A DNA stretch of 64,000 nucleotides. Origin: a virus. The stretch lies in the IMG/VR virus record IMGVR_UViG_3300045919_000097, positions 1-64,000 of that record; one strand, 5' to 3'. Both the position numbers and the translations under genes were made by a program. The notes under the pieces were generated by a model. That model saw nothing but the letters and a program-made list of their open reading frames with translations, had not been told where the DNA came from and ran no database searches. Below are positions 1 through 64,000 of the stretch, in pieces; position 1 is the stretch's first letter, and every line of letters starts with the position of its first letter.

Positions 1-229
1 CTTTGACCGCGGCAGGCTTAGCAGCTTTGGTTTCGGTAGCAGCTGGTGCGGCTGCAGCTGGTGCGCCGTTCTTGGCAACGAACTTCTTTGCGCCTTCGAT
101 GTCGCAGTAGAAGGTACCGTCGCGGCTGACGATGAAGTCGTCATAATCAGACTTGGTGACGCCAATTTTGCGCAGGGCAGAAGTGGCAGAATCGCGTGCA
201 GCGTATTTGGTGGCGTTTGACATGTTCAT
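1..229 (-). CDS. Small early protein with Ala/Lys-rich tail (3' end outside window)
   Basis: The visible part is 76 residues, from an ATG at 229 running off the left edge. The first 50 residues form a compact soluble segment (KYAARDSATSALRKIGV, then SRDGTFYCDIEGAKKFV). After that comes a low-complexity Ala/Pro/Lys stretch resembling histone H1-like tails, also seen in the protein at 48716-49324. The start is supported by a GAGGA ribosome-binding site within a conserved leader and by a strong promoter at 290-318. An alternative ATG lies two codons downstream. The tail suggests nucleic-acid binding, which is inference. No family was recognised. Confidence 0.75.
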   Translation of the reverse strand, partial: MNMSNATKYAARDSATSALRKIGVTKSDYDDFIVSRDGTFYCDIEGAKKFVAKNGAPAAAAPAATETKAAKPAAVK

Positions 230-257
230 GGTTTGGTCCTCAGGCTTGGTTGATGAA

Positions 258-283
258 ATACACATTCAGGATTGTTTGTGTAT
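258..283 (-). promoter_or_regulatory. 5'-terminal mRNA hairpin of early leader
   Basis: On the minus strand ATACACA (283-277) pairs with TGTGTAT (264-258) around a 12-nt loop. The predicted transcript start, seven bases after the -10 box at 290-295, falls on the first base of this hairpin. Three other early leaders have a different hairpin in the same place, so the structure rather than the sequence seems to be kept. A role in mRNA stability is inferred. Confidence 0.55.
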
Positions 284-289
284 GAATGA

Positions 290-318
290 ATTATAGTGTG
301 CTCCATGCTGCTTGTAAA
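290..318 (-). promoter_or_regulatory. Early sigma-70 promoter P1
   Basis: On the minus strand: -35 TTTACA (318-313), 17-bp spacer, -10 TATAAT (295-290). Upstream is the box CAAATAAGTG, which recurs at the sister promoters P2-P6. It drives the gene at 1-229. It lies just beyond, and partly within, the 3' end of the small gene at 332-490. Confidence 0.85.
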
Positions 319-331
319 CACTTATTTGCAA

Positions 332-490
332 TTATTTTGATTTATTTGCACTATCACAAATACCAGTGTTCTTCCATGATGCTTTTGGTCCAAGAACTGG
401 ACCGCTGCTTTTGATACGGCAGCACGCCAAAGCATCAAATTGGAATATGTGGTATTTTCCACAGATCGAGCATTTGAATTTAACAGGCAT
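332..490 (-). CDS. Small zinc-ribbon-like protein
   Basis: A 52-residue reading frame from ATG at 490 to TAA at 332. It contains CSIC near residues 7-10, a CC pair near 23-24 and a further Cys near 45, which suggests a small zinc-binding knuckle. It starts 9 nt after the stop of the gene at 499-810, so it is probably translated by coupling. There is no clear ribosome-binding site. The promoter for the next gene sits immediately downstream. The function is unknown. Size and position fit the small early genes of lytic phages, but the call rests on cysteine spacing and gene packing only. Confidence 0.5.
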   Translation of the reverse strand: MPVKFKCSICGKYHIFQFDALACCRIKSSGPVLGPKASWKNTGICDSANKSK

Positions 491-498
491 ACTAACTA

Positions 499-810
499 TC
501 ACAGATATGAGTGTTCGTATTTGGCAACGTAGGCTTCCACGGCCAGCGTCTCGACCTGCTCAGAGGTGAGCTTCATCACGCCGCAGGTCAGCTTATGGCC
601 GAACGTGGTTTCAGTGCCATTGCAAGGAGGATAGATCTTGCGGTTCTTTTCCAGCGTGGTGATACTGTAATGACGGCAGCCATCTATTTCGACGAATGCG
701 GTTACCACACCGTCTTGGTAGACGTCAGCAAATCCAGGGAAGTCGAATGAGCGCACAACGTCTCCGATAGTGATCGAGCAGTCTGGGGTCTTTGGGTGAG
801 CAAGTTTCAT
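499..810 (-). CDS. Hypothetical early protein
   Basis: 103 residues, no recognised domain. It is a soluble protein with several Cys and His residues scattered in the middle (GCRHYS, YPPCNG, KLTCGV), which could bind a metal but do not form a standard motif. The C-terminal 30 residues look helical. The start at 810 is fixed by the leader GCTGAGGACCAAC before ATG and by promoter P2 at 858-886. A tandem promoter, P3, lies further upstream. Probably expressed early; function unknown. Confidence 0.75.
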   Translation of the reverse strand: MKLAHPKTPDCSITIGDVVRSFDFPGFADVYQDGVVTAFVEIDGCRHYSITTLEKNRKIYPPCNGTETTFGHKLTCGVMKLTSEQVETLAVEAYVAKYEHSYL

Positions 811-832
811 GTTGGTCCTCAGCGTAAGGATG

Positions 833-850
833 CTGCACGATGTTGTGCAG
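833..850 (-). promoter_or_regulatory. 5'-terminal mRNA hairpin of early leader
   Basis: Minus-strand CTGCAC (850-845) pairs with GTGCAG (838-833) around a 6-nt loop. The stem begins at the predicted start of the P2 transcript (about 851). It is followed by the GCTGAGGA leader and the ATG at 810. Confidence 0.6.
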
Positions 851-857
851 TGATGCT

Positions 858-886
858 ATTATACTGTGAGCCATTCCACTTGTAAA
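858..886 (-). promoter_or_regulatory. Early sigma-70 promoter P2
   Basis: Minus strand: TTTACA (886-881), 17-bp spacer, TATAAT (863-858), with the shared upstream box CAAATAGTTG. It drives the gene at 499-810. It is the downstream member of a tandem pair with P3. Confidence 0.88.
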
Positions 887-912
887 CAACTATTTGTGAG
901 TTGATTTACTGG

Positions 913-963
913 CTATAAACGTGTTGCGCAGGTCCGTTCCTCCCAGCCGGTAAGGTTTGCCAT
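913..963 (-). CDS. Possible leaderless 16-residue leader peptide
   Basis: The frame MANLTGWEERTCATRL starts with ATG at 963, seven bases after the -10 box of P3 (976-971). The predicted transcript would therefore begin at or next to the start codon. The stop is TAG at 913-915. It could be a leader peptide or chance. The only evidence is the exact placement relative to the promoter. A second gene, at 59641-59820, has the same leaderless geometry. Confidence 0.25.
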   Translation of the reverse strand: MANLTGWEERTCATRL

Positions 964-970
964 GACGGCA

Positions 971-999
971 ATTGTATCATGGCATCATAAACCTGTAAA
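971..999 (-). promoter_or_regulatory. Early sigma-70 promoter P3 (tandem with P2)
   Basis: Minus strand: TTTACA (999-994), 17-bp spacer, extended -10 TGATACAAT ending at 971, with the shared upstream box CAAATAAGTG at 1009-1000. It lies directly after the stop codon of the primase-helicase gene and would re-initiate transcription for the 499-810 group. Confidence 0.85.
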
Positions 1000-1016
1000 C
1001 ACTTATTTGCAAGCGT

Positions 1017-3053
1017 TCAATACTTTTTGGTCTTGACTGGCGCATCATTCAAGTGCGCTTGGATCGCTGCTGGCAAGGCGAATCCCCACTTTTCAAGGTT
1101 CCTGACGATGTAGTATCGGTCAGTCTTGCCTTTTGCTGTGATTGGCTTTCCGCCAAGTGCGTAGATAATGCCAACACGACGGAGTTCACGGCCGAGTCCA
1201 TTAGCCGTCGTTCCAGTTTTGCCATCTGGGTCATACAAGTTAAGTAGCTCTCGGTTTGTGTAGAGGTCATGGTGTAGATCAATCTGGCCGACTTTGAGGA
1301 TCTCTTCAGGAGATGTCAGGAGTGCTGAGACCCATGCACCAAGATCTGAGCGGACGTCAGCGATCATCCGTTCCTTTGCGGCCGTGCGGTATGCAGGTGC
1401 AGCTGGATTGAAGTCACTGCAGTCCACCTCATGCATCAAGTAGTTGAAGAGTGCTGCGGGTCCTGTGGTTTCAAGCCACAGTCCATAGTCTACGTAAAAC
1501 GCTTCATCGAGTGGAGGTGAAACGATCTCATGTATAAAAGCACGCCTGTCGTCGTCTTCAAGGAACAACGCTGTTGGTCCGTTAGCGGTGAAGTAGTAAT
1601 TAATACAGTCGGGCACGGTGAAAGATTGGACGTGCTTAATGTTAAGACGCAATTCCTTTTGGGTAATGAACTTCTTGAGACGGTCTGAATCATGACGTTT
1701 ATCTGAGCCAGTGACGTCATCGCCCATGACAAACTGCTTGTTCTCTGCCCATTCGTTGAATCCGTCATACAAGTCTTTCTGGTTGAGTTCAGTGAAGTTC
1801 TTCCCGTAGATGGCACCCATCGTGTATCCAATGAGCGACTTCCCAGTACCATGCTTAACACCCCATAGCAGCGCAGACGTGAACAGCTTTGTCCCTGGGT
1901 ATTGCAGTGGATACGCCAACCACTTGATGAACCAGTCTCTTGCAGCGTTGTCGTTCTTGAATAGGTGTTCAATAAGGTCTAGGAACGGCTGCACAACACC
2001 CTCTTCTGGGCTGCATCCCCAACCTGGCCAAGTATTCCATTGTTTCCGCCCATGCTGCTCGACTAGCTGCTCATGGCCTGGCATATACGTCAGCTGGTCA
2101 GCTTCGACCCGTAACGGCCACTTGAGCCAAGCAGCAGCTGCAGACACTGAGCGTATCGAGATTGCACCTGATGGTGACAGATACTGCTCAGCAAATTCTG
2201 TGGTCAGCGCGTGATCCTTGAAGGCTGAGGGTGCAACCTTTTGGCCTGTGTCTCTTACGAGCACTATGCCCGGGTTTTTAACGTAAACATATTTGTTGCT
2301 GATGTTGAACAGCGGTTGGGCCAGCGTGAGGATCTGGGCAGTATCGTCCATGAGTGTCTGGAAGCTCTCAGTGTTGCGGACGACCAGATAGTCATCAAGG
2401 CCAGTCTTGCCATCGTCTATCACGCTTGGCATGGGAAGTACATACGGAATTGCTCCGCGAGATGCCAAGACTTCTGCCAGCTCATTGAGTGCATTGCACA
2501 CATTCTCATTGGTCCTTGTGTCTGAGTCGTAGCAGATGAACACACGACGCTTGATCCAGTTTATCTGTTCAAGCTCAGGCAACAGCATGAAACCAGACTT
2601 GGCTGACTTATACGACTGCACACCACCAAGGCCGATTGTGGCAAACCCTTCCTTGCATGCCTTGGCAGCTTTTAGTTCACCTTCGGTTATGATCAGAGGT
2701 TCATTAGGATCATCTAGGATATCATCCCACGCAACGTTGGTAGGGAAGTACGCGGCTATACCAGAGTCCGGTGGCTGCAAGTAGCGCAGTGGTTTCTTTT
2801 TGGACTGAGCATCAAACCCGCCAGGTTCCTTAAGGATACGAACCCGGCTGTATTCAGGCCAATGTGGTTTGAATGTGAACGGCTTGCCTGTACGAGGATC
2901 CATGTAATTGAATACAAGGGCAGGAAGCGGTGGGTAACTCTTATCAACGGTCGTTGCTGACTCAACATACGTGATGTGCAGCTGCTTAGCATCTGCTAGA
3001 GTAAGACCGGAGGATTCGAGTTTCTTGGTGGCAAGTTCTTTGGCTTCAGCCAT
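1017..3053 (-). CDS. Bifunctional primase-helicase (DUF3854 toprim-like plus DUF5906 SF3 helicase)
   Basis: A 678-residue replication protein predicted to make primers and unwind DNA at the phage fork. The N-terminal third has the toprim-like signature of DUF3854: IITEGELKAAKA near residue 120, GLGGV near 142, and the acidic YDSDT near 175. The C-terminal half is a D5/DUF5906-type superfamily 3 helicase: Walker A GVKHGTGKS near 400, the acidic MGDDVTGSDKR, then FTANGPTAL and DDRRAFIHE (sensor and arginine finger). The start at 3053 is supported by AGAGGTGG eight bases upstream. It is the largest gene of the left leftward arm. The family assignment is firm; primase activity is inferred from the fold. 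Confidence 0.88.
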   Translation of the reverse strand: MAEAKELATKKLESSGLTLADAKQLHITYVESATTVDKSYPPLPALVFNYMDPRTGKPFTFKPHWPEYSRVRILKEPGGFDAQSKKKPLRYLQPPDSGIAAYFPTNVAWDDILDDPNEPLIITEGELKAAKACKEGFATIGLGGVQSYKSAKSGFMLLPELEQINWIKRRVFICYDSDTRTNENVCNALNELAEVLASRGAIPYVLPMPSVIDDGKTGLDDYLVVRNTESFQTLMDDTAQILTLAQPLFNISNKYVYVKNPGIVLVRDTGQKVAPSAFKDHALTTEFAEQYLSPSGAISIRSVSAAAAWLKWPLRVEADQLTYMPGHEQLVEQHGRKQWNTWPGWGCSPEEGVVQPFLDLIEHLFKNDNAARDWFIKWLAYPLQYPGTKLFTSALLWGVKHGTGKSLIGYTMGAIYGKNFTELNQKDLYDGFNEWAENKQFVMGDDVTGSDKRHDSDRLKKFITQKELRLNIKHVQSFTVPDCINYYFTANGPTALFLEDDDRRAFIHEIVSPPLDEAFYVDYGLWLETTGPAALFNYLMHEVDCSDFNPAAPAYRTAAKERMIADVRSDLGAWVSALLTSPEEILKVGQIDLHHDLYTNRELLNLYDPDGKTGTTANGLGRELRRVGIIYALGGKPITAKGKTDRYYIVRNLEKWGFALPAAIQAHLNDAPVKTKKY

Positions 3054-3192
3054 GTGCCACCTCTATAGAGGGTGCCAACACGACGCAGACGGCAATTTGC
3101 TGAGGACCACCTGTGAAAGCAACAGTCTGGATTTCGGGCCAGAGGTTGCGCGCACTATCTGCGCCGCGTTGACGAAACCGATTGTATGTCAT
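3046..3192 (-). CDS. Possible small ORF upstream of the primase gene
   Basis: A 48-residue frame from ATG at 3192 whose TGA overlaps the first codons of the primase-helicase gene. That arrangement would allow translational coupling and would fill an otherwise empty 150-bp gap. The product has no recognised motif and no good ribosome-binding site. It may be non-coding leader sequence instead. Confidence 0.3.
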   Translation of the reverse strand: MTYNRFRQRGADSARNLWPEIQTVAFTGGPQQIAVCVVLAPSIEVAHG

Positions 3193-3207
3193 AAGGGAAA
3201 GTGGTGT

Positions 3208-3681
3208 TTATTTATGTTCTTTTTTGAAGAGTTCTGAATAGTAATTCAGTTCTTCCTCGCTCATCCTTGTGCAGATGTAGCGGCCTTCGATACGTTCGCC
3301 AGTACGAGAATGCTTAAGGTAGATTTCCTTTTCGAAGGTTCTTGTGTTGCCGACTCGGACCCGGATTGAGGTCTCGGTGACCATCATTAGTTCAGCAGCC
3401 TCCTTCAATGAACAAGGTTTTGGGAGCATCTGATTCTGTACCTCGACCCAGTAACGCTTCAAATGTAGCCGACGAAGCTCCACAAGGCGTTTGAATGATT
3501 TACGCGCTGCTGAGTTCCTTGCTTCTTGGTGCAAGGCAACACGGTTCTTCATAAACGTGTTCTCGATTTTGTGGTGCAAGCACAATGCTTCGATCTGCTC
3601 AGATAATTCAAGTCTCTTCTTGAGCTGGATACATTTCAGCACATCTTCGAGCTTTGCTCCAAGCTCTTGGTTCTTAGCCAT
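3208..3681 (-). CDS. Putative helix-turn-helix regulator beside the divergent control region
   Basis: 157 residues if translation starts at the ATG at 3681, which has GGGGA five bases upstream; an earlier ATG at 3693 lacks one. The N-terminal 90 residues are charged and helical, probably coiled coil, with a Cys/His pair (LCLHHK). Residues near 95-115 (SLKEAAELMMVTETSIRVRVG) look like a MerR/excisionase-type helix-turn-helix, followed by a short beta segment (GERIEGRYICTRM). It is the first leftward gene next to the early/late switch region, a typical place for a phage transcription regulator. DNA binding is inferred and its target is unknown. Confidence 0.6.
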   Translation of the reverse strand: MAKNQELGAKLEDVLKCIQLKKRLELSEQIEALCLHHKIENTFMKNRVALHQEARNSAARKSFKRLVELRRLHLKRYWVEVQNQMLPKPCSLKEAAELMMVTETSIRVRVGNTRTFEKEIYLKHSRTGERIEGRYICTRMSEEELNYYSELFKKEHK

Positions 3682-4006
3682 TCCATTCCCCATACATTAA
3701 ATAGAAGGACTAAATTCTAGCCCGTTTTAGCCTTTAGCGGAATAAGCGCGAAAACGCTCCTACTACCCCTATATTAGGGTGCTATAGACTTCTCTCTTAT
3801 TCTATTCTTAGAATTCTCTAGAGCTACCTTTTGTTTGCTAAGTATACGATTCCGCTAAGAATTTAATTCTGCTTTTCTATTTACTTTTGCTTGGTTTTAT
3901 GTTATACGCGCTGAAATTGATTAGTTGTCGGCCCATTGCGCTGTGATTTGTGAGCGAAGTCGTAACGTGCAACGCACCGCGCACATAGTGGACCGCACCA
4001 AGTACA
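3682..4006. promoter_or_regulatory. Divergent control region between leftward and rightward blocks
   Basis: About 325 bp without a convincing gene. It is AT-rich, unlike its surroundings. An inverted repeat TTAGCGGAAT (about 3733) / ATTCCGCTAA (about 3849) encloses smaller palindromes: CCCTA-TAT-TAGGG near 3764-3779, AGCG-cgaaaa-CGCT near 3747-3760 and an AGAATTCT palindrome near 3811. A rightward promoter-like sequence is at 3880-3908. This is the point where transcription diverges, so operators for a switch protein are likely, but none can be assigned from sequence alone. Confidence 0.6.
3880..3908 (+). promoter_or_regulatory. Candidate rightward promoter for the late block
   Basis: TTTACT (3880-3885), 17-bp spacer, then TATACG (3903-3908) preceded by TG, an extended -10. 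It is the best match upstream of the small terminase gene, about 100 bp before its start. It is weaker than the leftward early promoters, as expected if a phage activator is needed. Confidence 0.4.
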
Positions 4007-4804
4007 ATGCGCTCAGTTCAATCACAACGAGCGAAGGACAAACCTGTGGCCACTAAGACCCAGGTCAAGCAGCAGGCTGTAAAGCCAGCGGCAAAGGCCA
4101 AAGCACAAACAGTCATTGATGCACCACGCAAACCATCTGCGCGTGCTTCAATCAATTCAGCGTACAAAGCACGGCAAAGCAAGGGCATTGTCAGACCTGC
4201 CCCAGTCGTGGACATCTTGCCAGACGGTCGTAAGGTCAAAGTGCAGAGCAAAAGGGGCAATGCACCTGGCAGCCAAGACGTGATCATCCACAAGGACAGC
4301 TGGATGAGGCACGGGATCCAGTCGTTCACACCACTGACCTCGGTCACAGTCCCTGCGCTGCTAGGTGCTATCGCGGCCACTGGGAACCTCACACTAGCAT
4401 GCGAGCAGCTGAACATGAGCAGGCTGTCTGTGTACGCGTTCAAGGCTGAAAGCCCAGAGTTTGCCAAGGCATTGAACGAAGCGCAGCAGCTAGGTGTCGA
4501 AGCATGGAAGGACGCAGCAGCCAAGCGCGCATTCCAAGGCTGGGAGCGTCCCATCTACCAGCAAGGCTTGCAGGTTGGTGCTGACCGCCACTTCAGTGAC
4601 ACGCTTGCTCTTGCCTTCCTCAAGGCCGCAGACCCAGAGCACTTCCAAGACCGGAGCCGCATGGAACTAGGACCTGCGGGTGCAGATGGTGGCGGCTTGT
4701 TCTCAGGCAAGACTGAGGAAGACATCAACGAAGCCCTTACCAACAAGATGAAAGCACTGGCCATCGTTGTCGAGAGCAGCAAGAAGACCGGCACAGACGT
4801 ATGA
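4007..4804 (+). CDS. terS: Terminase small subunit
   Basis: 265 residues. The first 60 residues are Lys/Ala/Gln-rich and disordered. The central part (VPALLGAIAATGNLTLACEQLNMS, then VYAFKAESPEF) has the helix-turn-helix pattern of small terminase subunits that recognise the packaging site. The C-terminal part carries the typical DPEHFQDRSRMELGPAG segment of phage small terminases. It ends inside the start of the large terminase gene (GTATGA overlap), so the two are coupled. The start at 4007 has a poor ribosome-binding site, so a downstream start is possible. The role, ring-shaped DNA recognition for headful or cos packaging, is known for the family. Confidence 0.8.
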   Translation: MRSVQSQRAKDKPVATKTQVKQQAVKPAAKAKAQTVIDAPRKPSARASINSAYKARQSKGIVRPAPVVDILPDGRKVKVQSKRGNAPGSQDVIIHKDSWMRHGIQSFTPLTSVTVPALLGAIAATGNLTLACEQLNMSRLSVYAFKAESPEFAKALNEAQQLGVEAWKDAAAKRAFQGWERPIYQQGLQVGADRHFSDTLALAFLKAADPEHFQDRSRMELGPAGADGGGLFSGKTEEDINEALTNKMKALAIVVESSKKTGTDV

Positions 4805-6480
4805 AGATCCCCACCACGCTCGCAGCCACCAAGACCAAGCCGCAGTTCCACGTTCCCAAGTTCAGGGCTGTCACAGCAAGCCCCATGATGCGTGAAGACA
4901 AGCTGTCGTTGTACACGGTGGCTGACGAGATGGAGCGGAGGCTGTGTGAATCGTCGCTGCACGCGTTCTTGCAGTTCGCCTGGCCAATCATGGAGCCGGG
5001 TCGTATGTTCGTCGACAACTGGCACCTGCGTGCCATCTCAGAGCATCTCGAGGCCGTGAGCAGGCGGGAAATTACTCGGCTCCTCATCAACGTGCCGTTC
5101 CGTACGTCTAAGTCCACAATCACGTCGGTTGCCTGGCCAGCATGGACCTGGATCCACGACCCGAGCCATCAGTGGTTGTGTGGCAGCTATGCGTCTAAGC
5201 TCGCCATCCGTGACAACTTGAAGATGCGTCGCTTGGTCACAAGCTCTTGGTACCAGAAGCATTGGGGTAGCAAGGTGCGGCTGGCATCGGACCAGAACGA
5301 GAAGATCAGGTTCCAGAACGAATCGATGGGTTACCGCATTGCGTTCGGTATGACGGGCGGAGTCATGGGCGATGGTGGTGACACTGTGCTCATTGACGAC
5401 CCGCACGACCGCAACGGTGCGCACTCAGAGGCCGAGCGCGAGACTGCATTGACCACGTTCGACGAGGGCATCATCAGCCGGTTGAACGACCCCATTGACG
5501 GTGCCATCTGCATCATCATGCAGCGGCTGCACCAGAATGATCTGAGCGGCCACGTGCTGAAGCAAGGCGGCTGGGACCACCTCATGCTGCCCATGGAGTA
5601 CGAGCCGCAGCGTCGGTGCAAGACGTCGATCGGGTTCCAGGACCCAAGGAAAAAGGACGGAGAACTCTTGTGGACAGCACGGTTTGATGAATCAACTGTC
5701 GAGAAGCTGAAGCGGTCGCTAGGTTCGTACGGAGCAGCTGGGCAGTTAGCACAACGGCCTGCGCCTGACGGTGGCGGGATCCTTAACACAGAGTTCTTCG
5801 AGCTTTGGCCAAGGAACAAGGACCTGCCAGACCTGTTCTTTGTGCTGCAGTCGTACGACACAGCATTCACTGAGAAGCACCAGGTCAAAGGCGATCCTTC
5901 AGCAGGCACCATCTGGGGCATCGGCGAGCACGAGTTCGGTGAACGCAAGGGCAAGAAGTTTGCCATACTGCTCGATGCTTGGGCTGACCAGCTCAGCTAC
6001 CCGAACCTCAAGAAGAAGGTCATGGAGGATTGGCAGGCCACATACGGCGGGATCAAGGACGACCAGCTGCACCCAAGCCGTAGGCCAGACGCCATCCTCA
6101 TCGAGAAGAAAGCAAGTGGGCAGTCATTGATCCAAGACCTGAGAGCACGCAACCTGCCGGTCCAGGACTACGACCCAGGACGTGCTGACAAAGTGGCTCG
6201 TGCACACATGACAGCACCATTCCTTGAGGACTGCGTGTTCTACCTCATCGAATCAAAGAAGGACCCAGGCAAGCCAGTCACGTGGGCACGTCCATTGGTA
6301 GAACAATGTGAGCAGTTCCCGAATGGCGAGCACGACGACCTTGTGGACACGTTTACACAAGCCTGCATTTACTTCCGTGATTCTGGCTTCCTGGAGTTCG
6401 AAGTTATCCCTGATGACGAGGTTGAAGAAATCGACTACGCCACACAAAGAAAAGCGCGTCAGAACCCGTACAAGCGCTAG
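4801..6480 (+). CDS. terL: Terminase large subunit
   Basis: 559 residues; the ATP-driven DNA packaging motor and nuclease. The ATPase domain has a deviant Walker A (VPFRTSKST near residue 98-106) and Walker B TVLIDDPHD near 195. The nuclease domain shows the acidic metal ligands of the RNase H fold: QSYDTAFT near 350, LIEKKASGQ near 436 and HDDLVDT near 515. Length and motif order match phage large terminases. The start codon overlaps the stop of the small subunit. A candidate structured RNA and terminator follow the stop. In place of the usual GxGKS/T the loop reads FRTSKST, a form also found in other phage terminases. Confidence 0.95.
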   Translation: MKIPTTLAATKTKPQFHVPKFRAVTASPMMREDKLSLYTVADEMERRLCESSLHAFLQFAWPIMEPGRMFVDNWHLRAISEHLEAVSRREITRLLINVPFRTSKSTITSVAWPAWTWIHDPSHQWLCGSYASKLAIRDNLKMRRLVTSSWYQKHWGSKVRLASDQNEKIRFQNESMGYRIAFGMTGGVMGDGGDTVLIDDPHDRNGAHSEAERETALTTFDEGIISRLNDPIDGAICIIMQRLHQNDLSGHVLKQGGWDHLMLPMEYEPQRRCKTSIGFQDPRKKDGELLWTARFDESTVEKLKRSLGSYGAAGQLAQRPAPDGGGILNTEFFELWPRNKDLPDLFFVLQSYDTAFTEKHQVKGDPSAGTIWGIGEHEFGERKGKKFAILLDAWADQLSYPNLKKKVMEDWQATYGGIKDDQLHPSRRPDAILIEKKASGQSLIQDLRARNLPVQDYDPGRADKVARAHMTAPFLEDCVFYLIESKKDPGKPVTWARPLVEQCEQFPNGEHDDLVDTFTQACIYFRDSGFLEFEVIPDDEVEEIDYATQRKARQNPYKR

Positions 6481-6484
6481 TCCA

Positions 6485-6615
6485 CAAGTGCAAAGTGGCT
6501 AGAATCTGCCAAACGACGAGCGGAGTAGTCTCATGGTAGAATTGGTTGTCTCCCTAGCCGCTACTTTGCAGTTGCCGGCTCTTCGCCCAGGGCTCACAAG
6601 GTCCTGGGCATTTTT
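6485..6615 (+). ncRNA. Candidate structured RNA between terL and the ART-domain gene
   Basis: A 130-nt intergenic stretch begins with a long helix. TGCAAAGT plus GGCTAG (6489-6502) pair with CTAGCC plus ACTTTGCA (6554-6570) around one 3-nt bulge. CAA/TTG pairs (6485-6487 with 6572-6574) extend it across a G-G mismatch, giving 17 base pairs in all. The enclosed 51 nt can form further short pairings, such as ACGAC (6513-6517) with GTTGT (6545-6549). An intrinsic terminator follows directly. This looks like a stable small RNA or a cis-acting attenuator for the next gene. It does not fold as a normal tRNA. It was not matched to any named RNA family. Confidence 0.55.
6585..6615 (+). terminator. 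Intrinsic terminator just before the ART-domain gene
   Basis: A perfect 7-bp stem GCCCAGG (6585-6591) / CCTGGGC (6603-6609) with an 11-nt loop, followed by ATTTTT. The next start codon, ATG at 6618, comes only 3 nt after the T-run, leaving no room for a ribosome-binding site. The element could therefore end the terminase transcript or act as an attenuator for the following genes. Confidence 0.8.
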
Positions 6616-6617
6616 CC

Positions 6618-7937
6618 ATGGCTAATTGGGCTCAACTTATCAAGTCTTCGGGCGGAACTCTTCGCCGCATGGCCGAAGAGATGGAAACACTGCAACTTCC
6701 TGAACAGCTCAAAGGGATCTTCCCAACAGCAACTGGTGAGACCATCCCAGTTTATCATGGTTCTCCACACGCTTTTGACGAGGTCAATTTCACTGACAAC
6801 CTGCGCACAGGTGAAGGTGCAATGGCCTTCGGACCTGGCGGCTACACATCTGGCAACCGACCACTGGCCAAGCACTATGCAGACACGCTGAGCAAAGGCA
6901 AATTCATCCAGCCACGCAGGCCAAGCGGTCCGTTGGGTGACACATTCCTCACAATGCAGAAAGCACTGCGCCTTGATCCTGAAGCAGCTATTGCATACAT
7001 GCAAGGAAAAACTTTCAACAAGGCTGAGACCATTGGGCTGACAAACCCAAATCGAGTCATGCCCACTGGTGAAAAAGCGGTTTACAACTATCGTCCTGGT
7101 GACGACTTGCCTGTATCAACTGGCAATGACGTCAACATTGATGCTTACCGCGAGTGGTTGAAAGAAAAAGGTGTTACCCCTGAGGAACTCAGGCTTCGCC
7201 GCATGGTTCCAGGCAACATGGATGAACTGCTTCGCATTGGTGATCGCCTGGCAGGAGGACCCAGTCCCATTCTGGGCTCAAAGCCAGCAGGTACAAGGGT
7301 ATTGCGTGATGGTGTTGGTCCTTTCCGTAACCGGATGGATCTGAATCCTGGTGAAGAATGGATGGGTAATGACACAAGCGTTGTCAACAACCTGCGTGCA
7401 ACGGCCGCGGCACAAGCAGGTGTGCCAGGTCCTATGTACAAAGCATCGCTCAGCAACTATTCGCCAGGTACTGGGACAGGTCGTGTCCCGATTGGCGACC
7501 TTGGTCCTTTGAAGAACTGGGATGGCAAGATTATTCCTGGTAAGCCTGGGCAGCAGATGCCAAGTACAGATCCAAAGATCTACGAAATGGCATTGCACGC
7601 TAACCCTAACCTGCTGCTGTTCCAAGACTATCCGCTTGAAGCCCAGACAGCAATCCACGGTGCACTCAGCCGTCTATACGACATTTCAGGTATCAAGCCA
7701 TTGCCAATGACGGCAAAGGGCGAAGAGCTCATCAAAAAGCTGCCAAACGACGCACGTGGCATGCAGATGATGAACGAAGCAGGTATTCCTGCATCAGCGT
7801 TCTTGCGAGCTGGCCGTAGAGGCGATAGCTCGATCCCATCGGCGTTCAATCCTGACGACTACAACTTTGTCATTCACAATGACGATGCCCTTAAGATTCT
7901 TGATGTCAAGAACAAGAAGAAAGGCGGAACGGTATGA
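6618..7937 (+). CDS. Polyvalent virion-type protein with ADP-ribosyltransferase-like domain
   Basis: 439 residues. Residues about 43-95 (VYHGSPHAFDEV, then TGEGAMAFGPGGYTS and AKHYAD) match the ADP-ribosyltransferase-like domain common in phage polyvalent proteins, where such domains are thought to modify host proteins on infection. The rest has no recognised fold, and the protein ends in KKKGGTV, a variant of the GGxV motif shared by other virion proteins here. It overlaps the next gene by 4 nt. The start is uncertain: the ATG at 6618 directly follows a terminator, and ATG at 6669 is an alternative that keeps the domain. Catalytic activity is inferred from domain similarity. Confidence 0.7.
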   Translation: MANWAQLIKSSGGTLRRMAEEMETLQLPEQLKGIFPTATGETIPVYHGSPHAFDEVNFTDNLRTGEGAMAFGPGGYTSGNRPLAKHYADTLSKGKFIQPRRPSGPLGDTFLTMQKALRLDPEAAIAYMQGKTFNKAETIGLTNPNRVMPTGEKAVYNYRPGDDLPVSTGNDVNIDAYREWLKEKGVTPEELRLRRMVPGNMDELLRIGDRLAGGPSPILGSKPAGTRVLRDGVGPFRNRMDLNPGEEWMGNDTSVVNNLRATAAAQAGVPGPMYKASLSNYSPGTGTGRVPIGDLGPLKNWDGKIIPGKPGQQMPSTDPKIYEMALHANPNLLLFQDYPLEAQTAIHGALSRLYDISGIKPLPMTAKGEELIKKLPNDARGMQMMNEAGIPASAFLRAGRRGDSSIPSAFNPDDYNFVIHNDDALKILDVKNKKKGGTV

Positions 7938-10900
7938 CCGAGCCCACCGAAAAGCAGATCAAAGCTGGCAATTACCCAAAGGGCCACGTCTATGCCCATG
8001 GGATGCGCATCAGCATCGAAACGCCTGCTGACGAGTTCCGTAGCGGAACGGACAAAGAAGGCAACGAGTGGTCAAACCGCATGCAGTACGACTACGGATA
8101 CATCCGTGGCACTGAGGGCAACGACGGTGACCATCTTGACGTGTTCCTGGGTCCTGACTACAAGGACCACCAGTTTCCAGTACACGTAATTGACCAGCAC
8201 GATCCAGATACTGGCAAATTTGACGAGCATAAGGTCATGATGGGCTTTCCTGACAAAAAGTCAGCACTTGATGCTTATCATGCGCATTATCCTGAAGACT
8301 GGAAGGGCGCTAAAGCCATCACTCCGCTCCATGTCGACGACTTCAAGGACTGGGCACTGAAACCAGGCATCAGGAAGAAGCCTCTGTCTCAGGTCAAAGG
8401 CTATGCTGAAGGCGGTTCTGTCGGCGGGTTCTTGGCTGATCCACAAAGCTGGGACGACATGGGAAAGAACCTTGGAGCCACTGCCAACCGGACTCTTATC
8501 GGCTTGGCGGGCCTTGGTCCCGACGTCATCAACTGGGGCCTAAAGCAGATACCTAGATCGCGTTCTCTCAGCGACGTTGTTAAAGGCAATACCGATCTTG
8601 GCTGGGGCTCATCTGAGCCAATCGGAGGGACGGACTGGCTCAACCGCAAAGCCAGGGAGCATGGTATCGCCACAAGCAGTGGAAACGAGACGGCAGACGC
8701 CTGGGGCGATGCTGCTTTTGGCCTGGCAACTGCAAGCCCCACAGCACTCATGAATACGCTTGGCAAAGGGGCTCGTGGTGTTGCTCGTGGAGTAGGCCAG
8801 GCGATTGACCAAGGCATGCAAGGCGAGGGTGCTCTCAGCAAGGTACTGGCTCCAGTCCAGCCAGCTTATGCTGTGAAGCCTAAAGGCGGCAACTGGTCTA
8901 CGACACTTGGATCAAACCCTTCGCACCTTACTTTCCATGATATTACTGGAGATTCTGTCGCTACTAATCAATGGCGCGACAAAACACTTGCCAAGTATAT
9001 CAGTACACAACTTGGAACCGCTGACGATCCGTTACTTGCCCTTGAAAAAGAAGGAAGACTCCACGTTGACAAAGACCAGCTTATCGAGTCTGCAATGGAC
9101 GGGCGCTATGGCGAAGCATACGGATATGACGGAGACCTTTTCAAAGGAGATGCTAGACACGAGGAGCTGACAGGAAGGAAGTTGCGCACGCCCTGGGAAG
9201 CAAATGCAGATTCTTCTATGCGGTCACACGGTCCCCAGACAGAAATACAAGCACTCAAGGATCTTGCACACAAGCGTCCGGCAGATGGTCGTTCATGGAT
9301 TGATCACGGTGCAGAAGTCGATCCTGATACTGGCGAAGTCCTGTACCATGAACTTCCTCTCAAGGCTTGGTCTGAAGCCCATCCTGGAAATGCTTACCTT
9401 GCCAAACACCAGTGGCTGGAATCTGCTCCAAGAGGTACAGACATCTGGAACGTGACAAGCCTTGACAACCTTGGTTTCCAGCACATGCTTGATTATTTGG
9501 GGTCTGCTACAGATGCCCATGCTGCACTTGAACACCATGGATCAATTGAGGCTATGCGTACAGCAGCCCAAGGTGCTCTTCCAAATGCTGCAATTCACGA
9601 CCTCATTCCAATGGTTGAGCGCAATCTGCATTTGTCGCCAGAGCAATTGTCGCGTACGTCAGTTGCCGACGCATCAGCAAAAACCTCAGAGTGGAACAAA
9701 CTGCTGAGTTCTAGGAAAGCAACAGAGACTTCTGCACAGGTACCTACGTTCAGGGAATACGAAAATGGTTCCTACTGGAAGTCTATCCCAGACGTGAACA
9801 CAGACAAAGATGCCCTTTCTTATGCAATGGCACACGGCAGAGATGCCGGATGGTGCACTATGCAGAATGGACTGTGCAGCCTTTATGGCAGCGGAGGAAG
9901 CCGCTTGCACATCCTTCACGATGCTGAAGGCAAGCCAAAAGTCCAGATCATGACAAAAGAAGGTGATTCCACAATGGAAGGTGCTTCTCAAATGTTCCAT
10001 CAGGCACACGGTCGTTTTCCAGGAAGCGTAAACGAACTTGATGAATGGGCAGGTGAAAACGGAATCCGCATCAATGACAGCACTGAACCTGGTAACCCGT
10101 CTATTGCTGAAATCAAAGGGCGCCGTAATGGTAGTCCAGATGCTTCGGATATTCCAGCCATCCAAGACTTTATCAAGACGTATTCACCAAACTGGGATGA
10201 TATTGGTGATTTGCGCAATTCTGGAATGGCAAAGTACCAGGGCAAGTACGCTCCGATAAGAGAAGTCGAAACGCTTCTTAAGCCTCGCATCAAAGAAGCT
10301 CGAGATTTTCTTGATAACCATCCGGCATTTGAGTCACATCGGCAGGCTGAAAAAGATTTCTTAGATTTTCTCCATAGTGGAAACAGCAGGTATGACGAGC
10401 AAGGCACGGCTCAAATGAGGCACCTTGAGCGTGGAGCAGGACAGCCACTGCATCAAAACATGCCGTATACCATGCGTGAAATGAAGGCAATGCTGGACTA
10501 CCCGGCAGATTGGGTCAACGGTAGAGACGAGTCAAAATATGATGTGCTTCAAAAGCACCTTGGAAGAATAGACGCTTTGAAGAGCCTTGTCCAAGATGGT
10601 GCTCATCGTGATGTCCACACATATCCGCCAAAGTTTGCGTCAGGTGGCACAGTTGGTGGCAACAACCTGCAGATTGCACCTCTTGGTGGCTGGGGCTGGG
10701 GTTATATGAATAGCGGTCAACCAGGAACAATGCCTGCGCCTCAGCCTGTACAAGCGCCAGACTTCAGCATTGAGAAGTTCAACCCAGGCGGAAACAGCAC
10801 AAGCATTATCAATCCTGGTGGAGATCACACTGATTTTAGCTCTGGTGCGCGTGGTGCAGATACTGGCATTGCAGGTGGCATTGGAAAGATTGCAAGCATG

Positions 10901-11563
10901 ACTGGTGCATTCAACACCATTGCAAGGGATCCTAACCTTGGTGCTCTTAGCTCTTATGCAGGTGCTATTGCAGGTGCTGCTGACGGCCAGTACGGTGGCG
11001 TTGGTGGACTCATTGGGCGTGCAGCAACTGACGGAAACCCAATTGGAAAGCTTGCAGGTACCTTGCTTGGCGGACTTGTAAGCGACACTCCAATGTCCAC
11101 AAGAGACGCAATGAGCACAGCTGTAGGATTTGTGCCTGGTATTGGAACCGCTTATAGCTTAGGTAACTTCGTTACTGGAGGCGCTCTTGCAGACGCAGCG
11201 TTTGGATCCAATGTAAAACCCACAGAAAGTGGAGGTTACGTACCTGCTCAGCCTGGGTGGTTTGGTAACTTTGGTCTACAATCCACACCAAAGATCGATG
11301 CCAGCAACCTTGCAGCTTCAATGAACAACCCAGACTATAGCAACGAAGTCCACCTTGCTATTACTCAGCCAAATACTGTCAACACAAACAATATGGACAA
11401 TGAAAAGCCTGCGGCCCCTGTAGCGCCCGCACCAGCACAATCAGACTACAGCAACGAAGGACGTAACTATGGTGGTCCAGGTGGAAATAGTGGAGCTGCT
11501 ACAGGCGGCAACAATGGCGATGCATCAGGCGGTGGCGATCGTGGTACCCGCGGCGGATTCTAA
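7934..11563 (+). CDS. Giant polyvalent protein with phage InPase domain
   Basis: 1209 residues. Residues 1-150 match the phage 'inorganic pyrophosphatase' domain (InPase, PF18823): GNYPKGHVYAHGMRISIE, YDYGYIRGTEGNDGDHLDVF and DEHKVMMGF. A YAEGGSVGG motif follows near residue 157, then an Ala/Gly-rich, partly hydrophobic region. Around residues 630-665 a GWCTMQNGLCSLYGSGG / LHILHDAEGKPKVQI segment resembles the PcfJ-like domain of polyvalent proteins. A second GG motif (FASGGTVGG) is near residue 902, and the last 300 residues are Gly/Ala/Asn-rich. Domain fusions of this kind next to the portal are usually carried in the virion and injected. It overlaps the upstream gene by 4 nt. The enzymatic roles are unproven. 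Confidence 0.72.
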   Translation: MTEPTEKQIKAGNYPKGHVYAHGMRISIETPADEFRSGTDKEGNEWSNRMQYDYGYIRGTEGNDGDHLDVFLGPDYKDHQFPVHVIDQHDPDTGKFDEHKVMMGFPDKKSALDAYHAHYPEDWKGAKAITPLHVDDFKDWALKPGIRKKPLSQVKGYAEGGSVGGFLADPQSWDDMGKNLGATANRTLIGLAGLGPDVINWGLKQIPRSRSLSDVVKGNTDLGWGSSEPIGGTDWLNRKAREHGIATSSGNETADAWGDAAFGLATASPTALMNTLGKGARGVARGVGQAIDQGMQGEGALSKVLAPVQPAYAVKPKGGNWSTTLGSNPSHLTFHDITGDSVATNQWRDKTLAKYISTQLGTADDPLLALEKEGRLHVDKDQLIESAMDGRYGEAYGYDGDLFKGDARHEELTGRKLRTPWEANADSSMRSHGPQTEIQALKDLAHKRPADGRSWIDHGAEVDPDTGEVLYHELPLKAWSEAHPGNAYLAKHQWLESAPRGTDIWNVTSLDNLGFQHMLDYLGSATDAHAALEHHGSIEAMRTAAQGALPNAAIHDLIPMVERNLHLSPEQLSRTSVADASAKTSEWNKLLSSRKATETSAQVPTFREYENGSYWKSIPDVNTDKDALSYAMAHGRDAGWCTMQNGLCSLYGSGGSRLHILHDAEGKPKVQIMTKEGDSTMEGASQMFHQAHGRFPGSVNELDEWAGENGIRINDSTEPGNPSIAEIKGRRNGSPDASDIPAIQDFIKTYSPNWDDIGDLRNSGMAKYQGKYAPIREVETLLKPRIKEARDFLDNHPAFESHRQAEKDFLDFLHSGNSRYDEQGTAQMRHLERGAGQPLHQNMPYTMREMKAMLDYPADWVNGRDESKYDVLQKHLGRIDALKSLVQDGAHRDVHTYPPKFASGGTVGGNNLQIAPLGGWGWGYMNSGQPGTMPAPQPVQAPDFSIEKFNPGGNSTSIINPGGDHTDFSSGARGADTGIAGGIGKIASMTGAFNTIARDPNLGALSSYAGAIAGAADGQYGGVGGLIGRAATDGNPIGKLAGTLLGGLVSDTPMSTRDAMSTAVGFVPGIGTAYSLGNFVTGGALADAAFGSNVKPTESGGYVPAQPGWFGNFGLQSTPKIDASNLAASMNNPDYSNEVHLAITQPNTVNTNNMDNEKPAAPVAPAPAQSDYSNEGRNYGGPGGNSGAATGGNNGDASGGGDRGTRGGF

Positions 11564-11572
11564 GGAAGTAAC

Positions 11573-14500
11573 ATGAAAAAGACACGCGTCCATCCAATGG
11601 CAGATCTTCCTCCTGTAGACCAGGACAATTCAACTGCACCAGAAGACACGGACCAGGAGTCAGTTATCCCTGGAATTCCTGACGGCGATGGTGACTCAGA
11701 CGTCATTGACGATGACAATATGGAACTGCAAGAGGATGGCAGCTATATTATTAAGGACGATGACGATGAAGATGAAAAAGGTTCTGTTGAGTTTGACTCA
11801 AACTTGGCAGATGACGTCATTCCTGAAGATGAACTGACCCAACTGGGGACCGAATTCATTGAACTGATTGCCGCAGACAAAGAAGCCCGCAAGGACCGTG
11901 ACAAGCAATACGCTGAAGGTATCCGCAAGACTGGACTTAGTGGTGGTAAGAATTCAGGTGCTGACTTTGACGGGGCCAGCCAAGTTGTCCACCCGATGAT
12001 TGCCAAGGGTTGCGTTGACTTTGCATCCAAAGCCATCAAGGAACTGTTCCCATCAGCCGGGCCTGTACGCACACAGATCATGGGTGACCAGACAGAGTCT
12101 AAGATTGACCGCGCAGAGCGCAAGAAGACGTACATGAACTGGCAGCTCACTGAGCAGATTCCAGAGCACCGTCCTGAATTTGAAAAGATGCTAAGCCAGC
12201 TGCCACTGGGAGGATCCCAATACAAACGCTGGTGGCGTGATGCTGATATGAAACGGGCGCGTACTGCTGCCGTCTATATCGACGATGTCTTCCTGCCATT
12301 TGACCAAAACGATTTCTATACGACGCCGCGGCTGACGCACAGGGAGTTCCTTGGACGAGCTGAATTTGAAGCTCGTGTAGCCTCTGGTCTTTACAGGGAA
12401 CTTGACGTCTCAAACCTTGGAGATACTCCAGAACGCAGCGATGCAGAAAAAGCCTCACGTGAAGTTGAAGGTGTTAATGATGACGCTGCAGCTTATCTGT
12501 CTACAGGCGGAACACGTGAAACCTACTGTGTTTACGCAAACCTTGAGTTGAAAAGTGATCCTCTCACCAAAGGCAAACTGGCTCCGTACGTTCTTCACGT
12601 TGAAGAGTATGGATCAAGTGTACTTGGCATTTATCGTAACTGGGCTGAAAAAGATGAGCGCCGGCAAAAACTGCATTGGATGGTTGAATACAACTTCATC
12701 CCATGGCGCGGTGCTTATGCAATTGGACTTGCTCACCTGATCGGAACCTTGAGTACTGCATCAACAGGTGCACTCAATGCACTCCTGGACTCTGCACACA
12801 TTGCAAGTTTCCCTGGTGGCCTTAAACTCAAGTCTGGAAGGACGTCTGGCCAGACTGTCCAAATCAACCCTACTGAGCTGGTTGAAATTGATTCTCCAGC
12901 AGGTGTTGACGACATCCGCAAGTTGGTCATGGCTTTCCCGTTCAATGGGCCCAGCCAAGTGCTTAACGTACTGCTTGAATGGCTTACTCAACAAGCTGAA
13001 ATGGTTGTTAGCACAGCTTCTGAAAAGATTGCTGATGCAGGTGCCAATATGCCTATGGGCACGGCTTTGGCTCTTATTGAAGGTGGTAGCACAAACTTCA
13101 GTGCTATTCATGCACGCTTGCACCACTCAGCCCGCAAAGAGCTTGAAATCCTGCACCGTCTCAATGCCACATACATGAAGGATCAAGAGACCGTTGAGGA
13201 GCTTGGTGAACTGGTTGTCTATAAAGAAGACTTCCAGGGTCCAATGGACATCATCCCAGTCAGTGACCCCAACATCTTTAGTGAAGCTCAGCGGTACGCT
13301 CAACTGCAAGCTGTTCTGCAACTAGAAGCAATGCCGCAGTTCCAGCCATTGTTCAAGCCTGAACGTTTGCTAGTACGGGCTCTCAGGTTGCTCCAGATCA
13401 GTTACGCAGACGATATTGCAAACCTGCCTAAAGATCCAAAGCGGATGACCTCCGTGGATGAAAATGCGGCAGCTGCTCTTGACGATGGAACACCGCTCAA
13501 GGTTTATGAGGAGCAAGACGACCTTAGCCACCTGGAAAGCCACGTTACGTTCATGACGTCTCCGCTGCTTGGTGCAAACCCGTTGATTGGTTCTACGGCG
13601 CTTCCAAAACTGCTGGCTCACTGCAAAGAGCACTTGATTGCTTACTATCGCAAGCACCACAAAGCAGCGACAGAAGCATTATCTGCCATTGCAAAGCACC
13701 AGAACATGCCTCTTGACCAGCACCGCGCAGAGTCGTTGGGACACTCATTTGCTGACAAGGCAATGGCCCAGCAGCTGTCCTCAATGGTGGCACCAGGCCT
13801 TGAAAAGGCGGAGAAGCTTGCACAGCAGTTCATGCCAAAGCCACCTGCAAGCCCTGACAAACTGGCAGAGATCGCGTCCAACGAAAAGATTGCTGGTCAG
13901 ACTGCCCAACTTGAAATGCAAAAAATGCAAGCTGCACAACAAGCTGATATGCAAAAGCACCAGCTTGAATTGCAAAGCAAAGCCGCTGAGCGGCAAGCCA
14001 ATGACCAGAAAGAACTTCAACGGATGCAGATTGAGCTGTCATTCAAGTCTCAAGAGGCTGAAAAAGAAAGGCGCAGCAAGCTTGAACTGAGACAGCTTGA
14101 ACTAAATGCAGAAGCTGCAAACAACGAACAGGATCGTGCCCTTACACAAAGCACAGCAGTTCTTGCCGCAAATATAGAAAAGATGCAGGCTGATAATGAC
14201 AGCAGGATTGCACAACTGACTTTAATGGTGCAAGACAAGCAAGTAAAATCTGGTGAAGAAAACAAACGCATTCTTGCTGATATGAAAGCTCGAAGCGATC
14301 AAGCTTTGGCCGTTTTACAGTCTATGCTAGCTAAGCAAGAAGAAAGCGCAGAAGCAGCTTCTAAACCAGACATTAACTCAGTTATCACCAGTTTGCTAGA
14401 AAGCGTCCAGGAAAATGCGCAGCAATTAGCTCAGCACATGTCAGAGCAAAACGAGATGTCTAGCCAGACGCTATCAGAAATTGCAGAAGGAATGAAATCA

Positions 14501-14599
14501 CTGCATAAGGCTCACTCAGCCCCTAGAATTGCCCAATATATACGAGATCCATCAGGAAATGTTTTAGGCGTTAAATCCACAATCGAAAACCAGGAGTAA
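11573..14599 (+). CDS. Portal protein with long C-terminal coiled coil
   Basis: 1008 residues, longer than most podovirus portals (about 500-750). The first 75 residues are highly acidic. Residues about 80-720 carry the portal core: DFDGASQVVHPMIAKG, the wing segment GGSQYKRWWRDAD, FSAIHARLHHSARKELEIL and QISYADDIANLPKDP. The last 230 residues are Gln/Lys/Glu-rich coiled coil (KMQAAQQADMQKHQLELQ and on), expected to form a long barrel or rod inside the head. The twelve-subunit ring is the DNA gate and the docking site for terminase and adaptor. It starts after an AAGGAAGT ribosome-binding site and lies nine bases after the preceding gene. Confidence 0.85.
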   Translation: MKKTRVHPMADLPPVDQDNSTAPEDTDQESVIPGIPDGDGDSDVIDDDNMELQEDGSYIIKDDDDEDEKGSVEFDSNLADDVIPEDELTQLGTEFIELIAADKEARKDRDKQYAEGIRKTGLSGGKNSGADFDGASQVVHPMIAKGCVDFASKAIKELFPSAGPVRTQIMGDQTESKIDRAERKKTYMNWQLTEQIPEHRPEFEKMLSQLPLGGSQYKRWWRDADMKRARTAAVYIDDVFLPFDQNDFYTTPRLTHREFLGRAEFEARVASGLYRELDVSNLGDTPERSDAEKASREVEGVNDDAAAYLSTGGTRETYCVYANLELKSDPLTKGKLAPYVLHVEEYGSSVLGIYRNWAEKDERRQKLHWMVEYNFIPWRGAYAIGLAHLIGTLSTASTGALNALLDSAHIASFPGGLKLKSGRTSGQTVQINPTELVEIDSPAGVDDIRKLVMAFPFNGPSQVLNVLLEWLTQQAEMVVSTASEKIADAGANMPMGTALALIEGGSTNFSAIHARLHHSARKELEILHRLNATYMKDQETVEELGELVVYKEDFQGPMDIIPVSDPNIFSEAQRYAQLQAVLQLEAMPQFQPLFKPERLLVRALRLLQISYADDIANLPKDPKRMTSVDENAAAALDDGTPLKVYEEQDDLSHLESHVTFMTSPLLGANPLIGSTALPKLLAHCKEHLIAYYRKHHKAATEALSAIAKHQNMPLDQHRAESLGHSFADKAMAQQLSSMVAPGLEKAEKLAQQFMPKPPASPDKLAEIASNEKIAGQTAQLEMQKMQAAQQADMQKHQLELQSKAAERQANDQKELQRMQIELSFKSQEAEKERRSKLELRQLELNAEAANNEQDRALTQSTAVLAANIEKMQADNDSRIAQLTLMVQDKQVKSGEENKRILADMKARSDQALAVLQSMLAKQEESAEAASKPDINSVITSLLESVQENAQQLAQHMSEQNEMSSQTLSEIAEGMKSLHKAHSAPRIAQYIRDPSGNVLGVKSTIENQE

Positions 14600-14602
14600 T
14601 AA

Positions 14603-15007
14603 ATGACTATTCAATATTCCACTACTCACCGCACCAATGCTATGAGTCAGTTAAATACTGACATTGGAGCCAATGCAGTTATCAAGGTGTTTACAGGAGC
14701 GGCCCCGGCAAACTGTGGAACTGCTGATACAGGCACGCTTCTTGTCACATTTGCCGGTAATGCTGGTGGATTTGGATCTGCATCTGCTGCTGTATTGACA
14801 GCCGCTGCGGTAGCCGCTGCAACAGCCTCAGGAACAGGAACGGCGGGGTATTTCCGCATCTACCCAAGCGCTGCAACCACTACCAACGCGGTGGTTCAGG
14901 GAACCTGCGGATTGTCTGCTGCTGACATGATCCTGACCAATACGTCAATCACCAGCGGGCAGACTTGCAACTTTACTAGCCTGACAGTTACAGCCTTCGG
15001 AGTTTAA
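14603..15007 (+). CDS. Conserved small virion protein
   Basis: 134 residues, Ala/Thr-rich and beta-rich with no charged core, typical of phage decoration or accessory virion proteins. The N-terminal pattern (IQYSTTHRTNAMSQLNTDIGANAVIKVFTGAAPANC) is familiar from a widespread uncharacterised phage protein family located between portal and capsid genes. It starts three bases after the portal stop, with AGGAG overlapping that stop. The exact place in the particle is unknown. Confidence 0.7.
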   Translation: MTIQYSTTHRTNAMSQLNTDIGANAVIKVFTGAAPANCGTADTGTLLVTFAGNAGGFGSASAAVLTAAAVAAATASGTGTAGYFRIYPSAATTTNAVVQGTCGLSAADMILTNTSITSGQTCNFTSLTVTAFGV

Positions 15008-15008
15008 C

Positions 15009-15356
15009 ATGGCGCAGGGTACAGCAACGCTTGACTTTGGTGCCTATCCTGGCGCAAGTGATGCGTCTGTGGCGGTTACTGGTCAGACAGCGATTACGGG
15101 GTCATCTTTGGTTGAGGCATGGATATTTCCTGCTGCAACTACGGATCACAGTGCTGATGAGCATTGGGTTGAATCATTAAGGGTGTTTGCAGGAAACGTA
15201 GTCGCCGGTACAGGGTTTACTATTTACGGGCGCAATGAAAGTGAACTGTTTGAACCTGTGTCGCAGTCTGGTGGCAGTAAATCATTTGCCGGTGCTGGTG
15301 GTGGAACTGGAACTAGGTTGTATGGCAAATGGAACATTGGCTGGGTGTGGAATTAA
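15009..15356 (+). CDS. Conserved small virion protein
   Basis: 115 residues, beta-rich (TATLDFGAYPGASDASVAVTG at the start, LYGKWNIGWVWN at the end). It belongs to a common but uncharacterised phage family found next to the preceding gene. The conserved ADEHWVESLRV segment is in the middle. It starts immediately after the upstream stop and is probably translated together with it. No catalytic motif is visible. It is likely a minor structural or assembly protein. Confidence 0.65.
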   Translation: MAQGTATLDFGAYPGASDASVAVTGQTAITGSSLVEAWIFPAATTDHSADEHWVESLRVFAGNVVAGTGFTIYGRNESELFEPVSQSGGSKSFAGAGGGTGTRLYGKWNIGWVWN

Positions 15357-15365
15357 GGAAAAATC

Positions 15366-16019
15366 ATGGCAATTCAAGTACAAGGTAATGGCGGTGTAAT
15401 TGCAGACGTTGGCGGAACAGCGTTTCGCGCGCTCAATACGCAAATCAAGCCCATTGAATACGGTGCTTTGGGACACTACAAAGCGACCCTGAGGATGTCC
15501 TCTACGGCAGCGCAAACGGCTAACTCGCGCTTGCTTGAGTTGCAAAACCCGTCTGCATCCGTGCTGATCATTCCTACTCGTTTGACAGTTCGGGCAATGC
15601 AAACCGCTGCAGGTACTGCACAGGAAAATTCACTTGATATTTACAAGGCCACCAGCTTTACGGTTGTGTCCAGCGTCAACGCGGTTACAGGTGCTGCAAG
15701 TAAGAAACGAACCAGCATGGGCGCATCTGCCGCTGCCCTGCGTTACTTGACACTAACTGGTGTTGCTGCTGGTATGACTGGTTCCACGGCAACTAAAGAC
15801 ACTTTGCCTATTGGAACCATCCCATACAACGTGGCGGCAGCTATTCAGACCTCTGGCCCGATTGCAAACGTTGACGTATTTGATGACGTTAACGGTACTC
15901 ACCCGCTTGTCCTTGCTCAAAACGAAGGAATGGTGATTGAAAACCGTGTGCTTAACGTGACGTCCTATGGCGTGACATGGTTTATTGATCTTGCATGGGC
16001 TGAAGTACTAGCTTACTAA
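15366..16019 (+). CDS. Probable virion structural protein
   Basis: 217 residues, predominantly beta with many small residues. It contains YGALGHYKATLRMSSTAAQTANS and a C-terminal NRVLNVTSYGVTWFIDLAWAEV segment typical of phage surface or decoration proteins of unknown fold. A GGAAAAATC ribosome-binding site precedes the ATG. It lies within the run of small virion genes between portal and capsid. Function unassigned. Confidence 0.6.
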   Translation: MAIQVQGNGGVIADVGGTAFRALNTQIKPIEYGALGHYKATLRMSSTAAQTANSRLLELQNPSASVLIIPTRLTVRAMQTAAGTAQENSLDIYKATSFTVVSSVNAVTGAASKKRTSMGASAAALRYLTLTGVAAGMTGSTATKDTLPIGTIPYNVAAAIQTSGPIANVDVFDDVNGTHPLVLAQNEGMVIENRVLNVTSYGVTWFIDLAWAEVLAY

Positions 16020-16022
16020 TCC

Positions 16023-17288
16023 ATGTCTCTGCTTCTTGCCGTACAGGGGGCAGTAACCCCTTCTGCATCAGTTGCAGTAACTGAAGGCGCTGACACTCTA
16101 GCCGCAAGAGTTGGCCCCGTAGTAGCATTTAGCAGTGCCAATACTGACGGTGTGGACGTACTGGCTGCAAGCGTTTCGGTAGTTAGTGCAAGCGTAAATT
16201 TCAGTTCAGCAACAACAGACGGTGCTGATGTCCTGGCGGCATCGGTATCGCCAATTGTTGCCATAAGCAGTTCCACCACAGATGGTGCAGACGTATTAGC
16301 ATCTGCTGTATCGCCAATTGCTGCCGGTAGCGTTTCTGTCACTGACGGTTCCGATGTATTGTTATCAGCGGTATCGCCAATTGTCAATCTGAGCAGTTCC
16401 ACCGCGGATGGGGCTGATGTACTAGCTAGCAACGTATCGCCTGTTGTAGGGCTTTCTAGTGCTACTACAGACGGTGCTGACACGCTATCAAGTGCTATCG
16501 CTCCGATTATTGGGGTAACAAGTGCTACGACTGACGGTGCGGACGTACTTGCGGCGGCGGTTGACCCTGTATCTGCTGGTGCTGTATCTGTATCGGTAAG
16601 CGTTACGGACGGGTCAGACACTGCAAGCGGTGCGGTTGGGCCAATCGTTGGGGTTTCTGTAGCTACAACAGATGATGCAGATTTACTTGCCTCTTTTGTT
16701 AATACAGTAGTTGGATTTTCTAGTGCGACAACAAACGGGGCAGATGCGCTTGTTTCTAGTGTTGCACCAAGAATAGATTTTAGTTCTGCTACTACAGATG
16801 GTGCCGATACTCTATCTGCTCAAATAGACGCGACTATAGCATTGTCTAGTGCTGTCACAGATGGTGCTGACACGCTGTTAGCTAATGTTTTAGTGGGAAC
16901 AAGCCAGATAGATTTCAGCGCTTCTTGGAGCAATGGACCAGATACGCTAAGCGCACTAGTAGATCCTCAAGCACTTGGTAAGAGTCACACAGATCTTTAT
17001 ATTACACAAATGCTTGTAGATTACTACACAAAGGCATTTGACAAAAAGCCAGAGCACATACCACAGTCTTTTAACCACACAAAACCCATAAAAAGCACTG
17101 AGGTAAAAGTTGCTGAGTTGGTAAAACAAGCCAAAACCGCTCTTTTATCACAAAATGAGTATGGAGCTGCAAATGCTGTGGGCTACGCCTTAGAATATGG
17201 AGCGTTAGTGGTAGATTTTCCTGCATTCTTGAAAGAACGCAAAGAGCGAGAAGATCAAGAACTGCTACTTTTATCAACAGTTTTGTAG
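16023..17288 (+). CDS. Virion protein made of fourteen 21-residue tandem repeats
   Basis: 421 residues. Residues about 20-325 consist of some fourteen imperfect repeats of about 21 residues with the core TDGADVLAASVSPIV. Each would give one or two beta strands with an acidic turn, suggesting a beta-solenoid or stacked sandwich fibre. The last 90 residues are different: helical and charged (LVDYYTKAFDKKPEHIPQSF and on). The start four bases after the upstream stop lacks a clear ribosome-binding site and is probably coupled. It is likely a virion fibre or decoration. The identity of the repeat family is unknown. Confidence 0.55.
   Translation: MSLLLAVQGAVTPSASVAVTEGADTLAARVGPVVAFSSANTDGVDVLAASVSVVSASVNFSSATTDGADVLAASVSPIVAISSSTTDGADVLASAVSPIAAGSVSVTDGSDVLLSAVSPIVNLSSSTADGADVLASNVSPVVGLSSATTDGADTLSSAIAPIIGVTSATTDGADVLAAAVDPVSAGAVSVSVSVTDGSDTASGAVGPIVGVSVATTDDADLLASFVNTVVGFSSATTNGADALVSSVAPRIDFSSATTDGADTLSAQIDATIALSSAVTDGADTLLANVLVGTSQIDFSASWSNGPDTLSALVDPQALGKSHTDLYITQMLVDYYTKAFDKKPEHIPQSFNHTKPIKSTEVKVAELVKQAKTALLSQNEYGAANAVGYALEYGALVVDFPAFLKERKEREDQELLLLSTVL
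16068..16960 (+). repeat. About fourteen tandem 63-bp coding repeats
   Basis: Successive units read approximately [S/A]-T-T-D-G-A-D-V-L-A-A-S-V-S-P-I-V-A. They have diverged in DNA but are conserved at the DG(A/S)D core. Two units carry short insertions. The pattern indicates expansion by in-frame duplication followed by drift. Confidence 0.75.
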
Positions 17289-17296
17289 GAGTAACT

Positions 17297-17500
17297 ATGG
17301 CCTCTGAAGCAGTATCCCAACACAAGCGGATGGCAATGAACAAAAGTACTGGTCACGTTTCTCGTGTATCATCTTTTGCCAAAGGGGGTTCAACAGGAAA
17401 CCTCAAAACCGGCATAAAAGAAAATCCAATCACCGTTTCAAAAATGAACAATGGCGTCCCAGGTATGAAAAAGGGTGGCAAGACAAAAGACGGATGCTGA
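17297..17500 (+). CDS. Small basic virion-associated protein with GG motif
   Basis: 67 residues, strongly basic, with SFAKGGSTGN near residue 28 and a C-terminal MKKGGKTKDGC. The FAKGG segment belongs to the (Y/F)AxGGxV motif family that recurs in several virion proteins of this phage. A GGAGTAACT ribosome-binding site precedes the ATG. A DNA- or head-associated role is plausible but unproven. Length and composition match short uncharacterised proteins found near phage capsid genes. Confidence 0.6.
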   Translation: MASEAVSQHKRMAMNKSTGHVSRVSSFAKGGSTGNLKTGIKENPITVSKMNNGVPGMKKGGKTKDGC

Positions 17501-17503
17501 TCA

Positions 17504-17683
17504 ATGAGCGAATCTTTAGTCATTGTTCTTCACAAAAGGCGTGACGACCTAGAGCAAAGTGTATTTGAGTTTCCTCCTTCCACATGGGATGAATTTCAGA
17601 GACGTCTTGGCCAGTGGATTGAGCTGACCAATCTTATCAACGAGCTTGAGCGACTTGCACAGGAGCAAACAAATGAAAGTTAA
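17504..17683 (+). CDS. Small hypothetical protein
   Basis: 59 residues from ATG at 17504 to TAA at 17681. The product is a soluble, mostly helical acidic/basic mix (LHKRRDDLEQSVFEFPPSTWDEFQRRLG). It begins three bases after the preceding stop and overlaps the next gene by 11 nt in another frame. That tight packing is the main support for its being real. No family recognised. Confidence 0.6.
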   Translation: MSESLVIVLHKRRDDLEQSVFEFPPSTWDEFQRRLGQWIELTNLINELERLAQEQTNES

Positions 17684-17957
17684 AATCACATACATCAGTG
17701 GCCTTACTGAGACCGTAATTCAAGAGTCAGCAGCAACCCTTGAAGAATTCTGCAACATTCACTTTGGTTCTGCTTGGGAGCAGGCCAAGGAGTTTGGTGC
17801 AACGGTTGAAGAGGTTATTGAAGAAGCTGCACTTGAAGTAGAAGTCCTGCTAGGTATGTCCACAATGGATCTGGGCGCAATCAACACTGATCAAATCCAG
17901 TCTTTGACAACTGAACAGCTGTCAGCACTGAAGCCAGAAGAAATCAAGGCCCAATAA
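17673..17957 (+). CDS. Hypothetical acidic protein
   Basis: 94 residues. The ATG at 17673 is preferred because AGGAG lies seven bases before it, inside the end of the upstream gene. The product starts with a beta segment (KVKITYISGLTETVI) and continues with acidic helices (LEEFCNIHFGSAWEQAKEFGATVEEVIEEAALEVEVLLG). Function unknown. It sits in the head-assembly cluster before the co-chaperonin. Confidence 0.6.
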   Translation: MKVKITYISGLTETVIQESAATLEEFCNIHFGSAWEQAKEFGATVEEVIEEAALEVEVLLGMSTMDLGAINTDQIQSLTTEQLSALKPEEIKAQ

Positions 17958-17967
17958 GCCACCGCTA

Positions 17968-17984
17968 CAGGGCCGGTTGCCCTG
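17968..17984 (+). other. Intergenic hairpin
   Basis: CAGGGC (17968-17973) pairs perfectly with GCCCTG (17979-17984) around a 5-nt loop, in the 51-bp gap before the co-chaperonin gene. There is no T-run, so it is more likely an RNA-processing or stability element than a terminator. Confidence 0.4.
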
Positions 17985-18008
17985 CCTACATAGTGCTGAA
18001 GGAGCATC

Positions 18009-18479
18009 ATGTCATTTGCAGACTCGTTAGAAATAACAGATCAACTTCCGGGCGTAAGCCCTTTTTCTTCGACCATTGAAACCGATGGCACGATGGAAGA
18101 GTTCTTCCCCAACGCTGATCCTGGTTTTACCCCGTTTGGGTCTCGTGTTGTGGTGCAATTGCGCCGCGTCAAGAACACAACTAAGAGCGGGATTGTCCTG
18201 GCAACGTCCACCAAAGAGTCTGAAGCCTGGAATACTCAGGTTGCCAAGCTTATCAAGGTGGGTCCGCTTGCATTCAAGAAGCGTGACAGTGCCGAAGACT
18301 GGCCTGAAGGCGTTTGGGCAACACTTGGCGATTACGTTCGCGTTCCCAGATGGGGCGGTGACCGCTGGTCAGTCAGCATTGCCAAAGACGTTGAGGTCGT
18401 GTTCCTGGTCTTGAATGACCACGAACTCATTGGACGCATTGACGGTGACCCACTGAAGGTACGCGCTTATGTCCTTTAA
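18009..18479 (+). CDS. GroES-like co-chaperonin
   Basis: 156 residues with the GroES/Cpn10 fold. FGSRVVVQLRRVKNTTKSGIVLA is the first strand and mobile loop, where GroEL is contacted. KLIKVGPLAFKKRD and GDYVRVPRWGGDRWSV are the later barrel strands. A 40-residue acidic N-terminal extension and a C-terminal tail make it longer than bacterial GroES (about 97). Phage co-chaperonins (T4 gp31 type) pair with host GroEL to fold capsid protein. Its position before scaffold and capsid genes agrees. The ribosome-binding site GAAGGAG precedes the ATG. No GroEL is encoded in the window. Confidence 0.85.
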   Translation: MSFADSLEITDQLPGVSPFSSTIETDGTMEEFFPNADPGFTPFGSRVVVQLRRVKNTTKSGIVLATSTKESEAWNTQVAKLIKVGPLAFKKRDSAEDWPEGVWATLGDYVRVPRWGGDRWSVSIAKDVEVVFLVLNDHELIGRIDGDPLKVRAYVL

Positions 18480-18771
18480 GCCTGAAGACTTCGTTGAACG
18501 GATAGAGTACCACCTCTATCAAGATACCCGCATGATGGGATGCGCATTAACTATGAAAAATGGGTTTGTTGTGCATGGTTATGCGGCTTGTACTCACTTG
18601 GTCAAGTTTGATCCGCAGGTTGGGATGAAGCTCTCTCGTGAGGATGCAATGCGCAAAACTGAGGAGATTATTGGTTTCCTCGTTTTCGAGGCAGAAGCTG
18701 CTGATAACAGAAAGCTGTTGCCAATGATCAAAGATTTTATAACCGTTCTGAAGGAGAACAAAAATGCCTGA
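18469..18771 (+). CDS. N4 gp49/Sf6 gp66 family protein
   Basis: 100 residues matching the phage gp49/gp66 family (PF13876): TMKNGFVVHGYAACTHLVKFDPQVGMKLSREDAMRK, then IIGFLVFEA. Members are common near head genes or early genes of many phages, and their function is not known. The gene overlaps the co-chaperonin by 11 nt and the scaffold by 8 nt, so it is translated with them. No catalytic residues are evident. Confidence 0.75.
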   Translation: MSFKPEDFVERIEYHLYQDTRMMGCALTMKNGFVVHGYAACTHLVKFDPQVGMKLSREDAMRKTEEIIGFLVFEAEAADNRKLLPMIKDFITVLKENKNA

Positions 18772-19828
18772 AGCAACTACAATGGTTGGTGACTCAGACT
18801 TGTCTGATGCAGTCACTGATCAAGATCTTAAAACGCTTGACCGAGAGATTCAAACTCAGACCAAGACAGACGGTGACGGCGAAACAAAGACTGATGAACC
18901 CAATCAGACGTCTACCCAAAGTCAAGACAACAATGACGATGACGACGACGAAAGTTCTGCTCGTCACACCGCTGAAGAAAACGAAGCCGCTTCTGAGGAA
19001 GAGCGTGAACAGATCAGAGCACGCCGCAAGAAAGAACGCCTTGCACGGCGCCAGCACCAGAAGGATCGTTTTGAGACACTTCAGCGCACTGTTGAAAGTA
19101 CAATGGAGCAGAATCGGATGCTTCAGCAGCGTCTTGGCCAGCTTGAGCGCAGTGATCAAGCAGCTCAGATTGCACAACTTGATGATGCCATCAAAGAGTC
19201 TGAGGATCTTGTCAACCGGTTTACAAGCATTCACGCTGATGCCGTGGCCAAAAACGACGGTGTTACGGCAACACGCGCAATCCAAAGTCTACTGTCAGCT
19301 CGTGACCGCTACACTCAACTGAGTGGTGTCAAGCAGCAAATCAACCAAGCACAAAGTGCACCATCTCCGGTTGATCCTTCAGTTGCCAAGAATGCGCAGA
19401 TCTTTCATTCGCGCAACAACTGGTACAAAGGCCCACAGAGCACTGACCAAGACAGCGTCATTATGACGTCGCTTGATACCGCGGTTGCCCGCGAAGGCTT
19501 TTTGCCAAACACACCTGCATACTGGAAAGAGCTCGAAGCTCGTGCCAAGAAGTATCTTCCACACCGCTACGCTAGCGCAGATGCAGGTTCTGGTCAGCAA
19601 CCCACAAACGAAGGTGGAGAAAGTGGATACAATCAGGACGAACGTGGACCACGCTCTCCAGTTGGAGGAAGTAGTCAGCGGGGTAACTCTGGTGGACAAA
19701 CGAAAGGAGAGTTCAAGCTTTCAAAGGAACGTGTATCAGCAATGAAAGAAGCTGGTTTGTGGGATGATCCCGGAAAACGAGCTAAGCAAATTGCAGCATA
19801 CCGCAAGTACGACACTGAACAGTCTTAA
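18764..19828 (+). CDS. Putative capsid scaffolding protein
   Basis: 354 residues, very hydrophilic. It has an acidic disordered N-terminus (DDDDDESS), a central Arg/Lys/Gln-rich coiled coil (RARRKKERLARRQHQKDRFETLQ through LGQLERS) and a Gly/Ser/Gln-rich disordered part. The C-terminal basic helix (LSKERVSAMKEAGLWDDPGKRAKQIAAYRKY) is of the type scaffolds use to bind capsid protein. Composition, size and position two genes before the capsid gene support the role. It would line the procapsid interior and then leave or be cleaved. No protease gene was recognised. Confidence 0.7.
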   Translation: MPEATTMVGDSDLSDAVTDQDLKTLDREIQTQTKTDGDGETKTDEPNQTSTQSQDNNDDDDDESSARHTAEENEAASEEEREQIRARRKKERLARRQHQKDRFETLQRTVESTMEQNRMLQQRLGQLERSDQAAQIAQLDDAIKESEDLVNRFTSIHADAVAKNDGVTATRAIQSLLSARDRYTQLSGVKQQINQAQSAPSPVDPSVAKNAQIFHSRNNWYKGPQSTDQDSVIMTSLDTAVAREGFLPNTPAYWKELEARAKKYLPHRYASADAGSGQQPTNEGGESGYNQDERGPRSPVGGSSQRGNSGGQTKGEFKLSKERVSAMKEAGLWDDPGKRAKQIAAYRKYDTEQS

Positions 19829-19851
19829 ACTCAAACTTTCAAGGAAACATC

Positions 19852-20478
19852 ATGGCAACCTCCAAACCAACTCCCAAGACAGCTCGTTCCACAACTAAAT
19901 CTTCTGCTGACGATCGTGTCCGCAGAGACAAAGCTCCTACCGCACGTGGGGATCGCGGCATCGATGAAGATGCAGCACGTGCAAATCAGACCGGATTGAT
20001 CAATGACATGGACGAGTTCCAAAAGCTGCTCGCAAGTGAATTTGATCAAGTGGCGCTGCCAACGCCACCTGAAATTCCCGGATGGCATGTATGCTGGCTC
20101 ACAACCGGGTCTGCTTATGACACTGTGCAAAAACGTCAGCGGTTGGGGTATATACCCGTGACTGCGAGCGAACTGCCTGGGTTCGAGACTGGTGGAATAG
20201 CTTCTGCACAATTTGGTGGTGCTATCACTTGCAACGAGATGGTTCTGTTCAAAATCTCTTCTGACCGCTATCAGATGATGATGAACACGTTTCACAACAT
20301 CCGTCCGTTGGAAGAGGAAGAAAACATCTACGCACAAGTGCAGGAACTGTCTGGCGATACCGATAGCAAAGGCAAACCGGCAGTCCGTAAGGTCGCAGGT
20401 GACCAGGACGACGGATTCACACAGTTGGGCAAGAGCATTGAGCGTGCCAAGAATGGTATGCCCGTGTTTGCGCCTTAA
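19852..20478 (+). CDS. Hypothetical head-region protein
   Basis: 208 residues. The first 50 residues are basic and disordered (KTARSTTKSSADDRVRRDKAPTARG). The remainder is a mixed alpha/beta domain with IPGWHVCWLTTGSAYDTVQKRQ, RLGYIPVTASELPGF and LFKISSDRYQMMMNTFHNIRPLEEE. This arrangement is familiar from uncharacterised proteins between scaffold and capsid genes of related phages. A probable assembly or minor capsid component; no enzyme motif seen. CAAGGAAAC precedes the start. Confidence 0.6.
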   Translation: MATSKPTPKTARSTTKSSADDRVRRDKAPTARGDRGIDEDAARANQTGLINDMDEFQKLLASEFDQVALPTPPEIPGWHVCWLTTGSAYDTVQKRQRLGYIPVTASELPGFETGGIASAQFGGAITCNEMVLFKISSDRYQMMMNTFHNIRPLEEEENIYAQVQELSGDTDSKGKPAVRKVAGDQDDGFTQLGKSIERAKNGMPVFAP

Positions 20479-20496
20479 TCATCAAGGAGTCTCTCT

Positions 20497-21063
20497 ATGA
20501 GCGCCACAAGTGCACCCTTCGGGCTGCGTCCGTCATACCACCCTTCTGGGCTGGATCGGGCGCGCGAGTACAACATGGCCGCATCCTATGCAACGCCTAT
20601 CTACAAAGGTAGTCCCGTTGCGTTGGTCGGCAACCTGATCAATATCGCCGCATTCCAGACGGATTGGCTAGGTTCTTTTGCCGGTGTTACTTACACCGAC
20701 GTCACTGGCAAACCTACCGTGACCAATTTCTGGCCCGGTGCTTTGACTGGTGCAACGGCTATCACTGCATGGGTCTTTGATGATCCTCTGACGGTGTTTG
20801 CCATCCAGGCCAACGGTTCCATTGCAGCTAACTTGATCGGACGTCAGATTGACTTCGATTCTGGTAGCATCGCATCTGGCAGCACGTCTACTGGATTGAG
20901 CACTGCCATGGCAGCTTCTGCTGTTTTGTCAGCGACTACCCAAGGTCAGTTGTCCATTGTGGACTATGACCTCGCCCCGACCAACACTCCTGGTGATGCA
21001 TTCACCGTGCTGATGGTTCGGAATGCACGCAGCCAGATGGTTGCCAACAAGGTCTCTGTCTAA
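20497..21063 (+). CDS. Putative capsid decoration or structural protein
   Basis: 188 residues, beta-rich and low in charge. The APFGLRPSYHPSGLDRAREYNMA start, FAGVTYTDVTGKPTVTNFWP and the C-terminal VDYDLAPTNTPGDAFTVLMVRN are typical of a conserved phage virion protein encoded directly before the capsid gene. AAGGAG precedes the start. An outer head decoration role is inferred from position and composition. Confidence 0.65.
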   Translation: MSATSAPFGLRPSYHPSGLDRAREYNMAASYATPIYKGSPVALVGNLINIAAFQTDWLGSFAGVTYTDVTGKPTVTNFWPGALTGATAITAWVFDDPLTVFAIQANGSIAANLIGRQIDFDSGSIASGSTSTGLSTAMAASAVLSATTQGQLSIVDYDLAPTNTPGDAFTVLMVRNARSQMVANKVSV

Positions 21064-21074
21064 GGAGCATGACC

Positions 21075-22100
21075 ATGAAATTCTTCAAAACACTCATGGC
21101 CTCCATAGCCACCTTGTTTGCCGGCATTGGCGAACGCATTCACGCCGCCGTCTTTGGTTACATGGGAAGCATGGGACTTGTCCTGTTTGCAGCTCCCATG
21201 CGTTCCAACGACTTCCGCGCCATTGTGGAGCCTATCCTCAATGAAGCGTTTGACGGCGTGTACGACCAGCGCAAAGATGAATGGAAGCAGGTCTTTAAGG
21301 ACCGAGACGGCATTCCGCGTGCTTACCATGAAGAACCAGTAATGTACGGTTTTGGTGTTGCGCCCCAGCTGCCTGACGGCCAAGCTGTGACGTATCAGCA
21401 AGGCGGTATCCTGTTCAATCAGCGTTACTACTACCAAGTGTTTGGCCTGGCATACGCCCTGACCAAGGTCCTGGTTGAAGACGGTGATCACATCCGCATC
21501 GGTCGTATCTTTGCTGAGCATCTGGCACAATCCCTGGTTGAAACCCAGGAAACCCTGGCTGCCAACATCCTGAACCGCGCATTTACTTCCACCTTCACTG
21601 GTGGCGATGGCGTGTCTCTGGTTAGCACGGCTCACCCCATTGTGGGTGGTACGTTCAGCAATCAGTTGTCCAATGCAGCTGCACTGAGCCAGACATCTCT
21701 GGAACAGATGCTGATCCAGATCCGCAAGGCAGTTGACAACACCGGCAAGAAGATCCGTCTGGAACCCAAGAAACTTGTGGTTGCTCCTGACAACGTCTTC
21801 CAGGCTGAAGTGCTGCTCAAGTCTGTACTGCGTGCAGGCACCATGAACAACGACATCAACCCTATCAAGTCCATGGGTGTTCTCGATGGTGATGCTGCTG
21901 TTCTGAGCCGTTTGACTTCGGCTTCTGCATGGTGGATCCAAACCAACGCACCGCGTGGCCTTAGCATGCTGATGCGCCGCCGCTTGGAAAAGAGCATGGA
22001 AGGTGACTTTGAGACCGATTCGATGCGGTACAAGGCTACCATGCGCTACATTCCAGGTTGGACTGATCCACGCGCTGCTTACGGCACTCCAGGGATCTAA
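21075..22100 (+). CDS. Major capsid protein
   Basis: 341 residues. From residue 42 on (MRSNDFRAIVEPILNEAFDG, DEWKQVFKDRDGIPRAYHE, FGLAYALTKVLVEDGDH, then LVVAPDNVFQAEVLLKS) it follows the HK97-fold major capsid proteins of podoviruses. The start at ATG 21075 has AGGAG seven bases upstream; an ATG at 21069 is too close to it. This leaves about 40 N-terminal residues that are strongly hydrophobic (MKFFKTLMASIATLFAG, then GSMGLVLFAAP), which is unusual for a capsid protein. They could be a cleaved propeptide. The scaffold and decoration genes are directly upstream and a strong terminator is downstream. Confidence 0.88.
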   Translation: MKFFKTLMASIATLFAGIGERIHAAVFGYMGSMGLVLFAAPMRSNDFRAIVEPILNEAFDGVYDQRKDEWKQVFKDRDGIPRAYHEEPVMYGFGVAPQLPDGQAVTYQQGGILFNQRYYYQVFGLAYALTKVLVEDGDHIRIGRIFAEHLAQSLVETQETLAANILNRAFTSTFTGGDGVSLVSTAHPIVGGTFSNQLSNAAALSQTSLEQMLIQIRKAVDNTGKKIRLEPKKLVVAPDNVFQAEVLLKSVLRAGTMNNDINPIKSMGVLDGDAAVLSRLTSASAWWIQTNAPRGLSMLMRRRLEKSMEGDFETDSMRYKATMRYIPGWTDPRAAYGTPGI

Positions 22101-22116
22101 TCCAGTCGTCAGAACC

Positions 22117-22150
22117 AAAAGCTGCGCAGTCTCAGGGTTGCGCAGCTTTT
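22117..22150 (+). terminator. Intrinsic terminator after the capsid gene
   Basis: A perfect 12-bp inverted repeat AAAAGCTGCGCA (22117-22128) / TGCGCAGCTTTT (22139-22150) with a 10-nt loop. The A/T ends make it able to act in both directions. It would limit read-through from the highly expressed capsid gene. Confidence 0.85.
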
Positions 22151-22166
22151 CACATAGGAGCCAAAC

Positions 22167-23354
22167 ATGCTTTCAGTCACATCCGGCCCGACCATTGCGT
22201 CTGGCAACACAAATCCGGTTCAGAATGCCGAACCTGATCAAGGACCCAGCCTGACATTCCAGGGCGCTGGTCTTACTGATCCTCGTTACGTTGCCAACAT
22301 TGGCGGCGCACCTGGGACAAAAATCTATGGCCTGTATGCCAATTCTTACTTGGTCAGCACTGATGCACTTCCGGTGACTCTGGCTACCAACAAGATTGCT
22401 GCAGCCCAAGCAACAACCTTGAACGTTCCAATGACATTGGCTTCTGCGCAAACAGCTGGTGTTGCGCCTTTGATTCCAGTCCTTCCGTTTGGGTCACCTC
22501 CCATTGCGGCAAGCTTGGTGAACACCGTTGCGCTGGACTTTGGATTCACGGTTGGTAACACTGCAAGCAACAAGACTCTGACCATCCCGGCAGGTGCTTG
22601 GCGGTTCTTCTACAGCGGTCAGCGCATTTGCATTGCTGGTGCAAACGGTGCTAGTGCTGCTCCATTGTTTACCACAGTGGCTGCAGCTGTTGTGCCAGGA
22701 ACCACCACCATCACGCTGGCTGATGCTGCAACGGCAACTTCCAGCAATTGCGCCATTGGTTCTGCTCATCCAACGCTGAATGCTGTATGGCCATTTGTTC
22801 AGGCAGGTCAAAGCATCACGTTGTTTGATCCGACTCAAGGTATCTGCCGCGCGGTGTCTGTGGTTGGTATTGCAGGTTCTACTGCTGGTAACTACACTGT
22901 TCGTGGATACGACGTGTGGGGTGTTCCAATGACTGAAGTGCTTGCTTTTGCTGGTGGTGCAACTACTGTCAGCGGAAAGAAAGCCTTCAAGCACATTGTC
23001 AGCGTGACGCCTTCAGTGTCTTCTGCCAACAGTATTGCCGTGGGTACTCTGGATGTCATTGGGATCAACTTCCGAGCTGACTTCTGGGAATACATGGACA
23101 TCTTCATGGCTGGATCGTTTGTGACAGCAAGTACTGGATGGACTGTGGCTGACGTTTCAACGCCGACTGGAACAACCGGCGACGTGCGTGGAACTTATGC
23201 ACTGCAGACTGCGTCAAACTTTGACGGCACCGTGGCCAACTGGCCTACCAGCCGCCGGTTGGCAATGTTCAGTTCGCTGCCAATTTTCAACAGCATCAAT
23301 GCAACCAACTTGAACTTTGCATCGCTGTTTGGCAACACTCAGTTTGCTGGTTAA
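22167..23354 (+). CDS. Probable virion structural protein
   Basis: 395 residues, beta-rich, Ala/Thr/Gly-dominated, with few charges. Segments such as LTDPRYVANIGGAPGTKIYGLYAN, FVQAGQSITLFDPTQGICRAVSV and VRGYDVWGVPMTEVLAFAGG suggest stacked beta domains of a head or connector decoration protein. ATAGGAG precedes the start, just after the terminator. No known family was identified by eye. Its position directly after the capsid gene and its composition support a structural role. Confidence 0.6.
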   Translation: MLSVTSGPTIASGNTNPVQNAEPDQGPSLTFQGAGLTDPRYVANIGGAPGTKIYGLYANSYLVSTDALPVTLATNKIAAAQATTLNVPMTLASAQTAGVAPLIPVLPFGSPPIAASLVNTVALDFGFTVGNTASNKTLTIPAGAWRFFYSGQRICIAGANGASAAPLFTTVAAAVVPGTTTITLADAATATSSNCAIGSAHPTLNAVWPFVQAGQSITLFDPTQGICRAVSVVGIAGSTAGNYTVRGYDVWGVPMTEVLAFAGGATTVSGKKAFKHIVSVTPSVSSANSIAVGTLDVIGINFRADFWEYMDIFMAGSFVTASTGWTVADVSTPTGTTGDVRGTYALQTASNFDGTVANWPTSRRLAMFSSLPIFNSINATNLNFASLFGNTQFAG

Positions 23355-23375
23355 AGTGTCCAGGAGACTTTCCAC

Positions 23376-24386
23376 ATGGCTACAGCACCGACTACATCGG
23401 GCACTGTTGGTACAACTGTTTTTGACGTCACAACGCTCATAGAGCATGGGTTTCGTCGGGCAGGCAAGTTGCCGTCTACAGTGTCAGGTGAGTTGTTGCT
23501 GGCAGCCAAGGAAAGTCTCTTTCTTTTTCTGACATCACTTGTCAGCCAAGGCGTCAGCCTTTGGTGCATCAAGAAAAGTGTCATTCCGCTTGTCATAAAC
23601 CAGCTTCAGTATGGTCTCCCACCAGGTGCCACAAACATCCTGGGATTGAGTTACCGCACTGATACCACACTTACACCTGCAAGTTCCATTTCAGGTGCTG
23701 GTTACAGTGGACAGTTCTTTGCTTCTGCGGTTATCCCCACAAACGTCCAGATCAAGCTGGCAGTGGCCGCAACTCCACAACTTGTGGTCGAATATTCAAA
23801 CGACAACATCACTTGGACGCAGGTTGCTGCCTTCGACTACCAGCAGTCTCAGCTGCCCGCAGGAACCTCTCTGGCTGAAGACATTGAGAACTCAGCTTCT
23901 GCGACTTACTGGCGCGTCAGAGATACATCTGGGACCCTAGCTACGTTGTCCTCAATAGTCTTTAGTAACGCACCTTCTGAGATCCCGATGACTGCGTTCA
24001 ATCGGGACGATTACTACAGCCTGCCCAACAAGACATTCCAATCCAGCCGAAGCCTTCAGTACTGGTTTGACAAGCAAATCAACCCAGTTTTGTGGTTGTG
24101 GCCAGTGCCAAATACACCAGATCAGATTGTGGCGCAATACCAACGCCAGATCCAAGATATTGGAACCTTCACAAATACTGTTGAGGCTCCACAACGCTGG
24201 TACGAGTACATCACCTGTGAAATGGCAGTACGCTGCGCACTTGAAATGCCTCCGGCAGAATTGCCACAAGGGCGTCTTGAGTACCTGACCGTAATGGCAT
24301 CTACGCAACTTGATATTGCAGCAGCTGGTGAAACTGATGGGGCTCCAATAAAGATCCAGCCAAACCTTAGGGGATACACAAGATGA
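23376..24386 (+). CDS. Head-tail connector/neck protein (adaptor-like)
   Basis: 336 residues. The start (TTVFDVTTLIEHGFRRAGKLPSTVSGELLLAAKESLFLFLTS) and the later DYYSLPNKTFQSSRSLQYWFDKQINPVLWLWPVPN belong to a widespread podovirus particle protein related to tail-tubular A/adaptor proteins. A beta insertion (about residues 105-190) with YWRVRD resembles a sugar-binding or Ig-like domain. It overlaps the next gene by 4 nt. A separate DUF6682 adaptor is encoded at 34883, so this one may sit on the head side of the neck. The role is inferred from similarity of pattern. Confidence 0.6.
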   Translation: MATAPTTSGTVGTTVFDVTTLIEHGFRRAGKLPSTVSGELLLAAKESLFLFLTSLVSQGVSLWCIKKSVIPLVINQLQYGLPPGATNILGLSYRTDTTLTPASSISGAGYSGQFFASAVIPTNVQIKLAVAATPQLVVEYSNDNITWTQVAAFDYQQSQLPAGTSLAEDIENSASATYWRVRDTSGTLATLSSIVFSNAPSEIPMTAFNRDDYYSLPNKTFQSSRSLQYWFDKQINPVLWLWPVPNTPDQIVAQYQRQIQDIGTFTNTVEAPQRWYEYITCEMAVRCALEMPPAELPQGRLEYLTVMASTQLDIAAAGETDGAPIKIQPNLRGYTR

Positions 24387-24613
24387 GCTTGTATTTGAAC
24401 ACCCTTGGCAAATCTGAGCTTACAATTGCTGTTTGTGACCGTTGCAAAATGAAGCGGAGCATTACTGACCTGATCAGTGACCCAAATGCCACCGGTCTTC
24501 GTGTTTGTGTTTTTGGTTGTGTAGACGACCTTGATCCTTGGCGTTTGCCGCCTCGTGCAGCAGACAAAATCACAGTTCAATATCCCCGTCCAGATGAGCC
24601 TTTGACTGCTTGA
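24383..24613 (+). CDS. Small zinc-finger phage protein
   Basis: 76 residues with CDRCKMKR near residue 18 and VCVFGCVDDLDPWRLPPR near 42: two cysteine pairs expected to bind one zinc ion. The DPWRLPPR ending is typical of a short conserved family located between neck and tail-fibre genes in many podoviruses. It is coupled to the upstream gene by a 4-nt overlap. The molecular role is unknown; it may be an assembly factor. Confidence 0.65.
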   Translation: MSLYLNTLGKSELTIAVCDRCKMKRSITDLISDPNATGLRVCVFGCVDDLDPWRLPPRAADKITVQYPRPDEPLTA

Positions 24614-24630
24614 CGGGTTAGGAGGTTGCC

Positions 24631-24948
24631 ATGCGCCCAGTTAACAGAACAATCACTACCATCACTGCTGATGTGTGGGTCCCACTGGATGTCACTCAGA
24701 ATCCATTTCTCTGCCAGGTAGGTTGCCGCAATCTTGGCGGTGCCACGTATCAAGTGGATTACACTTACGATGATCCGTTTGATGCAGTCAATGCACCAGT
24801 GGTATTTGGCCAGTTGACTAACATGCCAGCAGGTTCAACAACTAGCAAAGATCAAACGCTGACTGGCGCAGTCCGTGCAGTGCGGCTTAACGTGACTGTG
24901 GCAGGTTCTGGCGTCAAGATGACGGTCATTCAAGGCCTTGGTCTGTGA
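24631..24948 (+). CDS. Conserved small virion protein
   Basis: 105 residues, all-beta in pattern (VPLDVTQNPFLCQVGCRNLGG, VDYTYDDPFDAVN, VRAVRLNVTVAGSGVKMTVIQGLGL). This short family commonly precedes tail-fibre genes in podovirus genomes. A perfect AGGAGG ribosome-binding site precedes the ATG at 24631. It is possibly a tail or fibre-attachment component; function unproven. Confidence 0.65.
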   Translation: MRPVNRTITTITADVWVPLDVTQNPFLCQVGCRNLGGATYQVDYTYDDPFDAVNAPVVFGQLTNMPAGSTTSKDQTLTGAVRAVRLNVTVAGSGVKMTVIQGLGL

Positions 24949-24952
24949 CCTC

Positions 24953-27900
24953 ATGCAAAAGTATTTTAACACCGTAGACACGATCAGTGGTCCTGTTGTC
25001 TCCGGAGTATCAGTACTTGTAGGGTCCTATCCAGGAGGATCCACTGCGTCTCTGTTTGCTGACGCTGCTGGTACAATTCCGCTTTCAAATCCAGTATTCA
25101 CAGATTCTACCGGATACTTTGAGTTTTATGCTGCAAGCGGTCATTACATCTTGACGCTAAGCGGCCACGGCATTGGTACCAGGGTCATAAATGACATATT
25201 GCTAGAAGACCCCACGATAAACCTTGCTGTTGGCGGTAGCACACCGGCCCCGGGAACAGTATTAGATATTCAAGGCACAACTGGTGCACTGAAACTTCCA
25301 TCTTTAACTACGGCGCAAAAGAATGCGCTTGTCAATGTTGGTGGTGGAATTCTGTGGGACAACACTTTAGGAACAGCACAAATCAATGACGGTACTGGTT
25401 GGGCGTCTATAGCACCAAACTGGGCGTCTCCAGGAGCCATTGGTAGTATCACTCCGAACACTGGAGTATTCACAACACTACGCGCGAATGGCGCGGCAGC
25501 AACCCCAGCTATTTCAGTAGGCGGCGCTGCATTTGTTGGGTGGAACAATGCCAACTGGCAAGTGATCGACTACGGTAATTACGGTGCTGTAGCAGGTTCT
25601 TTAAGCACTAGTAGTCTTTTTGTTCTTTCAAATGCTTATAGTGATGGAACAACCAAATACAAGGTTTCAGGTTTTGCTCACATATTGGCGCTTTCTCTAA
25701 CTTCAGGTGCATCTACTTTAAGTGCCTACGCTTCAGGTATTTCCGGCGGCACTTTGGGAGTTCCGACAAGCCAATTAGCTGTTAATCAAACAACTATAGC
25801 TTCCAATATTAACGGCACAACAGTTACATCAGTTTCCTCCACAGGCCTAGCAGTAACAGGCACGTTTAGTGCTAGTGGTGTAGTAACTGCGCAAGGTAAT
25901 GCTGGTGCTGGTGGTTTTGTAGCGGCAACAAGTGCATTTAGTGCTGGCTCTGTAAATTACTACGGCACGGATAACAGCGGAAATAGTTACATCAATACGC
26001 CAACGACAAAAAGTGGCTACTTGAATGTAAACAACACACCTGTAGTCCAGTGGTCATCTACCGGCCTAGCAGTAACAGGTGCGCTTAGTGCTACTGGTAC
26101 ATTAAATGGCCTATTGAGCCTTACAGGGACAACTGGATGGAGTGGAACAGGCATTGCCTCAACTGGTGGAAATTATGCCTTTGCTGTAAATGATTCCGCT
26201 AGCTCTACATTTGGAGCATGTAGTTCGTATGCTATGGTTATCAGTGCAGCAGCTACTCGCAACATTGAATTTAACATTGGTGTAAATAACAAAGTAGCCA
26301 CCCTAGACACCAGCGGCAACCTTGGTCTTGGTGTTACTCCTAGTGCTTGGTTCGGTGCCTCTGGTGCAAATGGCAAAACTTTGCAGGGTGATAGTTGGGG
26401 TATTGCATCTACCACAGGATTAGATACCACTGTTTATGTAAATAATGCAAGGGCTACTGCTTACGGAAGTGCTGGTTCTGCTTTTTGGGTTTACCGTGCA
26501 TCGTCTGGCGCAGCTTCTTACGCACAAACTGCAGGAATACATTCTTGGCTCACAGCCCCATCAGGAACAGCAGGTAACGCAATCACTTGGACGCAAGCGA
26601 TGACGCTAGACGCCAGCGGCAATCTTGGCATTGGAGTTACTCCTGCTGATCTAACAAATAACTTCAAGTCATTTTGGTTGAATGGAACTGTTCAGTACGC
26701 AAACGGTCCAAACAATTTATCAATCGGAACCAACATTAAAGGTCCAGTTGATGCAGGCGGCGAGGCTGGGACGTACAACGTAAGTGCTGCCTCTACTAGA
26801 TACAAACAGTCTTCAGGTATTCATTATTGGTTCACGGCGGCGTCTGGAACCGCTGGTAACGCGATTACTTGGACGCAAGCAATGACGCTGGATAACTCCG
26901 GCAATCTCGGCCTTGGTGTTACTCCTAGTGCTTGGGGTAGTGGTTACTCCGCAATACAACTAAATGGAGGGGCAATTGACAGTCCAAATTCTACAATCTT
27001 TGACGTAAGGTGCAACAGCTTCTATAACGGAACGCAGGAAATCTACCGCACTGCAGGGTTTGCGACGTTATATAGAAGTACCTTAGGTATACACCAATGG
27101 TTTAATGCTCCTTCCGGCACAGCAGGCACGGCGATAACCTTCACACAAGCGATGACGCTAGATGCTAGCGGAAATTTGGGTGTGGGGGTTACTCCTAGTG
27201 CTTGGGTAGGCGGATTTAAAGCATTAGAGTTTAGTGGGGGCGCTTCTTTTTCTGCTACTGGTAATGGGCCATATATGATTGCAAATGCGACGTATATTGG
27301 CGCAGGAGTTTGGACATATAAAACTACTAATCCATCAAGCCAATATTATCAAGCCGGTGGAGTTCATATTTGGCTAAGTGCCCCTTCTGGTACTGCGGGA
27401 ACTACAGCAACCTATACACAAGCAATGCTGCTGGATGCCAGCGGCAATCTCGGCCTTAACTCAACTCCTTCTACTCTGACAAATAATTGGAGGCAGATAA
27501 CTTTACAGGGAGTCACATTTAATTCAAACGGAATTAACAATTTAATTATTGCAACAAATACCACTGGTGACGTAGGTGGAACTTTAAATTATGGGTCAAC
27601 AAATCCATCTGCTTATTATCAACAAACTGTGGGGCTTCATAGATGGTACAACGCTCCCTCCGGTACAGCAGGTAATCCGATAACTTGGACGCAAGCAATG
27701 ACGCTGGACGCATCCGGCAATTTGCAGCTTGGAATTACGACCAATCCCGGAAGTTTCTACCGTCAAGTAATTTCTGGTGATTTTGGTGTCCACACGACAA
27801 ACGATACTGCCGGTGTAACACAAATAAAGATGGGTGTCAGCACGTCAATGCCGCAAGGTATTGCGTCTATTGTTGCAACAAAAACTGCGGTTGGGGCTGG

Positions 27901-29098
27901 GACTCTGGCATTCGGCACAGCAGTTGGCGGGACATTGACAACCCAGATGACCCTAGATGCCAGCGGCAACCTCGGCCTTGGTGTTACTCCTAGTGCTTGG
28001 AGCAATTACAAAGCAATAGAAACCGTTGGCGGCTCGTTAAATACTGTCAGCTCTGGAATTATAAACGTAACTCAAAATGCCTATAACAATGGCACAAATT
28101 GGATATATAAAACTACGGCGCCAGCTTCAATAGCAAATCAAACTGCTGGGCAACATATTTTATATACAGCCCCATCTGGCACAGCAGGTAACGCGATAAC
28201 TTTCACGCAACAGTTATCACTGTCTTCTACGGCGCTTACTGTAACGCCAAATATTGTTGGCAACACTGCAACAGCCACAGTAGGAACAGATACAACCGCA
28301 CTTGCAAGCACCGCCTTTGTGCATCAAGAGGCTCCGCAACTATTTGCACAGCTTCAAGTAACTGGCCTTCCCGGAGTTGGTAGCATCGGTTTAGCGGCCT
28401 CAATCCCAAGAATTGATTTTAGAAACAATACTCCTGCCGGTACGCGGATAACGGTTTTTAACCCAAGCATAGCATTCTTCCCATCAATAGATAACAGCAC
28501 GTATGGTGCACCGATTGTGGCTGGCACATATAATGTGCGGCTCACCATTCTTGCGTTATACAACGCTGGAACAGTTACTGGCGGATTGGTGAATGGACTT
28601 CTTGTTGATGAAGGCACACTAGTAAATACAACAATATCATCGCCATCTAATAATTCTGCCGGTGTTATTTACTCTCAATCTGCGCTGACCAATGTACCTT
28701 TTCGCATACTTGGATATGTGGATTTAACCTATCAATTCCCAGGGGCACCTCCTTGGCAGGCGGTTGTTGCGGTTATACCCGCTGGTATCACTGGTTTTGG
28801 GCTTGGAGTATCGCAGGACTGGAGCGTGGTAACTGGCTCTAGGTCATTAAATCCGGCAACGCCATTCTGGAATGGTACCGGTCGGCCTATTGAAGTGGTA
28901 GCGTCAGTGACGTGTAGTGCTGCCGGTGTAAATGCTGCTACTGCAATAGTCAACGGAGTAACTATTGCTTCTTGCGCAATTGGAACTGCTGCGGCAGCAT
29001 TTCAAAATACGTTGCGGTTCACGGTGCCGAGCGGGCGCTCATATCAGGTTAATACAACTGCAGCATCCGTATTGAATCTTTGGAGCGAACTCCGCTAA
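24953..29098 (+). CDS. Large tail fibre with repeated modules
   Basis: 1381 residues from ATG at 24953, just after the upstream stop. The N-terminus (YFNTVDTISGPVVSGVSVLVG, then TDSTGYFEFYAASGHYILTLSG) is a virion-anchoring head of the kind seen on podovirus fibres. The middle (about residues 450-1080) is a row of about 90-residue modules, each ending in TQAMTLDASGNLGLGVTPSAW or a variant. Such SGNLG(L/I)G repeats form long trimeric beta-helical shafts. The C-terminal 250 residues are unrelated to the repeats and may hold the receptor-binding tip. No intramolecular chaperone (S74) motif was seen. Confidence 0.8.
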   Translation: MQKYFNTVDTISGPVVSGVSVLVGSYPGGSTASLFADAAGTIPLSNPVFTDSTGYFEFYAASGHYILTLSGHGIGTRVINDILLEDPTINLAVGGSTPAPGTVLDIQGTTGALKLPSLTTAQKNALVNVGGGILWDNTLGTAQINDGTGWASIAPNWASPGAIGSITPNTGVFTTLRANGAAATPAISVGGAAFVGWNNANWQVIDYGNYGAVAGSLSTSSLFVLSNAYSDGTTKYKVSGFAHILALSLTSGASTLSAYASGISGGTLGVPTSQLAVNQTTIASNINGTTVTSVSSTGLAVTGTFSASGVVTAQGNAGAGGFVAATSAFSAGSVNYYGTDNSGNSYINTPTTKSGYLNVNNTPVVQWSSTGLAVTGALSATGTLNGLLSLTGTTGWSGTGIASTGGNYAFAVNDSASSTFGACSSYAMVISAAATRNIEFNIGVNNKVATLDTSGNLGLGVTPSAWFGASGANGKTLQGDSWGIASTTGLDTTVYVNNARATAYGSAGSAFWVYRASSGAASYAQTAGIHSWLTAPSGTAGNAITWTQAMTLDASGNLGIGVTPADLTNNFKSFWLNGTVQYANGPNNLSIGTNIKGPVDAGGEAGTYNVSAASTRYKQSSGIHYWFTAASGTAGNAITWTQAMTLDNSGNLGLGVTPSAWGSGYSAIQLNGGAIDSPNSTIFDVRCNSFYNGTQEIYRTAGFATLYRSTLGIHQWFNAPSGTAGTAITFTQAMTLDASGNLGVGVTPSAWVGGFKALEFSGGASFSATGNGPYMIANATYIGAGVWTYKTTNPSSQYYQAGGVHIWLSAPSGTAGTTATYTQAMLLDASGNLGLNSTPSTLTNNWRQITLQGVTFNSNGINNLIIATNTTGDVGGTLNYGSTNPSAYYQQTVGLHRWYNAPSGTAGNPITWTQAMTLDASGNLQLGITTNPGSFYRQVISGDFGVHTTNDTAGVTQIKMGVSTSMPQGIASIVATKTAVGAGTLAFGTAVGGTLTTQMTLDASGNLGLGVTPSAWSNYKAIETVGGSLNTVSSGIINVTQNAYNNGTNWIYKTTAPASIANQTAGQHILYTAPSGTAGNAITFTQQLSLSSTALTVTPNIVGNTATATVGTDTTALASTAFVHQEAPQLFAQLQVTGLPGVGSIGLAASIPRIDFRNNTPAGTRITVFNPSIAFFPSIDNSTYGAPIVAGTYNVRLTILALYNAGTVTGGLVNGLLVDEGTLVNTTISSPSNNSAGVIYSQSALTNVPFRILGYVDLTYQFPGAPPWQAVVAVIPAGITGFGLGVSQDWSVVTGSRSLNPATPFWNGTGRPIEVVASVTCSAAGVNAATAIVNGVTIASCAIGTAAAAFQNTLRFTVPSGRSYQVNTTAASVLNLWSELR
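26290..28215 (+). repeat. Array of about 280-bp tail-fibre modules
   Basis: Seven to eight copies of the LDASGNLGLGVTPSAW box recur roughly every 260-290 bp (near 26305, 26600, 26885, 27150, 27425, 27700 and 27945), together with a PSGTAGNAITWTQAM box just before each. The DNA of the boxes is highly similar while the sequence between them differs. That pattern favours recombination-driven swapping or gain and loss of modules. Confidence 0.75.
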
Positions 29099-29103
29099 CC
29101 ACC

Positions 29104-29292
29104 ATGAAAAAAGTACAGTTACTTCTGCTGATACTACTTTCTGGGTGCGCAAGTAGCCCACACACATCCACTCTCATTGCATGCGACCCGTTTTGCTTTT
29201 TGCAGGTTAGTCCGCCAAAGCGCAAAGTTGATTGTCTTGTCATTGATGGCAAAGACCTGAAAGAATGCCAATTTTCTAAGGAGGCTAACTAA
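29104..29292 (+). CDS. Small lipoprotein
   Basis: 62 residues with a classic lipoprotein signal: KK, then a Leu/Ile-rich core and the lipobox LLSGC (Cys near residue 15). The mature part of about 48 residues has four further cysteines. It is expected in the outer or inner membrane of a Gram-negative host. It lies between two tail-fibre genes, not in the lysis cassette, and an Rz1 is encoded elsewhere, so a superinfection-exclusion or receptor-masking role is possible. The start at 29104 is chosen over a TTG eight codons upstream because it gives the correct signal peptide. Confidence 0.65.
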   Translation: MKKVQLLLLILLSGCASSPHTSTLIACDPFCFLQVSPPKRKVDCLVIDGKDLKECQFSKEAN

Positions 29293-31433
29293 TGTCATTA
29301 GCAGTCATTCCAAGCGGTGGAGGCTTAGTTAACATCTTTGCCGGATCTGCAGTACAACCATCGCAAACATCGTATTTGGCACTGACTCTATCAGCCAATA
29401 CTGTTACCTACTGGCCGCCGTACGTTACAGGAACACAAACTCCTTTACCAAATCTTTTTGATGTCACTCCATCGGCTGGAGGACTTTCAATCACACTTCC
29501 AGATGCCACTTTGGCAAGTGACGGCCAAGACTTTCTTATTTATAATCTTGGCGCATTCACGTTCACACTGTTAAACGCTTCAGGAGGTACTGTTGCAACA
29601 GTAGCACCAGGACAGCAGAAGTATCTGTATTTAGTTGACAATACATCAATTGGCGGGTCTTGGAGAGTAACTCTATTTGGAGTGGGAGCAAGCGCACCTG
29701 ATGCTTCTGCATTAGCTGGTAGTGGATTGAAGGCAATAGGATCCACTCTTAATCAGTCTTCTGTAACTGCAACAATCAGTGCCAGTCAGACTCTTGGAAC
29801 TGGCGATAGATCTAAAACCTATGTAAATAATGGCGGCGCAATAACTCTGACTTTGCCTTTGTCAACCACTGTTGGAAATGACTACTTTGTAGAGTTGCGC
29901 AACCAGGGTTCTGGTGTTGTTACCATAAGCCCATCTGGTGGTGAACTTGTTGATGGTAGCGCAAGTATTACTCTTCTTGTGAATGAAAGTTGCTTCCTTC
30001 AATCAGGAGTAGGTGCATGGTACACGATTGGCCGGGGACGAAACCAGCAATTCAATTTTACTCAATTGAGCAAACCTGTTACTGGCGGTACAGTCACTCT
30101 CACACTGACAGAAGCCAGCAATGTAGTCCAAACCTACACAGGGGCCTTAGTGAGCAACTGCACGGTGGTTTTACCAGCAGTTGTGCAAGTGTATTACATC
30201 AGCAACCAGACCAGTGGGGCATTCAGCCTGATATTCCAGAGTCCGACACCTGGAACAACTCTTAGTATTCCCACAGGCCAGAATGCTGTTGTATTCTGCG
30301 ATGGTACTAACGTTATCAATGCATCTACATCAGTCGGTGGTATCAGTTCTTTGCTTTTGAATGCCGGCAGTGTTAGTTCTCCATCTCTTGCGCTTGCTGC
30401 AACAAACAATGGTCTGTTTGCGCCAAGCAGTATTTCACTCGCAGTAACAACAAACGGATCTGAAGTTATCCGCTGGTTGGCTGGCCAGTCTTTGTCTGTA
30501 TCAGGCACGGCCGGTGCTCCATCATATTCTTTTGTTACGTATCCAGGCACTGGTATGTACAACCCAGGTGCCAATCAGCTTGGCTGGGCAACTGCTTCAG
30601 CTGCTCGCATGTCGCTTGATGCATCTGGAAACCTTACACCGGCAGTTGACAATACTCAAGCGTTTGGATCTGCAATTCTTAGATGGGCTAATGCTTACGC
30701 AACTACATTCAACGGAAACCTAGTTGGAAACGTCACTGGTAATTTGACCGGCAATGTCAGCGGATCTGTTGGCACTGCGACAAACCTTTCTGGTACTGTC
30801 CAGTGGTCAATTCCATATCAGTCTGCTTCTGGCATCACTTCGTATGCAGCAAACGGAACAACTGGTCAAGTCTTGGTTGCTACTACAGGTGCTGCACCAA
30901 GCTGGGCAAACGCAGCACCAAAAGCTACAAACCTTGATGGCACCACACAATGGTCAATTCCATATCAGTCTGCATCTGGTGTTACTTCATACTTGAGTTC
31001 TAGCACTGCTGGACTCTTGATGACTGCTGGTGGTGCTGGTGCACCTAGCTGGGGAAGTGCGCTGCCAACAACAGCAACCATCAGCGGTTTTGCTGTCGGC
31101 TACAAGGAAGTTCCTCAGAACTCACAGAGTGCTGTGTATACGACCGTGCTGTCAGACAGTGGCAAGCAGATTTACCACCCATCTGCAGACGTTACTGCTC
31201 GGACATTTACCATTGATTCAAATGCCAACGTTGCGTACCCAATTGGGACTGCTCTCACGTTTATCAATGACGTATCAGCAGGTATTGTGACTATTGCAAT
31301 CACTGCAGACACCATGGTCTGGGCCGGTAATAGTGGTGCAACAGGTTCCCGCACATTGGCTGCTGGTGGCATGGCAACAGCTGTGAAAATGACGTCTACT
31401 CGCTGGATGATCTCAGGAAGTGGGCTGACATAA
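29292..31433 (+). CDS. Second tail fibre/spike-like protein
   Basis: 713 residues, beta-rich. It contains repeated carbohydrate-module-like segments (SITLPDATLASDGQDFLIYNLG, GAITLTLPLSTTVGNDYFVELRNQGSG), then ARMSLDASGNLTPAVDNTQAFG. Near residues 470-600 there are two similar copies of a block with VQWSIPYQSASGITSY. The LGNLTGN-type stretch (NLVGNVTGNLTGNVSG) is typical of trimeric phage fibre shafts. The start overlaps the lipoprotein stop. It is probably a branched-fibre component or receptor-binding protein; the exact role cannot be set from sequence. Confidence 0.65.
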   Translation: MSLAVIPSGGGLVNIFAGSAVQPSQTSYLALTLSANTVTYWPPYVTGTQTPLPNLFDVTPSAGGLSITLPDATLASDGQDFLIYNLGAFTFTLLNASGGTVATVAPGQQKYLYLVDNTSIGGSWRVTLFGVGASAPDASALAGSGLKAIGSTLNQSSVTATISASQTLGTGDRSKTYVNNGGAITLTLPLSTTVGNDYFVELRNQGSGVVTISPSGGELVDGSASITLLVNESCFLQSGVGAWYTIGRGRNQQFNFTQLSKPVTGGTVTLTLTEASNVVQTYTGALVSNCTVVLPAVVQVYYISNQTSGAFSLIFQSPTPGTTLSIPTGQNAVVFCDGTNVINASTSVGGISSLLLNAGSVSSPSLALAATNNGLFAPSSISLAVTTNGSEVIRWLAGQSLSVSGTAGAPSYSFVTYPGTGMYNPGANQLGWATASAARMSLDASGNLTPAVDNTQAFGSAILRWANAYATTFNGNLVGNVTGNLTGNVSGSVGTATNLSGTVQWSIPYQSASGITSYAANGTTGQVLVATTGAAPSWANAAPKATNLDGTTQWSIPYQSASGVTSYLSSSTAGLLMTAGGAGAPSWGSALPTTATISGFAVGYKEVPQNSQSAVYTTVLSDSGKQIYHPSADVTARTFTIDSNANVAYPIGTALTFINDVSAGIVTIAITADTMVWAGNSGATGSRTLAAGGMATAVKMTSTRWMISGSGLT

Positions 31434-32188
31434 TGAGCGCCATACAACAAGTTCTTGCTGGTTCTGGCTCACGCAAGGTGGTCAACCTGACGATTGCTGC
31501 CGACACACAAAATTACGTTCTAAACACAGCAAAAGTGACCGGCTATGTGTCCGGCACCACCGATGTAACGCTGACCATCAACTCGACCATCTATGTTGGC
31601 TCGTCCACCACAGCGGGTATCGCGCTTGACGTTGACACAAGCTGGAACGCAGCCGATACCGTAACCATTGTCAACAACGGATTCATTGTCGGGGCTGGTG
31701 GTGATGGCGGAGGCAGTGGGTTTAGGTCTGGCGGCATAGCTGGGGGCGCTGCCGGAGCGGCATTGCGCGCGCAACGCGCATTAAAAATAACTAACAACGG
31801 AACGGTAGGCGGCGGCGGTGGTGGTGGTGGCTCATCCGGTGGTTCAGCTAACTGCCCATGCGGCCCTTGGTGGAACGGCCCACCGGGCGGCGGTGGTGCT
31901 GGGTATAACCCCGGCGCTGCTGGCGCAGTGAATACTTCTGGGGCATCTTATCCCTACAGCCCGGCGGGTGCGGGGTCTAGAACTGGTGGTGGCGGTGGTG
32001 GAAGCATGATTAACGCATTCACATATCCCGGAGGTAATGGGGGTGGTCTGGGCGCTAATGGCGGGTCTGGCACACCCTCCACAAATTCTGGAGCCGGAGG
32101 TGGGGCTGGCGGTAATTGCACAACCACAGGCTCCAATGCAAATATCACATGGCTAGTTAACGGAACTCGACTGGGGACACTTGGATGA
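31433..32188 (+). CDS. Glycine-rich tail adhesin (polyglycine-tip) protein
   Basis: 251 residues. After a 75-residue beta domain (VLAGSGSRKVVNLTIAADTQNYVL), the product is dominated by glycine runs: VNNGFIVGAGGDGGG, NNGTVGGGGGGGG and RTGGGGGGS. T4-like gp38 adhesins and related fibre tips fold such runs into polyglycine II helices that present receptor-binding loops; here the loops would be the intervening Asn/Ser/Tyr/Pro segments. It overlaps the fibre gene upstream and a chain of three coupled genes downstream. It is the most likely host-range determinant in this cluster. Confidence 0.65.
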   Translation: MSAIQQVLAGSGSRKVVNLTIAADTQNYVLNTAKVTGYVSGTTDVTLTINSTIYVGSSTTAGIALDVDTSWNAADTVTIVNNGFIVGAGGDGGGSGFRSGGIAGGAAGAALRAQRALKITNNGTVGGGGGGGGSSGGSANCPCGPWWNGPPGGGGAGYNPGAAGAVNTSGASYPYSPAGAGSRTGGGGGGSMINAFTYPGGNGGGLGANGGSGTPSTNSGAGGGAGGNCTTTGSNANITWLVNGTRLGTLG

Positions 32189-32469
32189 TTACTTCATACA
32201 CCTACAAAATTGTTGCCACGTACCCGGAATTGGGGACGATGGATATTTTGTTTTCAAGCGACGGTTATCCAGATTTGTTGGTTGGTGCAACCATGCCAAT
32301 CACTGGGCAGACCATTGAAGATGTTGTTCGGGCATACGCTCCGCTTGGGCAGTGGATACGCGGAAAACTGGGGTTTGTCGAAGTGCCAGTTGATACGACA
32401 GGCGTTATCGAAGTGCCAGTTGCAACCGCACAAGAAATTGCAGTTCCATCAGGGATTCAGACAATATGA
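32185..32469 (+). CDS. Hypothetical protein coupled to the adhesin
   Basis: 94 residues, soluble, starting with SYTYKIVATYPELGTMDILFSSDG and ending in a repeated VEVPVDTTGVIEVPVATAQEI stretch. No family was recognised. The 4-nt overlaps with both the adhesin and the cupin gene indicate co-translation, which suggests a fibre-assembly chaperone or tip accessory. That is inference from position only. Confidence 0.55.
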   Translation: MITSYTYKIVATYPELGTMDILFSSDGYPDLLVGATMPITGQTIEDVVRAYAPLGQWIRGKLGFVEVPVDTTGVIEVPVATAQEIAVPSGIQTI

Positions 32470-32738
32470 CCGAGCGCGTAATACCAAAAGTTCAGTACAA
32501 CTATGCGGGCCTTGTAAACGCAATGTACGTTGCCAACATTGGCGAAGGCTTGCCCAGACACGAACACGAAACGGCGCATCTGACATTTTGCCTCCACGGC
32601 AGCATTGCAGTGCGCAAAGAAAACTTCAATGGGGTTTTGAAACAGGGTGACATGCCACTCAACCTCAGAGAGAATGAGTGGCACGAAATTGAAGCGCTTG
32701 AAGATGGCACCGTCTTTATTAACCAGTTTGCACAATGA
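32466..32738 (+). CDS. Small cupin-fold protein
   Basis: 90 residues with one cupin barrel: IGEGLPRHEHETAHLTFCLHGSIAV near residues 26-50 (metal-binding HxHxxxxxH-like motif 1) and LRENEWHEIEALEDGTVFINQF near 67-88 (motif 2 with a His). It is short for a cupin but complete in pattern. It overlaps both neighbours by 4 nt: the adhesin-linked protein upstream and the 2OG-oxygenase downstream. A metal-dependent enzyme or small-ligand sensor is possible; the substrate is unknown. Confidence 0.65.
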   Translation: MTERVIPKVQYNYAGLVNAMYVANIGEGLPRHEHETAHLTFCLHGSIAVRKENFNGVLKQGDMPLNLRENEWHEIEALEDGTVFINQFAQ

Positions 32739-33289
32739 GCCTCGGAAACTATTACTGGAAGTGGGACGAAACAATCCCTAAATCACTGATTGACATGGCT
32801 CTCAGTGAGGCTGAGGCACGTGAAAAGCAAAGCGGTGGAGTCGGCATAGGTTCGGACAACGCGCCGACCATTAACGCCACTGTTAGAAAATCGGAAATCG
32901 CGTTTGAATTATCAACGCACTGGTTGTGCGGCATCGTCGCAAATTACGTACTTCATGCCAATCAACTTGCCGGATGGAACCGGTCTCTGCTGGCCCCCGA
33001 AGTTTTGCAATATGGGGTGTACAGACCCGGCGACTTTTATGACTGGCACATCGATTGTGATTTGGTGTCGCTCAGTGCAACCAATAGAAAACTCTCTGCC
33101 ACATTGCTGTTAAGCGACCCGGCAGATTTTGAAGGCGGCGAATTAGAAATTGAAGGCTGCGAGAAAGTAGTTCTCAAGCAGGGTTCGCTTATAGTTTTTC
33201 CATCAATGCTACGGCACCGCGTAACTCCAGTGACCAAGGGTAAACGCATTTCCGCAGTGAGTTGGATTCATGGCCCAACAGCTTGGTAG
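32735..33289 (+). CDS. 2-oxoglutarate/Fe(II)-dependent dioxygenase (prolyl-4-hydroxylase-like)
   Basis: 184 residues. The iron-binding facial triad is visible as H-I-D in YDWHIDCDL (about residues 107-115) and the distal His in FPSMLRHRVTPVTKGKRISA (about 151-170), where the Arg/Lys following would bind 2-oxoglutarate. LQYGVYRPGDFYDWH and the GGELEIEG turn are standard for PKHD/P4H-type enzymes. Such dioxygenases hydroxylate proteins or small molecules. Here the gene is the last of four coupled genes that begin with the adhesin, so modification of a fibre tip is a reasonable hypothesis. The substrate is not established. Confidence 0.8.
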   Translation: MSLGNYYWKWDETIPKSLIDMALSEAEAREKQSGGVGIGSDNAPTINATVRKSEIAFELSTHWLCGIVANYVLHANQLAGWNRSLLAPEVLQYGVYRPGDFYDWHIDCDLVSLSATNRKLSATLLLSDPADFEGGELEIEGCEKVVLKQGSLIVFPSMLRHRVTPVTKGKRISAVSWIHGPTAW

Positions 33290-33303
33290 TAAGGGGAATT
33301 TAA

Positions 33304-33576
33304 GTGATAGAACCATCTCAAGAACCAGACCACTGGGTCCTTAAAAAGGAAATTCAGCTCACCCATGTGATTACTACTATTGGGGTTGCATTTGCTGCCT
33401 TCATGTATGTAAACGCAATGGAAAAACGGCTTACCCTTATTGAGGAACGAGTGTCATTGCAGAAAGAGCAATCAGTCAGTCATGACAAGTCTATCACTGA
33501 AACCTTTACCCATATTAACAGCCAGATCGACAAAATGGATGCCAAACTCGATCGCCTTATTGAAAGACGCAAATGA
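33304..33576 (+). CDS. Membrane-anchored coiled-coil protein of the lysis region
   Basis: 90 residues from GTG at 33304 with GGGGAA upstream. One transmembrane helix (about residues 20-40, HVITTIGVAFAAFMYVNAM) is followed by a charged coiled coil (EKRLTLIEERVSLQKEQ through INSQIDKMDAKLDRL). It overlaps the DUF5675 gene by 4 nt at the head of the lysis cassette. It may be a holin/antiholin or a membrane anchor. A two-helix holin-like protein is encoded further down at 34181. Confidence 0.55.
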   Translation: MIEPSQEPDHWVLKKEIQLTHVITTIGVAFAAFMYVNAMEKRLTLIEERVSLQKEQSVSHDKSITETFTHINSQIDKMDAKLDRLIERRK

Positions 33577-33980
33577 AACTTCAAGTCAAACGCAATCAGT
33601 GCCGTACAATCTGCACGCTTGGTCAATTGTTCATTGACGGCGTGTTTGAATGCTACACGCTTGAGGATCAAGTGCGACCAATGGAAGAGCACAAAGTCTT
33701 TGGGTTGACTGCAATTCCTTACGGCCTTTATGATGTGGATGTTACATATTCTCCACACTTTGAACGTGAATTACCACTGCTGAAAAATGTGCCTGGATTT
33801 GAAGGTGTCCGCATTCACCCAGGTAATACGGCTTCCGATACAGAAGGTTGCCTGCTTCTTGGGTCTGAGATTGTGGGCGACACAATTACCCATAGTCGTG
33901 TGGCGTTTGAGTCAGCTTACGCTAAAATAAAAGTTGCGCATGATAATGGTGAGAAAATCACCATTGAGTATACGGAGTAG
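33573..33980 (+). CDS. DUF5675 protein, candidate endolysin
   Basis: 135 residues matching DUF5675 (PF18925): GQLFIDGVFECYTLEDQVRP, then GLTAIPYGLYDVDVTYSPHF and the signature GFEGVRIHPGNTASDTEGCLLLG. The His...Gly-Cys arrangement resembles the active site of L,D-transpeptidase/YkuD-like peptidoglycan enzymes. No canonical lysozyme, amidase or endopeptidase gene is present in the cassette (membrane protein, DUF5675, small protein, holin, Rz/Rz1), so this protein is the best candidate for the wall-degrading enzyme. Activity is inferred from context and motif. Confidence 0.65.
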   Translation: MKLQVKRNQCRTICTLGQLFIDGVFECYTLEDQVRPMEEHKVFGLTAIPYGLYDVDVTYSPHFERELPLLKNVPGFEGVRIHPGNTASDTEGCLLLGSEIVGDTITHSRVAFESAYAKIKVAHDNGEKITIEYTE

Positions 33981-33983
33981 GTC

Positions 33984-34184
33984 GTGATAAACCTGTCGCA
34001 GGAAGATTATTCTGATCTGCTTCCAATTGAGCAACTAGCGTTGGACAGGCTGATTGAAAAATACAATCAGTACGTTTTGCAGGGCCGTGCTGCTGAAGCA
34101 CGAGGTGTCTGCAGATCTATAGGCATAGTCTTTCATACGTTAAAAAGTTCACCAGAATCAAATACTGAATGGAGTGGATTATGA
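33984..34184 (+). CDS. Small hypothetical protein in the lysis cassette
   Basis: 66 residues from a GTG start three bases after the DUF5675 stop, overlapping the holin gene by 4 nt. It is soluble and helical (DLLPIEQLALDRLIEKYNQYVLQGRAAEARGV), with no membrane segment. Similar short helical proteins occur in lysis or late regions of other phages. Function unknown. Confidence 0.6.
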   Translation: MINLSQEDYSDLLPIEQLALDRLIEKYNQYVLQGRAAEARGVCRSIGIVFHTLKSSPESNTEWSGL

Positions 34185-34402
34185 AATTCATAACTGATAT
34201 TCTCACTGGTCTCGATGGCGAAACACACGACATAGCACGCTGGAGCTGGGTTGCAAGTATGCTTACTTTGTTTGCAGCTACTTTGCATGTGGCATGGTCA
34301 AAGGGCGCTGTTGATTTGGCTGCATTTGGCACAGCCGTTGCCACAATTGTTGCAGGCCATGGTGCTGCGATCTGGGCCAAAAAAGATACGGAGCCAAAAT
34401 GA
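34181..34402 (+). CDS. Putative two-helix holin
   Basis: 73 residues from ATG at 34181 (GGAGTGG upstream; an ATG four codons earlier is possible). It has two transmembrane segments, WSWVASMLTLFAATLHVAW (about 22-40) and LAAFGTAVATIVAGHGAAIWA (about 48-68), and a charged C-terminal KKDTEPK: the layout of class II holins. The N-terminal FITDILTGLDGETHDIAR is conserved in a phage holin-like family. It would open the inner membrane to release or activate the lysin. It overlaps the spanin gene by 4 nt. Confidence 0.7.
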   Translation: MKFITDILTGLDGETHDIARWSWVASMLTLFAATLHVAWSKGAVDLAAFGTAVATIVAGHGAAIWAKKDTEPK

Positions 34403-34881
34403 ACTTCTTAGGAGGATACAAATATGTTGTGGACTTCATTGTTATTGCTTTGCTTGTTGCTGGAATTGCGTTTGGCATTCACAAATACAATTCCTACCAG
34501 CAAGATATTGGCTCTGAGCGAGTTCAACAGCAGTGGGACCAACAAAAGTTACTGGATAAAACCGCGGCTGACAAGCTGCGTGATCAATTTCAAAAGGATA
34601 AAGACGATGCACTTGCTCAATCAGCTGCTAACATTAAAACTGCGAATGCTCTTGCTGCTGCTGCCGTTTCTTCTGGCCGGGTGCTGGACAGTACCTTGCA
34701 AGCCATCAGAACCAGCTCAGCCAGTACTGCCATCGATGCCAATCGCAAGTACGTCACAGCCCTCACAGAAGTACTCGGAGACTGTAAAGATCAATACAGA
34801 CAAATGGGACGAGAAGCTCAAGGCCACGCTGACGACTCCTTGATGTACCAGCTTAGTTGGCCAAAAGTCAAAGGAAATTGA
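34399..34881 (+). CDS. Rz: Rz-like inner-membrane spanin
   Basis: 160 residues. One N-terminal transmembrane helix (about 8-26, YVVDFIVIALLVAGIAFGI) is followed by a long charged, Gln/Lys/Asp-rich periplasmic coiled coil, the i-spanin design. An outer-membrane lipoprotein frame is embedded inside it in the +1 frame (34646-34843), as in lambda Rz/Rz1. Together they would fuse inner and outer membranes in the last step of lysis. Overlaps with the holin upstream support a single lysis operon. Confidence 0.8.
   Translation: MNFLGGYKYVVDFIVIALLVAGIAFGIHKYNSYQQDIGSERVQQQWDQQKLLDKTAADKLRDQFQKDKDDALAQSAANIKTANALAAAAVSSGRVLDSTLQAIRTSSASTAIDANRKYVTALTEVLGDCKDQYRQMGREAQGHADDSLMYQLSWPKVKGN
34646..34843 (+). 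CDS. Rz1: Rz1-like outer-membrane spanin lipoprotein, nested in Rz
   Basis: 65 residues in an alternative frame wholly inside the Rz-like gene. It begins MLLLLLPFLLAGC, a perfect lipoprotein signal with lipobox LAGC, and continues with a proline-rich stretch (PCKPSEPAQPVLPSMP), the two hallmarks of o-spanins. The end at 34843 leaves the last 38 bases of Rz outside the overlap. It lacks a strong ribosome-binding site, as is common for nested Rz1 genes. The arrangement is strong evidence for a Gram-negative host. Confidence 0.82.
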   Translation: MLLLLLPFLLAGCWTVPCKPSEPAQPVLPSMPIASTSQPSQKYSETVKINTDKWDEKLKATLTTP

Positions 34882-34882
34882 T

Positions 34883-35518
34883 GTGGCCTATGCCCTTACA
34901 TACTCACTGCTTGTAAGCTCTATTCAGAGTTACAATGAAAATTCTAGTGATAAATTTGCGGCGCAAATACCGCAGTTCATATCCAATGGCGAAAACCGTG
35001 TTGCAGCTGATATGAAGCAACAAGGATTCCAGAGCGTGGTGGCTGGAACTTTTGTTGCTGGTGTTAATGGTGCAGTTGTATCTAAACCTGCATTCTGGCG
35101 TGAAACCATCAGCTTTAACTACAAGGATCCTGTACTTGGGTGGCAACCAATCCGCATTCGCGCTCTTGAGTACCTCAAAAACTTCTGGCCGCTACAAGGT
35201 AGTACGTCACCACCGCGGTTCTATGCTGACTATAACTTTGAGAATTTTCTTGTGGCGCCGTCTCCTGACCAAGCATACGCATTTGAGCTTGCATACTATG
35301 CGCGGTTAGAACCTCTTGACGCTACAAATCAGACAAATTGGCTTACATTTAATGCGCCACAAGTGTTGCTGTATGCTTGCTTGCTTGAAGCTGCTCTTTG
35401 GCTTAAAAACTCAGAGTTGATAGCTTTGTTCCAAGGTCAGTACAATGATCAAAAGAGCAGTATCCTGCAGGAAAACGCAGAGCGTCTTGGTGATCGTAAT
35501 GAGGCGGTTGCTCGATGA
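34883..35518 (+). CDS. Head-tail adaptor protein (DUF6682, SU10-type)
   Basis: 211 residues starting at GTG 34883 directly after the spanin stop. The sequence follows the phage SU10/DUF6682 adaptor family: LTYSLLVSSIQSYNENSSDKFAAQIPQFISNGENRVAADM, RIRALEYLKNFWPLQG, then FLVAPSPDQAYAFELAYYARLEPL and APQVLLYACLLEAALWLKN. In SU10-like podoviruses this protein bridges portal and nozzle. It overlaps the nozzle gene by 4 nt, consistent with that pairing. Confidence 0.78.
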   Translation: MAYALTYSLLVSSIQSYNENSSDKFAAQIPQFISNGENRVAADMKQQGFQSVVAGTFVAGVNGAVVSKPAFWRETISFNYKDPVLGWQPIRIRALEYLKNFWPLQGSTSPPRFYADYNFENFLVAPSPDQAYAFELAYYARLEPLDATNQTNWLTFNAPQVLLYACLLEAALWLKNSELIALFQGQYNDQKSSILQENAERLGDRNEAVAR

Positions 35519-37503
35519 GCCAAGGCGGACAACCATCTCCATTGTTTACGCTGACATCACAAGCAGGTGTCAGGCGTGATGGTACTGACCTTGATTCTCC
35601 ATTTTATGCTGATGTTACATGGACAAGGTTTCAGCGCGGAAAGCCACGCAAGATAGGCGGTTACACTCAGCTCAGTGGTCAGTTAAATGCTCCCATTCGT
35701 TCTGTATATGTGGACGCGCGTAACGGGCAAATTACCTCTCACTATTTTGGCAAGTGGGGCATTCAGCGTCAACTGCTATCAGGTGTATCTGCAACAGGTC
35801 TTGTTGATCGCACTCCAGTAGGTTTTACACCAAGTGACTTTTTGACGTGGTCTCAAGGTGTCATGTACAGCTCAACAGGTGGGTCGTACTCAGCACTGAT
35901 TACTGCAGCAACCCCAGATCTTCTTGACGTCACTTCAGATGTTGGTGGTAGCGTGTATGCAGGAGATGTAGGATCTACTGATATTTTTGGTGTTATTAGT
36001 GATGGTAGTGGTCCTATTAGCATCAGTGGCGGAGTTTGTGTGCTGCAACCATTCTTGGTCGTGTATGGCAGCAATGGCCTTATCAGGAACACCAATGCCA
36101 ATGACTATTCTGCGGCCACAGGGTGGTCCACAGGAACCGGCTATGCAAATACAGCAAACGTTGCAGGTACCAAAATTATCCACGGGGCACCTGTTCGAGG
36201 AGGTAGTGCATCTCCTGCAGGCCTTTTCTGGGCTCTTGATGCAGTCATCCGCATGTCATTTGTTGGAGGCACTAAGATTTTCCAATATGACACTCTGAGC
36301 CAGCCAACATCGATACTTGGCAAGAAGACAGTTGTTGAAGTTGACGGCAGGTTTTTCTGGATAGGCACTGACCGCTTCCTTATGTACAGCGGTGTTGTGC
36401 AAGAACTGCCCAACCAGATGAACGTCAATGATTTCTTTGAAAACCTGAACTACGCGCATCGCAACAAAGTGTGGGGTACTAAGATCCCGCGTTACGGCGA
36501 AATCTGGTGGTTTTATCCGCGTGGCACTGATACAGAGTGCAAAAACGCCGTCATCTACAATTATGTTGAAAACACTTGGTACGACGCCAAAGCAACTCGT
36601 GGTGCTGGCCACTCAGTGCAGGTGTTTAACAAACCAGTGTGGGCTGGTGATGAGGATGCTCAAAGCACGATAGCACTTACAATTGGGACTACACTAGGTA
36701 CCAGCGCAGCTACAGCTGCAGGCATTGCCGTTTTGAATTTTGCAACTTCACCTGCAGCCGCCGGTGTAGCAGCCGGTCAAAAAGTAAGTGGGTCCACAGG
36801 ACTTCCAATTAATGCAACAGTGCTTTCAGTTGCGGCTCTTACCGTAACATTGACAGCAAACTGCATTGGTTCAGGTGTAGCCACTGGTGCTGCTTTGACT
36901 TTCACGTCAATGACTACTGGGTTTGTTTCTGGTCAAACGGCAACTGGTGGGGCATCAGGAGCCACTGGCATTGTTGTACGAGCAACGGCTATAGCATTGA
37001 ATCTGCAGAATGTGACTGGTACTTTTAATTCGGCAGAAACTGTGACTGGGCCAGCAGGAGCCACCTGCAAAACTATTGCTGCTAGCTACTCGCAGACATT
37101 GACAAGCGTGTATGTGCATGAAGTCAACTGGGACAAGATCCTAGGGCAAAACGCTTACGCCATTCCTGCAAGTTTCACAACATGCAATTTTGGATTGGCT
37201 GTAGGTTCACCATTTGGTGATGCACCACAAACACTCGATGTAAAAACACGTGTTCTTCGAATGGAACCAGACTTTGACCAGACTGGAGACATGATTGTTA
37301 CTGTAAATGGCAAAAGCTACGCTAACCAAGCTTACTCAGTTCAAGACCAACAAACTTTTGGTGTTAACACAAACTTTGTGGATTTGAGAGCACAAGAACG
37401 CATTGTCCAGATGCAGGTAAGCAGCAATACTCTCGGTGGGTTCTTTCAGCTTGGCCAAGTTCTTATGAAGCTCGCTCCTGGAGACGAGAGAGGTAATGGC
37501 TAA
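35515..37503 (+). CDS. Tail nozzle (beta-propeller) protein
   Basis: 662 residues. The first 380 residues have the propeller-type pattern of P22 gp10/SU10 nozzle proteins: RRDGTDLDSPFYADVTWTRFQRGKPRKIGGY, VYGSNGLIRNTNANDY, VEVDGRFFWIGTDRFLMYSG and WWFYPRGTDTECKNAVIYNYVENTWYD. About 150 residues of low-complexity Ala/Thr/Gly-rich beta sequence (about 385-530) are inserted before the propeller closes (VHEVNWDKILGQNAYAIP, then TRVLRMEPDFDQTGDM). The insertion is an unusual, probably surface-exposed domain. It is coupled to the adaptor gene upstream and the next gene downstream (overlapping stop/start). Confidence 0.78.
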   Translation: MSQGGQPSPLFTLTSQAGVRRDGTDLDSPFYADVTWTRFQRGKPRKIGGYTQLSGQLNAPIRSVYVDARNGQITSHYFGKWGIQRQLLSGVSATGLVDRTPVGFTPSDFLTWSQGVMYSSTGGSYSALITAATPDLLDVTSDVGGSVYAGDVGSTDIFGVISDGSGPISISGGVCVLQPFLVVYGSNGLIRNTNANDYSAATGWSTGTGYANTANVAGTKIIHGAPVRGGSASPAGLFWALDAVIRMSFVGGTKIFQYDTLSQPTSILGKKTVVEVDGRFFWIGTDRFLMYSGVVQELPNQMNVNDFFENLNYAHRNKVWGTKIPRYGEIWWFYPRGTDTECKNAVIYNYVENTWYDAKATRGAGHSVQVFNKPVWAGDEDAQSTIALTIGTTLGTSAATAAGIAVLNFATSPAAAGVAAGQKVSGSTGLPINATVLSVAALTVTLTANCIGSGVATGAALTFTSMTTGFVSGQTATGGASGATGIVVRATAIALNLQNVTGTFNSAETVTGPAGATCKTIAASYSQTLTSVYVHEVNWDKILGQNAYAIPASFTTCNFGLAVGSPFGDAPQTLDVKTRVLRMEPDFDQTGDMIVTVNGKSYANQAYSVQDQQTFGVNTNFVDLRAQERIVQMQVSSNTLGGFFQLGQVLMKLAPGDERGNG

Positions 37504-37742
37504 TGTCTGTGGTCAATTACGCCTTTCTCCCCACACCAAACACGGTAAAATTCATGGAGTGGGCCACCTTAGCAACTGAACAGTTTGCTGCGTACGGTAT
37601 CCCAGTTCCTTTGAGCGAAGCCGCTTGGCAAAGCTGGGCAGAGAATTTCTCCAACGGGTCTGTTCCTGGTACACCAGGTCCTGATCCGTACGGGTTCCCA
37701 GATTGGCAAAGTTGGGCTAATGCCTTGATAGGCACAACGTAA
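37503..37742 (+). CDS. Small virion-associated protein
   Basis: 79 residues, Trp-rich, with two similar WxSWA segments (AAWQSWAENFSNG and DWQSWANALIG) around a Gly/Pro linker. The start overlaps the nozzle stop. Short proteins of this kind follow nozzle genes in related podoviruses, but the function is unknown. It is possibly a tail-needle or nozzle accessory protein. Confidence 0.6.
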   Translation: MSVVNYAFLPTPNTVKFMEWATLATEQFAAYGIPVPLSEAAWQSWAENFSNGSVPGTPGPDPYGFPDWQSWANALIGTT

Positions 37743-37752
37743 AGGAAACAAC

Positions 37753-38730
37753 ATGTCTGAAGATTATTCGTACGAAGACACACCAATGCCAGACACGCCA
37801 ACTGGCCCGTCACAAGCATCTCCTGACTATTCCTACTCAGGTGGAGACATGGGCCCAGCACCGACTGCACCAGGCGGTGGTTATGGCCAAGCAGCAACCA
37901 TTGACAACAATCAATACGTCCCAGGTGGTGATTTAGGACCTGGTGCTGGTGCACAAATCAGTAGCTCAGGTCAGTATGTACCTGGCGGCGATCTTGGACC
38001 AGGTGCTGCTGCGGCGCAAAATGCTGGTGCATCAGGTCAAGCTGCTCTCATTAACTATCTTTCAGGAACACCAAAATCTGAAGGCGACGGCATCTTTACG
38101 CAGCTAATGAAAGGTTCTGGCATCCTCAACAAAGATGGAAAGCTAGATCTCTCAGACCCAAATTCGTTTGATCGCCTTATGCGCACCATTTCAGTTGGGG
38201 GCACAATTCTTCAAACGCTTCAAGGTCCTCAAAACCAGAAATCTCCACAGCAGTTGCAACAGCAGTTCAAGGGTCCATTTGATCAATGGAATCCGACTCA
38301 GCAAGCAGCTGCAGACAAGTACTTCAACAATCCCAACATTGGGCACTCATTGAATTATGCCCACACAATGGGTTCACCAATAGTGCCATCACGCCGATAC
38401 GCAGCTGGTGGTCCTGTCGAAGGTTCTGTTGACGATTCAAATCCTCAGTTCATGAGCCAAGGTGCTCTGAGCTTGGTGAAAGGTCCAGGCGGTGGCCAGG
38501 ATGATCTTGTGCCTGCACGTCTTGCCAACGGTGAATACGTGCATGATGCAGACTTTGTCAGCGCTCTTGGTGATGGCAGCAACGAGCACGGCGCCAAGAT
38601 CCTTGACAAACTTCGTGAACTTGTGCGAGCGCATAAGCGGTCGGCGTCTCCTGACAAAATCCCGCCAAAGACAAAGTCAATCATGCACTATTTGTCTAAG
38701 GCAAAAACAGAGGTAGGCAAAAATGGCTGA
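37753..38730 (+). CDS. Virion protein with GG motif and conserved GQDDLVPARL block
   Basis: 325 residues. The N-terminal 110 residues are Gly/Pro/Asp-rich with two copies of QYVPGGDLGPGA. RRYAAGGPVEG is near residue 215. The conserved block GGQDDLVPARLANGEYVHDADFVSALGDGSNEHGAKILDKL follows near 245-285; it is found in many phage internal virion proteins of unknown role. The C-terminus is basic (KRSASPDKIPPKTKS). It overlaps the next gene by 8 nt and heads the row of ejection-type proteins. Confidence 0.65.
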   Translation: MSEDYSYEDTPMPDTPTGPSQASPDYSYSGGDMGPAPTAPGGGYGQAATIDNNQYVPGGDLGPGAGAQISSSGQYVPGGDLGPGAAAAQNAGASGQAALINYLSGTPKSEGDGIFTQLMKGSGILNKDGKLDLSDPNSFDRLMRTISVGGTILQTLQGPQNQKSPQQLQQQFKGPFDQWNPTQQAAADKYFNNPNIGHSLNYAHTMGSPIVPSRRYAAGGPVEGSVDDSNPQFMSQGALSLVKGPGGGQDDLVPARLANGEYVHDADFVSALGDGSNEHGAKILDKLRELVRAHKRSASPDKIPPKTKSIMHYLSKAKTEVGKNG

Positions 38731-39748
38731 TGGAGCACTCTCATACCTGTTTGGTGCCAACCAGCCATCAAACGTAGATTCGTCTACTGCGGCCAGCAAT
38801 GGCTTGCCAACATGGTACCAGCAGTATCTGTCTGGGATTGCAGGCAAAGCCACACAGGTGGCTGGTGCACAGGACAACATGCCTATACCAGCACAATCTG
38901 TGGCTGGTTTCAATGGTGACCAGACCCAAGCTTTCCAGCAGGTCCGTGACAACCAAGGCTCGTGGCAACCGGCAATCAATGCGGCAACAGGAGCCGCAAG
39001 CAGCATTGTTCCAGGTGCTACCAACCTTGTTGGACAAGCTCAGTCTGCGGTGTCTGGACCTGCTCAGACGTGGGATACTACGCAAGCGCAGAAGTACATG
39101 AGCCCCTACACTTCACAGGTGGTGGATAACATTCAACGTCTTGGCTTGAGGAACCTCAATGAGAATCTACTCCCAGCTGTGCAGGACCAATTTATTGGCT
39201 CTGGTCAATTTGGTTCCACCCGCAATTCAGACATCCTTGGTCGTACAGTTAGGGATGCCAATACAGACATCTCAGGGCAAGTTGGCAACGCACTCAACGC
39301 AGGGTACACCAACGCTCAAACAGCATTCACGAGCGACGCCAACCGGGCTCAGCAACAACAGCAACTCCAAGGGTCAACAGCACTACAAGGCGCAGGCGCA
39401 CTCACAACGGCAGGCGCGCAAGGGGCTACGACGCTAGGTGCACTTGGACAGACCACTCAGGCTCTTGGAAACACAGATGCTGCTACACTTAACGCATCTG
39501 GTACTCAGCAGCAAGCACTTGACCAGCAAGGTCTAAATACCAACTACACCAATGCAACAAATGCCAACAACTTTGACTGGAACAATCTGAACAACCTCAA
39601 TTCTGTTGTTCGTGGCCTTCAACTTCCTCAGACTGCGGTGCAAACCACAAACCAACCGGCAACACCTTCAAACGGTATGTACAGTGGTTCTGCAGTCTCT
39701 GGCATTGGTGCTTTGGCATCTACGTTCAATAACGGCAAAACTGCATAA
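38723..39748 (+). CDS. Internal virion (DNA ejection) protein
   Basis: 341 residues, Gln/Ala/Asn/Thr-rich and almost free of Lys. The pattern (AGFNGDQTQAFQQVRDNQGSWQPAINAATGAAS, YTSQVVDNIQRLGLRNLNENLLPAVQDQFIGSGQFGSTRNSD) is typical of P22 gp7/gp20-like or Sf6-like ejection proteins that leave the head with the DNA. A long Gln-rich helical region follows (QQQQQLQGSTALQGAGAL). The position between the nozzle and the transglycosylase gene supports the assignment. Confidence 0.65.
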   Translation: MADGALSYLFGANQPSNVDSSTAASNGLPTWYQQYLSGIAGKATQVAGAQDNMPIPAQSVAGFNGDQTQAFQQVRDNQGSWQPAINAATGAASSIVPGATNLVGQAQSAVSGPAQTWDTTQAQKYMSPYTSQVVDNIQRLGLRNLNENLLPAVQDQFIGSGQFGSTRNSDILGRTVRDANTDISGQVGNALNAGYTNAQTAFTSDANRAQQQQQLQGSTALQGAGALTTAGAQGATTLGALGQTTQALGNTDAATLNASGTQQQALDQQGLNTNYTNATNANNFDWNNLNNLNSVVRGLQLPQTAVQTTNQPATPSNGMYSGSAVSGIGALASTFNNGKTA

Positions 39749-39756
39749 GGATCACT

Positions 39757-41346
39757 ATGGCTGATCAAGAAGAAGCAGGTGCACTTAGCACAGTTCCAGT
39801 AGGTTCATCTGGCGTTGGTACAGCCAGAGGTCTGGCTTACGGCGGAGGTGGCGGTCCCATGGATGGCATCACCGGTGCACTGTCTGCTGCAATGGATCCT
39901 GAGCGAGGAGCAGCTACTGAGCGCCAAGCATTCTGGGCAGGCATGACAGGACCCAACAGTGGTGGCATGTCAAGTGTCAGTAACGCCATGGAGTCTCAGC
40001 TTAAAGCTCGATTGGAGCAGGATAAGCTGCGTGCTGCATACGTTCCGCTGATCATGCAGAGCCTTGTGCAAAACCGTCAGAACGATCTGGCTTACGCAAA
40101 GTTTGCACAGGATCGAGCTGAGAAGACAACTCCTTTGATCAATTCAGCTTTGTACGGTCTGCAGGCCAATGGCAAGACGCCAACATTGCAAGAAGCCCAC
40201 CAACGCATCAAAGATGTTGGCTCTATGTTCAGCATGAGTCCGCAAGAATTGCTGTCCCACCACGTTGCACTCCAGCGCGGAGCTGGTGATGACGGTTCAA
40301 AGATTGGTGATTACCTGCAACAGTTGAGGGTTGCAGCAGCACCTGCGGCCGAAGGTGTGCCAAAGTTTGGTGTCAATGCAAGCGGCCAAACAACCGTGCA
40401 AAATACTATTGCAGGCACTGTCACAGAGCCAAACACTCCTCCAGGTGGTGGCGTCAACCCAACTAAAACATCGGTTGAAGTTGACAAGATGTACCGCCAA
40501 GATCCCGGCAAATACACCGAGGATCTCACGACGTCTGTTGGTGCTTACAACGACATCCTTCAACGTGGTAATGCCATCCAGGCAAACCTGAATGAATTCA
40601 ACCCAGGCAAGTATGCTGGCCGAGTAGGCGGTATTGCAGCCGCAACCAAGGACCTTGCTACCAGGTTTCCAAATATTGCCACAAAGTATATCAATGATTA
40701 TGTGACTGCTTTGATGGGACCCAACGGCGACGGCAAAGACGCAAACCCACAAGCTGCCCAGCAATTTGCAGAAAGCTTGAAAGTCCAGGAAACGCTGGCT
40801 CAGTTGAAGTCGTCACTTGAAGGTGCTGGCCGCATCGGTCAGACTGAATTCCGGAACCTGAATGCATCTATGCTCAGCTCTGTGTCTGATCCAAAGGCGT
40901 TTGAGAAGTTCATGGACTACACGCGCGGACGTGCATCTAACATCACAAACAAACTGAAAGCTTGGGGCGAACATGCATCGACTCATGGTGATAATTTATC
41001 TGTGCCTGCTTTCGAGATCCCATGGCAGGTCAATGAAGCCACGCAGCTGATTGGAAACAAAGACCAGAAGCCAGCGTTTGGCCAGTTGAACGTTCCTTTA
41101 GGAACTAGGAACCCAGCTGTTCCAAACCCACAAAATCCAGCTGTTGTACAACCACGTCCTCAGCCGCCTGTGCAAGAAGCACCAAAGGCTCCTCCAAACA
41201 TTGACTTGTCTCAATATGAGCCAGGCACGCGTGTTGGCCCCACTGGTGTTCCTTACGTGATGGAAAACGGACAACCTCGGCCAGCACGTCAGCGCCAAGA
41301 ACCAAAAGGCAGGACTTGGTCTGGCAAAATCATTGGTGAGAACTAA
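39757..41346 (+). CDS. Internal virion protein
   Basis: 529 residues. A Gly-rich N-terminus (GLAYGGGGGPMDG) is followed by long helical segments (MESQLKARLEQDKLRAAYVPLIMQSLVQNRQ, LKVQETLAQLKSSLEGAGRIGQTEFRNLN) and a Pro-rich C-terminus (NPQNPAVVQPRPQPPVQEAPKAPP). The composition fits a virion protein released into the host at ejection. It ends three bases before the transglycosylase gene. No enzyme domain recognised. Confidence 0.6.
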   Translation: MADQEEAGALSTVPVGSSGVGTARGLAYGGGGGPMDGITGALSAAMDPERGAATERQAFWAGMTGPNSGGMSSVSNAMESQLKARLEQDKLRAAYVPLIMQSLVQNRQNDLAYAKFAQDRAEKTTPLINSALYGLQANGKTPTLQEAHQRIKDVGSMFSMSPQELLSHHVALQRGAGDDGSKIGDYLQQLRVAAAPAAEGVPKFGVNASGQTTVQNTIAGTVTEPNTPPGGGVNPTKTSVEVDKMYRQDPGKYTEDLTTSVGAYNDILQRGNAIQANLNEFNPGKYAGRVGGIAAATKDLATRFPNIATKYINDYVTALMGPNGDGKDANPQAAQQFAESLKVQETLAQLKSSLEGAGRIGQTEFRNLNASMLSSVSDPKAFEKFMDYTRGRASNITNKLKAWGEHASTHGDNLSVPAFEIPWQVNEATQLIGNKDQKPAFGQLNVPLGTRNPAVPNPQNPAVVQPRPQPPVQEAPKAPPNIDLSQYEPGTRVGPTGVPYVMENGQPRPARQRQEPKGRTWSGKIIGEN

Positions 41347-41349
41347 GCC

Positions 41350-43785
41350 ATGGATCTCAAACTTGAAGACCTGTCGCCAGAAGACAGGAAGGCTCTTCCA
41401 CACAATCATCCTCTGCTTGATGAGTATGCTGAGCGCATGGCTGCCAAGTACGGTGTTGATCCTGCACTTGTGCTTGGCATCAAGAACGTTGGTGAACGCT
41501 CTGAGTCTAACTCAGTCAGTTCTAAGAAGGCTCGTGGCGTCATGCAGACAATACCAGCCACGGCCAAAGCACTTGGTATTGTGGACCAGACAGATCCTGT
41601 CCAGTCCATTGAGGGCGGCGTCAAGCTCATATCCCAGCACAGCAAGCAGCTAGGTACGAGTGACCCCGCCGTTTTGGCGGCAGCTTACCACGCTGGCCCA
41701 GGTTCCAAAGCCGTGAAGTCTGGGGATTTCAGTGGAATGCCTAAGACTGAGGCTTACTCTCAACGGGTTGCTGACTACGTCAAGGCAAACCCTAAGACTG
41801 TACCAGCCCAACCGGCAGCTGAGCCATCTGAGACACCCTCTGATAAGCCAGGGATGACTAAATTGCCTGCTGGGATTACTATAGACGACCTCAATCCAGA
41901 CGACAAGATTGCATACATGAAGTCCTTCTACAAGGCCAATCCTGGAACGAGTCCCACAAGTGGAAACAGCTTTGGTGAGAATGCACTTATAGGTGCGGGT
42001 AAGTTCTTTTCCGATACCGGCTCAGGTCTCCGCCAGGTTGCTGCAAACGTGGTAAATCCAGTGACCCATGCTTTTGGCGGCAAGGATCTGCTTCCACAAG
42101 ATTATGAAGGCGAAAAAGAACGGCGCGTCCAGGACGATGCACTCATGCGTACGTGGGGTGGCAACATGGGATACATGGGTGCTGCTGCAACGTCCTTGGC
42201 TCTACCGGGTGCTGGTGTTGCTAAGGGCGTGGGATCAGTTGTGAATCCAATTGCACGGTTGCTGACAAACCCAGTTGCTCGTGCAGCAGTTGCCAAGTAT
42301 GGAACCATTGCAGGTGCTGCTGGTGCATTGTCTACGCTGACACCAACCACAAGACCAGGTGAACGTACTGAGAACGCAGCTGTCGGTGCTGCACTTGGAC
42401 CTGTTGCAGACGTTGCACTTAGTGGCGGTGCAAACCTTGCTCGGCGCGGTATCAACTGGGTTGGAGACCACGTAAACCTTGGTCCTCTGCTTCGCCCTTC
42501 GTTCAATGCCCAGGCAACACCGGAAGCAAGGCAGGCAGTTGCTCGCGCAGCCATGAACGACGTGCCAGTATATCCACAGCAGTTGGACGCGCCAGGAACC
42601 CAGCTTTCAGCTGGCCAGACTGCAGACCAGACGTCACGGCTGACGCGTGCAATGAATGCAACCCATGGATCTGAGTCTGATAATATCCCAGGCGCGTTGA
42701 ACGATACCAGAGACCGTCTTAGTGACGTCTATCAGCAGATCTTTGGCAACCGTACCATCCCGCTGAACACACCATCTGGACCTGCACCGGCCAACGGCTT
42801 GCCGCCTCCTGGAGGCACTCAGTCTCCAAGCATGCTTGCACAACGGTTGATGCAGATCAGGGCACAATACCTGCAAGCTAAGCCTATGAGCACGCCAGAC
42901 CAAGGTCTGCTGCAGGACATTGACTCTGCTCTTGCCCATATCAACAACGGTGGTACCTTGTCGGGACGCCAGTATCAGAACTACCTACGTGACTACAATT
43001 CTTCAGCGGCACGTGCTGCTCGTAGCTCCATCCAGAACAATGTGATGACTGGGTCTGCTGACCATGAAGCATCTGCAGCTTATGGCCAAATGCGTGATGC
43101 CTTAATGGACCACGCATCTCAATATATTCCTCAGTGGCATCAAGACGCATTCAGAACAGCCAACCGCCAATGGCGCAATATGGCAACGCTCCAGAAGTTG
43201 GCACCTGCTGACATCAATGCGGACTTTAATCCTACGACTGTGGCTCGTGCACTTCAGCGTACTCCAGGAGGTACGTACGATGCAACAGATCCTACGCTCC
43301 AAGATCTTGCTCGGTTTGGCACGTCGTTCATGGGTCTTGATGCTAACCAAGGCAAAAAAGGCATTTTTGATATTTTGAAATCCGGGGCAAAGAAAGCAGC
43401 TCCATTCATTGCTACTGGTCTTGGCGAAGGTGCATTGATTGCATCGAGTACAACTCATGAAGATGACGAAAGCCCATGGGTCAAGGTACTTAAAGCTTCG
43501 CTCTTGCCAGCTGGTTACATGGCAGCAGCAGCAGCTGGCCGAGGATCCTTGAACAAGCCAGTCACCTTGAACCAACTCAATGAGCCACGTGGTGCCCTTG
43601 CCGATCTTTCGCGAATCCTTCAGCTGGCTCCTGCTGTTGAAGGTGCTACTGCTGCCCACAGCAAAATGAATGATGATGGTGAGGAACTGGATGATGATGG
43701 ATACGTTAAAGGCTACAATCCAAAGGATTCTGGAGCACCACGCATAGAGGTCCACGGCATCGGCAACAGAGGAGATGGACAATGA
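41350..43785 (+). CDS. Virion-associated lytic transglycosylase
   Basis: 811 residues. The N-terminal 150 residues contain a soluble lytic transglycosylase (SLT/goose-lysozyme-like) domain: AAKYGVDPALVLGIKNVGERS with the catalytic Glu near residue 49, ARGVMQTIPATAKALGI and AAAYHAGPGSKAV. The rest is long and Ala/Gly/Pro-rich with hydrophobic stretches (MGAAATSLALPGAG, and others) that could insert into membranes. The usual ESxFNP motif is altered to NVGERSESNSV. This enzyme would open the peptidoglycan locally when DNA is injected. It overlaps the next gene by 4 nt. Confidence 0.8.
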   Translation: MDLKLEDLSPEDRKALPHNHPLLDEYAERMAAKYGVDPALVLGIKNVGERSESNSVSSKKARGVMQTIPATAKALGIVDQTDPVQSIEGGVKLISQHSKQLGTSDPAVLAAAYHAGPGSKAVKSGDFSGMPKTEAYSQRVADYVKANPKTVPAQPAAEPSETPSDKPGMTKLPAGITIDDLNPDDKIAYMKSFYKANPGTSPTSGNSFGENALIGAGKFFSDTGSGLRQVAANVVNPVTHAFGGKDLLPQDYEGEKERRVQDDALMRTWGGNMGYMGAAATSLALPGAGVAKGVGSVVNPIARLLTNPVARAAVAKYGTIAGAAGALSTLTPTTRPGERTENAAVGAALGPVADVALSGGANLARRGINWVGDHVNLGPLLRPSFNAQATPEARQAVARAAMNDVPVYPQQLDAPGTQLSAGQTADQTSRLTRAMNATHGSESDNIPGALNDTRDRLSDVYQQIFGNRTIPLNTPSGPAPANGLPPPGGTQSPSMLAQRLMQIRAQYLQAKPMSTPDQGLLQDIDSALAHINNGGTLSGRQYQNYLRDYNSSAARAARSSIQNNVMTGSADHEASAAYGQMRDALMDHASQYIPQWHQDAFRTANRQWRNMATLQKLAPADINADFNPTTVARALQRTPGGTYDATDPTLQDLARFGTSFMGLDANQGKKGIFDILKSGAKKAAPFIATGLGEGALIASSTTHEDDESPWVKVLKASLLPAGYMAAAAAGRGSLNKPVTLNQLNEPRGALADLSRILQLAPAVEGATAAHSKMNDDGEELDDDGYVKGYNPKDSGAPRIEVHGIGNRGDGQ

Positions 43786-44921
43786 GTGGCATTGTAGATC
43801 TGTCGCGCCTTGCTCGTGAAGGCGGAGGTGCACTGGCCGAAGCCTACTCCAATCTGGGCCGCAAATGGACACCTGAATTGCAAGCCATCCAGAAGCGTGT
43901 TGGTGAGTTCTATCAAGGCCTTACCTCGGCCAACCCTGAGTACTTTGCAACGTCTAAGGAGATCCCCAAAGGCGCTGATCCAGAGATCATGCGGTTGCTA
44001 GCCAAGAAGCATGGGTTTGATCCTGATGAGTTCAAGTATGAACAAGGATCTGTGACGCATCGTCCCACCGGTACATCCATTGGGCCCACTGGTGACACTC
44101 CATTGCTTCTTGCAAAGCAAGCACAAGAAGCCCGTGATAAAGGACAAGAGTCCTTAGCTCGTAGCATCATTGACAAGCTCAGGTTTTCAAAAGTTGCCGG
44201 GATGGGACCATCTAGTGACTTTTTGAATGCAGACTTGATCGGTGCCGATTCAGGTACTGGCATGGCGCGGAAGCTTTATCCATTCTACTCAGATTGGCTG
44301 ATGGCCCATCCAGGAACCGGGCTTGAGCAACAAGGTATTACGGGGTCTAACCTTCAGAAGAAGGCCATGTATCAACTTCAGCCATTGGAAAAGTATGGTG
44401 AAGGATTCATGAACCGTAGCGAATTTTCCCCAGGCCAACTTGATTCCAATTGGGGTCAGCACAACAACGTCAGCCGGTTGACTGGTTCAGATCTGCCAAC
44501 TCAAGTTGGTGCACTGAACATGGCTATTGGCAACAACACAAATGCCAAGATCCACACTTTGCTGCAGTCTGCGCACGATGAGCTTGGTTCTCGGCTCTTA
44601 GACACTGGTGCTGATACGCCAGAGTTCAAGGCCCTGCTAGCTAAGCTAGACAGAGCCAAGAACGCTGGACTGACCACAACGTCATTTCCATCGAGCAACA
44701 ATAACTTCCAAGACCTGTCTAGTATCATCAGAGACATCTCAGGAGAGCTCAAGATTGACCAGCCAGTTGGCTACGACAGCCTACGCCGCATGGGCATAAC
44801 TAACGACGTCCTGAGGAACCCAGATATGGTTCCCCAGGATATTCCTAGTGAGCTAACAAAGGGTCTTGCTCGGGCGAGAGGTGGGCTGGTGACCCAGTCT
44901 CGTACACCTCGCGGGCAGTAG
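43782..44921 (+). CDS. Internal virion protein, last gene of the late block
   Basis: 379 residues, helical and charged, with no enzyme signature. Residues 50-110 include NPEYFATSKEIPKGADPEIMRLLAKKHGFDPDEF. The C-terminus ends GLARARGGLVTQSRTPRGQ, carrying the GGxV motif shared with other virion proteins here. It follows the transglycosylase with a 4-nt overlap and is the last rightward gene. Its final 77 bases overlap, on the opposite strand, the 3' end of the deacetylase gene; no terminator separates them. Confidence 0.6.
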   Translation: MSGIVDLSRLAREGGGALAEAYSNLGRKWTPELQAIQKRVGEFYQGLTSANPEYFATSKEIPKGADPEIMRLLAKKHGFDPDEFKYEQGSVTHRPTGTSIGPTGDTPLLLAKQAQEARDKGQESLARSIIDKLRFSKVAGMGPSSDFLNADLIGADSGTGMARKLYPFYSDWLMAHPGTGLEQQGITGSNLQKKAMYQLQPLEKYGEGFMNRSEFSPGQLDSNWGQHNNVSRLTGSDLPTQVGALNMAIGNNTNAKIHTLLQSAHDELGSRLLDTGADTPEFKALLAKLDRAKNAGLTTTSFPSSNNNFQDLSSIIRDISGELKIDQPVGYDSLRRMGITNDVLRNPDMVPQDIPSELTKGLARARGGLVTQSRTPRGQ

Positions 44922-45720
44922 ACACAGTCCCAAGATGGAGCAAAACTGTCTTGCTTCCGTTGTAACCACCGGCCAAGTTAAACACAAGAGGTGTATCATG
45001 AGACTTGCAATGCTCAAAGACCGTGTAGTCGCGCTCCTTCCAGTCAACGTCATTCAAGTATCCGGCACCGTACGGGTCATCTTTGTGAGAGTCCGCACCG
45101 GCTTGGTAAATCACAAGATCCCAAGCTTTCTTGCTCAGAGACTCTTTGAGCCGCTCTTGCGCACGTACAAAGTCGCCCGCCGTCGACGACCGGTCCAAAG
45201 AACATTGTTCTAGCCAGTCATTCCATCCATGGTGCTCAATCAGGTCTTGAGTGCCATCACCATAGTGGCCATCACCGTCAACAATCAAGACGTTGGCCAA
45301 TGGGTTCATTGATTTGACCGCAGATGCCGCAAGTGCCAAGCCGTTGAAAGTGCAGTATCCAGCTGAGTGTGCATAGTGAGCATGGTGGAAACCAGACAAA
45401 GGCGCAAAGACTGGTTGACGGGTTTGGGCAGCTACGACTGAGGCATGCGTCAAGATTGAACAAGACATCAGTGAGTGATCGTTGGCAACTGGGCTGAAAT
45501 CCCCGTAACCATTCATGATTTCTCCGCGCATAATGCCACGCACCAGTTCACGGTTATGGATGTTGCACAAAGCTTCAAGCGTTGAGATCTCGCCTTGGAC
45601 GTCTTGTGTAACGTCAAAGATCTTGTCAACGGCCAAGTTTGCCGCCAATTGGAAAACCTTAGAACCTTTTGACAGGTTGGTTGCGCCAGTGATAGCGCGT
45701 GGTGCTTTGTAAATGATCAT
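44845..45720 (-). CDS. HDAC-fold deacetylase/amidohydrolase
   Basis: 291 residues of the arginase/deacetylase superfamily (histone deacetylase, acetylpolyamine amidohydrolase, acetoin utilisation). The complete active site is visible: the His pair in SGFHHAHYAHSAGYC (H112-H113), zinc ligands D150 and H152 in VDGDGHYGDGTQ, D210 in YQAGADSHKDDP, and the transition-state Tyr253 in LAGGYNGS. The fold normally removes acetyl groups from lysine or polyamine amines. Its ATG overlaps the stop of the dCMP deaminase gene, so it is translated with the nucleotide/base-modification operon. A role in processing a modified base or a polyamine donor is inferred. Modification of host proteins is an alternative. 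Confidence 0.82.
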   Translation of the reverse strand: MIIYKAPRAITGATNLSKGSKVFQLAANLAVDKIFDVTQDVQGEISTLEALCNIHNRELVRGIMRGEIMNGYGDFSPVANDHSLMSCSILTHASVVAAQTRQPVFAPLSGFHHAHYAHSAGYCTFNGLALAASAVKSMNPLANVLIVDGDGHYGDGTQDLIEHHGWNDWLEQCSLDRSSTAGDFVRAQERLKESLSKKAWDLVIYQAGADSHKDDPYGAGYLNDVDWKERDYTVFEHCKSHDTPLVFNLAGGYNGSKTVLLHLGTVSTAREVYETGSPAHLSPEQDPLLAH

Positions 45721-46235
45721 AATTGTATTCCAGGAATGTTGATTGTATACCTAAGATCATGTTGATCCCAGGAACGACCGGATCCTTCCCAAAGCGTTCT
45801 GGCTTCTGAATGAGGATACTCCTCAAGGAAAACGATCCGTTGGCATGATGTATTCAGCAGCAGCTTTGTACAGGTCATGCATGGGCTTGCTGTTACGTAA
45901 GCCGTGTGAATTGAATAAACGTCACGGCACTGAAGCAATGCATTCTGTTCAGCATGGATTGCTTGGCATCCATCAAGATTAGTACCACTAGGTGCGTGCG
46001 CAGCTGGGCAAGCATGTTGATAAACCAATCGCCTTGTGTTCTGAGTTGGATGGTCTTCCATCCCAGTTGGTTCATTACAATGAGGTTGCCCAGCAGCAAC
46101 GCCGTTGTACCCAGTAGCAAGCACGTGGCCGCGCTCGTTAAGCAGGACTGCTCCTACATTACGGCGCAGACACGTGGCACGTTCAGCAGTGACCACGGCT
46201 AATGCCATGGCCCATGAGTCACGACTAGGACGCAC
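45717..46235 (-). CDS. Deoxycytidylate deaminase
   Basis: 172 residues from GTG at 46235, chosen because the product then begins MRPSRDSWAMALAVVTAERATCLRRNVGAVL, the usual start of phage dCMP deaminases, and GGTGG precedes it. Zinc-site motifs HAEQNALLQ (His plus catalytic Glu) and SPCMTC (two Cys) are intact. It converts dCMP to dUMP, feeding thymidylate synthesis and lowering dCMP. It overlaps the hydroxymethylase gene upstream by 11 nt and the deacetylase gene downstream by 4 nt. T4 carries the same enzyme beside its hydroxymethylation pathway. Confidence 0.88.
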   Translation of the reverse strand: MRPSRDSWAMALAVVTAERATCLRRNVGAVLLNERGHVLATGYNGVAAGQPHCNEPTGMEDHPTQNTRRLVYQHACPAAHAPSGTNLDGCQAIHAEQNALLQCRDVYSIHTAYVTASPCMTCTKLLLNTSCQRIVFLEEYPHSEARTLWEGSGRSWDQHDLRYTINIPGIQL

Positions 46236-47019
46236 GTTCCCACCACCGTTCTTTATCGCCGGGCGATGTTTCACGAAGCACACGGAGGCACTCCATCAGA
46301 ACATCTTCGCTCTTGAACATGACAACCGGTGGCTCAACGCTCTGTGGGAAGTACATGGCCTTGCCATACTTCTCAACAATGGCCGTAGCTTCATCCCATT
46401 GCTCTTGATAGAGATGAGACGATGCTGCGGTCACATACAACATCCCAGGATGCAACAACGTGCCATACTGTTCGCGGATCCGAGCGCAGATCTTGTATCC
46501 AAGCATTGTGAAGTTAAACACGTCATATGGAAGACCCAGCCATGCGTCAGACGACCTCATGAATACGTGAATATTCAGTTCATTGCCTTTGCGGATGGAT
46601 GCAGTGATTGCCACGGTACAAGGTACATCCTTGGTTGCCGGCGGGTTCTCTTTCCAGATTGTCATGCAAGCTTGGCGTGTATTGACATCGTCAACTAGCT
46701 TCCTGCAAACATAGTCAATCTGGGATTCAATGCGAGGACCGTAGGCACCAAAGAACGACTCACCGTTATCGCTGAAATCAGCAATGCGCTTGTTCCAAGG
46801 TGCAATATCATCCACCTTGTTACTGCCACTGAGGATCCAGTAGGCTTCAGCGGCCATGAACCGGTAACTGAGCTTGCGTTCAGGTATGGTAAGCACTGGC
46901 CACTTCATGTTGACTACCACCCTGTGATGAGGCAGCTCCAGCGTCTGCTTTCCGCGCGGACTTACCTTGTCACCAACAGCCATGATAGCAGCCAGTGTTT
47001 TGATCCATTCAAAGTTCAT
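46225..47019 (-). CDS. Thymidylate-synthase-fold pyrimidine hydroxymethylase, probably dCMP-specific
   Basis: 264 residues of the thymidylate synthase/pyrimidine hydroxymethylase family. FFGAYGPR (91-96), RQACMTIW (115-122), the catalytic Cys134 in DVPCTVAI and FMRSSDAWLGLPYDVFNF are all visible. Two features point away from thymidylate synthase: Cys is followed by Thr as in T4 gp42 (synthases have PCH), and the residue that reads the base is Asp166 (GLPYD) instead of the synthase Asn. In T4 dCMP hydroxymethylase that Asp selects cytosine. The predicted product is 5-hydroxymethyl-dCMP from dCMP and methylene-tetrahydrofolate. A divergent synthase remains possible. Confidence 0.75.
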   Translation of the reverse strand: MNFEWIKTLAAIMAVGDKVSPRGKQTLELPHHRVVVNMKWPVLTIPERKLSYRFMAAEAYWILSGSNKVDDIAPWNKRIADFSDNGESFFGAYGPRIESQIDYVCRKLVDDVNTRQACMTIWKENPPATKDVPCTVAITASIRKGNELNIHVFMRSSDAWLGLPYDVFNFTMLGYKICARIREQYGTLLHPGMLYVTAASSHLYQEQWDEATAIVEKYGKAMYFPQSVEPPVVMFKSEDVLMECLRVLRETSPGDKERWWERAS

Positions 47020-47435
47020 TCGTCTTCATCCTTGATACGTGGATCCGCCAGGAAAAAACCGGCGTAGTTGATGATGTCAAGAGCAGTATCGTTCAATCCT
47101 TCAAAGTTAGAGGCTGAACCATCCATTTCTTTGCGGGTAAGTGATACGAAGCGCTCAGTCTTAGTATGCAGCATCTGTGCATAGCTAATGGTCCCAAAAG
47201 GGAAATAACCAGTGCGGTCAATCGTGTGCGGATCGCTTTGCCCATGGTTGTAGTCCTCACTCTTCTTGATGCAGAGCAGAGCAGCTGTGGCCAAAGCACC
47301 GGGATGACCTCCGCGGCGCTGGAGTTCCAGCAGTAGCAACTTAGTGCCGTAGCCTTTGAGGTCGTCAATGGCATACTGAAATGTCTCACCGATATGAGAC
47401 ACGCCTTCCGGCAATGGTGGTGTCATTCCAGCCAT
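47016..47435 (-). CDS. Nmad1/DUF1599 nucleotide-modification-associated protein
   Basis: 139 residues. KKSEDYNHG, GTISYAQMLHTKTERFVSLTRKE and GLNDTALDIINYAGFFLA match the DUF1599 domain, renamed nucleotide modification associated domain 1 (Nmad1) because of its recurring presence in phage base-hypermodification operons. The domain is helical and its reaction is not known. It overlaps the hydroxymethylase gene by 4 nt and shares a TAATG junction with the MazG-type gene. Together they form one coupled nucleotide-metabolism unit. Confidence 0.78.
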   Translation of the reverse strand: MAGMTPPLPEGVSHIGETFQYAIDDLKGYGTKLLLLELQRRGGHPGALATAALLCIKKSEDYNHGQSDPHTIDRTGYFPFGTISYAQMLHTKTERFVSLTRKEMDGSASNFEGLNDTALDIINYAGFFLADPRIKDEDE

Positions 47436-47923
47436 TACTTTGCCGCCCCATTTTGATCATACTTACCGTAGGCATTCAGCAGAGGCTGATTGTAGAAGGC
47501 GTTGAACTCTGCCCTGTCCAAAATCGCTTCAGTCTGAGGTGGGACCCAGCCAGGAGGCTTGCACACATCAATGTCAATGCCACGGGCAGTCTTGCCAATG
47601 ACTTTGGCCATGTTGGCACGTTGGACGTCCTGCCACAGATCTTCCCAAGGAAGACCCATCTCAATGGCAGTTCCCTTGGCAACGTAGACAAGGTCAATCA
47701 GTGCATCGGCCATGAGAGCCAAGTTGTTGTTGCCCTGAGCTTCCTTGAATTCATCCAGCTCTTCCTGCATGAACCGTATGCGTTCATGGACTCGCTGAGA
47801 CGTCACCAACCGCTGAGTCGGATGATTAGAGATTGGCTGCTTGAACTTCTCGTAAAAAGCGCGGACATCTTCCATCTCGTCATAGAAGAACATCCGCTTA
47901 ATGAAGGTAAGTAGTTTTCTCAT
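47435..47923 (-). CDS. MazG-type nucleoside triphosphate pyrophosphohydrolase
   Basis: 162 residues from ATG at 47923 (the overlap with the methyltransferase stop sets the start). It carries the all-alpha NTP pyrophosphatase pattern: FMQEELDEFKEA (EExxE helix), ADALIDLVYVAKGTAIEMGL (ExxD/DxxY helix), then WQDVQRANMAKV and CKPPGWVPPQ. Enzymes of this fold hydrolyse dNTPs to dNMPs. T4 gp56 dCTPase belongs to the same superfamily and supplies dCMP for hydroxymethylation while removing dCTP. By context this gene is a candidate dCTPase/dUTPase; specificity cannot be read from the sequence. Confidence 0.78.
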   Translation of the reverse strand: MRKLLTFIKRMFFYDEMEDVRAFYEKFKQPISNHPTQRLVTSQRVHERIRFMQEELDEFKEAQGNNNLALMADALIDLVYVAKGTAIEMGLPWEDLWQDVQRANMAKVIGKTARGIDIDVCKPPGWVPPQTEAILDRAEFNAFYNQPLLNAYGKYDQNGAAK

Positions 47924-48678
47924 TTGCGGCAGACCCAAAGGTTGTTCCGGGCATCATCTGGGTAGAGTGGTGCAAAGAGGCAAGAGATTGCATCATTGTC
48001 GTAATATTGTTCCAGCGCCTTACGGACCTCAACAATAGCAGCTTTGGAGGCTCTGTCCGTCTCCGCCTTCCCGATATGCTTGATGTCCATGAAGGTGCCG
48101 TAACGTTTTTCGACTGTGAACCCAGCCTTCTCAGTAGCTTTCTGGAGTTCGGGGACAGTGTACTCGTGAATATGGTTCGCTGCATGGCGCACTCCATCGT
48201 AGCAAGGTGTTGACATCAGCATGATGCCGCCAGGTTTGAGAGCTGCAAAGCAAGCTTTGAGCATCTTTGCTCCGTGCTCTACCTTCATGTGCTCAATGAC
48301 CTCGAAGTGAACCACAATGTCAAAGCCACCAGCGTTTTCACCTTTGAGGAGCTCTTTGTAGCGCTCAACAAAGTTGAATTCACCGAGGAAGTTCAAGCGT
48401 CCAGCATTCGATGGCTTGAGCTTGTTCAGATCAACGCCAGTGTAATGCAAGACATGGGGAGCAGCACCTCCGGTCAGGATTTTGCTCAACGGTTTGTCCT
48501 CACCGCATCCGATTTCAAGGACGCGGTCTTTGACAGTGATGAACCGTCGAGCATAGCTCCAGCGCCAGAAGTGCGCAGAGTAATCACGACCCAGCGTTTT
48601 CCCATGCCCATTGGCGTGGAGCTGAGTCGTGTCGTAGTCGCGATCGTCGCGATTCTTTTCTTTACGGGTGGTAGCCAT
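47920..48678 (-). CDS. Class I SAM-dependent methyltransferase
   Basis: 252 residues. SAM-binding motif I RVLEIGCGEDKPLSK lies near residue 52, the acidic TGVDLNKLKP near 80, and FDIVVHFEVIEHMKVEHGAKML with FAALKPGGIMLMSTPCYDG (motifs IV-VI) follow. The build is that of Methyltransf_11/UbiG-like small-molecule methylases, not of classical DNA methyltransferases (no target-recognition domain, no DPPY). It is the first gene of the coupled modification operon, with a GCTGAGGA leader 14-21 bases before its ATG. A nucleotide or base precursor is a possible substrate, which is inference. Confidence 0.75.
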   Translation of the reverse strand: MATTRKEKNRDDRDYDTTQLHANGHGKTLGRDYSAHFWRWSYARRFITVKDRVLEIGCGEDKPLSKILTGGAAPHVLHYTGVDLNKLKPSNAGRLNFLGEFNFVERYKELLKGENAGGFDIVVHFEVIEHMKVEHGAKMLKACFAALKPGGIMLMSTPCYDGVRHAANHIHEYTVPELQKATEKAGFTVEKRYGTFMDIKHIGKAETDRASKAAIVEVRKALEQYYDNDAISCLFAPLYPDDARNNLWVCRK

Positions 48679-48715
48679 TATTGGTGGGTCCTCAGCAGAG
48701 TTTTTCCACGCAGGC

Positions 48716-49324
48716 TTACTTGGCGTCGGGCGGATTCATGCCCTTCTTGGTCAGATCCTTACGGTACCAAGCAACGTAGCTGCGCTTGTTGTCGTCCAGG
48801 CCAAACTTGGCTTGTACTTTCTCGAAGATCTTGTTGTCGGTCAGCTTGTCATCCATGATCAATTGCTTGAACAGGGCAGCAGCAGTCTCGGCTGGGACCT
48901 TCTTCTCAGGTGCGCCGTCAGCAGATGCTTTTGCAGCAGTCTTTTTGGCGGCGGGTTTTGCTGCAGCAGACTTTGCGGCAGGCTTTTCCGTTTTAGCAGC
49001 GGACGCTTTTTTGGCAGTTGCCATTTGGATTTCCTTAGGGGTCAGTTTAACAAGGCGGCCGAGTTCTTCCAAGGCCTCCGCGGATGCCCCGACAGACATT
49101 GCATACTGTGCATAAAGCGCAGCGCAGCGTTCCGGCGGGTAATCAGTAAGCTGTTGGTACAACTCACTGAATGCTTTACTGGGCATTGATTCAACATTGA
49201 AGCCGTTCTCAATGCTCAGCGGAATGAATTCTACAGTGCTTCCACCGCGTAGTGCTAAGCACGTGCGGCGCTGCAGATCTGCACAAACGGCAGGAAATTT
49301 GGTGACTGGAGACAGTTTTGACAT
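48716..49324 (-). CDS. DNA-binding-like early protein with H1-type Lys/Ala linker
   Basis: 202 residues. An N-terminal 100-residue domain (ALRGGSTVEFIPLSIENGF, PPERCAALYAQYAMSVGASAEALEELGRLV) is joined by an H1-like Ala/Lys/Pro-rich linker of about 45 residues to a C-terminal helical domain (FKQLIMDDKLTDNKIFEKVQAKFGLDDNKRSYVAWYRKDLTKKG). The C-terminal pattern is repeated in other phage nucleoid-like proteins. An internal ATG at 49023 with AAGGAAAT upstream could give a second, shorter product. An extended -10 promoter and a GCTGAGGA leader precede the start at 49324. A DNA-binding role is inferred from composition. Confidence 0.68.
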   Translation of the reverse strand: MSKLSPVTKFPAVCADLQRRTCLALRGGSTVEFIPLSIENGFNVESMPSKAFSELYQQLTDYPPERCAALYAQYAMSVGASAEALEELGRLVKLTPKEIQMATAKKASAAKTEKPAAKSAAAKPAAKKTAAKASADGAPEKKVPAETAAALFKQLIMDDKLTDNKIFEKVQAKFGLDDNKRSYVAWYRKDLTKKGMNPPDAK

Positions 49325-49352
49325 TTGGTTCCTCAGCGTTGATGATGATCAT

Positions 49353-49361
49353 ATTGTATCA
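49353..49361 (-). promoter_or_regulatory. Extended -10 promoter candidate
   Basis: Minus-strand TGATACAAT (49361-49353) is an extended -10 element as in P3 and P5. No TTTACA lies 17 bp upstream, so this would be a -35-independent or weaker promoter. It precedes the H1-linker protein gene with a leader of about 20 bases containing CGCTGAGGA. Confidence 0.4.
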
Positions 49362-49365
49362 TGAT

Positions 49366-50847
49366 TTATGACCGCTTGCGCATCTTAGCATATTTTTGCA
49401 GTCCACTGAACAACGTCTTCTGGTCCTTGTCTTTCACGTGGAGCATATTCCATACGTACAAATCAATTGTGTTATCAGCAACAAAGACGTGGACAAAGAC
49501 CCGTTTGTTTTTGTTGCCTTGGCGGCGGACCCGGCGGATGAACTGGTCGTACACCTCTCCGTCCCATGTCAACGTGAACCACGCCACGTTGTTGCCGGCA
49601 TCTTGCAGATTCAGTCCGTGGCTCATGCCTTGCGGCTGTGCAAACAGTACATCAATTTCACCGTCATTCCATTTCTTTTCAAGATCTCTGAACTTGCTGG
49701 CTGGGTAGTCACTGGAAAAGACGGCTTTTGGGAATGCTTTGCGCAGACGCTCTTCCTCATGGGTAAACTCATAAGCCACAAGCAGCGGTTGGCCTTGCAG
49801 CTCATCGATGAGGTCTCCAAGTGCCACAATCTTTTCGTCATGCAGCTCCATCCACTCCCTGGACTTTTTTGGAGGCTGGAGCAGGTTAGTAACCTCAGGC
49901 GTCAAGAAGACCGCACCAGAGGCCATCTGACGGCACTTGCCCATGGCAACACCGGCATTCTTTGCTACCACCTTGCCTTCGTCTAGCTCAGCGATCAACT
50001 TGTCTTCAAGCTTAAGGTAGTTCAGCAAAGCTTTTTCAGGAAGCTCCACACGGATGACGTTCTCTATGAGAGCAGGCATCTCAATGTAGTCTTCGGCAGC
50101 CATCCGCAAAACCAGTGGATTCAGCTTTTCAAAGATGAGTTCATCTGACCCAGGTTTCAAATCCCAGCCAAATCCATTCCATGATGGCGTGAAGTACGTC
50201 TTGTAGAAGTGGGTGATGTACTGTCCAAAGCTCCGGCCTTGGTCCAGCATGTAGGTCTGAGCAAACAAGTGGATGTAACCGTTAGCTGCTGGAGATCCCG
50301 TCAGGCCCCACCGCCTGTGGAACAGTCCAATGACCTGCTTCATTGCTTTGAACCGGTCAGATCCATGGTTTTTGAATGCGGTCAGCTCATCAATGACAAG
50401 TGTCCCAAAGCCAAGCGCCTTGACCCGCTTCATATCAACTGAGACGGCATTCTTTCCAGTCCGTGGCGACTTGACCTTGGTGACGCCAAACAACCATTCA
50501 AGGCCGGCTGGGTTGATGACGTAGATGTCAGCCTTCTCTTTCAGCAGAGCATCCTTGTTGGGTCCATGCAAGACCACAATCTTGAAGTCCTTAAAATCAA
50601 GCCACTTCTCTGCTTCTCCAGGCCACGTAGCATGAGCAACGCGCAGTGGAGCAATGATTAGTGTCTTATCTTCTTTTCCGGCCTTGTACAGTAGCTTCAA
50701 GGCTGCTAGTGTTATTGATGTCTTTCCCAGACCCGGATCTAAGAACAATGCTCCGGCTCCGTGTTCCAGCAGGAATTTGACTGCTTTCTTTTGATAGTCG
50801 TGCGGCTTCCACGGACTTGGCAAGCGTTTGAAGAGCTCTATCTGCAT
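49366..50847 (-). CDS. SNF2-type DEAD/H helicase
   Basis: 493 residues from ATG at 50847. Superfamily 2 motifs are in order: WKPHDYQKKAVKFLL (Q motif), Walker A DPGLGKTSI, APLRVAHATWPGEAEKW (Ia), VIDELTAFKNHGSDRF (Walker B DE plus SNF2-like extension), WGLTGSPAANG (III), AQPQGMSHGLNLQDAG (V) and YDQFIRRVRRQGN (VI). It lacks a chromodomain or other targeting module and resembles helicases of many podoviruses. It is likely a fork-remodelling, recombination or replication helicase. Its first 182 bases overlap the VRR-NUC gene in another frame. A TTG nine codons upstream could also start it. Confidence 0.88.
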   Translation of the reverse strand: MQIELFKRLPSPWKPHDYQKKAVKFLLEHGAGALFLDPGLGKTSITLAALKLLYKAGKEDKTLIIAPLRVAHATWPGEAEKWLDFKDFKIVVLHGPNKDALLKEKADIYVINPAGLEWLFGVTKVKSPRTGKNAVSVDMKRVKALGFGTLVIDELTAFKNHGSDRFKAMKQVIGLFHRRWGLTGSPAANGYIHLFAQTYMLDQGRSFGQYITHFYKTYFTPSWNGFGWDLKPGSDELIFEKLNPLVLRMAAEDYIEMPALIENVIRVELPEKALLNYLKLEDKLIAELDEGKVVAKNAGVAMGKCRQMASGAVFLTPEVTNLLQPPKKSREWMELHDEKIVALGDLIDELQGQPLLVAYEFTHEEERLRKAFPKAVFSSDYPASKFRDLEKKWNDGEIDVLFAQPQGMSHGLNLQDAGNNVAWFTLTWDGEVYDQFIRRVRRQGNKNKRVFVHVFVADNTIDLYVWNMLHVKDKDQKTLFSGLQKYAKMRKRS

Positions 50848-51091
50848 TTGTGTGTGTCTCCACTTGATACCCAAGGACTTTCAATTCGCGGTGTATTTCG
50901 GCTTGCTTGGGTTCCGGTACATAGCCTTCGCGCTTGAACTCAAACAATATTGGGCGACCACCTGGAAACCAGATGATGCGGTCTGGATACCCTGTGTCGC
51001 CCAATATACTGAGCTTGCTTACCTTAAGGCCGTAGCGGTTCCAAGCTTCGCGAACGAACTTGTTTTCCTCATCGACCTCTTTGTCTCTCAT
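50666..51091 (-). CDS. VRR-NUC domain nuclease
   Basis: 141 residues. GDTGYPDRIIWFPGGRPILFEFKREG contains the PD...ExK nuclease signature of VRR-NUC (PF08774), followed by KQAEIHRELKVLGYQVETHTNADRALQTL, which completes the domain by about residue 93. The last 46 residues are a basic Ser/Arg-rich tail. Standalone VRR-NUC proteins act as Holliday-junction or structure-specific nucleases. The start overlaps the stop of the DEDD exonuclease gene (ATGA), and the last 182 bases overlap the helicase gene in another frame. Confidence 0.82.
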   Translation of the reverse strand: MRDKEVDEENKFVREAWNRYGLKVSKLSILGDTGYPDRIIWFPGGRPILFEFKREGYVPEPKQAEIHRELKVLGYQVETHTNADRALQTLAKSVEAARLSKESSQIPAGTRSRSIVLRSGSGKDINNTSSLEATVQGRKRR

Positions 51092-51627
51092 TTCAACACA
51101 ACAGTGGGATTATGTGCAAGGATTTCGCGCAAGTGAAGAGCTTGGCTTATTGCATCGTCCAGTGCATTGTGGTACGTGCCAGTGCGGACAATCTTTGGCA
51201 CGTTTGGTGCAGTATTCTTGATGGTGCGATAGCACCGTCCGTTGTATGGGATCCATCCTTGTTTGACTCCAGCCGCTTTGTAGGCAGCTGCAAGAATGGC
51301 ATTGTCAAAGTCAGCACCATTGCCCCAAACCTTGACGCCAGTAGCCTGGCTCAGGAACGTGTTGAATTCAGTCAGCACCTGGTTCAAGCTAACGTTGTCA
51401 AGCATGGCATCTGTGCGGACCTTGTTGGCCTCGATGCTTTGCTTGTCCCACCATTTGACCGTATCTGGGTCAATATGCAGGCCAGCTTCAATGCAGTTTT
51501 GAGTATTGACAACTTTGTAAAACCGTTCGCCAAGTTCAGACTCATCAAAAAACACAGCACCAATGCTGAGGATGACGCATCCAGGCACTACGCCAAGCGT
51601 CTCAAGATCTACCATTACATGTTTCAT
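51088..51627 (-). CDS. DEDD 3'-5' exonuclease (exoribonuclease/ExoVIII-like)
   Basis: 179 residues of the DEDDh exonuclease family (PF16473-like). MVDLETLGVVPGCVILSIGAVFF holds the first D and E, WGNGADFDNAILAAAYKAAG the second D, and HNALDDAISQALHL the His and last D. DPDTVKWWDKQS and RCYRTIKNTAP are typical of the phage branch. It removes nucleotides from 3' ends of DNA or RNA; the family A polymerase here already has its own proofreading domain. Coupled at both ends (TAATG and ATGA) to its neighbours. Confidence 0.82.
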   Translation of the reverse strand: MKHVMVDLETLGVVPGCVILSIGAVFFDESELGERFYKVVNTQNCIEAGLHIDPDTVKWWDKQSIEANKVRTDAMLDNVSLNQVLTEFNTFLSQATGVKVWGNGADFDNAILAAAYKAAGVKQGWIPYNGRCYRTIKNTAPNVPKIVRTGTYHNALDDAISQALHLREILAHNPTVVLK

Positions 51628-52049
51628 TAAATTCCCCTTGTTGATTCACCGACCAGCTCACCAGTGTTGGCACGCACTTGAACCGCACGGTCGTCGTACA
51701 GTTCAATCATGCCATAGTCCTTGACACAGGTGATGGGCAAGATTTCACCGAGATGCTCTTTGCACCATGCTTGAATGGCAGTAATTGCCAAACCGCAGCC
51801 TTTGATACGTTCAGAAGGCAGGCCAACACCTGGGATAATTGCCCACTCACCATGAAATGCTGTTGGTGCTGCAAAGGCAACTGGAAACACACGGGCAGTG
51901 AAAATTCGCACATCACGGCCCTCAGCACGCCACTTCTTGACTAGTTTAACCATTGGCGCAATGGGCTCACCGCAATGCGACTCATGGACCCACTTGTCAT
52001 AGGTTGCCAGCGTACCATCAAAATCTACTCCAATCCATCCGTGACTCAT
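51627..52049 (-). CDS. HAD-like phosphatase
   Basis: 140 residues. GVDFDGTLATYDKW is HAD motif I with both Asp residues, RIFTARV motif II, the Lys in CVKDYGMIELYDDRAVQV motif III, and DD motif IV. The whole HAD core is present without a large cap domain. A perfect AAGGAGG precedes the ATG at 52049. Small phage HAD proteins are often nucleotidases or polynucleotide phosphatases. The replication context suggests nucleotide or DNA-end processing, but the substrate is unknown. Confidence 0.75.
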   Translation of the reverse strand: MSHGWIGVDFDGTLATYDKWVHESHCGEPIAPMVKLVKKWRAEGRDVRIFTARVFPVAFAAPTAFHGEWAIIPGVGLPSERIKGCGLAITAIQAWCKEHLGEILPITCVKDYGMIELYDDRAVQVRANTGELVGESTRGI

Positions 52050-52058
52050 AATTCCTCC

Positions 52059-52787
52059 TTAGTACTTGCACAAACCAGGACCACCTTTGGCTTTGCCGCT
52101 TTGTCCATAAAAGCACCAGTGACATTTGTCATTGGGCTTAGCAACAAAGGATGTGTCGGCAAACATTGGTTTCACACGTTTTTCCCAAAGCTTTTTGAGC
52201 TTAGGAATGTCAGTGCGATCGTAAACTATTTCCTCATCCGGCATAGGATAAGTCATGCCTTGGTCAAGATACACAAGCCGAGGCTTCACGTATTCAATGT
52301 ATGGATGCAAAAGCAATGCGGCCAGTGCGTACAACTGGAGCTGCTCAAGATATTCCTCATGCAGTTCTGCACGCATCTTGCCAGACTTCCAGTCAGTAAC
52401 AATCATGATGTTGTTGGCTTCGACGTGGGCAGCATCTAGCTTGATACGGACCCAGCACTTGACCCAGTTATTCCACTCAGTCCTGTCCCACGTATTGGTG
52501 AATGCCCAGTTGTCTTCAACCGTGATACCAACAGCACGCTTCTTGTAGAGCAGCCGTAGCTTCTTGAACTCATCAGCAAAGAGCTTGAGTTCTGCTGGCA
52601 GCTTTGTGATAACACCTTTGAGGTACTGCTCAGCCGTTGTGTGGATGTCAGCACCACGTTGCATGGCGTCGTTCTTTGGCTCTGCAATCTTCATCAAAGC
52701 CGAGAGCTTGAACTTTAGTGGACATTGTCTCCAAAGAGAGTACCGGCTGAAGCTCCAAGAAGTAACTTTCATTTTATCGGTTGCCAT
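52059..52787 (-). CDS. Cas4/RecB-like PD-(D/E)XK nuclease
   Basis: 242 residues from ATG at 52787, overlapping the polymerase stop. WSFSRYSLWRQCPLKFKL with MQRGADIHTTAEQYL (RecB-type His motif), IMIVTDWKSGK (motif with catalytic D...DxK) and YLEQLQLYALAALLL (QxxxY) are all in the standard order. C-terminal CHWCFYG and GLCKY provide further Cys residues of a possible iron-sulphur cluster. It is likely a 5' exonuclease for recombination-dependent replication or end resection. There is no CRISPR array here. Confidence 0.82.
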   Translation of the reverse strand: MATDKMKVTSWSFSRYSLWRQCPLKFKLSALMKIAEPKNDAMQRGADIHTTAEQYLKGVITKLPAELKLFADEFKKLRLLYKKRAVGITVEDNWAFTNTWDRTEWNNWVKCWVRIKLDAAHVEANNIMIVTDWKSGKMRAELHEEYLEQLQLYALAALLLHPYIEYVKPRLVYLDQGMTYPMPDEEIVYDRTDIPKLKKLWEKRVKPMFADTSFVAKPNDKCHWCFYGQSGKAKGGPGLCKY

Positions 52788-54690
52788 ATAGCAGTTTGCC
52801 TTTCTTGTCGTAATCAATCAAATCTGCCCATGACTTGTCAGACCATGAACCTTCACTGAGCATTGGGACGTCAAACTCAATGCCCTCCATCGTAACTCTC
52901 AGACGCTCCATGCTGTCCTTGATTGTCTTCTTAGGAACTGATGCCGTGAGCTGGTCATGGACATTGAGCAAGAGTCTCTCACCGGGTTTTTTAACTTTGT
53001 GCCAGCGGATGATGGCTTCTTTTGTGCAGTCTGCAGCTGAACCCTGGATCAACGCGTTTGGCAGCTTGTAGCTGAATTCCATTGTGCGGCCGTTGATCAT
53101 CTTAGGCTCTTCGCAATAGTATTCACGGCCACCCCACGTCTTGATTGGGATATTGTTCTTGGCACGTTGCTTCATGTCCTTGTACATGTCCTTGAGCCCT
53201 GGATACAGCAAAAGAATTGCTTTCTTGAGTTCGCCAGCGTCTTCGACTGACATGCCATTCTTCTCAGCTAGCTTGCCCACGCCCATGCCGTAAATCAATC
53301 CCAAGTTGGTGTTCTTGACTGGCTTACGTTCATAGAACTTGCCCATTTTTTCCAGCTCAGCTTTGGCATAGTCGTGGAAGTCAATCCATGGATTCTCGTT
53401 GTATTTGTCCATGAGCTCACCACCATCGAAGTGAGCCAAGATCCGAGGTTCTTGCTGCGAGTAATCTCGGTCAATCAAGACGTCGCCATCCGTATACGGA
53501 ATGACGTAGCTTCTGCATTGAGGTAAGTCTGGAAGATCCTTGAGCGGACACTTTGGCAGCTTAGGATCCTGATGGTGCCACAGGTTGTCAAAGTCCTTAG
53601 GCATGTTCATGAACCACGTTGCAGACAAGCGCCCGGTCCGTGTTCCTATGGCCGTAGCGCCTTCTGCCGATTTTGTCTGGTTCCAGCTTGTGAAGATGTA
53701 CCCGCCTGAATTAGAGGCCATTTCCATCCATGGGCCCATGAACGTACCAACGCACGTTTTCAAGCTGGTGCGGTACTTGAGCATGGCCAGAAGCACCTTG
53801 TCAGATACTCCTACAAGCAGCGCATCCTTGTTAGTCTGGTATTTGCCAGTAGCCGTCAGTGGCATGAGTTCTTCATCGACCTTGCCGGCAGCAATCATGG
53901 CTTTCATCAACTCATCGCCAGAATTCAGGTTGATGTCTGGTGGTGCCTTGAGCGTCTTGATAATCCAAGCATCGATTTTGTGCTGCCAAGCCGTGTAGTC
54001 CAGCACATCTTTGACCAGCCTCTTGTAATCGACACGGATGCCTTCGCGCTCCATGGACAGCAAGATGAGCATGAGCTCACGCTCACGGTTGTACGCGCTA
54101 TACATTCCACGCTCAACAATGCTTTCGTACAACTTCAGGAAAAGACCCTCGGTGCGGTCAGTATCGCCTTCAGCATATTTGCCCACAATGTCAGCTGGTG
54201 CAAACGCAATGTACTTACCAAAGTAGTGCTCAGAAGCCTTAGACTTGCTGATCTTTATATCTGGTATTGGCTGGTTCTCTAGGAGCCAGTCTCTGACCTC
54301 ATCCTGCTCATCTGGAGACATAGAGAGGAGCCGTTCTGCAGACGGTTTAAGACCCAACTCAGTTTGGTTTGGATCATCTAGAAAGACCAGAAACAGGGTA
54401 TCGTGGATCTGTTGCCAAGGCAGCATGGGAAGGCCCATGTGGGTTTCAGCAACGTCTATATCAAACTTCCCGTTGTGGAAGATGACGCCATCATTGCTGT
54501 CCCAGACTTCTAGCAAAGCATCTCTGGCTTCGCCCCATGAGCAGTTGTTTCCAATGACGTGGCCCCAAGCATAGTACTTGGATTTCTTGCCGGGCTTTTT
54601 GATTGATACGCCGACTGGAACCGGAGGGTACACTGGTCGAGCCAGAATCCCCATCGTTTCAAAGTCTACGGTGGGTCTGGTGCTTTTCAT
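52774..54690 (-). CDS. polA: Family A DNA polymerase with 3'-5' exonuclease
   Basis: 638 residues. The N-terminal proofreading domain has VDFETMG and FHNGKFDIDV, with the last acidic motif in KYAEGDTDRTEG. The polymerase domain has motif A DRDYSQQEPRILAHF (from D407), motif B RKPVKNTNLGLIYG (R455, K459) and motif C NVHDQ (576-580). The residue equivalent to E. coli Phe762 is Leu463, the form reported to be common in temperate or slow phages and known to affect fidelity and speed. There is no 5'-3' exonuclease domain. It is the phage replicase, coupled to neighbours on both sides. Confidence 0.95.
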   Translation of the reverse strand: MKSTRPTVDFETMGILARPVYPPVPVGVSIKKPGKKSKYYAWGHVIGNNCSWGEARDALLEVWDSNDGVIFHNGKFDIDVAETHMGLPMLPWQQIHDTLFLVFLDDPNQTELGLKPSAERLLSMSPDEQDEVRDWLLENQPIPDIKISKSKASEHYFGKYIAFAPADIVGKYAEGDTDRTEGLFLKLYESIVERGMYSAYNRERELMLILLSMEREGIRVDYKRLVKDVLDYTAWQHKIDAWIIKTLKAPPDINLNSGDELMKAMIAAGKVDEELMPLTATGKYQTNKDALLVGVSDKVLLAMLKYRTSLKTCVGTFMGPWMEMASNSGGYIFTSWNQTKSAEGATAIGTRTGRLSATWFMNMPKDFDNLWHHQDPKLPKCPLKDLPDLPQCRSYVIPYTDGDVLIDRDYSQQEPRILAHFDGGELMDKYNENPWIDFHDYAKAELEKMGKFYERKPVKNTNLGLIYGMGVGKLAEKNGMSVEDAGELKKAILLLYPGLKDMYKDMKQRAKNNIPIKTWGGREYYCEEPKMINGRTMEFSYKLPNALIQGSAADCTKEAIIRWHKVKKPGERLLLNVHDQLTASVPKKTIKDSMERLRVTMEGIEFDVPMLSEGSWSDKSWADLIDYDKKGKLLYGNR

Positions 54691-54893
54691 GCGTTGTTGA
54701 CTATTTCATGACGCTCACGGTGAGCGCGCAGGTAGTTGTAGCGTGAATGGATCCGCAGCATGATGGTGGTACTCTTGCGAGGCCCGGTCTTTTCTGCCTT
54801 GAGGAGACGCAAGCATTCAGCTTCGTCTGCAACGTTCATCAAATGCTGGTTGAGGTCTGCCCACGTTCGTAAGACTTCATCTTTGTGCTTCAT
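54687..54893 (-). CDS. Small hypothetical protein upstream of the polymerase
   Basis: 68 residues, helical and charged (VLRTWADLNQHLMNVADEAECLRLLKAEK, then MLRIHSRYNYLRAHRERHEIV). It overlaps the polymerase start and the upstream gene stop by 4 nt each. No domain recognised. The pattern resembles short helix-turn-helix-like proteins but without a clear recognition helix. Likely co-translated with the replicase. Confidence 0.6.
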   Translation of the reverse strand: MKHKDEVLRTWADLNQHLMNVADEAECLRLLKAEKTGPRKSTTIMLRIHSRYNYLRAHRERHEIVNNA

Positions 54894-55372
54894 GGAGCTT
54901 CACCAGTTTGGGTATCACTTGCCATTGGCATTGATACTACGGTTGCTGGTACTCCATAGGAGTTATTGGGGCTTGGCGGTGTTGCAGGTATTGAAATAGG
55001 AGTGGTACCAGTTTGTACTGTTCTAAACGTTGGAGACTTGAACACCAGTTTCACAAGTTCGACAGCATCTTGGCGGCGCAGTTCTGCCAACTGAGCTTTA
55101 AGGTCTACAAGATCCATCTTTTGCTCACGCTCAATGACCTTATTCAGACGTTCATCAAGCTTGGCGTGGCACTCAATCTGAGTCAGCAAGTCTTTGTTTT
55201 TAGACTCAAGTTCTGTGATTCTTGATTCACGTAACTTGATAACACGCTGATCAGTTTCACGTTGCTCTCTAAGCAACTTAAGTTGTTCAAGCTCTTTGGC
55301 CAACACTTCGCCAACATGAGCTGGCAGTGTTTTCTTGATAATCAGGTGTATTTCTTCAGTCATATCAGTCAT
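54890..55372 (-). CDS. Coiled-coil protein of unknown function
   Basis: 160 residues from ATG at 55372 (GGAG seven bases upstream; an ATG four codons earlier is possible). A long coiled coil spans about residues 20-105 (LAKELEQLKLLREQRETDQRVIKLRESRITELESKNK and on), followed by a Ser/Thr/Pro-rich disordered tail. It lies at the downstream end of a structured intergenic region. It could be a replication accessory or scaffold; no family assigned. Confidence 0.6.
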   Translation of the reverse strand: MTDMTEEIHLIIKKTLPAHVGEVLAKELEQLKLLREQRETDQRVIKLRESRITELESKNKDLLTQIECHAKLDERLNKVIEREQKMDLVDLKAQLAELRRQDAVELVKLVFKSPTFRTVQTGTTPISIPATPPSPNNSYGVPATVVSMPMASDTQTGEAP

Positions 55373-55384
55373 AGTCTTCTCCAT

Positions 55385-55475
55385 CCTTTTAGAACCTCAC
55401 TGATCATGCCGGGTCATCAGCCCTGCCGTCGTCTTGATGAGGACTAAGCGTTACTACGCCAACCAGATCGGTTCT
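55385..55475 (-). other. Structured intergenic region with long inverted repeat
   Basis: The outer 10-bp repeat TTTTAGAACC / GGTTCTAAAA encloses about 70 nt. On the minus strand the interior can form CCTCA/TGAGG, GCGT-agta-ACGC, GGG-ctgatga-CCC and CTGAT/ATCAG pairings, several of which exclude each other. It directly follows a terminator and precedes the coiled-coil gene leader. It may be a regulatory RNA element, operator or replication signal. A hammerhead ribozyme was considered because CTGATGA is present, but the matching GAAA is absent. Confidence 0.45.
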
Positions 55476-55502
55476 AAAAAGACCCTGAGTCGAAGCCCAG
55501 GG
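55476..55502 (-). terminator. Intrinsic terminator after the SSB-like gene
   Basis: On the minus strand a 7-bp stem CCCTGGG / CTCAGGG (one G-T pair) with a 6-nt loop is followed by TCTTTTT. It lies about 50 bp after the stop of the gene at 55552-56418 and should end that highly expressed early transcript. Confidence 0.72.
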
Positions 55503-55551
55503 CAAAGTGGGACCCGTGCGCAATCGCAACAAGGTGTCCACAGGGAGGTAA

Positions 55552-56418
55552 TCAGTACTTGCGCTTGCTCACAACTTTTGCGGCAGGCTTGCCGGCAGCT
55601 GCTTTGCGCGAAACAGGACCGCGGACGGGCTTTTCTTCTTCCTCGTCAGAGATCTTATATGGAGACTCAATGGTCGCCGTTGCTTCGGTCTTGCGCTCCA
55701 TGATGACTGCCATCAATTCACTTGGCACGTTGCCCAGTGCTTCGAAGGTGACACGGAACTGGCTCTTGGCATCAGGCACGAGGCTGATCTTGGTGAAGAC
55801 ACCTAGAGGAGGACGCTTCAAGGTAGTTGCCAATGTCTTGACGTATGCAGCATACGCTTTGACAGAGGTCACTGGGAGCTTCATGAAGCCAATTTCAGAT
55901 GCGCGGTAAGCATCTTCATCTTCTTCCGGTTCAAAGTCGCCAGCCTTATTGATGTTGCCAGCAGAGATCAAGCCAAGACGCCGGATGTTTCGGCATGCTT
56001 TGCCCTTGCCCTTGTCAGCGGTTCCAAACTCGTTCATGTCACAGCCCTTGCAGGCGTCAGACTGGTTGGTGCCGGTTTCAATGGTATTTTCGTGGGGAAC
56101 CATTTCGGATTCATCACGTCCAAATGCAAAGCACTTGGGACCTTTGGGTTCATCAGGGTCGTAGTCCGATCCGTAGTAAACGTTCTCAAGGATACTGTCC
56201 AAGACAATGGCAACCATTTCATTGCCTTTAATCGGAGAGTCATTCCACGTGAGGATGCCGCCTTTGGTGCTGAAGAAGTTTCCGGTCGAAGTGCTGGCTT
56301 CAACCTTTGCTGCAGCTTCGGCCTGCTTGGCAAGTTCTTCGTCCCAGTTTGCCACGGCACGTGATGTACTGGGCTTTGCTGCGGTTTTGGCCGCAGGCTT
56401 TGCTGTCTTAGTTACCAT
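55552..56418 (-). CDS. Putative single-stranded DNA-binding protein
   Basis: 288 residues. Ala/Lys-rich basic ends (KTAKPAAKTAAKPS at the start; GKPAAKVVSKRKY at the end) flank a folded core with GGILTWNDSPIKGNEMVAIVLDSILENVYY, a cysteine cluster CKGCDMNEFGTADKGKGKACRNIRRLG (possible zinc site) and VFTKISLVPDAKSQFRVTFEAL. The acidic ISDEEEEKP near the end resembles the acidic tails of single-strand-binding proteins. The position in front of replication genes, with a strong terminator behind, supports this role, but the core fold was not firmly recognised. Confidence 0.55.
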   Translation of the reverse strand: MVTKTAKPAAKTAAKPSTSRAVANWDEELAKQAEAAAKVEASTSTGNFFSTKGGILTWNDSPIKGNEMVAIVLDSILENVYYGSDYDPDEPKGPKCFAFGRDESEMVPHENTIETGTNQSDACKGCDMNEFGTADKGKGKACRNIRRLGLISAGNINKAGDFEPEEDEDAYRASEIGFMKLPVTSVKAYAAYVKTLATTLKRPPLGVFTKISLVPDAKSQFRVTFEALGNVPSELMAVIMERKTEATATIESPYKISDEEEEKPVRGPVSRKAAAGKPAAKVVSKRKY

Positions 56419-56474
56419 GAAGGTTCCTTAGTGGTCAGAGGTTAGTAGTAAGTTCCGGGCTTTCCTGGATGTCA

Positions 56475-56493
56475 ACCTCAGAATCGCTGAGGT
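56475..56493 (-). other. Intergenic hairpin containing the CTGAGG leader motif
   Basis: ACCTCAG pairs perfectly with CTGAGGT around a 5-nt loop in the 88-bp gap between two early genes. It has no T-run. The CTGAGG half resembles the core of the early ribosome-binding leader, here locked into a stem. It may be a processing or stability element. Confidence 0.4.
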
Positions 56494-56506
56494 GCCGAGA
56501 TGCGTA

Positions 56507-56905
56507 CTATACCTTGTTCAGGGACAGCGTAACGACTTTGAACGGCTCCACGCCAGGAACCTTTTTGCCGGCTTCCCAGATCTCTTTGATGCCGCCAGGT
56601 GACAGCCGGTTCTGCATAAGATCCCAGCGCTTGCTTTTCACAATGTACGCATGGAAGGCATCAGCATCTGCAATCTGAGGTTCGTCGCGAGTCACAACAG
56701 TGACGCGAGCAATCTTGCCGGCAACGCCAGATGCTTCGGACTTTGGTAGCACTTCGATGATGTGAGCTTTCAAAGCTTTTTCTTCTGCTTCGACCTCATC
56801 GACCAGCTTCTGGCCTACCAGCCGTTTTGCTTTCAGTTCATAGAGCTTGTCGGCGCATTCACCGATGGCCTTGGGGAATTTGTAAACTACTGTCTTGGTT
56901 GCCAT
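56507..56905 (-). CDS. Conserved hypothetical early protein
   Basis: 132 residues. KAIGECADKLYELKAKRLVGQKLVDEVEAEEKALKAHIIEVLPKSEASGVAGKIARV is an N-terminal coiled-coil and beta segment; AFHAYIVKSKRWDLMQNRLSPGGIKEIWEAGKKVPGVEPFKVVTLSLNKV is the conserved C-terminal part. This is a widespread uncharacterised phage family, often next to single-strand-binding genes and recalling Gp157-like coiled-coil proteins. It has its own promoter (P4, 56938-56966) and a GCTGAGGATCAAC leader. Function unknown. Confidence 0.72.
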   Translation of the reverse strand: MATKTVVYKFPKAIGECADKLYELKAKRLVGQKLVDEVEAEEKALKAHIIEVLPKSEASGVAGKIARVTVVTRDEPQIADADAFHAYIVKSKRWDLMQNRLSPGGIKEIWEAGKKVPGVEPFKVVTLSLNKV

Positions 56906-56937
56906 GTTGATCCTCAGCGTTGGTTGATGAAGGTTTG

Positions 56938-56966
56938 ATTATAGCAAACTGCTGCATACTTGTAAA
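56938..56966 (-). promoter_or_regulatory. Early sigma-70 promoter P4
   Basis: Minus strand: TTTACA (56966-56961), 17-bp spacer, TATAAT (56943-56938) with TG one base before it. The upstream box AAAATAGTTG is as in the sister promoters. It begins 8 bp after the stop of the zinc-ribbon gene and drives the gene at 56507-56905. Confidence 0.88.
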
Positions 56967-56974
56967 CAACTATT

Positions 56975-57172
56975 TTAATCTCTCCACTCATTAGTCGGCA
57001 AATGCTTGGTGACATCAACGTGGTTTTTGTGTCGCTTCTCGAATGGTATCATTGTCTCTTTGGTCTTAAATCTATGATTGTTTGCGCATACACGCACTCT
57101 ATGCGGCGTACCGTCTGGCTGAATACGTGTGGACTCCACTGCGGTCCATGCTTTACACTCAGGGCATTTCAT
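56975..57172 (-). CDS. NrdR-like zinc-ribbon mini protein
   Basis: 65 residues from ATG at 57172 with AGGAG upstream. KCPECKAW near the start and VCANNHRFKTKETMIP form a zinc ribbon closely resembling the N-terminal domain of the ribonucleotide-reductase repressor NrdR (CPxC...RRR...CxxCxxRFxTxE), but with the second CxxC altered to CANNH. The ATP-cone domain of NrdR is missing. It overlaps the next upstream gene by 14 nt. It may act as a small DNA-binding or decoy protein; this is inference. Confidence 0.6.
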   Translation of the reverse strand: MKCPECKAWTAVESTRIQPDGTPHRVRVCANNHRFKTKETMIPFEKRHKNHVDVTKHLPTNEWRD

Positions 57173-57590
57173 CAATGGCTCCTATTCTGATGAGTGGTGC
57201 ACTTAATGCTTGTGCAAGGTCAAGCATTGCAGCCTTGAAGGCATTGTCTGTCTCCACAAGGCGATCCTTCCAGAACAGATCACCATTGGGAGCAATTCGG
57301 ATTACCTCTATGAGTGTGTCGTTCCTGATGGTTAAAATGTCAGGTGTAGCAGCAGGTGCTGTTGACTGGCAAATGGCGGTTGTTGTGAACACTCGACGCT
57401 CAGTGCCAAACACTCGACCAACTTCTTGCTGAAACGGTGTAGGAGCCAACGCCTGCTCAAGTGCTGTCTGTAGTGCTGCACGAGATTCCAAATAGGTTTT
57501 GTCGGTTCTGTCATGGCATACGTCCCAATCAACCGTGCCAGCCAAATCGTCAGCCATCTGATCTGCCAATCGCATCAGTTGTTCAATCAT
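57159..57590 (-). CDS. Hypothetical early protein
   Basis: 143 residues. The N-terminal half has helices with a Cys/His (VDWDVCHDRTDKTYLESRAALQTALEQAL). The C-terminal half carries ILTIRNDTLIEVIRIAPNGDLFWKDRLVETDNAFKAAMLDLAQAL, a conserved block of many small early phage proteins of unknown role. It overlaps its upstream neighbour by 4 nt and the zinc-ribbon gene by 14 nt. No enzymatic motif. Confidence 0.62.
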   Translation of the reverse strand: MIEQLMRLADQMADDLAGTVDWDVCHDRTDKTYLESRAALQTALEQALAPTPFQQEVGRVFGTERRVFTTTAICQSTAPAATPDILTIRNDTLIEVIRIAPNGDLFWKDRLVETDNAFKAAMLDLAQALSAPLIRIGAIDEMP

Positions 57591-58054
57591 GTCTGTTCCT
57601 TTCTTGCGCGTATGGCGGCGGCAAAGTCATGCAACCACTGTGCGTTTACGGTTACTTCCCCAAAGGGAGTGCTTTCCCCACCTTCTGGAAAACAATTTTC
57701 GATTTCTTCAAACGTCAATGGCGCACGCTCCCGCAACACTGCTGCGACTACTACTTCGCGGAGTTGGGTGGCTGTGTAGATAGGTTGCCAATCAAGTTGC
57801 GGTGAACACATGGCTTTGGTTTCTGGCCTTGCAAACATCCAATAGCCTTCCAGCTTCGGGTTTGGCTCTAACCATTGCCGATACCCAACAGGCTCCGGCA
57901 TCTCCACACCCGCCAGCAGTTCAGCAGTCCACTGTTCGCGCAGGAGGGCGGCGAAGCGGTCAACAAAACTTGCTGGTATGTTTCTGAAAAACTGATAGCC
58001 ACCTATTTCAACAATTGACGCACCTGTTTGCTCGGCCAGTTCAATGTTGGTCAT
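57587..58054 (-). CDS. Hypothetical early protein
   Basis: 155 residues from ATG at 58054, chosen because AGGAG lies before it and it overlaps the upstream stop. Segments GASIVEIGGYQFFRNIPASFVDRFAALLREQ, GYRQWLEPNPKLEGYWMF and PIYTATQLREVVVAAVLRER are typical of phage early-region filler proteins with a shared YTATQL motif. No catalytic residues. It is coupled to both neighbours. Function unknown. Confidence 0.6.
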   Translation of the reverse strand: MTNIELAEQTGASIVEIGGYQFFRNIPASFVDRFAALLREQWTAELLAGVEMPEPVGYRQWLEPNPKLEGYWMFARPETKAMCSPQLDWQPIYTATQLREVVVAAVLRERAPLTFEEIENCFPEGGESTPFGEVTVNAQWLHDFAAAIRARKEQT

Positions 58055-58821
58055 TCTTTGCTCCTGATGTTGTGGGCGGCTAACTGATTGCTGCAAAAAT
58101 CCCCTTCGTTGACCCAACAAAGAATTGTGTCGCCAGCATTGGTCAGTGCGTTGGTTGGCATATTGATGTTGTGGCCCCACATTATTTTTTCTTTGTCCAT
58201 CGTCACGCGCTCCATGCGAATCGGCTGCGGCTCACTGGCTGGCTGTGCTGGCGCTGCGCGAAGGTCAACGTCCTGATGACTTGTGGCAATCTGGCATGAG
58301 TTGCATATCACCGCTTCCGCTTCTTCTTTGGTGGCAAAGCGTTTCCCTCTGTGAGGGTCGGTATTGAAAAAACGGCAATCAACCTTCCCTTCGCCGGTAT
58401 ACCAACCGCACCATGCGCTCGTGCATTCAATCATCCAGTAAGTCTGTGGCACCGGCTCCACCGGCTTGCACACTTCATCTATTTGGTCTTTAGTCATCAT
58501 GTCTTTCATTGCAATCACCGAGAGTGCGATGGCTTTTTGTGGGGTGTCTGCCCATGCGTCTGCATAAGCGTCTTGCGGGATGTCAATCGCTCCAGAAAAC
58601 CAACCGCCTTGTTTTGGGTAGTGCATCGGGAATGCTTCGTACCTTTCCGCTATCGGCCCGATGACGTTCCAGTCGCGGTAGTCGAATGCGTACCACTGCG
58701 GGTATCCACTTTGGTCATCGCCAATATCAATCATAAAGTGGTCAATCCACCAACTACCGAAGTCGTCTTCTGCCCACCCAATCGCCAGCGCGAGGGCTTT
58801 GGATATTTCAAGGTCGGTCAT
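58051..58821 (-). CDS. Phage ABA-sandwich-like early protein
   Basis: 256 residues from ATG at 58821 with GGAGG upstream. Residues 1-125 (TDLEISKALALAIGWAEDDFG, WYAFDYRDWNVIGPIAERYEAFPMHY, DAWADTPQKAIALSVIAMKD) match the phage ABA sandwich domain pattern. The middle has CTSAWCGWYTG and KEEAEAVICNSC cysteine pairs (possible zinc site), and the C-terminus has INMPTNALTNAGDTILCWVNEG. The three parts look like an assembly of early-protein modules. Function not known. Confidence 0.62.
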   Translation of the reverse strand: MTDLEISKALALAIGWAEDDFGSWWIDHFMIDIGDDQSGYPQWYAFDYRDWNVIGPIAERYEAFPMHYPKQGGWFSGAIDIPQDAYADAWADTPQKAIALSVIAMKDMMTKDQIDEVCKPVEPVPQTYWMIECTSAWCGWYTGEGKVDCRFFNTDPHRGKRFATKEEAEAVICNSCQIATSHQDVDLRAAPAQPASEPQPIRMERVTMDKEKIMWGHNINMPTNALTNAGDTILCWVNEGDFCSNQLAAHNIRSKE

Positions 58822-58976
58822 GTCATGATCCTCCGCGCAGCCCAGCCAACGCCTTTGATGCAAAACCACACGCATATCATTACGATTGATCCTAGCCATG
58901 CTAGGAGGATCCCAATGTAAAAGATGATGAACAAGATACCGGCAATGCCGTACTTGATTGAGTCCCAAAGTGTCAT
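58818..58976 (-). CDS. Small membrane protein
   Basis: 52 residues: a short start (TLWDSIKYG), then a nearly continuous hydrophobic stretch (IAGILFIIFYIGILLAWLG, SIVMICVWFCI) sufficient for one or two membrane helices, and a basic end (KGVGWAARRI). A perfect GGAGG lies eight bases before the ATG at 58976, inside the upstream gene, and 4-nt overlaps join it to both neighbours. It is a likely early inner-membrane protein, possibly for superinfection exclusion or host membrane takeover. No homologue recognised. Confidence 0.68.
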   Translation of the reverse strand: MTLWDSIKYGIAGILFIIFYIGILLAWLGSIVMICVWFCIKGVGWAARRIMT

Positions 58977-59194
58977 TTCACCGCCTCCAGTTTTCTGTTG
59001 ATCCGTGCAATCACCTCATTAAAGTATTCCCGTTCAGCTTCAAGATCCTCAAGGTCCTCTGCGTATTCATTGACGTCTGGGCAACTTCCCATTTGCGTAT
59101 GCAAGTCAGAAATAGCAAGCTCCAAAGCACGGCGCAACATTTCCAACGATTTCTTGCCGGTGAATGTGATATTTGGTGTGCGAGCTTTTGTCAT
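58973..59194 (-). CDS. Small hypothetical protein
   Basis: 73 residues, helical, with an acidic middle (SCPDVNEYAEDLEDLEAEREYFNEVIARIN) preceded by a basic start. It is likely a two-helix coiled-coil hairpin. It overlaps both neighbours by 4 nt in the early cluster. Function unknown. Confidence 0.6.
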   Translation of the reverse strand: MTKARTPNITFTGKKSLEMLRRALELAISDLHTQMGSCPDVNEYAEDLEDLEAEREYFNEVIARINRKLEAVK

Positions 59195-59382
59195 GCTTGC
59201 CTCTTTGCTTTGTCTGTACCCAGCAGCGTTTTCTGGTAGGCGGGTTTACGGTGTTCAGCGCAGCAGACAAGGATGATGTCGTCGCCACGAAACCAGCTGG
59301 TCTCTATGGCAAACCGCTTTGACATCTTAGATGGGCATCCTGGATAGTCACATGGACGTGCCTGAGCTTGCTTTTTGGTCAC
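59191..59382 (-). CDS. Small putative zinc-binding protein
   Basis: 63 residues with CDYPGCPSKM near residues 11-20 and VCCAEHRK near 39-46: CxxxxC and CCxxH are a plausible zinc site. Basic overall (pI expected high). It overlaps both neighbours by 4 nt. No family identified; size and cysteines resemble phage early zinc-knuckle proteins. Confidence 0.58.
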   Translation of the reverse strand: MTKKQAQARPCDYPGCPSKMSKRFAIETSWFRGDDIILVCCAEHRKPAYQKTLLGTDKAKRQA

Positions 59383-59651
59383 TTTGGATCCTTGTTACAA
59401 GGACATTCTGCAGCGCCCAAATACTTTCCATTTGGCTGCAGTGGATTTTGATCTGAGCACCATGATTTATGCATTAAATCCTTGTTCTGGATCCTGCGGC
59501 CATCGGTCTTGTCGTAGACGCATGGGCAGGTGTACATGGCAATGTAGTTGGCCTTCTTGCCAGCTTGGCGCTGCTCAGGAATTACCTGAGAGACCGGTAT
59601 GTTGAACATCTCAGCAGCCTTCATGGCGTGAGGATCTTGATCAGAGTACAT
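59379..59651 (-). CDS. Mini protein with a DNA polymerase I O-helix (motif B) segment
   Basis: 90 residues from ATG at 59651, overlapping the upstream stop by 11 nt. Residues 6-40 align without gaps to the fingers of E. coli DNA polymerase I before and through the O-helix. D6 and H8 match the D-x-H, AAEMF matches AAEVF, EQR is identical, and R28, K32, N35, Y36 and Y40 fall at the spacing of R754, K758, N761, F762 and Y766. The remaining 50 residues are unrelated and hold a CPC...C...CPC cysteine set. No palm domain or motif A/C is present, so it cannot be a polymerase. Remnant, decoy or replisome-binding peptide are possibilities. Confidence 0.65.
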   Translation of the reverse strand: MYSDQDPHAMKAAEMFNIPVSQVIPEQRQAGKKANYIAMYTCPCVYDKTDGRRIQNKDLMHKSWCSDQNPLQPNGKYLGAAECPCNKDPK

Positions 59652-59820
59652 TCTGCAGTTCCAGTGTCTTGTCCATGAGATCCCGAGTTGCTTCCATCTC
59701 AGTGGCTCCGCGGCCAACAGGCGCATTTGGATTCTCGTAATCGTGATTGTTCCACACCGCAGACCAGTCAAAGTCACGGCATGGGACAGGAGGATTTTCA
59801 AAGATTGTTATGATTGTCAT
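59641..59820 (-). CDS. Small hypothetical protein, probably leaderless
   Basis: 59 residues from ATG at 59820 to TGA at 59641. It contains PCRDFDWSAVWNNHDYENPNAPVGRGATEMEATRDLMDKTLEL, the pattern of a common short phage protein (DWSA...GYGATExEAxxDL). The -10 box of promoter P7 ends seven bases before the A of the start codon, so the mRNA would begin at the ATG with no ribosome-binding site. Overlap with the next gene supports a real coding pair. Confidence 0.7.
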   Translation of the reverse strand: MTIITIFENPPVPCRDFDWSAVWNNHDYENPNAPVGRGATEMEATRDLMDKTLELQNVL

Positions 59821-59826
59821 GCTGCA

Positions 59827-59855
59827 ATTATATCAAGCAATTGATGTGATGTAAA
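59827..59855 (-). promoter_or_regulatory. Early sigma-70 promoter P7
   Basis: Minus strand: TTTACA (59855-59850), 17-bp spacer, extended -10 TGATATAAT ending at 59827. The upstream box is diverged (AACTAGATG). The distance to the start codon at 59820 predicts a leaderless transcript for 59641-59820 and the following run of overlapping early genes. Confidence 0.85.
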
Positions 59856-59865
59856 CATCTAGTTG

Positions 59866-59882
59866 AAAGGGCCGAAGCCCTT
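59866..59882 (-). terminator. Hairpin after the DUF932 gene
   Basis: Minus-strand AAGGGC-TTCG-GCCCTT: a 6-bp stem with the very stable UUCG tetraloop, followed by TCAACT, only a weak T-run. It lies between the DUF932 stop at 59887 and promoter P7, so it is a probable weak terminator or 3' stabiliser. Confidence 0.6.
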
Positions 59883-59886
59883 CCAT

Positions 59887-60855
59887 TTAGACCGTAGCTA
59901 GAGCCCGTTCGAATGCAGTGCTCTTGAGAGCATCGCCGCGACCAAACCATGCAGATGCCAGACGAGCATCGACAGTCTGCGACCGTGCAGAGTGATCGAC
60001 GAACTCCGTCACGCCGTTGACCAGACCCCACATGGTGCCGTTGGCGCCGAGCAAGGTTCCGCCCATGGCAGACTTGGTGAACAGATCCATGATCTTGGTG
60101 AACTGGCGGCTCTTGCGAACGTTTTCACCAAGGACCGTTTTGGTATCAACCAAGAGAGACTCGACGAACTCGCCAGCAGCCATGTTGCTGACCTGCTTCT
60201 TAGCCAGTGAACGTGCAGCCAGCATGAACTTGCTGAACTCGCCAGTAGCCAAGCCAAGCTCAGCCTTTGCATCTTCAGGACGGAAGACGCTGGTGTGCTT
60301 CAGCGTGAAGCTCTTGTTAGCATCCTTAGTCAGAGCCATCGACAAGGTGTTGTTGCACACGACACGGACGGTGGTGAACTTGGCAGTTGTTGCCAGAGTA
60401 CCATCGCAGCTGGTAGACAGAAGCAGATAACCACCGACACGGTCTTCGCCCATGACCACCGCATCGCCGCCGATTTTAGCCAGTGCCCAGAAGCGCTTGC
60501 CATCAAACAACACGCCTGCAGTATTGAGGACATAACCGTTGGCCTGAGTAAGGTCACGGAAGAATTCAAGCACTTCGCCCGGCTGGACGATCTTGTACTT
60601 GGGCGATACGATGCCAAGAGCAGCCTTCGTGTCAGAGCGGAACAGAACATGTGCGCCTTCAAAGATCTGCTGTTTATCGCCTTCGCCGTAACGGACGCGG
60701 CTGCGTTTGACAGCCCAGTCCATGCCAGCAGCCTGCTTCCAGGTCTCGATCGATGCACCAGCTTCCAGGGATTGGCCCAGACCATGCCACGGGGTTTCGC
60801 CCACGTAAGCCATTTCAGCAAACCCGTTTTTACGAGTAGATACAGCAGCAACCAT
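59887..60855 (-). CDS. DUF932 (phage/plasmid-like) protein
   Basis: 322 residues matching DUF932 (PF06067, TIGR03299): YVGETPWHGLGQSLEAGASIETWKQAAGMDWAV, FRSDTKAALGIVSPKYKIVQPGEVLEFF, TSCDGTLATTAKFTTVRVVCNNTLSMAL and GTMWGLVNGVTEFVDH near the C-terminus. It is very common on phages and plasmids. Its function is unproven, though a DNA-modification or repair link has been suggested. It has its own promoter (P5), a 5' hairpin and a GCTGAGGA leader, so it is probably abundant early. Confidence 0.85.
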   Translation of the reverse strand: MVAAVSTRKNGFAEMAYVGETPWHGLGQSLEAGASIETWKQAAGMDWAVKRSRVRYGEGDKQQIFEGAHVLFRSDTKAALGIVSPKYKIVQPGEVLEFFRDLTQANGYVLNTAGVLFDGKRFWALAKIGGDAVVMGEDRVGGYLLLSTSCDGTLATTAKFTTVRVVCNNTLSMALTKDANKSFTLKHTSVFRPEDAKAELGLATGEFSKFMLAARSLAKKQVSNMAAGEFVESLLVDTKTVLGENVRKSRQFTKIMDLFTKSAMGGTLLGANGTMWGLVNGVTEFVDHSARSQTVDARLASAWFGRGDALKSTAFERALATV

Positions 60856-60884
60856 TTTTAATCCTCAGCTTTCATTCACGTTGT

Positions 60885-60901
60885 ACCGCAATATCGCGGT
60901 A
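60885..60901 (-). promoter_or_regulatory. 5'-terminal mRNA hairpin of the DUF932 leader
   Basis: Minus-strand TACCGC pairs with GCGGTA around a 6-nt AT-rich loop, beginning at the predicted transcript start of P5 (about 60902). It is followed by the GCTGAGGATT leader and the ATG at 60855. Confidence 0.6.
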
Positions 60902-60908
60902 TGAGTGT

Positions 60909-60937
60909 ATTGTATCAAGCTCCCAGGTATTTGTAAA
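60909..60937 (-). promoter_or_regulatory. Early sigma-70 promoter P5
   Basis: Minus strand: TTTACA (60937-60932), 17-bp spacer, extended -10 TGATACAAT ending at 60909, with the shared upstream box CAAATATCTG. It drives the DUF932 gene. Confidence 0.88.
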
Positions 60938-60965
60938 CAGATATTTGTGGGAATTTCAAAAATTT

Positions 60966-61127
60966 TTACTGCCAAGGAGACCGCTTCGGCGCCCGCTTGA
61001 ATTTAGGCAGCTGCTTAACCCGTATCCATCGACCGTTGTCACAAACCCACTTAGTGCCGTTGGGATCTTCCACAAGCCTTGGCTGCTGGAGATGCTTCAC
61101 GATGAACTGAATGGGATCTTGTGTCAT
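60966..61127 (-). CDS. Small basic hypothetical protein coupled to ligase
   Basis: 53 residues from ATG at 61127, overlapping the ligase stop (ATGA). The sequence is TQDPIQFIVKHLQQPRLVEDPNG, then TKWVCDNGRWIRVKQLPKFKRAPKRSPWQ: Trp- and Lys/Arg-rich, pointing to nucleic-acid contact. It ends just before promoter P5. It may be a ligase accessory; no family recognised. Confidence 0.6.
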   Translation of the reverse strand: MTQDPIQFIVKHLQQPRLVEDPNGTKWVCDNGRWIRVKQLPKFKRAPKRSPWQ

Positions 61128-62023
61128 GACATGTCTTCCTTAGCTCTGAACCCTTTGAACACTGGAAACCGTGGAGCATCCTTGCAGCCGACTGGGAAGT
61201 ACTTGTAGGTCAGGACTTTTCCAATGAGCTTGGGGTCTCCCCAGATTGCAGCCCTTTGTGCGTCAGTAAAACCTGAGCCAACACCAAACTCCATTCCTTT
61301 GAAAGGTCCATTGATTCCGCGGACTTGGAGAGTACCCATAGTGTTCGTACCAACCATGCCGGACTTTTTGCTTGAGCGTTCAAGCTGGCCAAGAGCGTTC
61401 TTGATAGCCGTGTTACCATTGTGTAGTTTCTCTTCCATGCCTATCACAACAGCTTCGGCATCTGCAAAGCGTTTTAGCTTGATCAATGCTCCTTCGTTGA
61501 GTGTAGACCTGCCTTGCTTGTATTGTGACCCTAGGGACCTCATAATGAGTCCCTCGTACCCTTCTGTCAGGTAATGTTCTTCCAGTTTGAGGAGCTGCTC
61601 GGCACTATAGATGATGTGCTGCTTGACCTGGATGATGTTTTCAGTTCCACACATGCCGGCTAGCTTGACCTCAAGCCTCTGGTCTCTGTCTTGGAACGAT
61701 GCCATGCGGTCGTACAGGTCAAACACGTGGAACTTGAAGTCAGGTTCTCCAGCTTTAGACATGACTGCAGACTGGGTTGTCTGGAACACATCCTTGGCCG
61801 TTGGCGACCCGACAATCAATTCACCGTCCAACCCATCGAGTTTGAGGAACAAACCCAGGCTCTTTTGGATATGGACGTTTGGTATTGGCTTTAGGTTTCG
61901 GCTGACTAACTGGCCATCCTGAACTAAGCACCGTACCCCATCTAATTTCGCCGATACGGCCACGGGGTACGTTAGTTGCTGTGGATCTCTTATAGTTACG
62001 CCGAGCATTGGCTTGAATTTCAC
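61124..62023 (-). CDS. ATP-dependent DNA ligase
   Basis: 299 residues from GTG at 62023, preferred because GGGAGGGG lies just upstream and the codon overlaps the J-domain gene stop. It has the nucleotidyltransferase motifs: SAKLDGVRC (catalytic Lys of KxDG), SRNLKPIPN (Ia), LDGELIVG (III), FHVFDLYD (IIIa), TEGYEGLIMRS (IV) and LIKLKRFADAE (V). A C-terminal OB-fold follows with LQVRGINGPFKGMEFGVGSGF. A small replicative/repair ligase of the T7 class that seals nicks using ATP. It is followed by a coupled small basic protein. Confidence 0.93.
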   Translation of the reverse strand: MKFKPMLGVTIRDPQQLTYPVAVSAKLDGVRCLVQDGQLVSRNLKPIPNVHIQKSLGLFLKLDGLDGELIVGSPTAKDVFQTTQSAVMSKAGEPDFKFHVFDLYDRMASFQDRDQRLEVKLAGMCGTENIIQVKQHIIYSAEQLLKLEEHYLTEGYEGLIMRSLGSQYKQGRSTLNEGALIKLKRFADAEAVVIGMEEKLHNGNTAIKNALGQLERSSKKSGMVGTNTMGTLQVRGINGPFKGMEFGVGSGFTDAQRAAIWGDPKLIGKVLTYKYFPVGCKDAPRFPVFKGFRAKEDMS

Positions 62024-62304
62024 CGGCCCCTCCCTTCGCATTTGGGGCAGCGCATTTCGTGGCGATTGAAGCCTTTGCCGGCTTCGATTTTTCCCGTCCC
62101 ATCACAGTTTTTGCATCTTGCTTCATAATCAGTCTCGTACTTCATTGCCGCTTGGTACGCCTTACGGATCTCGGTAAACACCACAACGTTGGCGTCCGGG
62201 TTACTGTCAGGATGGTGCTGCTTGGCAAGCGTCCTCCATCGTGCTTTCAAGAATTCAGCCCCGCATTTTGGGACAACGCCAAGTATGTTGTGGTGTTTCG
62301 TCAT
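62020..62304 (-). CDS. Mini J-domain protein with half zinc finger
   Basis: 94 residues. Residues 1-55 are a minimal J domain with the HPD motif in KQHHPDSNPDANVVVFTEIRKAYQA, the segment that stimulates DnaK ATPase. Residues 62-94 hold one DnaJ-type zinc half-site (CKNCDGTGKIEAG, then CPKCEGRG). It lacks the Gly/Phe region and substrate-binding domain of full DnaJ. A phage J protein could redirect host DnaK to a replication complex, as the T-antigen J domain does. The coupling to DNA ligase supports a replication role; this is inference. Confidence 0.78.
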   Translation of the reverse strand: MTKHHNILGVVPKCGAEFLKARWRTLAKQHHPDSNPDANVVVFTEIRKAYQAAMKYETDYEARCKNCDGTGKIEAGKGFNRHEMRCPKCEGRGR

Positions 62305-62307
62305 AGT

Positions 62308-62547
62308 TTACTTTTCAGCAGCCTCATCGCCCGTTGAATCTTGGGCACCAAAAATCTCATTGAGATATTCGATCAGCTGATCTTTGGCGACCGGTACTTC
62401 GTGCTCTTCAATCGTCACGTCCTTCTTCTTGACCTCAAACGTGGCAACCATTTCATCACGGGTTTCACGTGCCAATGCATTGGTACCAGCGATCCGTGTC
62501 GCCAGTACCTCGTCACCGTCCTTTGCAATTACCTTATAGCAGCGCAT
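62308..62547 (-). CDS. Small hypothetical early protein
   Basis: 79 residues. It begins RCYKVIAKDGDEVLATRIAGTNALARETRDEMVATFEVKKKDVTIEEHEVPVAKDQLIEYLNEI, an alpha/beta ferredoxin-like pattern common to small phage early proteins, with an acidic tail. A CCTGAGGA leader precedes the ATG at 62547. Function unknown. Confidence 0.62.
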   Translation of the reverse strand: MRCYKVIAKDGDEVLATRIAGTNALARETRDEMVATFEVKKKDVTIEEHEVPVAKDQLIEYLNEIFGAQDSTGDEAAEK

Positions 62548-62586
62548 AGAGATTTCCTCAGGTTCAGCCCAAAATCAGGCAGAAAC

Positions 62587-62838
62587 CTATTCTACGCCGT
62601 CGCTGCTAAGCTTTTTGCCTTTGAGCGCCACCATTCTGTCGTAGTGCACCAAGAGGTCAAGCAAGCCTACTACGATCGGGCGAGCAAGCTCGATGTCCAA
62701 AGGTCCACGCATCTGGAAAACCAGGTCTACCTTCTGGCCTTTTTTCTTGATGACTGCCTGCACGTGGTCGTCGACGATGAGCTCATAGCCGGTGACCTCC
62801 GTGTAGTATGGGTCTACATGCTCACGAATTTGGTGCAC
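62587..62838 (-). CDS. Small hypothetical early protein
   Basis: 83 residues, mixed alpha/beta (VTGYELIVDDHVQAVIKKKGQKVDLVFQMRGPLDIELARPIVVGLLDLLVHYDRM). It overlaps the upstream gene by 17 nt. It resembles small phage early proteins of one-domain type; no family assigned. Confidence 0.58.
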   Translation of the reverse strand: MHQIREHVDPYYTEVTGYELIVDDHVQAVIKKKGQKVDLVFQMRGPLDIELARPIVVGLLDLLVHYDRMVALKGKKLSSDGVE

Positions 62839-62992
62839 TGGGTGTCTCCTGTGGATCTGTGGGTGTAGTAGCTGCTATGGGTTCGCTGACAAACTCCACT
62901 CCATCGATGGTCCACGCCCGTGCAGCAACCAGCTGCGCAAGGTTTGGTATCGGCTTTGGATGGTCGATGACCAGTACAATGACTGTCTTCAT
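62822..62992 (-). CDS. Small hypothetical early protein
   Basis: 56 residues from ATG at 62992. GAGGAG within the end of the upstream gene is the ribosome-binding site, which fixes this start over a longer frame. The product starts KTVIVLVIDHPKPIPNLAQLVAARAWTIDGVEF and ends in a Thr/Pro/Ala tail. One gene overlaps it downstream. Unknown function. Confidence 0.58.
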   Translation of the reverse strand: MKTVIVLVIDHPKPIPNLAQLVAARAWTIDGVEFVSEPIAATTPTDPQETPSAPNS

Positions 62993-62993
62993 T

Positions 62994-63266
62994 TCAGTAC
63001 TCCTCGTCGCGTTCGTACTCAGGATAGTCGGGTTCCATGCCATCAACCACTTTGTTCTGGATCCACTCGATGTCACGAGCAGTCAGGTTCTTGAACTGGT
63101 CAACGCCGTCCTTGTCGATGGCACTCAGCAGCGCGGTATACCCAGGCGAACCCGGATGTTCACGCGTCTGGCACTCTTCCTTCTCAATCTCGAATTCACA
63201 GGTAAGGTCCATGTCGACTTCGTCTTCACCGACAGTCACTGTGATAACTTGAATTAGTCCAGGCAT
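62994..63266 (-). CDS. Acidic hypothetical early protein
   Basis: 90 residues, strongly acidic (VGEDEVDMDLTCEFEIEKEECQ; the C-terminal YPEYERDEEY). Short acidic phage proteins can mimic DNA and inhibit host enzymes, but there is no direct evidence of that here. It has its own promoter (P6), a 5' hairpin and a GCTGAGGAC leader, so it should be abundant immediately after infection. Confidence 0.65.
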   Translation of the reverse strand: MPGLIQVITVTVGEDEVDMDLTCEFEIEKEECQTREHPGSPGYTALLSAIDKDGVDQFKNLTARDIEWIQNKVVDGMEPDYPEYERDEEY

Positions 63267-63285
63267 ATTTGTCCTCAGCAGGTTG

Positions 63286-63302
63286 CCGCATCAATCATGC
63301 GG
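63286..63302 (-). promoter_or_regulatory. 5'-terminal mRNA hairpin of early leader
   Basis: Minus-strand CCGCAT pairs with ATGCGG around a 5-nt loop, beginning at the predicted P6 transcript start (about 63303). It is followed by the GCTGAGGAC leader and the ATG at 63266. Confidence 0.6.
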
Positions 63303-63309
63303 TATGACC

Positions 63310-63338
63310 ATTATACCATGCACCTAGCAGCTTGTAAA
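63310..63338 (-). promoter_or_regulatory. Early sigma-70 promoter P6
   Basis: Minus strand: TTTACA (63338-63333), 17-bp spacer, extended -10 TGGTATAAT ending at 63310, with the shared upstream box AAAATAGTGG. It lies directly after the gene at 63347-63562. Confidence 0.88.
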
Positions 63339-63346
63339 CCACTATT

Positions 63347-63562
63347 TTAGATATACATGAACAAGTCATCCACAATTTCAATTGCTTGTGGGTTCTTGTA
63401 GTCTACTTTTCTTGCTGTACCATTGGCATACGGAGGATCGTTCTGCATACTGGGATCCTTCATGGCTTTTCTGATAGCTGCAGCACGTGACATCTCATCA
63501 ACAATTTTGATACAGGTGTGTAGGCCATCAACTTTTGGCCGGCGAATAACTAAGTACATCAT
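63347..63562 (-). CDS. Small hypothetical early protein
   Basis: 71 residues. YLVIRRPKVDGLHTCIKIVDEMSRAAAIRKAMKDPSM is a beta-beta-alpha pattern; the end KNPQAIEIVDDLFMYI is conserved-looking. No ribosome-binding site is obvious; it follows the DUF2786-type gene by two bases and is probably coupled to it. Unknown function. Confidence 0.58.
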   Translation of the reverse strand: MMYLVIRRPKVDGLHTCIKIVDEMSRAAAIRKAMKDPSMQNDPPYANGTARKVDYKNPQAIEIVDDLFMYI

Positions 63563-63564
63563 GT

Positions 63565-64000
63565 TTATTGTCCAATCATCAGGTTCTTTGCTGCGGCACC
63601 CATTGGGCGGTGAATGGATTCGCCGGCAGCAGCTTCTTGGCCTGCGTGGTACCCAGCGGATCCAAGTTGCTTCTTCTTGACATCAGCTTGCTTGCTTTCG
63701 CCAGCTGGGTCTGCTTTCTGTTCGATTAGAGCCTTGACATCGTCAGCCACTGCAAACTCATGGACTGTCTTGCCGATAGTCCGTACCCAGCCGGTGCAGA
63801 AGCCATCGATCTGGACCGTCTTGTTCTGGCGGCTCATGTAAGGGTTGGTCAGTGTCTTGGTGAACTCAGCGCGTGCCTTCAGGAGCTTCCGCTGCATGAC
63901 TTCGGCCGTGTACTGGGCCAGTTCAACCTGGCTTTTCAGACCAATGAAGATGTAAGCTCCAAATGGATCCTTCATCCAGCTACGAGCATGACGCCACATC
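63565..64000 (-). CDS. DUF2786/DUF7168-like protein (5' end outside window)
   Basis: The visible part is 144 residues of a longer protein. HARSWMKDPFGAYIFIGLKSQVELAQYTAEVMQRKLLKARAEF and QIDGFCTGWVRTIGKTVHEFA match the second half of DUF2786-domain proteins (DUF7168), and GYHAGQEAAAGESIHRPMGAAAKN is the usual C-terminal signature. DUF2786 proteins are common in phages; their function is not known. An ATG is present at 63999, but the missing N-terminal DUF2786 helix suggests the gene continues beyond the window. Confidence 0.7.
   Translation of the reverse strand, partial: MWRHARSWMKDPFGAYIFIGLKSQVELAQYTAEVMQRKLLKARAEFTKTLTNPYMSRQNKTVQIDGFCTGWVRTIGKTVHEFAVADDVKALIEQKADPAGESKQADVKKKQLGSAGYHAGQEAAAGESIHRPMGAAAKNLMIGQ

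What the first reader, a model, noticed from the sequence alone, without database searches (positions are those of the whole stretch)
59379..59651. A stand-alone DNA polymerase I O-helix in a 90-residue protein
Residues 6-40 align gap-free with the E. coli Pol I segment through the O-helix. They match the D-x-H, AAE-x-F and EQR elements and place R28, K32, N35, Y36 and Y40 exactly at R754, K758, N761, F762 and Y766. No other polymerase part is present, and the tail has a CPC...C...CPC cysteine set. The phage's own polymerase at 52774-54690 is more divergent in this segment. It may be a domesticated fragment acting on host Pol I, a dNTP/DNA-binding peptide, or a remnant.
Basis: partly seen in the sequence, partly recalled or inferred. 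Interest (0 to 1): 0.75.

Follow-up and report, generated by a model that had tools for sequence, protein, structure and literature searches.

The report
Free-standing DNA polymerase I O-helix miniprotein
This phage carries a small gene that encodes, on its own, the 38-residue piece of DNA polymerase I that grips the incoming nucleotide; similar stand-alone pieces, some clearly kept by selection, turn up in several unrelated phages, so it looks like a reused small domain that has not been described as such, whose job is still untested.

Summary
On the minus strand, 59651-59379 encodes a 90-aa protein whose residues 3-41 match only positions 182-220 of Pfam DNA_pol_A. A polymerase profile built without it gives 47.5 bits; the best of 82,900 shuffled frames gives 10.9. 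H8, R28, K32, Y36 and Y40 fall on Pol I H734, R754, K758, F762 and Y766. The predicted model overlays Taq 635-673 at 1.0 Å. The ORF sits in a tightly overlapping gene run with coding-like codon use.

It is not: the same module opens short proteins in Saclayvirus (about 20 phages, dN/dS 0.06-0.28), Friunavirus (about 30), Corkvirinae and an uncultured phage, and the N-terminus of phikmvvirus gp12. Tails differ in each. Host phages tested also carry a full PolA whose own segment is atypical; the small proteins resemble canonical bacterial Pol I instead.

Best reading: a domesticated N/O-helix hairpin used as a small phosphate-, nucleotide- or nucleic-acid-binding domain. Function is inferred, not shown. 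The window's own copy has no orthologue in six related phages and its Cys tail has no relatives, so a remnant or recent capture cannot be excluded for this copy.

The parts
59379..59651 (-). 90-aa stand-alone Pol I N/O-helix protein (whole ORF, ATG start at 59651, TGA stop at 59381-59379)
   Evidence: codon-usage score 0.289 in frame against -0.350 and -0.247 in the other two frames of that strand
59529..59645 (-). PolA-like module, residues 3-41 (helix N 7-16, short turn helix 20-22, helix O 25-40)
   Evidence: DNA_pol_A positions 182-220; AlphaFold2 mean pLDDT 97-98 over residues 11-30 and 90 over 31-40; overlay on Taq 635-673, 1.0 Å over 39 residues
59382..59528 (-). Cys-rich tail, residues 42-90 (C42-P-C44, H61, C65, C83-P-C85), possible metal site
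   Evidence: Sequence; no Pfam match, no phage match better than E = 3; model pLDDT about 50-60 with a weak beta-hairpin in both predictions
59641..59820 (-). Upstream 59-aa gene, overlaps the start of the mini gene by 11 bases; conserved next to DUF932 in relative L030
   Evidence: no Pfam or PHROG match
59191..59382 (-). Downstream 63-aa Cys-containing gene, GTG start overlaps the mini gene's stop (GTGA)
   Evidence: no Pfam or PHROG match
52774..54690 (-). The phage's own full-length family A DNA polymerase, atypical in the N/O-helix segment
   Evidence: DNA_pol_A E = 2.3e-45; 4.9 bits with the canonical segment profile

Best explanation
The gene encodes the N-helix/turn/O-helix hairpin of a canonical family A DNA polymerase as a free-standing domain with a Cys-rich tail. 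Shown: homology, predicted fold, retention of the phosphate-contacting residues, and recurrence in unrelated phages with purifying selection in two of them. Inferred: the hairpin is a small domain that binds phosphate-rich ligands (dNTP, pyrophosphate or DNA) through the conserved R28/K32/Y40/H8 face, and the variable tail decides where it acts (possible metal site here, short helical-looking tail in Saclayvirus, predicted membrane helix in phikmvvirus gp12). It is not a polymerase: it lacks both catalytic carboxylate motifs.
For: Homology and its significance. Fold: with an alignment pLDDT 97-98 in the core, overlaying Taq, Klenow, Bacillus and Pol theta fingers at about 1.0-1.7 Å; the single-sequence prediction gives the same secondary structure. 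Recurrence in unrelated phages with different tails: Saclayvirus 55-69 aa, Corkvirinae 60 aa, phikmvvirus gp12 225-312 aa, Friunavirus 59 aa, uncultured L281 61 aa. Purifying selection: Saclayvirus dN/dS 0.06-0.28, phikmvvirus module 0.13-0.43, Friunavirus one pair about 0.32. Across six lineages R754 is kept in five (Q in Friunavirus), position 758 is always K or R, Y766 is always Y and position 734 is H or Y; G763 and G767, frequent in polymerases, are often lost. Precedent: Mullen et al. 1989 (J Biol Chem 264:19637) and 1993 are titled on substrate and DNA binding to a 50-residue peptide of Pol I (seen in the reference lists of PMC4082485 and PMC4390853); [quoted passage not shown] That the Pol I peptide spans residues 728-777 is from memory; the model aligns to Klenow 728-768.
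Against: No biochemical data for any member. The window copy has no orthologue in six related phages and the tail has no relatives. F762 and H734 equivalents are not strictly kept, so a full dNTP site is not preserved in every lineage; Friunavirus lost R754. The polymerase set used for comparison was picked with a pattern that demands R and K, so its conservation there is not an independent measure. The stand-alone proteins were found by similarity to each other, which also favours conserved positions. The alignment-based model used polymerase rows, so its overlay is partly built in.
Confidence: 0.42

Rival explanations
1. Mimic of host Pol I: the small protein imitates the canonical bacterial O-helix to compete for, or titrate, something that binds host Pol I fingers, or interferes with host Pol I itself (poisoning, decoy, or escape from a host factor that senses polymerase).
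For: The stand-alone segments score 66-122 against E. coli Pol I but only 27-33 (noise) against the PolA of their own phage, in window, CX5, PPWS2, phiKMV, D22, CP14 and Aci02-2. Every host phage tested also has its own PolA, so host Pol I should be dispensable to it.
Against: No partner known; the conserved basic face is explained as well by ligand binding; the association with atypical own PolA was not tested against a background rate.
Confidence: 0.22
2. Remnant or recent capture: this copy is a fragment of a polymerase gene picked up by recombination, translated but without a selected function.
For: No orthologue in six relatives with PolA 61-78% identical; in the closest one (L030) the neighbouring genes are kept and this gene is absent. 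The tail has no relatives. In L281 the small gene lies 11 bases downstream of an HNH endonuclease gene, a class of mobile gene that moves flanking DNA.
Against: Intact ORF with coding-like codon use, start and stop overlapping both neighbours, all phosphate-face residues present, and the same module kept by selection elsewhere. No polymerase remains flank it. No HNH gene was recognised beside the window copy or the Saclayvirus copies.
Confidence: 0.25
3. Exapted DNA-binding domain: the AAxxFxIPxSxV...R stretch works like a helix-turn-helix and the protein is a small sequence-specific DNA binder or regulator.
For: The stretch reads like a helix-turn-helix to the eye; phikmvvirus and some Friunavirus homologues are annotated as DNA-binding proteins, though probably by annotation transfer only.
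Against: All listed Foldseek/VIA-align matches are family A polymerases, none a helix-turn-helix protein (only the top rows are shown, so absence is not proof). Conserved residues follow the polymerase pattern, including Y40.
Confidence: 0.08

Closest known systems
Family A DNA polymerase fingers subdomain (Pfam PF00476; E. coli Pol I, Taq)
   Same: Residues 3-41 match profile 182-220; predicted fold overlays Taq 635-673 at 1.0 Å
   Different: No motif A, no motif C, no palm, thumb or exonuclease; cannot be a polymerase
phikmvvirus gp12 (PHROG 6982, called DNA polymerase or DNA-binding protein in records)
   Same: N-terminal module at residues 3-40, kept by selection
   Different: 225-312 aa with a hydrophobic C-terminal helix; no Cys tail
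Saclayvirus 55-69-aa hypothetical proteins (e.g. Acinetobacter phages CP14, D22)
   Same: Module starts at residue 3-4; whole protein little more than the module
   Different: Short helical-looking tail without the Cys set; 30-34% identity overall to the window protein
Corkvirinae 60-aa protein (Pectobacterium phages PPWS2 ORF5, CX5) and PHROG 38792 (62 aa, unknown function)
   Same: Highest module identity to the window (51% over residues 6-40); PHROG 38792 matches PPWS2 ORF5 at E = 7.8e-6 and phiKMV gp12 at 4.9e-6
   Different: PPWS2 protein also keeps a shortened motif A-like stretch (MEYSDIELALLAE) with Asp replaced by Glu; the window protein does not
Friunavirus 59-aa proteins (Acinetobacter phages A43Y, ABWU2101, Abp1 and others)
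   Same: Module plus a short tail in the early region, conserved in about 30 phages
   Different: R754 equivalent is Q and K758 equivalent is R; Gly/Pro-rich tail
Synthetic 50-residue substrate-binding peptide of Pol I (Mullen, Mildvan 1989, 1993)
   Same: Segment of Pol I in isolation, reported to bind substrate and DNA (titles); same region by memory
   Different: Man-made; the phage proteins are natural and have extra tails

Membership tests
Family A DNA polymerase (PF00476) | Motif B, R-x3-K-x3-[FYL]-x3-Y on the O-helix | tested here: met
   R28, K32, Y36, Y40 in gap-free alignment
Family A DNA polymerase (PF00476) | Motif A with catalytic Asp (D705) | tested here: not met
   Protein begins five residues before D6; match starts at profile position 182
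Family A DNA polymerase (PF00476) | Motif C (HDE) and palm/thumb | tested here: not met
   Tail 42-90 has no Pfam match; no other match in the record except the full PolA
Family A DNA polymerase (PF00476) | Score at or above the Pfam gathering cut-off (34.3 bits) | tested here: not met
   24.6 bits
Stand-alone N/O-helix phage proteins (grouping proposed here) | Module at the N-terminus, polymerase homology ending at or just after the Y766 equivalent | tested here: met
   Residues 3-41 of 90; compare
Stand-alone N/O-helix phage proteins (grouping proposed here) | D6, A12, F16, K/R32, Y40 kept | tested here: met
Stand-alone N/O-helix phage proteins (grouping proposed here) | Phage also encodes a full-length PolA | tested here: met
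   Window and six other records
Stand-alone N/O-helix phage proteins (grouping proposed here) | Protein under purifying selection | tested here: inconclusive
   Met in Saclayvirus and phikmvvirus; no orthologue of the window copy to test
Stand-alone N/O-helix phage proteins (grouping proposed here) | Common origin of the stand-alone genes | tested here: inconclusive
   38 columns; one clade not rejected (p-AU 0.51) and not supported
Helix-turn-helix DNA-binding domain | Fold match to a helix-turn-helix protein | tested here: inconclusive
   Listed matches are all family A polymerases
dNTP/DNA-binding peptide of Pol I | Measured binding of dNTP or DNA | not testable with these tools
   Needs purified protein

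The most novel reading that the evidence does not exclude
Phages have repeatedly turned the nucleotide-gripping hairpin of bacterial DNA polymerase I into a separate small domain with a ligand- or partner-binding function of its own, combined with changing tails.
Probability: 0.5. Interest if true: 0.75.

Novelty: new variant of a known kind. Interest (0 to 1): 0.6.

Why it matters
The O-helix is one of the best studied pieces of any enzyme, and it is normally thought of as meaningful only inside a polymerase. If phages keep it as a free domain under selection, it gives a natural counterpart of the synthetic Pol I peptide that was reported to bind substrate and DNA on its own, a clean test of how much a polymerase fragment can do alone, and a possible new class of small phage effectors of nucleotide or Pol I biology. 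It also flags misannotation: several of these proteins are recorded as DNA polymerase.

Tried and rejected
(1) Circular permutation in phikmvvirus gp12 (motif B first, then a motif A-like DYADLEARVAASL): seen at E = 2.45 but absent in JB10 and unrecognisable in MPK7 and PJNP013, so rejected as a defining trait. (2) Decayed polymerase gene behind the Saclayvirus copies: the downstream frames show no polymerase continuation. (3) Copying from the phage's own PolA: own PolA has no recognisable match to the small protein. (4) Relatives of the Cys tail: tblastn and patterns that require the module followed by Y-x-C-P-C in genome and viral contigs gave no relative; the in-frame hits that were printed look like chance. 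(5) Direct homologues in IMG/VR by peptide patterns: none. (7) Single or multiple origin: undecidable on 38 columns. (8) Deletion studies of phiKMV-like phages PE3 and PpY1 (PMC7835345, PMC11596505): their genes are numbered differently; in PpY1 the homologue is probably gp15, which is in neither the deletable nor the non-deletable list. (9) H211/L302 is a full PolA, not a stand-alone gene. (10) Klebsiella phage RCIP0075 (E = 3) and Kosakonia Kc259: a longer unrelated protein and a full PolA.

Full report
What is there. On the minus strand, bases 59651-59379 encode MYSDQDPHAMKAAEMFNIPVSQVIPEQRQAGKKANYIAMYTCPCVYDKTDGRRIQNKDLMHKSWCSDQNPLQPNGKYLGAAECPCNKDPK. The ATG overlaps the end of a 59-aa gene by 11 bases and the TGA overlaps the GTG start of the next gene. 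Codon usage learned from the phage's larger genes gives 0.289 in frame and -0.350 and -0.247 in the other two frames of the strand; the longer TTG-started frame upstream scores -0.138, so the ATG start is the likely one.

Is it really Pol I? Yes. Pfam finds DNA_pol_A only, residues 3-41 against positions 182-220, E = 1.5e-5. A profile of 31 polymerase segments that did not include the window gives 47.5 bits; the best of 82,900 shuffled frames gives 10.9 and the phage's own PolA 4.9. The alignment to E. coli Pol I is gap-free over 732-766. H734, R754, K758, F762 and Y766 are residues that line the incoming nucleotide in family A polymerases (established knowledge); the window has H, R, K, Y, Y. 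Nothing else of a polymerase is present in the protein or near it.

Fold. AlphaFold2 with 51 rows gives pLDDT 97-98 over residues 11-30 and about 90 over 31-40, helices 7-16 and 25-41, and a poorly predicted tail. Without an alignment the same helices appear at lower confidence. The listed PDB matches are family A polymerases (no Foldseek hit reached E 0.001, as expected for so short a segment), with 1.0 Å over 39 residues to Taq 635-673 and 1.4 Å to Klenow 728-768. The rows were mostly polymerase segments, so this is a consistency check and not independent proof.

It is not alone. tblastn against 50,697 phage records led to short proteins that consist of this module plus different tails: Pectobacterium phages PPWS2 and CX5 (60 aa, which also retain a shortened motif A-like stretch), Acinetobacter Saclayvirus (55-69 aa, about 20 phages), phikmvvirus gp12 (225-312 aa, module first, hydrophobic helix last), Friunavirus (59 aa, about 30 phages) and an uncultured IMG/VR phage (L281, 61 aa). 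In L281 the gene follows an HNH endonuclease gene by 11 bases. PHROG 38792 (62 aa, unknown function) matches the same module.

Selection. Over the module, Saclayvirus pairs give dN/dS 0.06-0.28 with conserved ribosome-binding site and start; phikmvvirus pairs give 0.13-0.43; one Friunavirus pair gives about 0.32 from few changes; PPWS2 against CX5 is too close to judge (0.38 from nine changes). So in at least two lineages these are selected proteins.

What is kept. One representative per lineage: D732, A738 and F742 equivalents are invariant; 758 is always K or R; 754 is R in five of six; 766 is always Y; 734 is H or Y, as in polymerases. G763 and G767, common in polymerases, are often replaced. 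Keeping basic and aromatic positions of the nucleotide face while losing others fits a retained binding face. The comparison set was picked by a pattern requiring R and K, which limits the strength of this argument.

Relation to the phage's own polymerase. Window, CX5, PPWS2, phiKMV, D22, CP14 and Aci02-2 each have a full-length PolA too. Aligned to that PolA, the small proteins score 27-33 (noise), but 66-122 against E. coli Pol I. They are therefore not recent copies of the resident polymerase and look like the canonical bacterial type. Whether they share one origin cannot be decided on 38 columns.

Mechanism. Committed reading: a domesticated hairpin that binds phosphate-bearing ligands through the R/K/Y face, targeted by its tail. 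Steps shown: homology, fold prediction, residue retention, recurrence, selection elsewhere. Steps inferred: ligand binding, role of tail. Precedent: a synthetic 50-residue Pol I peptide was reported to bind substrate and DNA (titles of Mullen et al. 1989 and 1993, seen in the reference lists of PMC4082485 and PMC4390853). The main rivals are mimicry of host Pol I and, for this copy, a remnant.

Limits for this copy. Six related phages (PolA 61-78% identical) lack the gene; in L030, which keeps DUF932 (86%) and the 59-aa neighbour (46%), other small genes lie there instead. The Cys tail has no relatives. The function of the window protein is thus argued from its cousins.

Verdict. Observation confirmed; interpretation partly supported and widened. 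I found no paper describing stand-alone O-helix proteins, but the paper library is partial. New variant of a known kind.

Noticed in passing
L007:2992-3801 and homologues in L295-L301: phikmvvirus gp12, called DNA polymerase in RefSeq and DNA-binding protein elsewhere, has only the N/O-helix module of a polymerase plus a C-terminal hydrophobic helix; the name is misleading. MPK7 and PJNP013 seem to carry a second partial copy of the module (HRALGAAFGMPDIEVTP in MPK7).
   Followed up: partly
L281:8944-9443: Stand-alone O-helix gene 11 bases downstream of an HNH endonuclease gene; PPWS2 (L003) also has an HNH gene about 0.9 kb upstream of its small gene.
   Followed up: partly
L091:8640-9392 and L149:7126-7878: 251-aa proteins that end with an O-helix-like module (DPYLDKAAKIFGVAPEDVTEVQRHLGK) at the C-terminus instead of the N-terminus.
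   Followed up: no
window 52774-54690 (-): The phage PolA has motif C as VHDQ in place of the usual VHDE, and a shortened N/O-helix spacing (DFH...RKPVKNTNLGLIYG).
   Followed up: no
window 62020-62304 (-): 94-aa protein joining a J-domain to a DnaJ-type zinc-binding region (Pfam DnaJ E = 2.3e-9, Anti-TRAP 2.5e-7), next to an ATP-dependent DNA ligase.
   Followed up: no
L003:1964-2146: PPWS2 ORF5 keeps a compressed motif A-like stretch (MEYSDIELALLAE) directly before the O-helix module, with the catalytic Asp replaced by Glu.
   Followed up: partly
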